IMG/VR virus record: IMGVR_UViG_3300047494_000016
Location: 1-34,079 of that record
Strand: one strand, 5' to 3'
Length of the DNA: 34,079 nucleotides
Source of the DNA: a virus
In this document: in pieces, positions 1 to 34,079 of the stretch
Position numbering within the stretch: the stretch's first letter is position 1
How the letters are laid out: each line of letters begins with the position of its first letter
Notes under the pieces: model-generated
What the model saw: the letters and a program-made list of their open reading frames with translations, nothing else
Databases searched by the model: none
Told to the model about the DNA's origin: nothing
Program-made: the position numbers and the translations under genes

Positions 1-105
1 CGTGACCTGCACAATGGAGGACATGCCGCAGTTTGCCGCGTCAATGGCGGAAATGCAGGCAAGGCGCATCTGGCCGTTCAACCAGTAGGTCGCCTGGTTC
101 GTCAT
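1..105 (-). CDS. NinB-like recombination protein, N-terminal fragment (runs off window)
   Basis: Thirty-five codons are visible, starting with ATG at 105 and open through base 1. The start overlaps the stop of the endolysin gene in an ATGA junction, so the two are probably translated together. The fragment (MTNQATYWLNGQ..., then ACISAIDAANCGMSSIVQVT) has the pattern of NinB-family N-termini: a short beta strand, a helix with AI-DAA, then GM--IVQV just before the family's TRS-DQN motif, which would lie outside the window. NinB proteins bind single-stranded DNA and act in lambda-type recombination. The family call rests on a short stretch and is tentative. Finding it after the lysis genes suggests that a new module starts beyond the left edge. 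Confidence 0.45.
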   Translation of the reverse strand, partial: MTNQATYWLNGQMRLACISAIDAANCGMSSIVQVT

Positions 106-518
106 CCCAGCGGGTTGACCTCCCCGTAAGCCAGCACGGCCGCCTGGGCCAGCGCCTTATACTGCGCGCTGGCAGTGTGCAAATTACCGCCGGCGCCCAC
201 GTTGTAGCGCAGGAACGCCGCGCCCCAGCCGCCGCCCAAATGGCTGCGCAACCCTGCCAACGCCTTACCTGCCCAGATCGTGGCTTTCGTCGGATCGAGC
301 AAATCGGCCGCCGACATCGCAGGGACACCAAAACCGAAATTGGCACCGTCCTTTGGCCGAACCTGAAACACGCCAATGGCGGCATCCTCCGGCAGATCGG
401 AAACCGCGGCGGGATTAAATCCGCTTTCGATCTCCGCCTGCCGAAGCATCAGCCACGTCGGCGGCTCACTTTCCTCGGCCGCAGCAAACACCGCGGCGCG
501 GATTTCCGCGTAGGTCAC
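102..518 (-). CDS. Lytic transglycosylase-type endolysin
   Basis: 138 residues. It probably cleaves the peptidoglycan glycan strand to release virions. The lysozyme/SLT fold is suggested by E31 in an ESGFNP motif near the N-terminus (the usual position of the catalytic glutamate), by AIGVFQVRP at about 47-55 (compare the G-FQ/GLMQ motif of SLT domains), and by RYNVGAGG around 103-110 (compare YN-G-G). There is no signal peptide, so export would depend on the holin. The start is GTG at 518, overlapping the stop of the preceding small gene as GTGA. It is the last gene of the lysis cluster. The short length and position favour an endolysin over a virion transglycosylase; the phage also has a separate virion one at 9905-12205. 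Confidence 0.75.
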   Translation of the reverse strand: MTYAEIRAAVFAAAEESEPPTWLMLRQAEIESGFNPAAVSDLPEDAAIGVFQVRPKDGANFGFGVPAMSAADLLDPTKATIWAGKALAGLRSHLGGGWGAAFLRYNVGAGGNLHTASAQYKALAQAAVLAYGEVNPLG

Positions 519-727
519 AAAGCTGGCTGCGCGTTCTGCAGCGCGATGTGCGCGGCCACCTGGTCGGCATCCAGCGCGGCTTGCTGGCTGGCCGTGATGG
601 CGTTCGGATCCTTGATCCAGGCGATTGCTGCCTCGCCGGCGGAGACAAGCTCGGGGATGACCGCCTGGCCAAGGCTGACGGCCTGGCTGATAGCCGAGAG
701 GATGGCAGTGATGGTGAGCGGATTCAT
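515..727 (-). CDS. Small phage protein of unknown function in the lysis cluster
   Basis: 70 residues from ATG at 727, preceded by AAGGA about ten bases upstream. An in-frame upstream start at 751 lies in the preceding gene and is less likely. The N-terminal half (MNPLTITAILSAISQAV...) is a hydrophobic or amphipathic helix. The rest is helical and rich in alanine and glutamine (ASQQAALDADQVAAHIALQNA). It lies between the lipoprotein and the endolysin, overlapping the latter by four bases. Small proteins of this build are frequent in phage lysis cassettes. A secondary holin or antiholin is possible, but no function can be assigned. Confidence 0.7.
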   Translation of the reverse strand: MNPLTITAILSAISQAVSLGQAVIPELVSAGEAAIAWIKDPNAITASQQAALDADQVAAHIALQNAQPAL

Positions 728-740
728 GGCGGGCGGTTCC

Positions 741-1079
741 TTACTGAGCAACAGGCGTTGCTGGAATGGCCGCGGTAAGCGCGGCGATGTCAGCCAGCAC
801 CACGGACAACGTGACGCTGCCGGCTTTCATCTTGGCGAGATCAGCGACGGCGGTGTTGTCGGCCGCTTTGATCTGCGCGCTGATAGCGGCGCTCGAGCAG
901 ATGAGCTGGCCACCCGAGGCGCACAGCGGCAGCGTCACGTAATTCGTGGCTGCCTTCTCCGCACCGGTCAGGGCAGTTTCCGCGGCGGCGGTGCTGTTGT
1001 CGTAGGTGGTCTGCACCGACGCCGTGCTGCCACAGCCGGCGAGGGCGAGGATGGGTAGAACTAAGAGCAACTTGCGCAT
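741..1079 (-). CDS. Phage lipoprotein, candidate outer-membrane spanin subunit
   Basis: 112 residues with a type II signal peptide: MRKLLLVLPI followed by lipobox LALAGC, so the lipidated cysteine would be C16. Serine follows the conserved GS after the cysteine, not aspartate at +2, consistent with sorting to the outer membrane. The mature part is alanine-rich and helical with two further cysteines in the middle (LC-SGGQLIC). ATG at 1079 has AAGGA upstream. It sits between the holin candidate and the small protein before the endolysin. A lipoprotein in this position usually serves as an o-spanin; the partner may be the membrane-anchored coiled-coil protein at 1370-1720. It is longer than lambda Rz1 and not proline-rich, so a superinfection-exclusion lipoprotein is an alternative. 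Confidence 0.7.
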   Translation of the reverse strand: MRKLLLVLPILALAGCGSTASVQTTYDNSTAAAETALTGAEKAATNYVTLPLCASGGQLICSSAAISAQIKAADNTAVADLAKMKAGSVTLSVVLADIAALTAAIPATPVAQ

Positions 1080-1088
1080 GATGGGTCC

Positions 1089-1355
1089 TTACTTGCTGAT
1101 GGTCGGGGAAACGAGCGCCGCATCAGCGGCCTGCACGCGGATCGCCGTGATGGGCGAGTGCGTCCAAAGCGCAAGCTCGGCAACCACGATTGCGGACAGC
1201 ACGGCCATCCAGCCGGCCTTGTCCAGCGGCAGACCATGATTGCCGATGACGCCGGCTGCGGCACCTGCTGCGGCGGCAACGGCGGATTTCAGCCAAGCAG
1301 TAATTGCCGGGCTGAACGTGGTCAGGGCGGCGGCTGGCGTCGATGAAATGTCCAT
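1089..1355 (-). CDS. Putative holin
   Basis: 88 residues with two hydrophobic segments: about 19-38 (WLKSAVAAAAGAAAGVIG) and about 47-64 (AGWMAVLSAIVVAELALW). They are joined by a short loop (NHGLPLDKA), and the C-terminus is short and polar. Two membrane helices and this size fit class II holins, which permeabilise the inner membrane to let the endolysin out. Its neighbours are a coiled-coil membrane protein upstream and a lipoprotein and endolysin downstream, which supports a lysis role. The start codon ATG at 1355 follows AAGGAACC. No family was recognised by sequence; the call rests on topology and context. Confidence 0.6.
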   Translation of the reverse strand: MDISSTPAAALTTFSPAITAWLKSAVAAAAGAAAGVIGNHGLPLDKAGWMAVLSAIVVAELALWTHSPITAIRVQAADAALVSPTISK

Positions 1356-1369
1356 TGCTCGGGTTCCTT

Positions 1370-1720
1370 TCAGTGAACGATGCTAGGCGAGGCACGCACG
1401 CTGGTGCGCTGCCCCATTTCGTAATCCAGGTGGTCAAGATGACGCTGTATCTCGGCAAACTGCTCGGACACCTGATTGCGCCAGTTCGATTGCTGGTCTG
1501 ACTCGTGATCGCGCCACACTCGAACTTCGCCCATGGAAGTCCGCAGATCGGTGATCGCCTCGCGCTGCTGCACAATTTCGCTGCGCATGTTGGCAAACTG
1601 CGTGACGGCCACACCGCTGGACCACATGAACCCGCCAAGCATGCCAATCATCACCAGCACATGGCCGATGTTGAACTGCCAGAAATGGTTTTTTTCAGAT
1701 GTGTCCATTAAATCGCTCAT
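1370..1720 (-). CDS. Membrane-anchored coiled-coil protein, candidate inner-membrane spanin
   Basis: 116 residues from ATG at 1720, which overlaps the tail-fibre stop as ATGA. This is preferred over an in-frame start at 1744 inside the fibre gene. A single membrane segment lies at about 18-38 (GHVLVMIGMLGGFMWSSGVA). After it comes a long polar helix to about residue 105 (MRSEIVQQREAITDLR...VSEQFAEIQRHLDHL) with heptad-like spacing. One N-terminal anchor plus a periplasmic coiled coil is the architecture of i-spanins (Rz). The lipoprotein two genes downstream could be its partner. Unlike classical Rz/Rz1 pairs the two genes do not overlap, and the holin candidate lies between them. A tail-associated membrane protein remains possible. 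Confidence 0.65.
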   Translation of the reverse strand: MSDLMDTSEKNHFWQFNIGHVLVMIGMLGGFMWSSGVAVTQFANMRSEIVQQREAITDLRTSMGEVRVWRDHESDQQSNWRNQVSEQFAEIQRHLDHLDYEMGQRTSVRASPSIVH

Positions 1721-4644
1721 GGTGTGGTTATCGTCATGCCCCAAAGGTTGACCGCGCCGTTTGTCCCGGCAACAGTGATCAAATCGTATAAGGCAAAACC
1801 AACATAGTTAGGACCTGTTCCAATGAAAGTCGCTAAAGCTTCAGTGTAATAAAGTATGAAAGAGTTATCATCCAAAGGATCGCCCGAAGCGTAGAAGTAA
1901 AGATTGGTCCCGTCGTTTTTCACGCGCAAAGTTATAGGGTTTTGTAGAAAGGCCATCTGCGGATTGCTGTCGTTGTTGACCGTGGCGCTAAGCGTCCCGC
2001 CACTGCTTAATCCAGTCCAGCGCCCAACGTGGAAATTGGCCGGGTTGGATGACGGATATCCCGTCATGTGCATGGTGAAATCTATAAAGTTTCCGGTTGA
2101 CGTGTTGGCCACAATCAATCCGTTGTAATTGCTATCGTCCGCACGCCCTTCCATGGAGAGCATGAACGTTGCCGTCCATGTGCTGCCTACTGTGGTCGGG
2201 TCTTTTCCTGCGCAATGCCATTGCGCGTTACCAGACGATCGCAATTTTATTGGTCCGCCTGTCACATCCGTGAAGGTGGGTGTCACCGCGCCGCCGTTGC
2301 TGGTGGTGTTGAACTTCGTAAGTGACGAAAGCGTAGGCCTGTTCCACGATCCTGTAGAAAAGAACGTGCCCCACCCTGGCGCATAAAGCGCACCCCCGCC
2401 TCCGCTGCTGCCTGCCGTCAGCGTGCCTGCGGTCAGTGTCAGCCCGGTGCTGACCACCACGGCTGTGGCGGTGCCGCCGCTATTCGAGCCGAGAAGCTGC
2501 GCGCTCGTGGGAAGAGAGGCGCCGCCCGATGCGGTCAGCGTTCCGGCTGAAAGCGTCAGGCCACTGCCCAGAACCGCTGCGGAAAGGCTGCTGCCTGTGG
2601 ACAGCACAACACCAGCCCCCGGCACCGCAACTCCAGCAGCGGACAGCGTGCCGGCAGAATAGGTGAGGTTGCTCCCCACGATAACGGTGCCCAGCGTCGT
2701 CCCATTGCTGGACACCAGCCCGGCCGAGGGCGCAGCCACCCCGGCAGCATTCAAGATCGTGCCGGTCACAGACAAGTTGGTGCCAAGCGCCAGCGCGGTC
2801 GCGGTGCCGCCCGAATTCGTAGCCAGCAGCGCGGCGGACGCGGGCAGCGCGCCGGCGGCCGAGGACAGCGTGCCGCTCGCCAACACAAACCCGGTGCCGA
2901 GCTGCACCGCCGTTGGCGTCCCGCCGCTGTTGGACCCAAGCAGCGGGGCGTTGGCCGGGATGGCTGCCCCCGAAACGCTGATCGTGCCGGCCGCCGAATT
3001 GAGGCCGGACCCCAGCACCAGCGGCGTCAGGGTGGTGCCGACGCTGGACAGCAACGCCGCATTGTTCGGCACGGTCGCCGCCGTCGCCGAGAGCGTGCCG
3101 CCCGAGGACGCCAAGCCTGCGCCGAGCGCCAGCGCCGTGGCGGTCCCGCCGCTATTCGTTGCCAGAACCGCGGCGCTCGCCGGCAGGGCGGCAGAAGACG
3201 TGTTCAGCGTCCCACCCGAGGACACCAGCCCCGACCCCAGCGCGAGCGCCGTGGCGGTGCCCCCGCTGTTTGTGGCCAGCACCTGCGCGCTGACCGGCAG
3301 CGCCGCGCTCGCCGCGCTCAGCGTCCCGCCGGCGGAGATCAGGCCGGCGCCGATCGTCACGGTCTGAATGGTGCCGCTGGCGTTGCTCGACAGCAGCGCG
3401 CCGTTGGGTGGGATCGTCGCGGACGCGGCCGTCAGCGTGCCGGCGGTGATGGCCAGCCCAGTGCCAAGCGCCACCGATTTGAAAATCCCGGTCGGATCGG
3501 TGGCCACCAGCGGTGCGTTCGCAGGCGGGGCGTTGGCGGCAATCGTCAGGGTGCCGATGGATGCGCCGCTCGACAGCGAGCCGGTGATCGAAAGGCCCGC
3601 GCCGAGGGCAAGAGGTTTGAAAAAGCCCTGCGCCGATGTGCCGATGATCGGTGCCGCGCTCTGCGCTATCACGGACAAGATACCGCCGCTCAGGCCCAGC
3701 TTGGTGCCCACCGTCACGGCGGTCGCGGTCCCGCCGCTATTGGTGCTCAGCAGCGCCGCATTGGCAGGCAGGGACGCGGATGTGGCCGTGATCGTGCCGC
3801 CGCCAATCGCCAGCCCTGCCCCGAGCGACAGCATGCCGATCGTGCCGCCGGAGCTGTTGAGCAAGGAGGCGTTCGGCGGGAACGTGGTGGCCGTCGCGGT
3901 CAGGGTGGTACCGGACAGCGCCAGGCCGGCGCCGAGGGAAACCTGCACCGCGTTGCTGTTCACGTCCGCGCCGAGCAACGCCGAGTTTGGCGGCAGGGCG
4001 GCGGCCGAGGCGGACAGTGTGCCCCCTGTTTCCGAAAGACCAGCACCCAGGGCGATGCTCACCAGGGATCCGGCGGAACTCGACCCCAGCAGCGGCGCGC
4101 TCGCCGGCACCGTGCCCGTGCCGCCCCCGCCCCCGCTGCCGCTCGCCGGGAAAAGCGCGAAATTGCCGTTGCCGTCGAACCCGGTCACCTGGTTGGCGCG
4201 CAACGGCGCCCCGGGCAGCATCATCGTGCCCGTGGCCGGATCGCCAGGCGGCAAGGTAATCGACCGCATGCCTACGTCGGTTAGCTGCTGATCCACCATC
4301 GTCAGGCGATCGAACTCATCCGTCACGATGACAGGCTGGAAATCATCCTGATTGTTGATCGTCACCGTCTGGGTTGGTTGGACGTAGCGCCACACGCGCA
4401 CGCTCGAACCCACGGGCGCCGGCACGCCATAGGGCGCGAATGACACATAGCCCCCGGGGGCCGGATCGCCGGGATTCAGTGTGACGGTGAAATCCGTGGG
4501 CGGGAAGAACGCCACGTTGCCGTTCGGGTCCTGATAGACCACGGCCACGTCGGCAGTTTGCTGCACGGCGAACGAGAACTGGAAGATCGTGGTGGCACCG
4601 TCGCCGGCAAACGCCGCATAGATGCTCAGCGTCTCGACAGCCAT
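1717..4644 (-). CDS. Tail fibre / receptor-binding protein with tandem repeats
   Basis: 975 residues, strong ribosome site (GAGGAGG) before ATG at 4644. Residues 1-160 form an N-terminal attachment domain like those of podovirus tail fibres (DGATTIFQFSFAV near the start, then FTVTLNPGDP-GGYVSF). A glycine-rich linker follows at about 168-176. Residues 178-748 hold about 15 degenerate units of 35-38 residues with consensus LP-SA-LL-TNSGGTATAL-LG-GL---GGTLSA, likely a beta-helical or triple-spiral shaft. Residues 750-975 are a different, probably beta-sandwich tip (aromatic-rich, e.g. LYAPGWGTFFSTGSW) that would contact the receptor. The tip is encoded by more AT-rich DNA than the shaft, a sign of exchange. 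It is last of the virion genes and directly upstream of lysis. Confidence 0.85.
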   Translation of the reverse strand: MAVETLSIYAAFAGDGATTIFQFSFAVQQTADVAVVYQDPNGNVAFFPPTDFTVTLNPGDPAPGGYVSFAPYGVPAPVGSSVRVWRYVQPTQTVTINNQDDFQPVIVTDEFDRLTMVDQQLTDVGMRSITLPPGDPATGTMMLPGAPLRANQVTGFDGNGNFALFPASGSGGGGGTGTVPASAPLLGSSSAGSLVSIALGAGLSETGGTLSASAAALPPNSALLGADVNSNAVQVSLGAGLALSGTTLTATATTFPPNASLLNSSGGTIGMLSLGAGLAIGGGTITATSASLPANAALLSTNSGGTATAVTVGTKLGLSGGILSVIAQSAAPIIGTSAQGFFKPLALGAGLSITGSLSSGASIGTLTIAANAPPANAPLVATDPTGIFKSVALGTGLAITAGTLTAASATIPPNGALLSSNASGTIQTVTIGAGLISAGGTLSAASAALPVSAQVLATNSGGTATALALGSGLVSSGGTLNTSSAALPASAAVLATNSGGTATALALGAGLASSGGTLSATAATVPNNAALLSSVGTTLTPLVLGSGLNSAAGTISVSGAAIPANAPLLGSNSGGTPTAVQLGTGFVLASGTLSSAAGALPASAALLATNSGGTATALALGTNLSVTGTILNAAGVAAPSAGLVSSNGTTLGTVIVGSNLTYSAGTLSAAGVAVPGAGVVLSTGSSLSAAVLGSGLTLSAGTLTASGGASLPTSAQLLGSNSGGTATAVVVSTGLTLTAGTLTAGSSGGGGALYAPGWGTFFSTGSWNRPTLSSLTKFNTTSNGGAVTPTFTDVTGGPIKLRSSGNAQWHCAGKDPTTVGSTWTATFMLSMEGRADDSNYNGLIVANTSTGNFIDFTMHMTGYPSSNPANFHVGRWTGLSSGGTLSATVNNDSNPQMAFLQNPITLRVKNDGTNLYFYASGDPLDDNSFILYYTEALATFIGTGPNYVGFALYDLITVAGTNGAVNLWGMTITTP
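2400..4110 (-). repeat. About 15 tandem repeats coding for the fibre shaft
   Basis: Within the tail-fibre gene, a unit of roughly 105-114 bases recurs about 15 times. On the plus strand its hallmarks are GTGCCGCC-CTATT or close variants (coding for NSGGTA) and CAGCGTGCC (coding for GTLS). The best-conserved units are at about 2730-3330, where four units share ATNSGGTATALALG almost exactly. Units at about 3480-3720 are the most diverged. Such arrays can change copy number by recombination or slippage, altering fibre length. Confidence 0.8.
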
Positions 4645-4677
4645 CCCGCCCTCCTCGTGCGGGCGACATGGCCTCAG

Positions 4678-4695
4678 TTATTCCGGGTGTTTCAA
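4678..4695 (-). promoter_or_regulatory. Conserved late-gene element, copy 1 (before tail fibre)
   Basis: On the minus strand this reads TTGAAACACCCGGAATAA. It is identical over 18 bases to the copy at 24581-24598 and over 16 bases to that at 20699-20714. It lies in the 54-base gap between the 1734-residue virion protein and the tail fibre, 34-51 bases before the fibre start codon. TTGAAA resembles a sigma-70 -35 box, but the -10 position here (GCCATG) is poor, so this copy would need an activator, or may act as an operator or processing site. Confidence 0.6.
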
Positions 4696-4698
4696 CGC

Positions 4699-7600
4699 TC
4701 AGTGCGCGAGCGCGGCGCGGCCTTCCTGAAGAAACGCGCGCTTGTTCGCCACCGCCTGCTGGATGATCTGCGGGTTCTGCATCTTCACCAATTCGCCAGC
4801 CGCGCGGCGCGATGCCTCCATGGTTTGCGTGATCACCTTCGTCTGCGCGCCTTCCGGCAGCGCCGAGAAACCCGGCGTGCCGATCAGCGCATTTAGCCGC
4901 ATCTTCGCCATCTGCCCGCCTACGCGCGCATAGTCGTCGTATTGCTTGTCGGTGAGCTGCACGCCCACCAGCTTGCGCTCCGGCATGGACGGAAACAGGT
5001 TCAGGTTGAGCATGGTCTGGTTGACCGGATCGGACCCCGCCCGCTTTTCCGCAATGGAGGTGAGGCCGTCGAAACCCAGATCCGTGGCGTTCGGCATCGG
5101 CTGACCCCAAATGTCCCGCCGCGGCATCAGCGTTTCGGACAGGCCCGGCACCTTGGATTTGATCGTGTCCATCAGCGTGCGCGCCTCACGCGCGTAGGGA
5201 TCGGCCGCGCGCGCTACCTGCGCCATGCCGGTCGAGAACGGGATCAGCGTGGAAAGCTGGTTTTGCACATACCGCGCGCCATAGCGGTCCGAATCCTCGA
5301 TCGCCTGCAGAAGCTCAGCCGGACCGCGCATGAACGACTCATCCAGCAGGCTTTTGGCCAAAGAACTCACCAACAGATTGCCGACGTGGCCAATGTCCTT
5401 CTGCTGCATTTCCGCGCCAACATCGTGCATGTCGGCGGCCACGCCCATCACCATGGCGAGCGGCCCCAGGCGGTGATAGGCGTACCACGTGTTGCCGATA
5501 CGCACGCTGTAGGGCTGGTTGCCGGCCAGCTTCCACATCGCGGCCTGCTTCGGATCGGTCGGGCCGCCGCCGGTGATCATGCCCTGCGCAGCCAAACCAA
5601 CCACCGTCGCGCCCAAGGCAGACCCTACGGAAATCCGCGCCATCTGATTGTCCCGCGCAATCGGTCCGTTCTTGCCCATAAGGTTTTCCCGGATGCCCTG
5701 ATCCAGCAAGCCGAGCGGCGACCGTTCCATCAGCGCCTGGCTCATCACGTTGCTGCCGATCTTCACGAACGGGTCGATCAGCTTGAGCAGCGGAAAGCCC
5801 TTCACGATCGGGGTGTTGATCAGGTCCGCCACCTTCTGGGTGATCGGTCCGCCGCTGTTCATCAGGGTTTGGTCGGTTGCGGCTGCCCGCGCCGCCTCCA
5901 TCATTTCCGGCGGCGGATTCGCGGTCAGGTCCGCCACGCGCGCCGACATGGCGGTGTCGTCCAGCCCCTCGGTGAGCGCCTGCCGATAGGCAAGCTGCGC
6001 GATGCTCTGCTCGTAGCCGATGGCGCGGAAATAGGAATGGATCGTCGCCACCCCGCGGGACGGCAGCCGCACAACCTGCCCCACCACGCCAGGAATGGCT
6101 GTCCGTGGCGTCTGCTGCGCCAGGAACGACGCCTGCGCGCCCGCCTCGCCCTCGCCAGGCAGCTCCGTGGTCAGGCCCGTCTTGGCTGCCTTCCACGCGG
6201 CCCGCACGCCGTCGCGCTGGCCCTTCATCAGCGCGTAGAGTTGCGCCTGGACCTCGCCCGCATAAACCCGCGCGCCCTCGTCCCCCAGGCCGCGGCGGAT
6301 GGCGCCGATTGCCGATGCCACGGCTGTCTCCGGCACCGCCTTCCAAACGGCCAGCATGGCGTTGCCGATGGCGTAGGTGGTGTGCGTGGCCGGGCCGCTG
6401 ATCAGCCCGTTGATCCAATACTCGAGCGCCATGTCCCCGAACGTCGGCTTGGCGCTGTCCTGCAGATATTTCGACACCTGCTGCGGGGTTTCCAGCAGCA
6501 TTCCCGCCCGGGCTTCCCGCCGCATCTGGTTGAGCGTCCGCCCCGTCGCGACCTGGAGGAAATCGCCCAGCGCCTTCGTCTGCTCGCCTTCCTGCCCGAT
6601 GGACCGGAACGCTCGCAGCGCGCGGCCGGCCTCCGCGGTGATGCCGCTCACCTGCTCCTGGATCATCAAATGCCGCTGGCGCGCCTCGGCATACGCCATC
6701 ACGTCCGCATCCGATCCATTCGCCGCCTTGGCCATCGCATCACGCACGGACTGCGCGGACTCAATCAGCAGCTTGCGGGCGGCCATCACCTGTTCCGCGT
6801 TGAACGCTTCGCCAATCTTCCGGGCATTCAAATCCTGCGGGCGCATGCCCAGCGCGTCGGCCAGGTCCAGCACCTGCGCGTCTGACACCACGCCGCGGCG
6901 CGCGGTCTGAAAATCATCGTTCTGGGTAGCCGTCTCCCGGATGACGGCATTCACGTCTTCCGGCTGATTGAGGTTGTCCAGCCGGATGTTGCCGGCCTTG
7001 TCGATCAGTCCATCGTCGGACCGGCTGAAGGGGGTAGCGGGGCTTGCGGTGTCGCCTGGCCCGGCTGTCCGCTCACCACCGGCTGATCCTCCGGCGCCTG
7101 CGTCTGTCTCCTGAGCAACGCGGCTTGCAGCCCCAGGGATACCTCCGCGTGGTCCGCCGCCTGCTTCGCTATGTCCCTCACGTCCTGCGGCAGCTGCGGC
7201 ATCTGCGCCATCCGCATCGCCTTGTCCCGCTGGTCGAGCAGCGTTCTCCTGTCCAAACCCACTTTCCAGATCCTCCAGGGAGCGCGGGCCATTGATGCCA
7301 TAGAACTCGTCGGAATTGTAATCAATATTGTGGCCCTCGGCCCACGCTTTCGCTTCCGCCGCAGCCTCGTCAAACTGCTCGGAATGCGCCGCGTCCTGCT
7401 TTGCGACCTCGGCCTTCACGGCCTCCGGCGATAGCTTGGCCGTCACTTCGTCAAAAAACTGCTCCCGCGTCTTGCCCTTCGTGTCGATGCCGTGCTCATG
7501 GGCCAGCCGGTCGATCTCGTTATTCGTCGCCAGGGCCTCGTGGTATGCCGTGACGCGATCCTGCTCCGCATCGGAGTAGCGCGGCGCGTGGCCTTTCACG

Positions 7601-9903
7601 TCGCCCTCCAGCGCATCCAGCAGATCGTTGATCATCGGCCGCCGGTCGCCATGCTCCGGAAAGTAGCCAGCCTCCCAGGCCGAGCGCGTGGCGTCGTCCA
7701 GGTTCATGCCGGTTTTGCTGATCAGCCCGGGCCGGTATTTGGCCCCGCCGAGCATGGCCTTGATGTTGCCGCCCTCATCGATCACGCCGCCCTGCCGACG
7801 CAGCCAGGACGCCAACCGCTCCGGCTCCTTGGCCTTGTCGTAGAGCGGCGTTTTGCTTTCCGGTGGAAATGACCTGGTCTGCGGTTCCGGCTTCGGCCCC
7901 CTGGCTTCGTCCGGCACGATGGCCGCCTCGCGGTCGCTGGTAAGAAGCCGGTCGAACACGTCCCGGATGTCCGGCGTGATTGGCGCGCGCAGCTTGGCCA
8001 CGGTCTGGTAGATGTTGGTCAGCCAGTCTTTGAACTGCCCAAACACGCCGGCCAGTTTTGCGGACGGCGCGCGGCCCTCCATAAAATACCGCTCAAAGCT
8101 GCGGGCGAATTTCTCGTGCGCCTTAATGGGAATCGGCTCGCCTTCTTTGGCGCCGATGTAGGCGCGCACCGTGGCGGCATCGTCGCGCATGTGCTGCGGC
8201 GCGGCCGGGTCCTGCGCATCGGCCATCATACGCTCCAGCCAGTCGTGCCCGGTCTCGTGCAGGAATGTGCTGGCATCGGCGTTCTTCATTAGCGTGATGA
8301 CGGCGCGGCCATCGGTGGCCAGCTTGATCTTCCCCTGGACCCCGCCCGCGCGCTCCTGCGCCATTTCCATCTGCCGGGCTTGCTTGCCCGCGCGGATGTC
8401 CGGCGCCTCGCGGGAATACATCTCCTCCGCCGTGCCCTTCTTGCCGTCGAAGGCGTCCGCGCGGGTTTGCCAGAGCGCTTTCGTCACCTGGCCGGCGGCA
8501 TCCGCCTCCTCCACCGGGCGGCCGGCGGCGCGCAGCTTGGTGGAGACGTCGGCGGCGATGTCTGCCACCGGCGCCGGTGCGGCGGGCTTTGCCGGCTCGG
8601 CAGCGGGTGCAGCGCCGGGTTGCGGCGGGACTTCCTCAGCAGCCTTGACCGGCTCGGCCACCGCGGGCTGTTCTACCGGCTCCGGGGTACGAGCCGCCGC
8701 CGCTTCTTCTACGGAGGGAGCGGCAGGTTCCTCCGGTGCCGGCATCTGCTCCGCCGCTTGCCGGTAGGCATCCGACACATCCGGCGCCAAATCCCGCATC
8801 CGAAAATCCGTTTCAAGCAACTGCTGCCGCAGCGCAGTGACCTCCGGCGTGTCGCGCGTGATCAGCGCCATGCCGTCTTCGTTCTGCAGGAACGCATCAC
8901 GCTCCGGCGTCAGGGCATCCAACCGCGCCTGATACTTCTTCGCCAGCCGCGGCGTGGTGTCCTGCATCCGGGCTTCCAGGTCCGCAATCTCGGCCTGGTG
9001 CGGCGCCTGCGCTTCGGCCTGCTTTTGCAGGTCCGCCGTCTGATCAGCGATGGCCTGCCGCAACGTGTCCTGGTGCGCGGCCAGCGCATCGTATTCCTTG
9101 AACGTGTCCGGCGCGATCTGTCGGGCCAAACCGTGCACATCGGTGGGTGCGGCCGGCTCCGGCGCAGCTTCCGGCTCCGGCGTGGGCGGCGACGCAACGG
9201 CGGCCTCCGGCGGCGCTGGCGGGGCTTCGGCCGCCGCCATCTGCGCGCCGCGCACGTTCTCATTCACAGCGGCCGGCGGTGTCGGCACCGGCTCGGCCGT
9301 GCCCTTCCACACGCTCTCCGGCTGCCCAATCACGCCCAAGTCTCGCGCGGCCGGCAGGTCGATCGCTCGCGCCACCGCCGGCGGATGCGGAACCTCCGGC
9401 AGCCCGCCAGCAAACGCGTCCGGCAAGGTAGCGATGTCCCGGCCGAGATCCGGCTGTCCCACCGCCTCGCCCGCCGCCTTCACCGCTTCTTGCGCGCCGC
9501 TGTAGAGCGCGCCCGGCACGCGAATGGCCGCATCCAGCGCCGCGGCGGCGGGCCGGATCAGCGCCTCGTTGAACGCCCGGATGATGCTGGTCTGGCCCTT
9601 GGACGCATCGTTAAAAATGCCGGCTTTTTTCAGATAAGCCGTCATGTCGTCGCTCAGGCCCAGGTCTGCGGTGCCAAACCCGTCCTGCATGCCCTGTTTG
9701 AACTGCCCCGCCACATACCCCGCGCCGGACCGCGCAAAATCTCCGTCGCGCTCCGGATTACCGCCCGGCACCACGCCCCCCGGATGGCCAGCACCGGGAT
9801 CCGGACCAAGGAACGCTTCGGCGTCCTGCGGCGAGAATGTGGACTGCTTCGGTTCTGGACCCAGAAACGCGTCCGCGGCGTCCGCCGTCATTCCATCGGG
9901 CAT
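4699..9903 (-). CDS. Giant internal (ejected) virion protein with metallopeptidase motif
   Basis: 1734 residues. Two short motifs (AFLGPEP, AFLGPDP) mark the N-terminus. A helical coiled-coil region lies at about 250-390 (e.g. LRQAIADQTADLQKQAEAQ) and a Pro/Ala-rich linker at about 395-460. At 549-553 is HETGH, an HExxH zinc-peptidase signature in the context FLHETGHDWLERM, followed by KFARSFERYFMEGRAPS with a possible third ligand glutamate. This matches the metallopeptidase domain of phage polyvalent proteins. The C-terminal half is helical with hydrophobic stretches near 1168-1200 and 1420-1440. Gene order (after the SLT protein, before the fibre) and size match the largest ejectosome protein of podoviruses such as T7 gp16. 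It probably enters the host with the DNA and helps span the envelope; the peptidase target is unknown. Confidence 0.75.
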   Translation of the reverse strand: MPDGMTADAADAFLGPEPKQSTFSPQDAEAFLGPDPGAGHPGGVVPGGNPERDGDFARSGAGYVAGQFKQGMQDGFGTADLGLSDDMTAYLKKAGIFNDASKGQTSIIRAFNEALIRPAAAALDAAIRVPGALYSGAQEAVKAAGEAVGQPDLGRDIATLPDAFAGGLPEVPHPPAVARAIDLPAARDLGVIGQPESVWKGTAEPVPTPPAAVNENVRGAQMAAAEAPPAPPEAAVASPPTPEPEAAPEPAAPTDVHGLARQIAPDTFKEYDALAAHQDTLRQAIADQTADLQKQAEAQAPHQAEIADLEARMQDTTPRLAKKYQARLDALTPERDAFLQNEDGMALITRDTPEVTALRQQLLETDFRMRDLAPDVSDAYRQAAEQMPAPEEPAAPSVEEAAAARTPEPVEQPAVAEPVKAAEEVPPQPGAAPAAEPAKPAAPAPVADIAADVSTKLRAAGRPVEEADAAGQVTKALWQTRADAFDGKKGTAEEMYSREAPDIRAGKQARQMEMAQERAGGVQGKIKLATDGRAVITLMKNADASTFLHETGHDWLERMMADAQDPAAPQHMRDDAATVRAYIGAKEGEPIPIKAHEKFARSFERYFMEGRAPSAKLAGVFGQFKDWLTNIYQTVAKLRAPITPDIRDVFDRLLTSDREAAIVPDEARGPKPEPQTRSFPPESKTPLYDKAKEPERLASWLRRQGGVIDEGGNIKAMLGGAKYRPGLISKTGMNLDDATRSAWEAGYFPEHGDRRPMINDLLDALEGDVKGHAPRYSDAEQDRVTAYHEALATNNEIDRLAHEHGIDTKGKTREQFFDEVTAKLSPEAVKAEVAKQDAAHSEQFDEAAAEAKAWAEGHNIDYNSDEFYGINGPRSLEDLESGFGQENAARPAGQGDADGADAAAAAGREGHSEAGGGPRGGIPGAASRVAQETDAGAGGSAGGERTAGPGDTASPATPFSRSDDGLIDKAGNIRLDNLNQPEDVNAVIRETATQNDDFQTARRGVVSDAQVLDLADALGMRPQDLNARKIGEAFNAEQVMAARKLLIESAQSVRDAMAKAANGSDADVMAYAEARQRHLMIQEQVSGITAEAGRALRAFRSIGQEGEQTKALGDFLQVATGRTLNQMRREARAGMLLETPQQVSKYLQDSAKPTFGDMALEYWINGLISGPATHTTYAIGNAMLAVWKAVPETAVASAIGAIRRGLGDEGARVYAGEVQAQLYALMKGQRDGVRAAWKAAKTGLTTELPGEGEAGAQASFLAQQTPRTAIPGVVGQVVRLPSRGVATIHSYFRAIGYEQSIAQLAYRQALTEGLDDTAMSARVADLTANPPPEMMEAARAAATDQTLMNSGGPITQKVADLINTPIVKGFPLLKLIDPFVKIGSNVMSQALMERSPLGLLDQGIRENLMGKNGPIARDNQMARISVGSALGATVVGLAAQGMITGGGPTDPKQAAMWKLAGNQPYSVRIGNTWYAYHRLGPLAMVMGVAADMHDVGAEMQQKDIGHVGNLLVSSLAKSLLDESFMRGPAELLQAIEDSDRYGARYVQNQLSTLIPFSTGMAQVARAADPYAREARTLMDTIKSKVPGLSETLMPRRDIWGQPMPNATDLGFDGLTSIAEKRAGSDPVNQTMLNLNLFPSMPERKLVGVQLTDKQYDDYARVGGQMAKMRLNALIGTPGFSALPEGAQTKVITQTMEASRRAAGELVKMQNPQIIQQAVANKRAFLQEGRAALAH

Positions 9904-9904
9904 A

Positions 9905-12205
9905 TCAGTTCACCGGAACGCTGGGTTGATACGGCAGGCCGGTGAGCGCGGTCCGCGCCGCCATGCGATCAATCTTGCCCGCCAGATAGGCTTTCTTCAC
10001 GCCCTCCGGCGTGGTCAGGTCCGGCTTGTCCTCCGTCGGCGCGGCGGTGCCAAACAACCGGCTGATGAACCCGCCGCCGGACGGCGCAGGCTGATCCGTG
10101 GCCGCCGGCGGCAGCCCATCGCCATTGGCGCCCATCATGTCCGCCGTGCGCTGCGCCAAGGTGCGCTTGAACGCCGGAATGATCTTGCCGACGTAATCCG
10201 GGCTGTCCGGACTGTAGATCTGCGCGGGCGTCTTGCCAGCGGCCTTGAGCGCGTCAATGTTCTTGTAGGCCGCTGCCATGGCGCGCAGGTAGATGTCCTC
10301 GCCTTTCGGGTCCTTGATCCCCAGGCCGTCGTCCGTGCCCGTCACCTGCCCGTGCATGTCTTTGAAAAATTCCGTCCGCATGTGGGACTCGGCCTCACCG
10401 TCCGGCGTGCCCTTGGCGGCCATTTCGTCGCGCGCCTGTTTTAGCCCGGCCATGGTCAGACCGTTCGCCTGGCCCACCATGCCGTAAAGCTGCGCCGGAT
10501 CGGTGATCTTGTTCGGGTCCCCGTCCGGCAGATGGATGCGGTTGAAGGTCTGGAAAAACCCGGGCCCGTACGTGCGCGCATCGCCGCCGCCCCTTGAATT
10601 CTCCGTCAGCAGGGTGTTTTCGATCTGGTTTGCCACTTCCGGCTGCCGCTGCTGCAACCGCTCCCAGGCCTGCGCCACTTTCGGGTTCGCGGTGAGCTGA
10701 TCCACCGTCGTGGGCCTCTGCCCGTTGGTCAGGCTGCCGTTCACCGCCTGAAAAATGGTGTCCTTGTCCGCCGCATCGCCAAGCTGCTGCTGGCGGATTT
10801 GTCCGCTCATCTGCTGTTCCGTGCGCGCCACCGCCGTATCGGCAAACGTCGGATCATCCGGGTGCGCGGCGAGCGCACTCTGGCGCGTGGTGTCGAGGAT
10901 CGTCTGGTAATTCGCCTTGTAGTAATCCGCCTTGCTCATCACCCCCGGCATACGGCTGACCACATCAGACACATACGACGACACGGTTTTTCCGTTCGCG
11001 TCCGCGTGATCCTGCAAAAACGGCTGCGCACTGCCCGGCGGGGCCACGTTGCCCGGTCCGGAGAACCACGCCACGGCCACGCGCGCGGGATCGCCATTAT
11101 ACTGCTGCGTGTACTGCGCCAGCAGCCGTTTGCTGACCGTCTCGCGGTCCGCTTCCGATTGGAACGATTCGCCCGGCTGCGCGGCGGCGGCAAAGGTGTT
11201 CGGCATGATCTGATATTTGCCAGATGCGCCTTGCACGCTTGGATGGATGTTCGGGTTGCTGCCGCTTTCCTGCTGCCCGATGGCGCTGGTGATGGCGTCC
11301 GCGCCCGCCCCCTGCCCCGCACGCTGCTGCGCCTGGCTGCCCACGTAAGCGGTGTAGCCCTGGTCCGCCTGGCTCAGTGCATCGTTCGCCTGCTGCGCCG
11401 CTTGCACGGACCGGAGTTTCGGCGTCAGCAAATTGTTCAACGCTTCCAGCGTCCCCGGCTTGAAATCTGGCGCGTTGGCCTTGAGGAAATCCTGCGCGGT
11501 TTGCAGCTGCCCCATGCCGATCAGGGTCTGAACACGCTGCGCCTTGGCCTGCTCTGTGAAATCCTGCACTCGCAGCTGCGCCTGCTCATTCGTCTCGCCG
11601 CGCGCAGCTGACTCATTGTGCGCGGCCTGCAATCCGATCTGGAAATGCTGCTGCCACCCCTGCTCATTGTTTGCATAGATCGAAAGCCCCTGCAGCGCGA
11701 TGCCTTGCGTGGCCTGCGCGGACCCCACCAGGGCGGCTTTGCTTTGCTGCTGGTAATGCTCATCGAGCGCGCCTTGCGTGTTGTTCAGGTAGCGGCGGCC
11801 CTCCTGCTCGAACATGTTCCGCGCAAGTGGGTCCGTCAGGGAGTTTAGCCGCGTGGTAAAGGCATCGTTAAGCTGGGAAAAGGCGCCGGTGCGCCCATCG
11901 ACCGCTTGCTGCCCGAGCTTGCCGAAGTATCCCGGATCGTTGGGGTTGTTCGGATCGCCGGACGTGACCGTGTGCGTATCGGTCAAAAACCCGTTCAGGG
12001 CATTGTTCACCGATGTGGTGCGCGCGATCCGCTGGCGCTGGATCGCGACATCGAACGCCTGATCGCCAGCCTGGCCCACCGCGCCGGCCAGCCCCTTCTC
12101 CGCCTGCGCGATGCCGCCGCCAAAGGCGGACACAGGCGCCTGGACGCTCGGCAGCGCGCCGACCGGATTGAAGCCAAGGCTGTCGTCAGTCGGGACGGTG
12201 GGCAT
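9905..12205 (-). CDS. Internal virion protein with lytic transglycosylase domain
   Basis: 766 residues. An SLT-like domain lies at about 303-400: catalytic-glutamate candidate E313 in GQQESGSN, then ASGKYQIMP about 20 residues later, then VAVAWFSGPGNV, which corresponds to the usual AWN-GPG motif. The N-terminal 300 residues are helical and glutamine-rich; the C-terminal 350 are also mainly helical. Such proteins are ejected at infection and open the peptidoglycan for the DNA conduit, as known for T7 gp16 and related podovirus proteins. Here the transglycosylase and the giant partner are separate genes lying two bases apart. The start ATG at 12205 is three bases past the preceding stop. Confidence 0.85.
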   Translation of the reverse strand: MPTVPTDDSLGFNPVGALPSVQAPVSAFGGGIAQAEKGLAGAVGQAGDQAFDVAIQRQRIARTTSVNNALNGFLTDTHTVTSGDPNNPNDPGYFGKLGQQAVDGRTGAFSQLNDAFTTRLNSLTDPLARNMFEQEGRRYLNNTQGALDEHYQQQSKAALVGSAQATQGIALQGLSIYANNEQGWQQHFQIGLQAAHNESAARGETNEQAQLRVQDFTEQAKAQRVQTLIGMGQLQTAQDFLKANAPDFKPGTLEALNNLLTPKLRSVQAAQQANDALSQADQGYTAYVGSQAQQRAGQGAGADAITSAIGQQESGSNPNIHPSVQGASGKYQIMPNTFAAAAQPGESFQSEADRETVSKRLLAQYTQQYNGDPARVAVAWFSGPGNVAPPGSAQPFLQDHADANGKTVSSYVSDVVSRMPGVMSKADYYKANYQTILDTTRQSALAAHPDDPTFADTAVARTEQQMSGQIRQQQLGDAADKDTIFQAVNGSLTNGQRPTTVDQLTANPKVAQAWERLQQRQPEVANQIENTLLTENSRGGGDARTYGPGFFQTFNRIHLPDGDPNKITDPAQLYGMVGQANGLTMAGLKQARDEMAAKGTPDGEAESHMRTEFFKDMHGQVTGTDDGLGIKDPKGEDIYLRAMAAAYKNIDALKAAGKTPAQIYSPDSPDYVGKIIPAFKRTLAQRTADMMGANGDGLPPAATDQPAPSGGGFISRLFGTAAPTEDKPDLTTPEGVKKAYLAGKIDRMAARTALTGLPYQPSVPVN

Positions 12206-12208
12206 CGC

Positions 12209-12685
12209 TCACGCGCCTCCCTGATACGCGGCCCACTTGCTGGCCACCTGGCTCGCGCCGCCAATCAGCGATGTCCCCACGCCGATCTGCCCGGCCGTGA
12301 TTGCCTGGTCACCCTCCGCCTTGAGCAAGCTGCCTTGCGTCAGGCCGCCCCAGGTCGCCAGGGACGCATTGTAGGTCTGGTCTGCCACGTTGCGCTGCGT
12401 CTTGTTGGCAATGTCCTGCTGCGTCGCCAGTGCAGTGCCGCTGTTCACGTTCACACCGTTCGCGCCCTGCGCCGCCACCGCGCGGCTCCGCAGCTGATCG
12501 CCCTCGAAATAGGTCTGCTGCTCATTCGCGCGCGCGGCCGTGTTTACCGACAGCGCCTGCGTCAGATCGCTTTTGGCTTGATACTGGTCGGCCGCCTGCG
12601 TCGCCTGCCCCGCCTGCATCCCGGCAAACGCCTGAAAACCCGCGCTAAGGCCCGTGAGTGCGGTTGCGGCAATCGGGGTGCACAT
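12209..12685 (-). CDS. Internal virion protein (T7 gp14-like)
   Basis: 158 residues, starting at ATG 12685 in a TGATG junction with the preceding gene. The N-terminus is hydrophobic (PIAATALTGLSAGFQAFAGM). A long polar helix follows (ALSVNTAARANEQQTYFEGDQLRSRA), then a Gly/Asn-containing segment (GANGVNVNSGTALATQQDIA) and another helix. This pattern is typical of the small ejected core protein of T7-like and BPP-1-like phages, which forms a pore in the outer membrane in T7. Its place before the SLT protein in the ejectosome block supports the call. Sequence identity with named members cannot be measured here. Confidence 0.75.
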   Translation of the reverse strand: MCTPIAATALTGLSAGFQAFAGMQAGQATQAADQYQAKSDLTQALSVNTAARANEQQTYFEGDQLRSRAVAAQGANGVNVNSGTALATQQDIANKTQRNVADQTYNASLATWGGLTQGSLLKAEGDQAITAGQIGVGTSLIGGASQVASKWAAYQGGA

Positions 12686-13146
12686 CACACGCGCCTTTCA
12701 AATTGGTGAAACGCCAGACCGGCCACGCCATACGGCTCCGGCGGCAACAGTTTGAACCCCATGCGCCGCAGCCATACTTTTGACCGCACGTTGCGTGCAT
12801 CGACATAATTCCGCAGCAGCGAATACCCGTCCGCCAGCAGCGCAATCCACTGCGGCGCGTCTGTCATCCATTCCCGCGCCAACTTGTCCAGTAGGTCGGT
12901 CCCCAGCAGCCAGGGCGCGCCCACGCCATCAATGGTGTTCACCGGCACCACGCCGAACACCGCTACCGGCACGCCATCCCACAGGGCGGCCACCGGCGCG
13001 CTGGACGCGCGCACGGACACGCGGGTGGAAACGTGCGGCCCGAGCTTGCCGACGGCCCACACCTCGTCCCTGTCCGCCACGCGCATGTGTTCGGCCACGT
13101 GGTCCGCATGCGCCAGGGTGGCGAGTGTGTATGTCACGCGGCCCAT
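12685..13146 (-). CDS. GNAT-like internal virion protein (T7 gp13 / DUF2833 type)
   Basis: 153 residues from ATG at 13146, overlapping the preceding stop as TGATG. The longer reading to 13296 lies wholly in the nozzle gene. The sequence follows the acetyltransferase-like virion family: AEHMRVADRDEVWAVG, then VRASSAPVAALWDGVPVAVFGV, a central SPWLLGTD-like APWLLGTDLL, and a conserved C-terminal block YVDARNVRSKVWLRRMGF with EPYG and FHQFE. In podoviruses this gene lies between the tail nozzle and the core proteins and is needed for virion assembly. Whether the fold keeps enzymatic activity is not established. Confidence 0.8.
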   Translation of the reverse strand: MGRVTYTLATLAHADHVAEHMRVADRDEVWAVGKLGPHVSTRVSVRASSAPVAALWDGVPVAVFGVVPVNTIDGVGAPWLLGTDLLDKLAREWMTDAPQWIALLADGYSLLRNYVDARNVRSKVWLRRMGFKLLPPEPYGVAGLAFHQFERRV

Positions 13147-16010
13147 CACTGCCCCACCGACATCCACGGCTCTATGCCCAGCACGCAGGCCGGCAACGGG
13201 TAATCCTGCTGCACCCACATGCTGCCATACGTGTCCCAATTTCCCGGCGGGTGGATCAGCTGCTGCCCGGTAAACAACGCCGGCGCCGCGCCCCACGCCT
13301 CATTTCCGCGCGCGCGTATCTCCTCCAGCGCCGGGCCGGTGGGTGTGTCAGGTCCCGCCTTCAGCCCTCGGGTGTTGCTGACAAACAGGCGCGCATGCGT
13401 CAGCCGTTTGAATTTACCCTGCACTGTCGGCTCGCCGGCGTCGATCGGCAGCGTCTCCATCTGCGCCTGAATCGGCAGGCCTACGGTGATCACGGACGCC
13501 GCCACGTTGATGGTGACGGTGCCGGTGGCCGAGACCACCTGCTGATCCTTCACCGCGCCATCCGCCAGGATGGCCACCGTCTGGCCCATAAGGTGCGTGA
13601 GGCCGCTGACCGTCTTCGTCGGCGCACCGCTGTACTGTAGGCCGCAATCCACGAACCATGCCGCGGTGATGTCGCTATCCCCAAGCCCAAGGACCCGGCT
13701 CTGCATGCGTTCGATGCAGCGCACCCACGCGCCGTTGAGAAAACGCCGGACGCATACATAGACGACATCCTCGCTGCCCTCGCTGATGCTGCATACGCTC
13801 TGAAAGGTGCTGGGCGCATCGCCATACGTCGCGGCAGTGTCATGGCGGTGCCAGGCATAGACATCCTGCTCTTTGAGATACGTGAGGCCCAGCAGCACGC
13901 CGTCATTCCGGGTGGCCCACACGATCTTCCAAGGCTCGCGGGCAAATGCCCAATCCACGATCTGATACCCGAAGAACAGGTGCGAGGAGAGAACCGCCAG
14001 GTCAGTGCCGGTGTATTGGCTGGTGTACACGTTGTAGGAAAGGTCGCGGACGGACGCGCCCTTTTCCTGCACATATATGATGCTGGGGCTGATCACGATG
14101 GGCGGGACGTTGCTGCACCCGGAATAGGCCTGCGGCACGCAAATGACGTTGCTGGGGGTGATGACATCGCCGGAATTGGACTGGCCAGAGAGCTTCCACG
14201 CGCCGGAATTGGTGAAAACGATCAGATCGTTCACGGCCACCAGATGCCGGATTTCATTCACCTGCCCGGAGGAGATCGTGAGCGTGATGGCATCGCTGTC
14301 CTGCAGCGGCCGGCTGACATTGAAATTGCCGTAGTTTCCGGTGCGGCTGGTGATGATCTGCTGTGGGTTGATCGGCGAGCCGCCAAAAATCGCGCGTTGT
14401 TGGAAAAACCCGCACGCTGCCGGATAGTTCGGATCGCCCACCATGGGTTCGCTGGCCACGGTCTGCGCGTTGTTCACCGTGTATGTGCCCACCGTGCTGG
14501 TGGTGGCCAGGAAATCGATCACCGGGAATTTCGGGCTGGGCATGAACGGCGTCGAAGCCACATTCAGATGATACGTGCCAATCCCGCCCGTGCCGGTGCC
14601 CAGGCTGGTGATGACGGTTCCGGCGGTCACGTTCGGCCCGGTGATTGTCTGGCCAACCGCCAGCGTGCCCGCGCTGGACCCCGTGGCAAAGGCAATCGAC
14701 ATCGGCTCCGTCGCAACCGTCTGCGAATTGCTCACCGAGTAGGCGCCAGGGCCGCCGGAGTCCGGCACCGCGGTGATGGTGGTGTTGGCTGCCACCCCGG
14801 TGCCAAGCACGGTGTTGCCCAGGCCGATGTAGCCCTGCAGCGCGCCCACGGTCAGGGTGGTGCCGGTGATCGATCCGCTGAAGGTGGCATTGGTCAGGTT
14901 GCCGGACGTAATGGCGGTGACATTCAGCAAAGTGCCCGATATTGACCCCTGGAACACCACGCCGGACGGGATGCCGGTGATCTCCGTCCCGGGTGCCACG
15001 CTCACCCCGGAAATAACCTGGCCCAGCGCCATGCTGCCTTCCGCCACCGCCGAAACCGTCAGCAGCGTACCGCTGATCGATCCGGTGAAGCTGGCGGTCG
15101 AGAACGGATTGATCGTCTGCGGCGGCGAGATGTTGGTGTCCGGCGTGATGTCTACGTCGTTCCACTGCTGCACCCCACCATCGCGCGTCACGCCGGAGGT
15201 CGAGGCCACATATGAATATGTCCCGTTGTAGTAACGGTAGACATTCACATGATCCACGCGCGGGTCGTTTGGCTGAAACCAAAAGACGCCATTGTATACG
15301 CCATAATTGTAATAGCTCAGGTCATAGTTGAAGCAGTTCAGCGACGTGCCCAGCGCGCTTTCGTCTGGCGGATCGACTGAAACGGCAGTGAGCGCGTACG
15401 TAAATGGCGCTGCCAAATACTGCACCATGGTGTTGCCGTTTGGGTATCCCTGATTGATGCCCAGCACCTGGTTGATCACCGGCGGCGACAGCTTCGACCC
15501 AACCGTGATCGGCGCATAGGTCCAGGCCGTGGCGGACTGGCGGGTGAGCTGCGCCGGTGGATAGCTCGGGTGGCACAGCGTTAGCACGTCCGCCGACTGG
15601 CAGAAGGTGATGTCGAAAAGATCGGCGCCGTTATAGGGCGTGGCCACGGTCACCGGCGCGCCAGTCACCGTGCCGTCCACGGTCACGAAGCCGCCGTCCG
15701 CCACAAACTGTATGCTGCCCGCGGTGAACACCAGCGCATAGGTCTGCTCGAGGTTGAAACTGAAGGGTATCAGCCGCGTGGGCGTATCGCCGCCGGCCGC
15801 GGCGCCCACGTAGCGCGTGCCGGCCCGGTTCAGAACGCCGCCTTGCGCCTGGACGAAGAAATTGCGCAGCAGCTTGGCGCCGGAGTGGAATTTCGCCAGA
15901 TCCGTGCGGGCATACAGCGCGGGCGCCAGCTCGCCGGACGTGAAGCTGCCTTGCAGCAGCGGCGCGGTGCTGGCGCCGTCCGCGTCGTCCATGCCGCCGG
16001 CCTTCGCCAT
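13146..16010 (-). CDS. Tail nozzle protein (tail tubular protein B type) with repeat insertion
   Basis: 954 residues. The N-terminal block (SFTSGELAPALYARTDLAKFHSG through VQAQGGVLNRAGTRYVG) is the hallmark of podovirus nozzle proteins, which close the tail tube below the adaptor. Later blocks also match: CGFFQQRAIFGGSP, VFTNSGAWKLSG, VQEKGASVRDLSYNVY. Between them, at about 303-520, is a segment with at least three related units (SISGTLLTVSAV...G, SITGTTLTVG..., GTYTVNNAQTVASEPM) that is not part of the usual core. It is probably a surface-exposed beta-rich appendage. ATG at 16010 overlaps the preceding stop (TGATG). Confidence 0.85.
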   Translation of the reverse strand: MAKAGGMDDADGASTAPLLQGSFTSGELAPALYARTDLAKFHSGAKLLRNFFVQAQGGVLNRAGTRYVGAAAGGDTPTRLIPFSFNLEQTYALVFTAGSIQFVADGGFVTVDGTVTGAPVTVATPYNGADLFDITFCQSADVLTLCHPSYPPAQLTRQSATAWTYAPITVGSKLSPPVINQVLGINQGYPNGNTMVQYLAAPFTYALTAVSVDPPDESALGTSLNCFNYDLSYYNYGVYNGVFWFQPNDPRVDHVNVYRYYNGTYSYVASTSGVTRDGGVQQWNDVDITPDTNISPPQTINPFSTASFTGSISGTLLTVSAVAEGSMALGQVISGVSVAPGTEITGIPSGVVFQGSISGTLLNVTAITSGNLTNATFSGSITGTTLTVGALQGYIGLGNTVLGTGVAANTTITAVPDSGGPGAYSVSNSQTVATEPMSIAFATGSSAGTLAVGQTITGPNVTAGTVITSLGTGTGGIGTYHLNVASTPFMPSPKFPVIDFLATTSTVGTYTVNNAQTVASEPMVGDPNYPAACGFFQQRAIFGGSPINPQQIITSRTGNYGNFNVSRPLQDSDAITLTISSGQVNEIRHLVAVNDLIVFTNSGAWKLSGQSNSGDVITPSNVICVPQAYSGCSNVPPIVISPSIIYVQEKGASVRDLSYNVYTSQYTGTDLAVLSSHLFFGYQIVDWAFAREPWKIVWATRNDGVLLGLTYLKEQDVYAWHRHDTAATYGDAPSTFQSVCSISEGSEDVVYVCVRRFLNGAWVRCIERMQSRVLGLGDSDITAAWFVDCGLQYSGAPTKTVSGLTHLMGQTVAILADGAVKDQQVVSATGTVTINVAASVITVGLPIQAQMETLPIDAGEPTVQGKFKRLTHARLFVSNTRGLKAGPDTPTGPALEEIRARGNEAWGAAPALFTGQQLIHPPGNWDTYGSMWVQQDYPLPACVLGIEPWMSVGQ
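14450..15110 (-). repeat. Coding repeats inserted in the nozzle gene
   Basis: The encoded units share the pattern GSI(S/T)GT-L-V, then G--I-G--V--GT-IT, then GTY-V---QTVA-EPM. The phrases SNSQTVATEPM and NNAQTVASEPM occur about 100 residues apart. The units interrupt the nozzle fold between its substrate-like N-terminal part and the FFQQRA block. They resemble repeat modules in other phage tail proteins. Confidence 0.65.
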
Positions 16011-17620
16011 CAGCGGCTACTCCACCCGTCGCCATATCCATAGGCGGACGAGAACCCGTCCCGGCCATCCACCCAATCGGCGTTCCAGCTTGCAATCTGG
16101 GTCTCTTCGTTGCCCTCTGTCATGCTGGCTTTGGCAAGCGCCTCGCGCGCGCCGGCCATCATCGCCTCCTGCACCTGCGCGCTGCCGGTGATGCTGACTG
16201 CCATTTCGGCCGCCAGATACCAGGACAGCGCGTTGACAAACCCAGGCTCCCATGCGTTCGGGTCTTCCACGTCGTACGTGCACCAAGCCGAAGCGCCCTG
16301 CGCATTCGTCCAGATCACCTGCTGCGTCACGTACGAATAGCCGGGGATCGGCGTAGAGGAACTGGCCGCGATGACGTATGTCTGCGTGTTGCTCACCACG
16401 TACGGCTGCCCGGTGTTTCGCACCGTCAGCGTGTGGATGCCTGGACCCTCTGCCGGGCCTGTCCCAAGCCACAGGCCGCCGTTGGTGGTCGCCGGCTGAA
16501 ATCTGCCGACGCCGCCGATGATCCACGGGCCGCCATCGACCTGGTAATCCAGTGCGGACGCGTTCGGCGTTTCGCTATCCGTGCCGCTGATCGGCGGGGC
16601 CACGCCATCGGTGGCAATGACCGGATTGAGGTAGAGCTGCGGCCCGCCGCCGCCGGTGCCGCCGCTGCTCGTCACGTTGAACGTCACCATGTTGGAATAG
16701 ACCCCCCAGTCCGCATCAACGACGCGCAGGGTGTGTGCGCCCAAGCCAAACACGCGAGGCTCGTGGAGATAAGGGTCTCCAGCCCCGATATTGGCGCTCC
16801 AAGAAGAACCGGGCGAGAAGCTGTCTCCGTTGCCGGATAGCGGCAAAATGGCCTGATATGCGCCATTGTGCGTATTGATCTGTTCGTTGGCCTCATCGAC
16901 AACGATCAGCATATTCTGCATCTGCACGGCGCCGCTGTTTGTGCCGGATATGGCAAACAGCACCGCGCCGTCCGTCGCCGCGTCATAGGCAACGTCCGCG
17001 ATCGGATTAAGGGTTATCGTCTCCGAAACGTCCACTTCCGAGATGGACTGCGTGTAGTGCATGATGCCGGCATCAAGCGCGCTCTCTATGCTCGTGATTG
17101 CGACGCTGGCCGAGCTGGACACGGGCACATTGGCTTGCGAAATGACTGTGACGCCGGCTGGCGTGTTCAGCGTCACGTAGGCGCACAAATTCGTTTGCGG
17201 TATTGAAAAAATGTAGCCAGGCCGCACAAGCTGATACAGGCGAATGGTGCCGCTTGCGCTCAGGCAATTTGCAACGGTGTTTCCTGCCACTGGCGCTGTC
17301 GGTACGACAACCGAGAACGTCCTGCTTCCAGATATCAGGTTGCCCGCGCACTGAATGAGGCCGGGCGCCAAACCGGTGCTGCCGGAACTGCTGGTGTCCA
17401 CGCTGATGAGCGCGATAAAATCCGCGTTGCTGTCGGTGTTGATCTGCGCGTCCAGAACCCCGCCCACGGTGTAGACGCCGTTGGTGGTGTACGTGAAATC
17501 CTGGCTGACGCTGAAGGAAACTGCGGCGACCGGGTTGGCGCCTACGCTCAAAGACGCGCTCGGCCGCGGAGGCGGTCCGCCGATGCCAGCGTTAAGCGTG
17601 CCCGATGAAGAGCCGCTCAT
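16010..17620 (-). CDS. Ig-like domain protein ending in the C-terminal half of the head-tail adaptor
   Basis: 536 residues starting ATG at 17620 in an ATGA overlap with the preceding gene. Residues 1-425 are Ser/Thr/Gly-rich beta sequence with at least two Ig-like units (compare LGAHTLRVVDADWGVYSN and GIHTLTVRNTGQPYVVSN). From about 425 to 515 the sequence changes to the C-terminal half of gp4-type head-tail adaptors: V-Q-IWT, then DPNAWEPGFVNALSWYLAAE, ITGS--VQ-AM--GAREAL. The complementary N-terminal half of that adaptor is the preceding gene. The two products may dock to form one ring subunit, with the Ig-like part displayed on the neck. Alternatively a programmed frameshift could fuse them. 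Confidence 0.7.
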   Translation of the reverse strand: MSGSSSGTLNAGIGGPPPRPSASLSVGANPVAAVSFSVSQDFTYTTNGVYTVGGVLDAQINTDSNADFIALISVDTSSSGSTGLAPGLIQCAGNLISGSRTFSVVVPTAPVAGNTVANCLSASGTIRLYQLVRPGYIFSIPQTNLCAYVTLNTPAGVTVISQANVPVSSSASVAITSIESALDAGIMHYTQSISEVDVSETITLNPIADVAYDAATDGAVLFAISGTNSGAVQMQNMLIVVDEANEQINTHNGAYQAILPLSGNGDSFSPGSSWSANIGAGDPYLHEPRVFGLGAHTLRVVDADWGVYSNMVTFNVTSSGGTGGGGPQLYLNPVIATDGVAPPISGTDSETPNASALDYQVDGGPWIIGGVGRFQPATTNGGLWLGTGPAEGPGIHTLTVRNTGQPYVVSNTQTYVIAASSSTPIPGYSYVTQQVIWTNAQGASAWCTYDVEDPNAWEPGFVNALSWYLAAEMAVSITGSAQVQEAMMAGAREALAKASMTEGNEETQIASWNADWVDGRDGFSSAYGYGDGWSSR

Positions 17621-18165
17621 GCCACATATCCCGCACCGAACGAAGACGGGCCACCGCCTGGCGTGGTGGGTGGCGGCGAAGGCGCCGTGGCCCCGGAATT
17701 CATGGAGGAGGTCACCGCGCGCACCAGGATCGCTCCGGTGGTGAATGGAATCACGGTGGGCGACGGATCGCCCGACATGTTCGGCTGCGCGAGCCCCTGA
17801 TATGCTTGGCCGCCCTGCAGGTAAAACGCGCCGCCGAAATCAATGGACGATGCCGAACCGCTCGGGATGTAATTCACGTTGATCGGACCGGACGCCTGCG
17901 GGACGGCCAGCGCCCGTACCTTGACGCATGCGGGCCTGGCATACTCCACGGCCCACGGCGGCGGCGCGGTGTTGCCGGTCTGCTGCAGCGGAATCAGGAC
18001 TTTGGCGAACGGCCAATCGTAATCGGCAAGCAGGGAGCGCCGGGCCTGGTCAAAAAATTGGCGGCAGGTGCCGGCAAGCTGCCCTGGATCGTTCAGGGAC
18101 GATATGCCTTGGTGCGTTCCCAGCCTGCCCAGGGCCATGTTGCACACCTGGACAATGCTGGTCAC
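17617..18165 (-). CDS. Head-tail adaptor, N-terminal part (gp4 / tail tubular protein A type)
   Basis: 182 residues from GTG at 18165. The start VCNMALGRLGTHQGISSLNDPG--A--CRQFFDQAR--LLADYDWPFAK is the classic N-terminus of podovirus head-closure adaptors that bind under the portal. The family's usual C-terminal part (DP-F-P-F--AL---LA-E) is missing. In its place are a glycine-rich stretch and a Ser/Pro tail (SPPPTTPGGGPSSFG) ending where the next gene begins. The missing half appears at the end of that gene (16010-17620). The gene lies between a small head protein and the nozzle, exactly where an adaptor belongs. Confidence 0.8.
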   Translation of the reverse strand: MTSIVQVCNMALGRLGTHQGISSLNDPGQLAGTCRQFFDQARRSLLADYDWPFAKVLIPLQQTGNTAPPPWAVEYARPACVKVRALAVPQASGPINVNYIPSGSASSIDFGGAFYLQGGQAYQGLAQPNMSGDPSPTVIPFTTGAILVRAVTSSMNSGATAPSPPPTTPGGGPSSFGAGYVA

Positions 18166-18195
18166 GTCGGTGCCTTTCCCCCCTCAGGGGATGGA

Positions 18196-18435
18196 TCAGC
18201 CGGTCGTCCGGGTGACGACTTCGGCGGGGATGTCGCGCGGCTCGGAGTCCTTCGGTGCCAGCCGCAGGTTCGGCCCGATGGTGGTGGGCTGATAATGCGG
18301 CTTGGACTTCTCTTCCTCGCTTGCGCCGGGGGGCGGTTTCCGCGGGGCAGGAGGCGGCGTGTATTCGATGATCGAACCGGCCTGCACCAGCCGCTCGCCG
18401 ATGTAGCTGGTTTCCAGAACTTCGTAGAGCGGCAT
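18196..18435 (-). CDS. Small head-cluster protein
   Basis: 79 residues, ATG at 18435 after AAGGAG. The N-terminus (MPLYEVLETSYIGERLVQAGSIIEY) looks like a small SH3-like barrel of the kind that starts many short phage head proteins between cement and adaptor genes. The middle is proline- and charge-rich and probably disordered. Its stop is 30 bases before the adaptor start. Function unknown; a minor capsid-associated protein is likely from position. Confidence 0.65.
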   Translation of the reverse strand: MPLYEVLETSYIGERLVQAGSIIEYTPPPAPRKPPPGASEEEKSKPHYQPTTIGPNLRLAPKDSEPRDIPAEVVTRTTG

Positions 18436-18447
18436 GATGGTTTCTCC

Positions 18448-18873
18448 TTACGCGCTATATCCGCGCTTGTAGTAACGCTGGCCACCGTCCGCATCCAGCA
18501 CGAGCCCGGACGTGACGGTGCCGGCGGTCAGTGATCCACCGGTCACCACATAGTTCAATTGCGTGAACCGCTGCATGCCGGGCGTCAAATCCAGGGGATT
18601 GGTTGTGCCAGCTGGGATAACGGTCAGGGGACCGGTCTGGTCCACGGTGGTCCAGGGACCGGTTGCGGCCGGCGCGCTTTGCAGCTGGATTGTCAACGTG
18701 GTGGTCCCTGGCACCGAGAACACCGGAGCCACGTTCCAATTCACGAAAACTTCCGTGGGGCGCTCGGTTACGCCCAGGTCCATCACTGCGCCGAAATCCA
18801 GCACGTTGGTGCTTACCGCCGTGGCGGTGATCGCCTGCGCGTTGGAATAAATCAGCAGTCCGTCTTCGATCAT
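18448..18873 (-). CDS. Capsid cement protein (Bbp16 family)
   Basis: 141 residues. It follows the major capsid gene directly with its own AAGGAG site. The sequence matches the layout of BPP-1 cement proteins: MIEDGLLIYSNAQAI near the start, a central DFGAVMDLG, strands with an N-WNVAPVF-VPG segment, TL-IQLQSA---GPWTTV, and a C-terminal RYYKRGYSA. In BPP-1 this small jelly-roll protein sits on the capsid surface and stabilises the shell. The family call is from memory of Bbp16-like sequences and from gene order, both of which agree. Confidence 0.8.
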   Translation of the reverse strand: MIEDGLLIYSNAQAITATAVSTNVLDFGAVMDLGVTERPTEVFVNWNVAPVFSVPGTTTLTIQLQSAPAATGPWTTVDQTGPLTVIPAGTTNPLDLTPGMQRFTQLNYVVTGGSLTAGTVTSGLVLDADGGQRYYKRGYSA

Positions 18874-18885
18874 GGCATGCGCTCC

Positions 18886-19959
18886 TTAGACGACGCGGGC
18901 TTCTGCGTTCAGCAGCGCATCGGTGTTACGGATCGGCACACCGCGGAAATTGGTCACCGCCATGCCGGAGAACTGATCCTGCTGCAACAGCATGTTCGGC
19001 TTGGACTGCGCCTGCCGATCCACAAAGCTCTTCAGCGTGCGGTTCATGTAGAAAGCGGGCTTCGTCGCCGCGATGGGCGTGCCTGCGCGCGCGTTCACCA
19101 TGGTCTGAATGCTGCTTGCCGGACGCGGCAACGCGGGCACCTTGTAAAGCGCCTGGCTCATCAGGTCGAGCAAGTCAGGACCCGACCCGCCAGCCAGCGG
19201 GTTCTTGGTGAGCTGCGTCACGTCGATGTTGGCGATGCGAACGATCCAGCGCCAGTCACGCACCGTCAGGCCGCAATCCCATTTGTAGTGGGTCTGCAAA
19301 CCCTGATATGGGTTGCCGTTGGCGTCCAGCACGGGCGCCGCCGTGGTCACGTCCTCATACATGAGACCGGCCACGCTGTTCTTCGGATAAATGCCGTGCA
19401 CGCTCTTATAGCCCCAACACACCAGCCACATGCTGGTGTTGGTGCTACCGGTGCCCCCGGCGTCGATGATGTTCGGGCTGTTGCCGGCCGGGCTCGCATT
19501 CGTCGGCGCCACCGAGAAACGCGGGGCCAGCCCGGTGAACTGCGCCGGGTTGCTGGTGGTGTTGCCGTAGAACAGCGTCGAGGCCATCGTCTGAGACATG
19601 CTCTCGATGAAGCCCATGTCCTCGGACGTGCGGAACGCCGCCGCGTTGCCGGACAGCTTCACCAGATCCTTGTCCACCAAGGAGTAGGCTTCCAGCATGC
19701 CGCAGGTATCGGTGATCTGGGCCGTCAGGCTCTTGCTGCGCGGCACGCCATAGTTCAGCAGGCGCCACGCGCTGCTGGGAAGACCGGTGCGAATGGTCGT
19801 CTTGTAGCCGGTCGGAAGGTTACCCTCCACCCACAGCATGTCGTCCAGAACTTCGTTGTCCTGCGCGAGCATTTCGATCACGTCGGCAAGACCGCCGCCA
19901 GGATCCATGCGGCTGTTCAGGTCGGCAAGCGTTGCAACCTGGCTGGTAATGGTGGCCAT
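18886..19959 (-). CDS. Major capsid protein (BPP-1-like, HK97 fold)
   Basis: 357 residues, ATG at 19959 after GGGGA. Characteristic stretches of the BPP-1-type coat protein are visible: TLADLNSRMDPGG, IEMLAQDNEVLDDMLWVEGN, GLPSSAWRLLNYG, ESMSQTMASTLFYGN, and DWRWIVRIANID towards the end, then FYMNRTLKSFVDRQAQ. The protein forms the icosahedral shell. It is preceded by the scaffold and followed by the cement protein. Length and order fit the family well, with no sign of an internal insertion, in contrast to the neck and tail proteins. Confidence 0.9.
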   Translation of the reverse strand: MATITSQVATLADLNSRMDPGGGLADVIEMLAQDNEVLDDMLWVEGNLPTGYKTTIRTGLPSSAWRLLNYGVPRSKSLTAQITDTCGMLEAYSLVDKDLVKLSGNAAAFRTSEDMGFIESMSQTMASTLFYGNTTSNPAQFTGLAPRFSVAPTNASPAGNSPNIIDAGGTGSTNTSMWLVCWGYKSVHGIYPKNSVAGLMYEDVTTAAPVLDANGNPYQGLQTHYKWDCGLTVRDWRWIVRIANIDVTQLTKNPLAGGSGPDLLDLMSQALYKVPALPRPASSIQTMVNARAGTPIAATKPAFYMNRTLKSFVDRQAQSKPNMLLQQDQFSGMAVTNFRGVPIRNTDALLNAEARVV

Positions 19960-19969
19960 TGCTCTTCCC

Positions 19970-20656
19970 CTAGACGGTCATATTCGGGAACATCCGGGCA
20001 CCGATGGCGCCGGCCGATTTGTCGCGTGCGTCAACCTGCGGCTGCCCGCCCTGCCGATCCGCGCCGCGCAGGTCCTCGCCCATCCCCCGACCCACGCTGG
20101 CCAGGAACCGCACGATGGCGGGATGATTGCCGATGCCGAGATTGTTGTCCGCCAGCAGCGCCTTGAATTCGGGCGAACCGTATTGGTCCCGAGCGCGTGC
20201 GGCAGCCACCATCGTGTCGCGCAGCTTGGCGCCACCGATCTCCGGATCGGCCACCACGCTGTCGCGCCAGGCCTTCGTGGTATCGGCCCATGCCGTGAGC
20301 TGCTGTTCCTGGATGGCCTTCATCTGGCCCAGCAGGAACGGCGTCAGCTTGTCGGCCTGCTCCTGCGTGAGAGCGGCTTCCTTGAGCGCGCCGGTGTAGG
20401 CGTCGAGCCGCGCCTGGTCGACCGTCTCGCCTTCGGGAATCGTGATGACGTAGGCCGGCGCTTCGATCGGGGCCTTGGGGTCCGTCGCTGCGGCATCGAC
20501 CGCTGCCGCGTCTGCTGCTGGCGGATCGCCGCCCAGAAGCGTTGTTTCGGCGGCGGCAGGCGGTGTTGCGGCTGCGGCGGCAGCGGCCACGGGTGCGACA
20601 TCAGCTGCGGGTGCCGCCGCTTCACTCGCCCCTTGTGCCCCCGCCGCTTCCGACAT
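19970..20656 (-). CDS. Scaffolding-like protein
   Basis: 228 residues. The first 60 are Ala/Pro-rich and low in complexity (e.g. APVAAAAAAATPPAA). A helical middle follows (IPEGETVDQARLDAYTGALKEAALTQEQA) and then a segment typical of podovirus scaffolds, KLRDTMVAAARARDQYGSPEFKALL, ending in NNLGIGNHPAIVRFLASVGRGMGED. Scaffolds guide capsid assembly and leave before DNA packaging. It is placed directly before the capsid gene. The gene starts inside the 3' end of the Bbp19-like gene, and the conserved promoter-like element lies 43-58 bases before the ATG. Confidence 0.85.
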   Translation of the reverse strand: MSEAAGAQGASEAAAPAADVAPVAAAAAAATPPAAAETTLLGGDPPAADAAAVDAAATDPKAPIEAPAYVITIPEGETVDQARLDAYTGALKEAALTQEQADKLTPFLLGQMKAIQEQQLTAWADTTKAWRDSVVADPEIGGAKLRDTMVAAARARDQYGSPEFKALLADNNLGIGNHPAIVRFLASVGRGMGEDLRGADRQGGQPQVDARDKSAGAIGARMFPNMTV

Positions 20657-20960
20657 CGCTGATCAGCCCTCGTATGCTGGCGTCGATATCCGGCAACAAT
20701 TCCGGGTGTTTCAATTCGATTTTCGCGCGAAGGCCGAGGCCCACCGCGCGCTTGCCCTCCGCGAACGCCGTCTGGTCGAACGAGCCGGGAATCCAGCTTG
20801 GCGCGTGCATCCCGGTGGACAGCAGGATTTCCGCCAGCACCAGCCGCCCGCGCGCATCGCGCATGACCCAATCCCAGGCAGAGTCCCGATAGGCGTCCCT
20901 GCCCTCGCGCCAAACGCCTTCCTCGTCTACCGAGGCAGGATCGTGCGGGTCGTAGGTCAG
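20622..20960 (-). CDS. Bbp19-family head protein, probable CTG start
   Basis: About 112 residues. The conserved body (LVLAEILLSTG, DQTAFAEGKRAVGLGL, HPELLPDI) matches the Bbp19 family found between portal and scaffold in BPP-1-like phages. The first ATG (20864) would remove a conserved-looking N-terminus, TYDPHDPASVDEEGVWREG. No ATG, GTG or TTG lies ahead of that segment in frame. A CTG at 20960 is spaced seven bases after AGGAG that overlaps the stop of the preceding gene, so CTG initiation is the best reading. The 3' end overlaps the scaffold start by 35 bases and also contains the conserved element at 20699-20714. Confidence 0.75.
   Translation of the reverse strand: MTYDPHDPASVDEEGVWREGRDAYRDSAWDWVMRDARGRLVLAEILLSTGMHAPSWIPGSFDQTAFAEGKRAVGLGLRAKIELKHPELLPDIDASIRGLISDVGSGGGTRGE
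20686..20714 (-). promoter_or_regulatory. Conserved late-gene element, copy 2 (before scaffold/capsid)
   Basis: The conserved core TTGAAACACCCGGAAT (20699-20714) is followed, 17 bases after TTGAAA, by GGATAT (20686-20691). This is a plausible -10 box at the normal spacing. The core and the downstream CCGGATA are 12 bases apart, as in copy 3. It lies inside the 3' end of the Bbp19-like gene, 30 to 58 bases before the scaffold ATG, where it would drive scaffold, capsid and the tail genes. Confidence 0.65.
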
Positions 20961-20964
20961 TCGC

Positions 20965-22596
20965 TTACTCCTCGGTGTACGTGGCGCGGTAGGTCAACAC
21001 CGCTCCGGTTGGCACCGTACCGCCGTTCAGGTTCAGAGCCAGGTTCTGCGCGCCCCCAGCCACCAGCACCAACGACGCGCAGTTATCGGAACCGAATATC
21101 TCATCGTAGATCGGACCCGCAGCATTCACGCCAAAGCTCAGCAGCGCAGTGTCTATGGCGCCCAATGAGGTGCCTAGCGTGGTTGGATTGGCGGAGTAGG
21201 TCACGGGCACCGCCGTCGCCGCAGCCAGCGTCGTGTTGTGCGCCACCACCGTGGCGTTCGCAGAGGTGCCCGCCGTGTTCGCGGTGGAGCGCCGCACCAA
21301 GCTCATCGTCATCTGTCCGGCAGTGGTGGCGGACGCGTAGATGCGCAGGCGCTTGAGCCGAACGATTTTGGTGGCGCTGGCCGGAAGCACGAAAACATCC
21401 GTGGGCGTAGCAGCAAGCGTGATCGTGCCGGAGACCGAGAAGCTGGCCTTCAAGTTTTCGGTGTCCACTTGCACGGCACCGGTGGTGTTCACCGCGATCG
21501 GAACACCCTGACCGGTGGTGGCGGCAAGTGGCGTGGCAAAATATACGCCCGCCAACGCCAAGCTGCGGGTTCCAGTCACGTTGCCAGCCGCGCCGATAGG
21601 CGCTGACGCCAGGGTAGCGCCGGCACCATCCACCAAGGCCGTCTTCAGCCCACCGCTGCCGAACATCTGCAACGGCTGCGTTGTGCCAGCGGTGAAAGCT
21701 GCCGCACCCGCAACAACCGCGGCTTGTCCCAATGGCCCGTTTTGCCCAGTGGTGGTGCTGCCCTGCGCCACAAAGCTGCCATCGGTGAACGTGCCAACAT
21801 TGGATGCGCCGGCCGCCAGGGTGACAGTGGAACTTGCGGCCAGGGCAACGGTGCCAACGGCCGACGCACCAGCCGCCAGCGTAACCGTGTTGCTGCCGCT
21901 CAGGGTGATCGTGGAGCCAGCAGACAGGCCAACGGTGCCGATGGCCGCAGCGCCGGCCGAAAGCGCCACAGTGCCGGAAATCGCGGACGTGCCCGCCAGG
22001 CTGACGGTGCCCGCAATCGGCAAACCGGCGCTGGTCGTAACCGCCGACAACGTGCCGCCCGCGCCGATAAACCCGTTCAACGTGGAAGACGTGGGTGCGG
22101 TGGCGCCATCGGTGCCCACGCTGGGATTGGTGGCCGAAATGCTGCCGGTGATCGGCACGGGAACGCCGCCGGTAATGCCCTGGATGGCCTGCGCCTGCGT
22201 GCCGTTTGTGCCGCCCGCCGTCACAGATCCTGTCGAGCCACCGCCGCCGCTGCCCGCCGGCGTCGCGCTGATGAGGTTGTTCTGGCTGGTGCGCGTCCAG
22301 ACCGTGATGCTGCCCGTGCCCGCCGTGGTGACCTGAAAACCCACCCGACTGATTGTGGACGCTTCGATCCGATAGACGCCATCGGCAGTGATGGTCGATT
22401 GCGCTGTCGTGGATCCGTACGGATACGCGGACACGTTGTGAAAACTCGCCGCCTCCGTCCAACTGCCGATCGGCGTCAGCACCGCGCCAGATGCGGTCAG
22501 GCCGATGAACTCGAAAGCGACGGTGTTATCATCACCGTAAATCTGCGTGTAATACTGCGCGCCAACCGGGCTGACGGTGAAATTGGTCATCGGCAT
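20965..22596 (-). CDS. Repeat-rich structural protein between portal and Bbp19 (head-fibre-like)
   Basis: 543 residues, ATG at 22596 directly after the portal stop. Residues 1-110 look like a small beta domain (FTVSPVGAQYYTQIYGDD...). A glycine-rich hinge lies at about 115-125. The middle is built from hydrophobic Ala/Gly/Thr/Ser repeats (GTVSLAGTSAISGTVALSAG, STITLSGSNTVTLAAGASA). The last 190 residues form a distinct domain (IVRLKRLRIYASATTAGQMTMSLVRRS). The composition resembles beta-roll fibres. An appendage on the head or the portal vertex is the likeliest role; no family was recognised. BPP-1-type clusters have few genes in this slot, so this may be an accessory insertion. Confidence 0.75.
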   Translation of the reverse strand: MPMTNFTVSPVGAQYYTQIYGDDNTVAFEFIGLTASGAVLTPIGSWTEAASFHNVSAYPYGSTTAQSTITADGVYRIEASTISRVGFQVTTAGTGSITVWTRTSQNNLISATPAGSGGGGSTGSVTAGGTNGTQAQAIQGITGGVPVPITGSISATNPSVGTDGATAPTSSTLNGFIGAGGTLSAVTTSAGLPIAGTVSLAGTSAISGTVALSAGAAAIGTVGLSAGSTITLSGSNTVTLAAGASAVGTVALAASSTVTLAAGASNVGTFTDGSFVAQGSTTTGQNGPLGQAAVVAGAAAFTAGTTQPLQMFGSGGLKTALVDGAGATLASAPIGAAGNVTGTRSLALAGVYFATPLAATTGQGVPIAVNTTGAVQVDTENLKASFSVSGTITLAATPTDVFVLPASATKIVRLKRLRIYASATTAGQMTMSLVRRSTANTAGTSANATVVAHNTTLAAATAVPVTYSANPTTLGTSLGAIDTALLSFGVNAAGPIYDEIFGSDNCASLVLVAGGAQNLALNLNGGTVPTGAVLTYRATYTEE

Positions 22597-24336
22597 TTAA
22601 TTTGTCCCCGCCATCAGCTGCAGCGCATTCGCGCCGCCGCCCACATCCGTCTGAGAAAGCGTCTGGGCCGCCTGCACCGCGGCCTGGCCCTGTTGCGCCG
22701 CCTGCGCGGCCGCTTCCTGCTGCTGCTGCGCTTGGCGCATCGCAGCCACCTTGGCCGGGTCCCGCACGATCTCCGGCGTCACGCCGGTCATGTCCGCGTA
22801 GGCCTCGATCGCCTTGTCCACATCCAGGTTGTCCATGGCGTTCGGGACCACGGCCACCAGCCCGCCAGCAAACCGAAACAGCTGCTCAATCGATGTCGTG
22901 CCCACCGCGCGCTGCGCCTGCGCCAGCAGCGAGATGAACTCCGGCTCGACGTGCTGACCCTTCAACGCCGCCGGCGCCGGCGGCAGCAGCCCCACCCGCG
23001 CCATCCGGTTGAACACGATGGCCAAAACCGGAGACAACCCCTCCGCGTGGAACCGCTCAAGCATCGGGCCCAGCAGCAGAACCTTCTCCTCGTGCCGTTC
23101 ATCGACCTCGCGTGCCGTCATGTCCGGCGTGTCGCCTTGGGAGAACTGCGCGATCAGGTCCCCGTAGAACGTGCCCTGAATGGTCTGCCGCGTGTCAGCA
23201 ACCAACTCCGCCAGCGGCTGAATGCCATTCGGCGGGATATCGAAAGCCGGCTTCATGCCGCCCACGGCCTGCGGGTCCACGTAATTCATCCCGCCGGGGA
23301 TCAGCTGCACCAAACTGTTCTTGAGCGATGCGGGCCCCACCATCGGCGGCTTCACCATCTTGTCGATCGCTTCGGCCTGCCGGCGCCGCAGGATCTGCAG
23401 CATCTTCACATCGGGCAACGCTTCCTCTGCCGGCCCATGCCCATACACATCCGTGGCCACCACGTCCCATCGCGGCGCAATGGCCGGGAACTCGTGAAAC
23501 CCAGCCACATCCAGGCACTGAAACGAGGCAAACCCCTGCTCATACCGGACGGACAAAAATTCCATGCCGCGCCAATCCATCCGGCCGATCTTGCGGCCGA
23601 CGTTCGGAATGATCGCGTGCACGACATTGATTTCGTAACTAAAATTCTTGGCGATATAGAGCGACCGCACCCGCTCTGAGACGTTTTCCAGGCCGAACTC
23701 TTCCACCATGGCCTGCACGTTCAGGACCATTTCGCGATAGACGGTATTCACCATCCCGCACTTGTCCGTCAGCAGCAGGTATTCCCCGGCCGTCAGGGTG
23801 GTAAACCGCATGACGTTCTCGTAGTCCGGCAGGCAAAGCATCACGCCCGTGCCAAACGCGCCCAGCTCTTCGTAGAGGCTGGCCATCGCATTGTAGAAAT
23901 TGCTTGCGGTGAAGATCGTCCGCTGGCGTTTGGCCACTTCGGACAGCCAAGCCTTCACATCGTGATCGTCGTTCAGCTCATCGCGCAGCGTGGCCAGCTT
24001 GAACCAATCGCGTGCCGGGCTGGTGATACCGGCCATGAGAAACGCCGCCATCGCCTTGAGCGCCTTGGTGGCGGTGCGATCGATGATCTGCTGCTGCTTC
24101 GGCAATCCCCGCAGCGTATCGTTCGGGCCAGGCGGCATGACGAACCGGCCGCGCTGCGGGATGATGAACTGGCTTAGCTCCCGCCACATCGTGAAGAAAG
24201 GGGATCGTTCGGACCGCAGGGTGGTGATGGCCCGGTCGCACCGGCTGCGGATGTCCGCAAACTCTGGCCCGGAGAACGCTGGCGGCTTGGTGGTGTCTGC
24301 GCCGTCCGGCTGCATCATCGTGCCGTCGAGCGGCAT
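22597..24336 (-). CDS. Portal protein (podovirus head-tail connector)
   Basis: 579 residues. Typical podovirus portal features are present: FFTMWRELSQFIIPQRGRF near the N-terminus, MAAFLMAGITSPARDWFKL, LYEELGAFGTGVMLCLPDYENV, TLTAGEYLL, LPDVKMLQILRRRQAEAIDKMVKPP, and a Gln/Ala-rich C-terminus (QAQQQQEAAAQAAQQGQAAV). The dodecameric portal is the DNA channel and the docking site of terminase and adaptor. It is preceded by a 66-residue protein and followed without a gap by the head-fibre-like gene. The start at 24336 has a G-rich upstream sequence. Confidence 0.9.
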   Translation of the reverse strand: MPLDGTMMQPDGADTTKPPAFSGPEFADIRSRCDRAITTLRSERSPFFTMWRELSQFIIPQRGRFVMPPGPNDTLRGLPKQQQIIDRTATKALKAMAAFLMAGITSPARDWFKLATLRDELNDDHDVKAWLSEVAKRQRTIFTASNFYNAMASLYEELGAFGTGVMLCLPDYENVMRFTTLTAGEYLLLTDKCGMVNTVYREMVLNVQAMVEEFGLENVSERVRSLYIAKNFSYEINVVHAIIPNVGRKIGRMDWRGMEFLSVRYEQGFASFQCLDVAGFHEFPAIAPRWDVVATDVYGHGPAEEALPDVKMLQILRRRQAEAIDKMVKPPMVGPASLKNSLVQLIPGGMNYVDPQAVGGMKPAFDIPPNGIQPLAELVADTRQTIQGTFYGDLIAQFSQGDTPDMTAREVDERHEEKVLLLGPMLERFHAEGLSPVLAIVFNRMARVGLLPPAPAALKGQHVEPEFISLLAQAQRAVGTTSIEQLFRFAGGLVAVVPNAMDNLDVDKAIEAYADMTGVTPEIVRDPAKVAAMRQAQQQQEAAAQAAQQGQAAVQAAQTLSQTDVGGGANALQLMAGTN

Positions 24337-24339
24337 GGA

Positions 24340-24540
24340 TCAGCCCCCCAAGAGGGTTTTGCCCGCGCTCATGTTGCTGCCAAGGATGCCCTGCGGCCCG
24401 GTGATCATGGTCGAGGACGCGCCGGCGGCTGCCGACCGTGCGAGGGCGGTTTCAGATGCGCCCTGCGTGGCAGGATTGATGGCCTGCGGCGCGGCGGGCG
24501 CCGGCGCTGGCGTCGGTATCTTGGGTCCGCCGAAACACAT
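24340..24540 (-). CDS. Small conserved phage protein next to portal
   Basis: 66 residues. A cysteine near the N-terminus (MCFGGPKIPTPAPAPAAP) leads into a Pro/Ala stretch, followed by SSTMITGPQGILG and a C-terminal GKTLLGG. Small proteins with an S-T-LTGP-G---KTLLG pattern are often found beside the portal of podoviruses. Their role is not known to me. It is the first gene after the conserved element at 24581-24598, so it probably leads the head operon. ATG at 24540 has GAGG about seven bases upstream. Confidence 0.7.
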   Translation of the reverse strand: MCFGGPKIPTPAPAPAAPQAINPATQGASETALARSAAAGASSTMITGPQGILGSNMSAGKTLLGG

Positions 24541-24569
24541 TCCAGCCTCGCACGGTGCGTAGGCTGCGG

Positions 24570-24598
24570 TTATCCGGAGATTATTCCGGGTGTTTCAA
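24570..24598 (-). promoter_or_regulatory. Conserved late-gene element, copy 3 (before portal operon)
   Basis: TTGAAACACCCGGAATAA (24581-24598) is followed at a 17-base spacing from TTGAAA by GGATAA (24570-24575), a plausible -10. It lies in the 65-base gap upstream of the 66-residue gene and portal, 30-58 bases before the start codon. The element also contains a CCGGA...TCCGG inverted repeat (24574-24589). This is the most promoter-like of the three copies. Confidence 0.65.
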
Positions 24599-24605
24599 GC
24601 CGGTG

Positions 24606-24803
24606 TTACCGCCCGCGCATGAAATCGTAATCGTGCACCACCTGGCCCCGATCCTCCTCGGGCTTGATGGTGGCGCCAAAGGCCCGCATGTGCGCCGCCG
24701 TCGCGGTCACCTTGCACTTCACACACATGGATATGCCCACCAGCGCCATGGCGGACGCGGCATCGGCCGGCGTGGGGGTCCAGGCGTGCGGGGGGCAGGT
24801 CAA
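24606..24803 (-). CDS. Small cysteine-containing phage protein
   Basis: About 65 residues if it starts at the TTG at 24803, which overlaps the preceding stop as TTGA. The first ATG (24749) would give about 47 residues. The reading frame is open further upstream but overlaps the preceding gene. A CVKC motif is followed by a polar stretch rich in His, Lys and Asp, which suggests a metal-binding site, though only two clear cysteines are close together. It lies between terminase and portal. Function unknown. Confidence 0.5.
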   Translation of the reverse strand: MTCPPHAWTPTPADAASAMALVGISMCVKCKVTATAAHMRAFGATIKPEEDRGQVVHDYDFMRGR

Positions 24804-25096
24804 TGCGCGTTGCTCTTCTTCGCGGCCAGGAACGCCAGCACATGATCCTTCAGCACGCCCGGCGTCTGCCCGTTTCGCAGCCAATCGATGAACGCCTTGC
24901 CGCTCACGCACGGCACGCCCTGGATGCCAGCTGCCACGGACGCCAGCCGGCCGCTTTCGAGCTCCTGACGCAGCGCCTCAGGCGGAAAACCGAAATTCAC
25001 AGCTATGGAGTGCACGGGAAACAGAACCTGGTCGGGATCGGTGCGCAGCAGATGGCGCGTCTCGGCTGCGCTGCGCCGCTGTAGGGCGGCGCTCAT
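24800..25096 (-). CDS. Small phage protein with excisionase-like winged HTH appearance
   Basis: 98 residues, ATG at 25096 overlapping the terminase stop (ATGA). The middle, FPVHSIAVNFGFPPEALRQELESG followed by VPCVSGKAFIDWL, resembles the short HTH of excisionase- and MerR-type DNA-binding proteins, where a helix-turn-helix is followed by a wing and a final helix. In this position, between terminase and portal, such proteins are common and unnamed. A role in packaging or regulation is possible but not shown. Confidence 0.6.
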   Translation of the reverse strand: MSAALQRRSAAETRHLLRTDPDQVLFPVHSIAVNFGFPPEALRQELESGRLASVAAGIQGVPCVSGKAFIDWLRNGQTPGVLKDHVLAFLAAKKSNAH

Positions 25097-26595
25097 GCGA
25101 ACACGTCATATTCAGACTGCACACCCCGGCTCCTCGTCCCATACAGCCCGCCCACGCTCGCCGGCAGCACGTCCTCGGCAAACGTCAGCGCCAGCGCGTC
25201 TCCCTTGTCCGGCGATGAAAGGCCGCGGCGCTTCATGTCTTCTTTCCGCTCCAGCTGGATGGCGTTGTTCGCATCGAACATATACTGCACCCCGCCCAGA
25301 TCGGTAATCAATTCGGGATCGTTCGGTATGCCACCACCCGGCAGCCACGCGCGCATCACGCCCCACATTTCCGCCCGGCGGTTCTTGTATTTGGTTGCAT
25401 CCCGGTCCGTCTGCGCGCGCCACGGCTTGCCGCCAAACTGCACGCCCGTAACCGGCACATTCAACTGGCGGCAGCGATCCACCACACCCGAGCCAGTGCC
25501 GCCCTCATCCACGAACACCGCATCGACCGAATGCCGCGTGCAGAACTCAGCCACGCGCGCGGCCAACTGCATGTTGTCCAGGCCGCGATACGTCTCCCAC
25601 GGCAGAATGCGCGCGTCCCTGCCCTTGCGCGGCGCCAGCACGCTCGCATCGTCGCCGAACCGTGCCACGTCCACACCCAGGATCAGCGGATCTGTGGGAA
25701 TGCCGGAAGCAGCCTGCGTGGCCGCCATCTCAATCACGTCATGCGCAATGAACTGCGTCGAGCCAGCCCGCGGGAACTGGCCGCGCACGCGCACGCGAAC
25801 GAAATCGCTGTCCTCACCGTAAGCAGCCACCCACTCGTCCAGCAGCGCCTTGTTGGTGCCTTCGACCGTCCGGCTGTCGATCTGCACCGGATGCCAGCGG
25901 CCGCGCTCCTTGTTGAAGCATTCGAAAAACCTTCCCTCCGGCTGCGTCGGGTTGCCCACCACCAGCCAAAGGATTTCCGTGGCCTCGTCCGTCAGAATGC
26001 CCTCGGCAGGCTCCCACACCTTACCCACGATGCCAGACGCCTCATCAAACAGCATGACGATGCGCCGGCCCTTGTTGTGCAGGCCGGCGAACGCCTCTGT
26101 GTTGCTCTCAGACCAAGTGACGAAATCCCAGCGCCAGGTGAGCCGGTGCCGCGGATCGCTGGCCACGATCTGGGTGCCATCGACCTTGAACCAATCCCGG
26201 TTGCGGGCGAGCGCAGCCCATTTCGCGGCCTCTGGCACGGACGTGGACACGAGCTGCGTCTTGGTGTTGGCCGTGGTGCGGACCTTGGTGTGCGGGCATG
26301 TGGACAGCGCCCACCAGCCGAGCCAAGCCAGCAGCGAGCTCTTGCCGATGCCGTGGCCGGAACCGACCGCCTTGAGCACCGGCATCATGGCGGCGCCAGG
26401 CTCGAGCCCGCGGCGCAGGCGGGTGCCGATGTCCGTCAGCACGTCCACATGCCAATCGCGCGGTCCTGCGCTGTCCTGCAGCGTGCCCTGACCCCACGGG
26501 TAGATCACGCGGACGAAACCCAGCGGGTTGTGCTGGTAGCGCATGACTTCGGCGCAGAACTCGCGGAAGAGCCGGGTCTGCGCGTCCTCAGCCAT
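25093..26595 (-). CDS. terL: Terminase large subunit
   Basis: 500 residues from ATG at 26595 (the longer frame lies in the preceding gene). The ATPase domain shows Walker A GSGHGIGKSS (78-87) and Walker B VMLFDEAS with D184-E185. The RNase-H-like nuclease domain shows the acidic residues expected for metal binding: D309 in LGVDVARFGDD, D363 in FVDEGGTGSG and D466 in KGDALALTF. The protein cuts concatemeric DNA and pumps it through the portal. It overlaps the small terminase candidate by eight bases and the next gene by four. All catalytic motifs look intact. Confidence 0.93.
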   Translation of the reverse strand: MAEDAQTRLFREFCAEVMRYQHNPLGFVRVIYPWGQGTLQDSAGPRDWHVDVLTDIGTRLRRGLEPGAAMMPVLKAVGSGHGIGKSSLLAWLGWWALSTCPHTKVRTTANTKTQLVSTSVPEAAKWAALARNRDWFKVDGTQIVASDPRHRLTWRWDFVTWSESNTEAFAGLHNKGRRIVMLFDEASGIVGKVWEPAEGILTDEATEILWLVVGNPTQPEGRFFECFNKERGRWHPVQIDSRTVEGTNKALLDEWVAAYGEDSDFVRVRVRGQFPRAGSTQFIAHDVIEMAATQAASGIPTDPLILGVDVARFGDDASVLAPRKGRDARILPWETYRGLDNMQLAARVAEFCTRHSVDAVFVDEGGTGSGVVDRCRQLNVPVTGVQFGGKPWRAQTDRDATKYKNRRAEMWGVMRAWLPGGGIPNDPELITDLGGVQYMFDANNAIQLERKEDMKRRGLSSPDKGDALALTFAEDVLPASVGGLYGTRSRGVQSEYDVFA

Positions 26596-26866
26596 TGTCC
26601 AGCGTGGCCGCGCGCATGGCTTCCAGCACCGTCGCCATGTCCGTGCGGACCTCAATCTCCTGCATCTGCTTCGGCTTGCCCCAGCCGCGATCCAGCAGGG
26701 AATTGCTGGCCGTCACGCGAGCCAGCGCCGGTGCCCGCTTGCTGCGCATGACCTCCGCCAGTGTGCGGATCGCCTCGGCTGTGTGACCCCTGGCAAGCTC
26801 CTCGACGCCTTTCAGCGCCTTCGGACGACCGCCTGGATTGCCGGATTGTCCCGGCGCAAATGGCAT
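26588..26866 (-). CDS. DUF5681-type protein, small terminase candidate
   Basis: 92 residues. The N-terminus FAPGQSGNPGGRPK is the hallmark of the DUF5681 group. A helical body follows (EELARGHTAEAIRTLAEVMRSK). It ends just inside the large terminase gene. Proteins of this type regularly precede TerL, and the size and helical DNA-binding look fit a small terminase subunit. The biochemical role has not been proven for the family to my knowledge. Confidence 0.75.
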   Translation of the reverse strand: MPFAPGQSGNPGGRPKALKGVEELARGHTAEAIRTLAEVMRSKRAPALARVTASNSLLDRGWGKPKQMQEIEVRTDMATVLEAMRAATLDNG

Positions 26867-26882
26867 TGCTTTTCGCCTGTTC

Positions 26883-27236
26883 TCAAACCGTGCTCAGCGA
26901 CCAGTCGGCAGCAGCGCTCGACTTGGCCAGACACGGATCGCAGCGGCGGATGAACCGGGTGGCAGCCTTGAACGCTTTCCCGCAGCAGAGGCAGTCACGC
27001 GGCACTGGCGGGGTATCGTTGGCGGCATCACGGCGGTTGTAGACCGGCGGGCGGGACACGATGCCGGACACGATGGCGCGTTCGACGGCTTTGGCGGACA
27101 GCGGCGGATGAAGAACTGCGATCTGCGCGTAGGTCCTGCCGACAGCGGATGCTTCCACGGCCTGTTTCCTTTCCGGCGTCCAAACCCAGGCTGCGCGTGC
27201 CACTTCCCGTTCTCCAATCGGAAACGGATGTGACAT
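26883..27236 (-). CDS. GcrA-like HTH protein with zinc ribbon
   Basis: 117 residues from ATG at 27236. The frame stays open from a GTG at 27473, but that stretch consists of repeats and is more likely non-coding. The N-terminal part WTPERKQAVEASAVGRTYAQIA followed by LSAKAVERAI is the GcrA/Myb-like HTH layout. The C-terminus has a zinc ribbon: C82 and C85 in CLCCGKAF, and C99 and C102 in RRCDPC. It lies between the origin-like region and the packaging genes, so it may act as a late regulator or bind the repeats. It is one of three GcrA-like genes in the window. Confidence 0.7.
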   Translation of the reverse strand: MSHPFPIGEREVARAAWVWTPERKQAVEASAVGRTYAQIAVLHPPLSAKAVERAIVSGIVSRPPVYNRRDAANDTPPVPRDCLCCGKAFKAATRFIRRCDPCLAKSSAAADWSLSTV

Positions 27237-27317
27237 AGCACACGCCGGCGTGAGTGTTGCAAGGGTCATACTGCGGAACCTTCGTGGAATTGTCTGCAAA
27301 GAATTCGTGCGGTGATC

Positions 27318-27472
27318 TGCGCCAAATCCGCGCCAAATATGCGCCAATAACCGGCTAAGGAGGGGAGGTTGCGCCAAATGTGGGGGGGTCGGAGACCCCC
27401 CATTTGGCGCACCCCTCCAACGCCGCTCCAAAAGCGCGCCAAAAGAACGGGTGTTTGGGGGTATTTGGCGCA
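27318..27472. repeat. Iteron-like array, candidate replication origin
   Basis: Seven copies of TGCGCCAAAT or a one- to two-base variant lie in a 237-base non-coding gap right after the RepA-like gene. Direct copies on the plus strand begin at 27318, 27329 and 27340 (11 bases apart, about one helical turn), then 27370 and 27435. Inverted copies lie at 27402-27411 and 27463-27472. Position next to a RepA-like helicase, helical phasing and repeat number all fit an iteron-type origin. An operator array for the downstream GcrA-like gene is the main alternative. Confidence 0.65.
27370..27411. repeat. Long hairpin with iteron arms
   Basis: Two 18-base arms, TGCGCCAAATG + GGGGGTC (with two extra bases, TG, in the left arm), pair around a GGA loop. 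No T-run follows on either strand, so a terminator is unlikely. It contains one direct and one inverted iteron and could extrude as a cruciform or form a protein-bound loop. Confidence 0.7.
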
Positions 27473-27473
27473 C

Positions 27474-28721
27474 TCAGGTTGGCCTTTTGGAGTTATCGAC
27501 ACGCACGCCGTTGAGGGATTTGCGGGTGTGCGGGTGCCGGAATTCGGCAGTGAATAGCAGGCCGGATTTCATCCACGCATCAAGCATGGCTTGGGCATGC
27601 TTCTCATCGACATTAAGGACGCGCCGCAATACCTCACCAGCCCACCGAGCAGATTTACCGCGGGCGGTGCCACCATACAGGACGCCCGGCTCAGGCCCCT
27701 GCGCGATGGCGTCCAACGCTTCGTTGATCTGATCTGGGGTCTGCTGGGCAAACAATTTGGGCGGCTCCCAGGTGACCAATGCCGCCACCTTGTCGCCATG
27801 CGGATACACGTCGCTGGCGTTGTGGAGCTCGACCGTCTCCAGCTTGAACCACTTGGCGCAGTCGATGCGGGGTGAGAGATTAACCTTGCCGTCATCGACG
27901 CGCACGTATTTGAAGCGATCCTCGGTCGGCAGGTTGAGCTTCCCAGCCTCCTCCTCGCTCATGGTCTGCATGATCAAGCCCACCCTGGCAGAGTCGGTTA
28001 GACCCTTGGCGCCGCGAGCTGCGTCTATGCCGCCTTCGCCGGCGCCTTTGCGAACATGGTGGACCAGGAGGATGGAGCAGCCGGTTTCGCGTGCCACCCG
28101 GCGCCATGCAGCGGCCGCCTTGATCATGTCGGGGTTGGAATTCTCCTCCAGGGAATGGCTTTCCGCGAACGGGTCCACAACCAGAAGCCCAATGGCATTG
28201 GCGCGGATTTGTGCAATTAGCGCGGCCTCATCGGGGTGAACAACGGTAAACCCATCGTCGCCGCGGGCCGCCATGATGACGGTGCGGTCATCCATGCTGT
28301 TGAGGAAATACCGGCCCGCCACATATTCGTCGTCTATCCGATGCCGGATCATGATGGCGGCAAGGCGGCGGTCGAGCTCGTCCTGCGGGTCCTCGTTGAT
28401 CACCGCAACGTTCACCCGCTCCCAAACTTTCATGCCAAGTAGATCGGCGCCGGTGGCAAGGCTTAGGGCGACCGTCATGGCGTAGATGCTCTTGCCGGTT
28501 CCACCAGGCGCAACTAGCACGGTGACAAATCCGCGCAGGCATTGCGTTCCCAGCAGCCATTGGCGAGGCGGAATGGACCGCGGATCACGCAAAGACGCCG
28601 GCCTGAACACAAGCGGCGATGCGCTGGATGATACCAAGCGAGGCGTGCCACGCGCAGGAGGCGGCTGCGCCGAGCCATAGACCTCCATGTTTGCGGTTTC
28701 ATCGTCATCCACGGCGCGCAC
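27474..28721 (-). CDS. RepA-like AAA ATPase (replicative helicase / DNA-binding)
   Basis: About 415 residues. The likely start is GTG at 28721, five bases after AGGGGG; GTG 28712 is an alternative, and the open frame reaches 28802 inside the preceding gene. Walker A is VAPGGTGKS (K77). Walker B is LLVVDPFAES (D183). A further LLVHHVRKG motif and a RGAKGLTDSARV segment are as in RepA-family (RSF1010 RepA-type) hexameric helicases and AAA_25 proteins. The N-terminal 50 residues are disordered. The C-terminal 110 (LDAIAQGPEPG...KHAQAMLDAWMKSG) look like a small winged-helix domain. It is the last replication gene and lies directly before the iteron-like array. Confidence 0.8.
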   Translation of the reverse strand: MRAVDDDETANMEVYGSAQPPPARGTPRLVSSSASPLVFRPASLRDPRSIPPRQWLLGTQCLRGFVTVLVAPGGTGKSIYAMTVALSLATGADLLGMKVWERVNVAVINEDPQDELDRRLAAIMIRHRIDDEYVAGRYFLNSMDDRTVIMAARGDDGFTVVHPDEAALIAQIRANAIGLLVVDPFAESHSLEENSNPDMIKAAAAWRRVARETGCSILLVHHVRKGAGEGGIDAARGAKGLTDSARVGLIMQTMSEEEAGKLNLPTEDRFKYVRVDDGKVNLSPRIDCAKWFKLETVELHNASDVYPHGDKVAALVTWEPPKLFAQQTPDQINEALDAIAQGPEPGVLYGGTARGKSARWAGEVLRRVLNVDEKHAQAMLDAWMKSGLLFTAEFRHPHTRKSLNGVRVDNSKRPT

Positions 28722-29199
28722 GATTACCCCCTGCTGCTGCCTGGGCGACGCGCTTGACGGTCTGCAGGACCAGCGAGGACGGGACGAAGATGCCGGACTC
28801 ATCGGCTATAGCCTGAGCTTCGCGGATGATGCGCGCACCCTGCGCACGCTCGTAGGCAAGGGTGCGGACGCGCTTTTCAATGCGGTCGAGAAGGGCGGTG
28901 ATGCTGGCGGTGGCGATGCGCTTCTCGGACGCAATGGCGGCATCAGCAACGTGGTGGGGCCATGCGAGGCGCGATGTGAAGGCGACAGCCGCCTTGACCA
29001 CCTCGGCATCGTGCTCGGGCTGATCGAAGATGCAGGTGACGATGTGATCCTGCACAGTTGGGCGGATGGTTTTGGCAAGCCATGCGACTTGCCGCAGCCT
29101 GTCATCGTTGCGCGGCGCATCGCGGTAGATGTTTTGGAGATCGGCAGGCATCGCAGCGTGGATGCGCTGCTGCTGCGTGTGATATTCCCGGTCATCCAT
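28705..29199 (-). CDS. Unknown helical protein in replication cluster
   Basis: 164 residues, ATG at 29199 overlapping the nuclease stop (TGATG). It is almost wholly helical and charged: RLRQVAWLAKTIRPTVQDHIVTCIFDQ, then ASITALLDRIEKRVRTLAYERAQ, ending in an Arg-rich tail (GGNRARRG). No membrane segment, cysteine cluster or known catalytic motif is visible. It sits between the VRR-NUC nuclease and the RepA-like ATPase, overlapping the latter, so a replication accessory or helicase-loader role would fit; this is inference only. Confidence 0.7.
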   Translation of the reverse strand: MDDREYHTQQQRIHAAMPADLQNIYRDAPRNDDRLRQVAWLAKTIRPTVQDHIVTCIFDQPEHDAEVVKAAVAFTSRLAWPHHVADAAIASEKRIATASITALLDRIEKRVRTLAYERAQGARIIREAQAIADESGIFVPSSLVLQTVKRVAQAAAGGNRARRG

Positions 29200-29567
29200 C
29201 AGGCTGACCCCGGCGCACTTTGGACAAGAGCGATGGCATCATCGGCCGATCGGACAATTCCCGCGATCCCTCCGGCTGCCTTAACAGCTTCAAGGAAATT
29301 CTTCTGTTCAGGGCGGACCGCGCCATTGTAAGTCTTCACTTCGGCTGCTGTAAAAATGGCCACTTTGGTGCCGACCATGGCTGGCGTGATAACCTGCGTC
29401 GTCCACCCAATCAGGTCCGATCCGCCCGGGTGACACACGCCGTATTTGATCACCTGACCGGCCTGATTTGTCGCGACTCCCTGCGCGTTGTTGAACAGCC
29501 GAACGTTCCTGGCCACGTTGCCAAGCACAAGTCGAATGCTGGCTTTGATCGCGCTTTCTGCAATCAT
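29199..29567 (-). CDS. VRR-NUC domain nuclease
   Basis: 122 residues from ATG at 29567, overlapping the helicase stop (ATGA); the longer frame to 29600 is in the helicase gene. The catalytic layout of the PD-(D/E)xK VRR-NUC group is clear: E4 in the first helix, GGSDLIGWT with D51, EVKT with E76 and K78, then RPEQ with Q88, followed by AGGIAGIVRSADDA. Such small stand-alone VRR-NUC proteins are phage nucleases thought to act on branched DNA, as Holliday-junction resolvase-like enzymes. Its overlap with a DEAD-box helicase supports a joint recombination role. Confidence 0.88.
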   Translation of the reverse strand: MIAESAIKASIRLVLGNVARNVRLFNNAQGVATNQAGQVIKYGVCHPGGSDLIGWTTQVITPAMVGTKVAIFTAAEVKTYNGAVRPEQKNFLEAVKAAGGIAGIVRSADDAIALVQSAPGSA

Positions 29568-30970
29568 GCGTGACGCTCCCAGCCAGTTCCGCGGCCCCAC
29601 CGCTGCGCTGCGTCCCGCTTGAACTGCATCTGGATGCGAGCCCAGCCCGGCTTAAACCCGCGCGCCTCAGCAATCTTCATCAGGTCCGCCTCCGTGCGCG
29701 CGTTTTTGACCAACGTTTTGAGGGGCGTGGCGGCAAGGTAATTGCCGGTCACGTCCTGCAGCTCACCGGCGACGGCCTTGGCAGGCGCGCGGGATGGTGC
29801 GGCGGCTGCGGCGAAGACGTGGCCGCAATCGGGGCAGCGTGGCGCTGGAGCGAACGCTAGGTAGCACTTGGGGCAGGAACGCACCGATGCCGCCTGGGCG
29901 CGCTTGGGGCTGGACGTCAGGCTCCACTCGCGCGGTGCATCGGGCAGGCCATGGCGCAGGACATTGCCGACGTGGTCGAGGATGGTGGCGCGGCTGCCAT
30001 CGGCCTTGGGACGCAGCACGCGGCCGGCCTGCTGCATATAGACAATGGTGGACATGGTGGGGCGCAGCATGATGGCGCCCTGAACCACGGGAATGTCTGT
30101 GCCCTCGCTGATGATGTCGCAGCTGGTCAGGACATTGAGATCGCCGTTGCCGATGCCGTTGATGAGGTTGGCGCGGACTGTGCGATCCATCGACCCATCA
30201 ACGCTGACAGCCTTCCAACCGGCGCGCTGGAACGCAACGGCGACGTGCTCGGCGTGCTCAACGGTAGAGCAAAAGGCGATGGCGGGCTTGCCGTTGAGCA
30301 GGCGGCGGTAATGGTCAATGGCGTCGCCCGTCACGGTGCGATCGTCCATGACGCGCGCCATGTCCTCGGCCTTGTAGTCGCCGCCGCGGGTTTTGATGCT
30401 GTCGATGTTCGCCACCATGGGCGGGGCGAAATAGTTGTAGCGGCACAGGTAGCCGCGCGCTTGAAGCTCGGACATGGTCGGGCCGAAGACCATTGTGTCG
30501 AACGCGTCGGCCAGTCCCTTGCCGTCAAGGCGGGCCGGCGTAGCGGTGACGCCCAGGACGAAGATGTCCGGCCAGGCGCTCATGATTTTCATGTAGCTGC
30601 CGGCAACGGCGTGGTGGCATTCATCGATCACAAGCAGATCGGGCCGCGGGTAGCGATCCATGCGACCGGCCAGGGTCTGCACCATTGCCACCTGCACGGG
30701 CGCGCTTGTCTCGGGGTAGCTAGGGGCAATGATACCGTGGCGCACGCGCTCGCGGGTAAGCGCCATGGAGATTTGGCGGACGATCTCGATGCGGTGGGCC
30801 ATGAGCGTGACGCGCATGCCCTTGGTCCACACCATCTCGGAGATGCGGCTAAACGTGACCGTCTTCCCGGATCCTGTCGGCATCACGAGGCAGACACGCC
30901 GGTACGTGCGCATAGCGGTGCGCACGGCCTGCACGGCGTTCTCCTGATAGTCGCGGAGGAAGACGGCCAC
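29564..30970 (-). CDS. DEAD/DEAH-box (SF2) helicase with C-terminal zinc ribbon
   Basis: 468 residues, GTG start at 30970, no clear ribosome site. Helicase motifs: Q-like RDYQ (6-9), Walker A PTGSGKT (31-37), DECHH (116-120), TATPARLDG, FCSTVEHAE, and motif VI QQAGRVLRP. Near the C-terminus a zinc ribbon CPKC...CPDC spans 366-382. A helical tail with KTLVKNARTEADLMKIAEARGFKPGWA is typical of phage members of this family. It probably remodels replication forks or recombination intermediates. It overlaps the VRR-NUC nuclease by four bases, and the preceding gene ends four bases before it. Confidence 0.9.
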   Translation of the reverse strand: MAVFLRDYQENAVQAVRTAMRTYRRVCLVMPTGSGKTVTFSRISEMVWTKGMRVTLMAHRIEIVRQISMALTRERVRHGIIAPSYPETSAPVQVAMVQTLAGRMDRYPRPDLLVIDECHHAVAGSYMKIMSAWPDIFVLGVTATPARLDGKGLADAFDTMVFGPTMSELQARGYLCRYNYFAPPMVANIDSIKTRGGDYKAEDMARVMDDRTVTGDAIDHYRRLLNGKPAIAFCSTVEHAEHVAVAFQRAGWKAVSVDGSMDRTVRANLINGIGNGDLNVLTSCDIISEGTDIPVVQGAIMLRPTMSTIVYMQQAGRVLRPKADGSRATILDHVGNVLRHGLPDAPREWSLTSSPKRAQAASVRSCPKCYLAFAPAPRCPDCGHVFAAAAAPSRAPAKAVAGELQDVTGNYLAATPLKTLVKNARTEADLMKIAEARGFKPGWARIQMQFKRDAAQRWGRGTGWERHA

Positions 30971-30973
30971 TGG

Positions 30974-31612
30974 TTAGTTCAGCGGGCTTGTGGGCGGCAC
31001 GGCGTCGCGGTTTGGACGCCAGCCTGCCTTGTCCTCGGCCACGCCGTTGTGTGTGCGATCCTCAGCCGCGTCGGCGTCGTCGTTGGAGTGGGTCACGAGG
31101 ACTTCCTCGATGTCGCGCTGGTCGGGCTTCACAGGCACGGGCTCGGAGCCCATGAACTGGTCGGCGTCGGCCACGACGAGAAGAACGGCGCCGCCTTGGG
31201 CATCCATGATGCTGTGCCGCTGCTCGTTGAACTTGCCCATCGAGAGGACGAGTTTCAGGCCGTCCTTAACCGTGACGCTTTCGAGCGTGGCCTTGATGGT
31301 CGGTAGGCCGCTGGCTGAAATCAATTCGACGGCCTGGCGCACACCGTCCTGCAGCGCGCTTTCAACTTTGTGGATTGTCTCGCGCTGGTCACCCTCGGAT
31401 CGTTGGTCCCATGGGCGCCGGTCCTGTTCGTGGCGCAAAGTGTTCAAGACGAGATCGCGCAGGTTGCCGACAAGGTTATTTGTGGCGACGGTGATCGTTT
31501 GCTGACGGTTTGCTTCGCGCTGGGCGTCGAGGGCCATGCGCGCTTCCTCGGCGGCTTCGGCCTCGTTGAGATCGTCCTTTGCGGTTCCATTCGTTTTGCG
31601 AGGGCGGCCCAT
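30974..31612 (-). CDS. Conserved phage protein of unknown function upstream of helicase
   Basis: 212 residues, ATG at 31612 with AGGA upstream. The N-terminus is basic then acidic (MGRPRKTNGTAKDDLNEAEAAEEA). The core matches a family commonly placed beside phage SF2 helicases: RPWDQRSEGDQRETIHKVESAL, then ELISASGLPTIKATLESVTVKDGLKLVL, then GGAVLLVVADADQFMG. The C-terminal 50 residues are acidic and probably disordered. I do not know an established function; a DNA-metabolism role is suggested only by its neighbours. It is the first gene after the terminator. Confidence 0.75.
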   Translation of the reverse strand: MGRPRKTNGTAKDDLNEAEAAEEARMALDAQREANRQQTITVATNNLVGNLRDLVLNTLRHEQDRRPWDQRSEGDQRETIHKVESALQDGVRQAVELISASGLPTIKATLESVTVKDGLKLVLSMGKFNEQRHSIMDAQGGAVLLVVADADQFMGSEPVPVKPDQRDIEEVLVTHSNDDADAAEDRTHNGVAEDKAGWRPNRDAVPPTSPLN

Positions 31613-31627
31613 ATTGTTTTCCTAGGC

Positions 31628-31658
31628 AAAAAGGGCGGCACCTTTGCAGATGCCGCCC
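31628..31658 (-). terminator. Rho-independent terminator
   Basis: On the minus strand, stem GGGCGGCA pairs with TGCCGCCC around a ten-base loop, followed by TTTTT. It lies in the 56-base gap directly after the Ig-like gene stop and before the start of the replication block. It should end or reduce transcription from the regulatory block, so the replication genes either need read-through, antitermination or their own promoter. Confidence 0.85.
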
Positions 31659-31668
31659 GGTTGATGGA

Positions 31669-32016
31669 TCAGGCGGTGGGTGCGGCCTCGGCCTTGAACG
31701 CCGTCGGATCGAAGGCAACAGTCTCCGGCAGCGGAACCGCCGTGACGTTGAAGTTCGAGTCCTGGTCATCCACGCCCTGCACTTCGGCGGACAACGTGAC
31801 GGGCCCGGTGTAACCGGCGGCTGGGGTGAACACGCCGGCAGTGGTAAAAGCGCCTGCGGTGCCCTGGACGGACGGCTGCAGAACCACAGCGCCGGCCGTG
31901 GTGGGGGTCACCACGACGGTGGGCTCTTCGAAGGTGTCACCGGATGGCGTGTTGCCGATCAGGCCGAACGCAAGGATCTGTGCGGTGGTGATGTCGGTTG
32001 CGGTAATGCTGGGCAT
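31669..32016 (-). CDS. Small Ig-like / beta-sandwich protein
   Basis: 115 residues from ATG at 32016 with AAGGA eight bases upstream. The frame is open to an ATG at 32133 that overlaps the preceding stop (ATGA). That would add a 39-residue Arg/Cys-rich leader unlike the rest, so 32016 is preferred. The sequence is Thr/Val/Ala-rich with alternating strands (EEPTVVVTPTTAGAVVLQPS, then AAGYTGPVTLSAEVQGVDD) and resembles an Ig-like module. A strong terminator follows. Such a protein in an early or regulatory block is unexpected; it could be a decoration protein, a secreted factor or an inhibitor. Function unknown. Confidence 0.65.
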   Translation of the reverse strand: MPSITATDITTAQILAFGLIGNTPSGDTFEEPTVVVTPTTAGAVVLQPSVQGTAGAFTTAGVFTPAAGYTGPVTLSAEVQGVDDQDSNFNVTAVPLPETVAFDPTAFKAEAAPTA

Positions 32017-32129
32017 TGGCGAGTCCTTTGTCGTTGCGAGGAAATAGGCGAACGGGCGTTCCGGCCCGCGGCGGATGCCCCGGCACAGCCAGGCGCAGAG
32101 GCGCCAACGGCAGCGGCGGAGAATGTGGG

Positions 32130-32354
32130 TCATGCGGCATCGCCCTTGCTGGGTTCACGCAGCTGAAATCCGGGCACCAACCCGATGGCCGCCGCAATCT
32201 TCGGGCAAATCTTCCGGCGCCCGGTGCACACGAAATTCACGAACTGCGGACAGATGCCGAGATGCCGGGCGAAGGCAGATTGCGAGCCGTGAAAATCCGC
32301 GATGTGGGATTTTAGGCGGGCGACGGCCTCATCGTGGGTCAGGAAACCGGACAT
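32130..32354 (-). CDS. Cro/XRE-type HTH regulator
   Basis: 74 residues, ATG at 32354 behind a strong GGAGG site. The frame from 32393 lies in the preceding gene. The HTH is visible as SQSAFARHLGICPQFVNFV followed by CTGRRKICPKIAAAIGLV, where the second helix is the recognition helix, as in YdaS/Cro-like repressors. It is likely the transcriptional switch of the early region or of lysogeny. No divergent CI-type partner is in the window. It overlaps its upstream neighbour by 16 bases. Confidence 0.8.
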   Translation of the reverse strand: MSGFLTHDEAVARLKSHIADFHGSQSAFARHLGICPQFVNFVCTGRRKICPKIAAAIGLVPGFQLREPSKGDAA

Positions 32355-32545
32355 GAAGCGGCCTCCGCACTGATCGGCGACCACGGCCAGCACGCCCAGG
32401 AGCAGAATGCCTTGTCAGGAACCGGCATCGTCTCAATGTCGGTGACGAACAGGTCGTTGAACCTCTGCACGGCGCCGTCTGTGCCGACCTGGATGGCAAC
32501 GGCATCAGCACAGGTGACCGGGCGACGGCAGGTGGCGCAGATCAT
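32339..32545 (-). CDS. Small putative zinc-binding protein
   Basis: 68 residues, ATG at 32545 overlapping the preceding stop (ATGA); an ATG at 32557 is also possible. CATC near the N-terminus (MICATCRRPVTC) and CSWAC near residues 47-51 could bind one zinc ion. The middle (AIQVGTDGAVQRFNDLFVTDIETMP) looks like a small beta-alpha unit. It lies between the HTH protein and the Cro-like gene. No family recognised. Confidence 0.6.
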   Translation of the reverse strand: MICATCRRPVTCADAVAIQVGTDGAVQRFNDLFVTDIETMPVPDKAFCSWACWPWSPISAEAASCPVS

Positions 32546-33144
32546 GCCGTTCGCCATACGCGCGCGCCGCCCTGAACCTGCCGGGCCACAAACTTGCTGG
32601 CGCCACGGCGGCTCGCACCGTTCGCCATACCAAAAACGCTTTGCGGTTTGTGATCGCTAGACGGAATGAAGAAGGATTCGCCAACCTCCATTTCGTCCCA
32701 GGGATAAGCCGACCCTTTCGAGACTGTCGCAGCAGCCTCTGGAATTGGAACGCCTCGCTCAAGGGGCACTCCCTTTTGCGTCATCCGGGTTTTCTGGGGT
32801 TCAGCTTCAATAACCGGCTGCGGCTTGGGAGCGACAGGCGCCGCCTTCATCACCGGAACCGGCGCTTGCGGCGACTTCGGCGACGGCGCAAACAGCCGCA
32901 ACTCCTTGATGCGGTCTGCGACATCGGCTTGGCTGAGTCTGGCGCCAAGCGTCCTGTTTAGACCATCGGTGACCTGTGCCACGCCTTGACCCAGGCCGCA
33001 GTAGCACCGTTCTAAAACTGCATCCCGCTGCTCACTCCAAAGCTGCAAATGCGTCACTGACGCCTTGCCATTACCTTGAGGCGGTAACGAAGCCTGACGC
33101 TCCGCCAGGGTCGTTACGGGCGGGCGTGATCCACCTACGGGCAT
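32542..33144 (-). CDS. HTH protein with conserved phage C-terminal domain
   Basis: 200 residues if started at ATG 33144, which overlaps the preceding stop (TGATG); ATG at 33192 is an alternative but lies in the GcrA-like gene. Residues 35-85 (LWSEQRDAVLERCYCG then TLGARLSQADVADRIKELRLFA) look like a diverged GcrA/Myb-type HTH. A Pro/Ala/Lys linker follows. The last 55 residues, YPWDEMEVGESFFIPSS through KFVARQVQGGARVWRTA, form a small domain common in phage regulators and early proteins. Coupling to a GcrA-like gene suggests a joint DNA-binding function. Confidence 0.7.
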   Translation of the reverse strand: MPVGGSRPPVTTLAERQASLPPQGNGKASVTHLQLWSEQRDAVLERCYCGLGQGVAQVTDGLNRTLGARLSQADVADRIKELRLFAPSPKSPQAPVPVMKAAPVAPKPQPVIEAEPQKTRMTQKGVPLERGVPIPEAAATVSKGSAYPWDEMEVGESFFIPSSDHKPQSVFGMANGASRRGASKFVARQVQGGARVWRTA

Positions 33145-33329
33145 CAGGCAACTCGCTTGATTGGAGACGGACGCGAGGGAAACTTGTTCCAATGGGCAAT
33201 GCCGATAATAGAGTTCTTGCTGACTTCCAGCAGCTCGCCGATCACCCGCGCGCTATATCCCTCATTCCAAAGTGCCCGCGCACGTTCGATAAAATCAGCG
33301 GGCCACGTGTTTTCGCGTTGAGCGGCCAT
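33144..33329 (-). CDS. GcrA-like DNA-binding protein
   Basis: 61 residues, ATG at 33329 with GGAGGAG upstream. The sequence WPADFIERARALWNEGYSAR, VIGELLEVSKNSIIGIAH closely follows the N-terminal DNA-binding domain of GcrA (W-D-RVE-LK-LW-EGLSASQIA-ELG-VSRNAVIGKVHR). GcrA is an alphaproteobacterial cell-cycle regulator that works with sigma-70 RNA polymerase at GANTC-methylated promoters. The C-terminal sigma-interacting domain is absent, so this short form may compete with host GcrA or act as a small phage activator. It is the best clue to the host group. Confidence 0.8.
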   Translation of the reverse strand: MAAQRENTWPADFIERARALWNEGYSARVIGELLEVSKNSIIGIAHWNKFPSRPSPIKRVA

Positions 33330-33334
33330 GCCTC

Positions 33335-33715
33335 TTACTCCTCCACCACACCAGCCACCACGTCCAAGCGCGCATCGCCCGCGCCTTCGCCCAACGCATC
33401 AGCATTCGGCTCCCCCATCATTTCCGCCAGCAGTGCACGCCGCTGCGCGATTATCTGTTCCGACCGCGCGATGTCCGCCGCCAGCCACGCAGTGAACCGC
33501 GCGCGCACCGCCCTGCACGCGGCCGGCAGAGTCACGGGTTGTTGGTAGTGGTGCGAGTAGACCTTGCGCGCCGGCAGGCCGAGCGCATCGGCGGCAATGT
33601 CCAGCGCCGCGCTCACCTTGGTGCCGCGCTGCCGCTCAATGGCGACAACCTGATCCACGTATGCGGCGGCGCTGTTCACGCGCGCAAATCCGTTGCAGGA
33701 ATTCTTGCAAGCCAT
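33335..33715 (-). CDS. Unknown helical protein, possibly DNA-binding
   Basis: 126 residues. ATG at 33715 has AGGA about ten bases upstream; the frame extends to 33787 but without a good site. The N-terminus carries two cysteines (ACKNSC). A helical segment, TKVSAALDIAADALGLPARKVYSHHYQQ, has an HTH-like shape. A longer helix follows (RFTAWLAADIARSEQIIAQRRALLAEM) and then an acidic tail. It stops six bases before the GcrA-like gene. No family recognised. Confidence 0.6.
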   Translation of the reverse strand: MACKNSCNGFARVNSAAAYVDQVVAIERQRGTKVSAALDIAADALGLPARKVYSHHYQQPVTLPAACRAVRARFTAWLAADIARSEQIIAQRRALLAEMMGEPNADALGEGAGDARLDVVAGVVEE

Positions 33716-33828
33716 GTCTCGTGTCCTGATGCATGAAGCGAACATGCAGGCAGGGAGATCAACCACTGGGATGCAAGGCGAAACCACAGATTGCGCGTGC
33801 GGGCCTGGAAGCGAGCGCGCGCCGTCAT
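33676..33828 (-). CDS. Possible 50-residue overlapping ORF
   Basis: ATG at 33828 overlaps the stop of the preceding membrane protein (ATGA), which suggests translational coupling. The product starts basic (MTARARFQARTRNLWFRLASQW) and becomes hydrophobic. It overlaps the 126-residue gene by 40 bases. Only the junction supports it; it could equally be chance in this GC-rich DNA. If not real, the 109 bases between 33716 and 33824 are empty apart from the ribosome site. Confidence 0.3.
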   Translation of the reverse strand: MTARARFQARTRNLWFRLASQWLISLPACSLHASGHETWLARIPATDLRA

Positions 33829-33965
33829 TTCGAAAACCCGAAGCGAAAAAACGCGATCAGCGCGCCGTACAGCAGCGCCATGCCAACGATCCACTGGACC
33901 GCTGCCATGATCTCGCCGCGCCGGGAGGGCGCGGGCTCGAAAGAGTAGGGGTGATCTACAGACAC
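33825..33965 (-). CDS. Small single-span membrane protein
   Basis: 46 residues from GTG at 33965, which overlaps the preceding gene by ten bases. A polar N-terminus (SVDHPYSFEPAPSRRG) leads to one membrane segment (MAAVQWIVGMALLYGALIAFF) and a short basic end. It is paired with another tiny membrane protein. Such pairs occur in phage early regions and may alter the host membrane or exclude other phages. Function unknown. Confidence 0.55.
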   Translation of the reverse strand: MSVDHPYSFEPAPSRRGEIMAAVQWIVGMALLYGALIAFFRFGFSK

Positions 33966-34060
33966 GCCCACACCACGACGAAGAGCATGGCCCACAGCGC
34001 GCCGCCGAACGCCAAACCATGGAAAATGCCGCGGGCGGCTGCCAAGGGCTCCTCTTCCAT
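33956..34060 (-). CDS. Tiny membrane protein
   Basis: 34 residues, ATG at 34060: an acidic N-terminus (MEEEPLAAARG) and one hydrophobic helix (LAFGGALWAMLFVVVWACL). ATG overlaps a TGA (34060-34062) that would end an upstream frame (...LSGVL) running off the window, so it may be part of an operon that continues to the right. Support is composition and coupling only. Confidence 0.5.
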   Translation of the reverse strand: MEEEPLAAARGIFHGLAFGGALWAMLFVVVWACL

Positions 34061-34079
34061 CACAGCACGCCCGAGAGGC

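Follow-up and report, generated by a model that had tools for sequence, protein, structure and literature searches.

In the phages considered here, head and tail are normally joined by one adaptor chain per subunit of the neck ring. The adaptors of T7, P-SCSP1u and SU10 also hold the fibers, with a fiber-dock domain (PMC6702177, PMC10575957, PMC9509320), which in T7 and SU10 is the beta domain of the protein (PMC6702177, PMC9509320). In SU10, the long tail fibers are held by fiber-dock loops that protrude radially (PMC9509320). The P22 gp4 adaptor has no fiber dock (PMC6702177, PMC9509320). In epsilon15, BPP-1, HU1 and others, the gene slot of the adaptor described below is taken by unsplit, one-chain homologues.

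The window analysed here is the whole 34,079-nucleotide stretch of IMG/VR record IMGVR_UViG_3300047494_000016, a 34-kb contig of a virus of bacteria. Its adaptor is distributed over two overlapping genes (Table 1), and the coordinates, reading frames, four-nucleotide overlap and C-terminal peptide are as described in the initial annotation. In profile searches against PHROG 394, an adaptor profile of 190 residues, residues 1–88 of gene 1 match positions 1–88 (E 4e-19), and residues 431–520 of gene 2 match positions 99–188 (E 5e-13), both far beyond chance. Positions 2–94 of an in-house adaptor profile are likewise matched by the N-terminal half in gene 1. The whole PHROG 394 profile is covered, but by two ORFs, and as sequenced no single polypeptide carries it. 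These consecutive matches bear out the initial reading as the N- and C-terminal halves of one adaptor with an insertion between them. The gene order capsid–cement–adaptor–nozzle is present, with a gene for a Bbp16-type cement protein as a further neighbour of the pair. The matches to both profile halves and the gene slot known from epsilon15 and BPP-1 imply that genes 1 and 2 replace one adaptor gene.

Table 1. Features of the adaptor locus, in positions of the window
Feature	Position	Strand	Description
Gene 1	18165-17617	(-)	GTG start, 182 aa, adaptor N-terminal half
Gene 2	17620-16010	(-)	ATG start, 536 aa, adaptor C-terminal half
ATGA	17617-17620	(-)	gene 2 ATG overlapping gene 1 TGA stop, 4-nt overlap; codon-usage frame switch
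Adaptor N-terminal half, gene 1 residues 1-94	17884..18165	(-)	helices 1-2 and first fiber-dock strands
Beta-strand PTVIPFTTG, gene 1 residues 136-144	17734..17760	(-)	first strand of the hairpin interrupted by the split
Pro/Gly/Ser tail, gene 1 residues 145-182	17620..17733	(-)	upstream part of the expanded hairpin loop
Inserted block, gene 2 residues 1-424	16349..17620	(-)	G/S/A/V/T-rich; no detectable relative
Adaptor C-terminal half, gene 2 residues 431-536	16013..16330	(-)	second hairpin strand, last strand, helices 3-4, C-terminus
Tail nozzle gene	13146..16010	(-)	PHROG 376, E 1e-192; start overlaps gene 2 stop (TGATG)
Major capsid protein, GP7 family	18886..19959	(-)	PF20911, E 3e-128; upstream anchor of the conserved gene order

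The adaptor is of the T7/epsilon15 gp11 type, which has a fiber dock. The gp4-type label that it had first been given was rejected, as the convincing matches are to T7-type adaptors with the beta dock domain. The two closest relatives, L002 (IMGVR_UViG_3300047325_000054) and L010 (IMGVR_UViG_3300047174_000027), have in the same gene slot an unsplit single-chain adaptor of 288 and 309 residues, respectively. The comparison with unsplit adaptors that had been suggested showed that between the strands PTVIPFTTG and VIWTNA, at the split site, L002 and L010 carry a Pro/Gly-rich loop of about 35 and 65 residues, respectively, while other adaptors have only a few residues there. The first of these strands is identical in L002 and the window. 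The Pro/Gly/Ser tail of gene 1, which is coding in the gene 1 frame, is the counterpart of these loops.

An AlphaFold2 model of the L002 adaptor, based on 77 sequences, has a mean pLDDT of 80, with 164 residues at 90 or above. It contains the four-helix bundle and the beta fiber dock, in which strands 141–147 and 182–188 flank a low-confidence loop. The best solved match of the model is Carin 1 (8ck1_E, E 4e-13); further matches are LME-1 (9efk), P-SCSP1u (8i4m) and, more weakly, T7 gp11. The split falls within the loop that connects two beta-strands of the fiber dock. By analogy with SU10, at the level of the loop rather than of single residues, the inserted block probably sits on a radially protruding fiber-dock loop. 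The fold search also lists further long adaptors in BFVD, of 492–1139 aa.

Relatives were surveyed in 149 loci collected by their capsid protein, and a search with our own profile covered these and other loci. An adaptor was found in 156 of 170 sequences, among them 132 distinct full-length adaptors. Contig ends and L020 aside, no other genuine split adaptor occurs in the 156 adaptor-bearing loci, and the interrupted two-gene form was not found among the relatives surveyed. An inserted G (at about 4515) distinguishes L020 from L019, of which it is otherwise a copy, and makes the L020 adaptor look split by a break in a conserved helix; this split is a single-base artefact. One-base indels therefore exist in this collection and can mimic a split adaptor. 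In L048 (11420–12568), the adaptor ORF has about 175 additional residues before the adaptor domain. A scan of bacterial genomes with the C-terminal half gave no match.

Both halves in the window are well conserved. Identity to L002 is 60% for gene 1 and 72% for the C-terminal half, and the C-terminal half is 73% identical to that of L010. Against these two relatives, dN/dS is about 0.22–0.27 for the N-terminal and about 0.16–0.22 for the C-terminal half, values that are rough because dS exceeds 1. Mean identity to 75 outgroup adaptors (N/C halves) is 0.319/0.271 for the window, 0.312/0.265 for L002 and 0.324/0.298 for L010. At positions conserved to at least 85% in 77 adaptors, the window shows a single difference, Tyr to Cys, and pairwise alignments reveal the same Cys in L002 and L010. 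As the halves are as close to the outgroup as those of the relatives, there is no relaxed evolution and the copy is not decaying, although this conservation partly predates the split.

The junction itself was investigated with a codon-usage scan trained on the other genes of the window. The gene 1 frame is favoured up to block 17670–17626 and the gene 2 frame from 17625 onwards. The encoded protein is linker-like on either side, right up to the ATGA, and the gene 2 frame, which is open over 73 codons, has no start codon before the gene 2 ATG. The junction is present in a single contig, the viral collection containing no second copy. There is a real chance, about one in four, that the split reflects one base gained or lost in sequencing or assembly, or a defective variant, and that the true gene encodes a single fused adaptor about 715 residues long, with the 424-residue module in its fiber-dock loop. 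This reading draws on the single known copy of the locus, on the one chain of every complete relative surveyed, on the artefactual L020 split caused by one base, and on the fact that a single-base change would bring the block in frame. However, the coding frame changes within only a few codons of the ATGA, before which the sequence is linker-like in one frame and after which it is so in the other, no homopolymer longer than three bases occurs in 17600–17670, and about 18 kb of other conserved coding DNA, summed from alignments, aligns to relatives without a frame change. Moreover, the break in L020 disrupts a conserved helix, unlike that in the window. Of the single-base indels simulated in the window, 7.8% yield a four-nucleotide NTGA start/stop overlap within 30 nt, a random rate at which the ATGA is moderate, not strong, evidence. 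Even a one-base error would remove only the split; the large insertion in the fiber-dock loop would be unaffected.

For a genuine split, the question arises whether one or two chains are produced. The initial annotation left this undecided between a ring subunit assembled from two chains and a fused product of a –1 frameshift; the two-chain reading is now the better supported. ATGA overlaps were shown to mediate tightly coupled termination–reinitiation in most tested gene pairs (PMC6728339), and genes encoding subunits of the same complex are enriched in them (PMC10666635). Genes 1 and 2 have the four-nucleotide stop/start overlap of such a pair, and TGATG and GTGA gene overlaps also occur in the same phage, the latter in an internal virion protein gene pair that overlaps by 4 nt at window 12685–12688 (-). 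A programmed –1 frameshift near the end of gene 1, giving one fused chain, whether or not the short product is also made, appears unlikely. Gene 2 does lie in the –1 frame, which is open for 73 codons upstream, and frameshift-added C-terminal Ig-like domains are well known in phages (PMC5009743). However, a scan of gene 1 detected no in-frame X_XXY_YYZ slippery heptamer, and the predicted RNA fold of the 141 nt around the junction is no better than that of shuffled sequences (z 0.22). Since all 12 subunits would need the fused product, frameshifting would have to be very efficient, and gene 2 starts with an ATG of its own that coincides with the stop and is followed by linker-like sequence. 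Given the change of codon-usage frame at the ATGA and the lack of a slippery heptamer, termination–reinitiation giving two chains is favoured over frameshifting.

That the split gene is simply broken, and that a complete second adaptor encoded elsewhere does the work, is very improbable. A 34-kb virus contig may be incomplete, but a profile search found no second adaptor in the record, so that the complete copy considered initially as an argument against the split did not come to light. The adaptor of the nearest relatives, furthermore, occupies the same slot, and the halves show no relaxed evolution. Excision of the block by splicing, either of the RNA (group I/II intron) or of the protein (split intein), brought to mind by an insertion flanked by two conserved halves, can practically be dismissed, with no Rfam match anywhere in the window, no intein family match, and a block whose reading frame is open and whose codon usage resembles that of the phage.

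No relative of the inserted block was detected in viral contigs, phage and plasmid collections, four bacterial/viral records or PDB sequences, and scans of the whole gene and of pieces gave no match of the block to Pfam, NCBIfam or PHROGs. The block has no internal repeats and no relative in the rest of the window. A hint of a match to CdiI_N (E 0.18) was dropped. The Ig-like nature initially ascribed to the block finds no profile support, as no Ig, Big or Hoc profile matches it. The same Pfam scan, as a positive control, finds Ig_3 in the adaptor p14 of Vibrio phage VP2 (E 1e-23), and the block is thus without an ordinary Ig domain, although an Ig-like sandwich that has diverged beyond detection may be present. 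An AlphaFold2 model of gene 2 made without homologues consists mostly of strands, at a very low confidence (pLDDT 34). The VP2 protein (L175:9329–11554) has 741 aa, of which residues 1–188 are the adaptor (E 2e-40). Ig domains on an adaptor therefore have a precedent in this family; the split was seen in no other of about 130 relatives checked.

Further lineage-specific sequence is present in the vicinity. Directly after the portal gene (TAAATG), the window encodes a 543-residue Ala/Gly/Thr/Ser-rich ORF (20965–22596, (-)) without a family match; in L010 and L021, which do not have this ORF, the portal gene is followed straight by the next conserved genes. This second lineage-specific insertion may serve as head or neck decoration. 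The nozzle protein (window 13146–16010 (-)) contains GSISGT.L.V repeats at residues ~308–525 and differs from that of L002 in length and content in this part, so that variable inserts are found in both nozzle and adaptor. L002 has two extra ORFs between adaptor and nozzle (L002:1150–2644), glycosyltransferase-like by eye, and the window has none there.

The proposal that we consider moderately probable is a module insertion followed by re-initiation at the ATGA, which would yield a two-chain adaptor with the module on its fiber-dock loop. A T7/epsilon15 gp11-type adaptor gene would have received a 424-residue module in the hairpin-tip loop of its fiber dock and would thereby have been divided into two reading frames. 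Ribosomes would end gene 1, re-initiate at the overlapping ATG and make gene 2, resulting in near-equal amounts of both chains. Complementation would then occur by packing of helices 1–2 and the first strands of chain 1 with the last strands and helices 3–4 of chain 2. A ring with 12-fold symmetry would then contain 24 chains. The module, carried by chain 2, should project radially from the neck where the tail fibers dock, and its job would probably be fiber attachment, decoration or surface binding. There is about an even chance that the locus encodes a natural split ring subunit, that is, an essential dodecameric adaptor of 24 chains (12 + 12) that complement each other across a beta-hairpin and a helix bundle and display 12 large modules on the fiber-dock loops.

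Should the split prove genuine, every subunit of the ring would consist of two chains, unlike in the approximately 130 related phages checked. A neck ring at a site of high DNA pressure would then tolerate a chain break in every subunit, and the fiber-dock hairpin tip would be a tolerant insertion point for large displayed modules. An out-of-frame module inside an essential gene would have been kept via ATGA re-initiation instead of frameshifting. The frameshift-added Ig-like domains of phages have been explained as mobile modules that landed out of frame and whose expression was rescued afterwards (PMC5009743). By analogy, the adaptor pair would fit such a history, with re-initiation as the rescue.

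In comparison with known systems, the locus shares with the frameshift-added Ig-like domains of T3 and A2 a mobile module joined out of frame to a virion protein (PMC5009743). In those cases, however, the module is terminal and the core complete, whereas in the window the core is divided and no slippery site was found. The SU10 nozzle likewise has extra modules inside a podovirus tail protein, namely Ig-like domains in the propeller, but it is one chain, and the inserts are in the nozzle and not in the adaptor (PMC9509320). With epsilon15 gp11, BPP-1 Bbp14 and T7 gp11 (PHROG 394/tail tubular protein A), the adaptor shares the gene order between the cement/capsid genes and the nozzle and, judging by the L002 model, probably the fold; these proteins are, in contrast, one chain of about 200 residues whose hairpin loop is only a few residues long. 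VP2 p14, from the same adaptor family, likewise carries a large extra part, so a decorated adaptor is already known, but it is an uninterrupted single chain in which genuine Ig domains and a Gly-rich part form a C-terminal extension. The adaptors of L002 and L010 come closest, with halves 60–73% identical, the same slot and an expanded loop at the same hairpin tip. They differ in being one chain with a loop of about 35–65 residues, where the window has 38 residues, a stop/start and a further 424.
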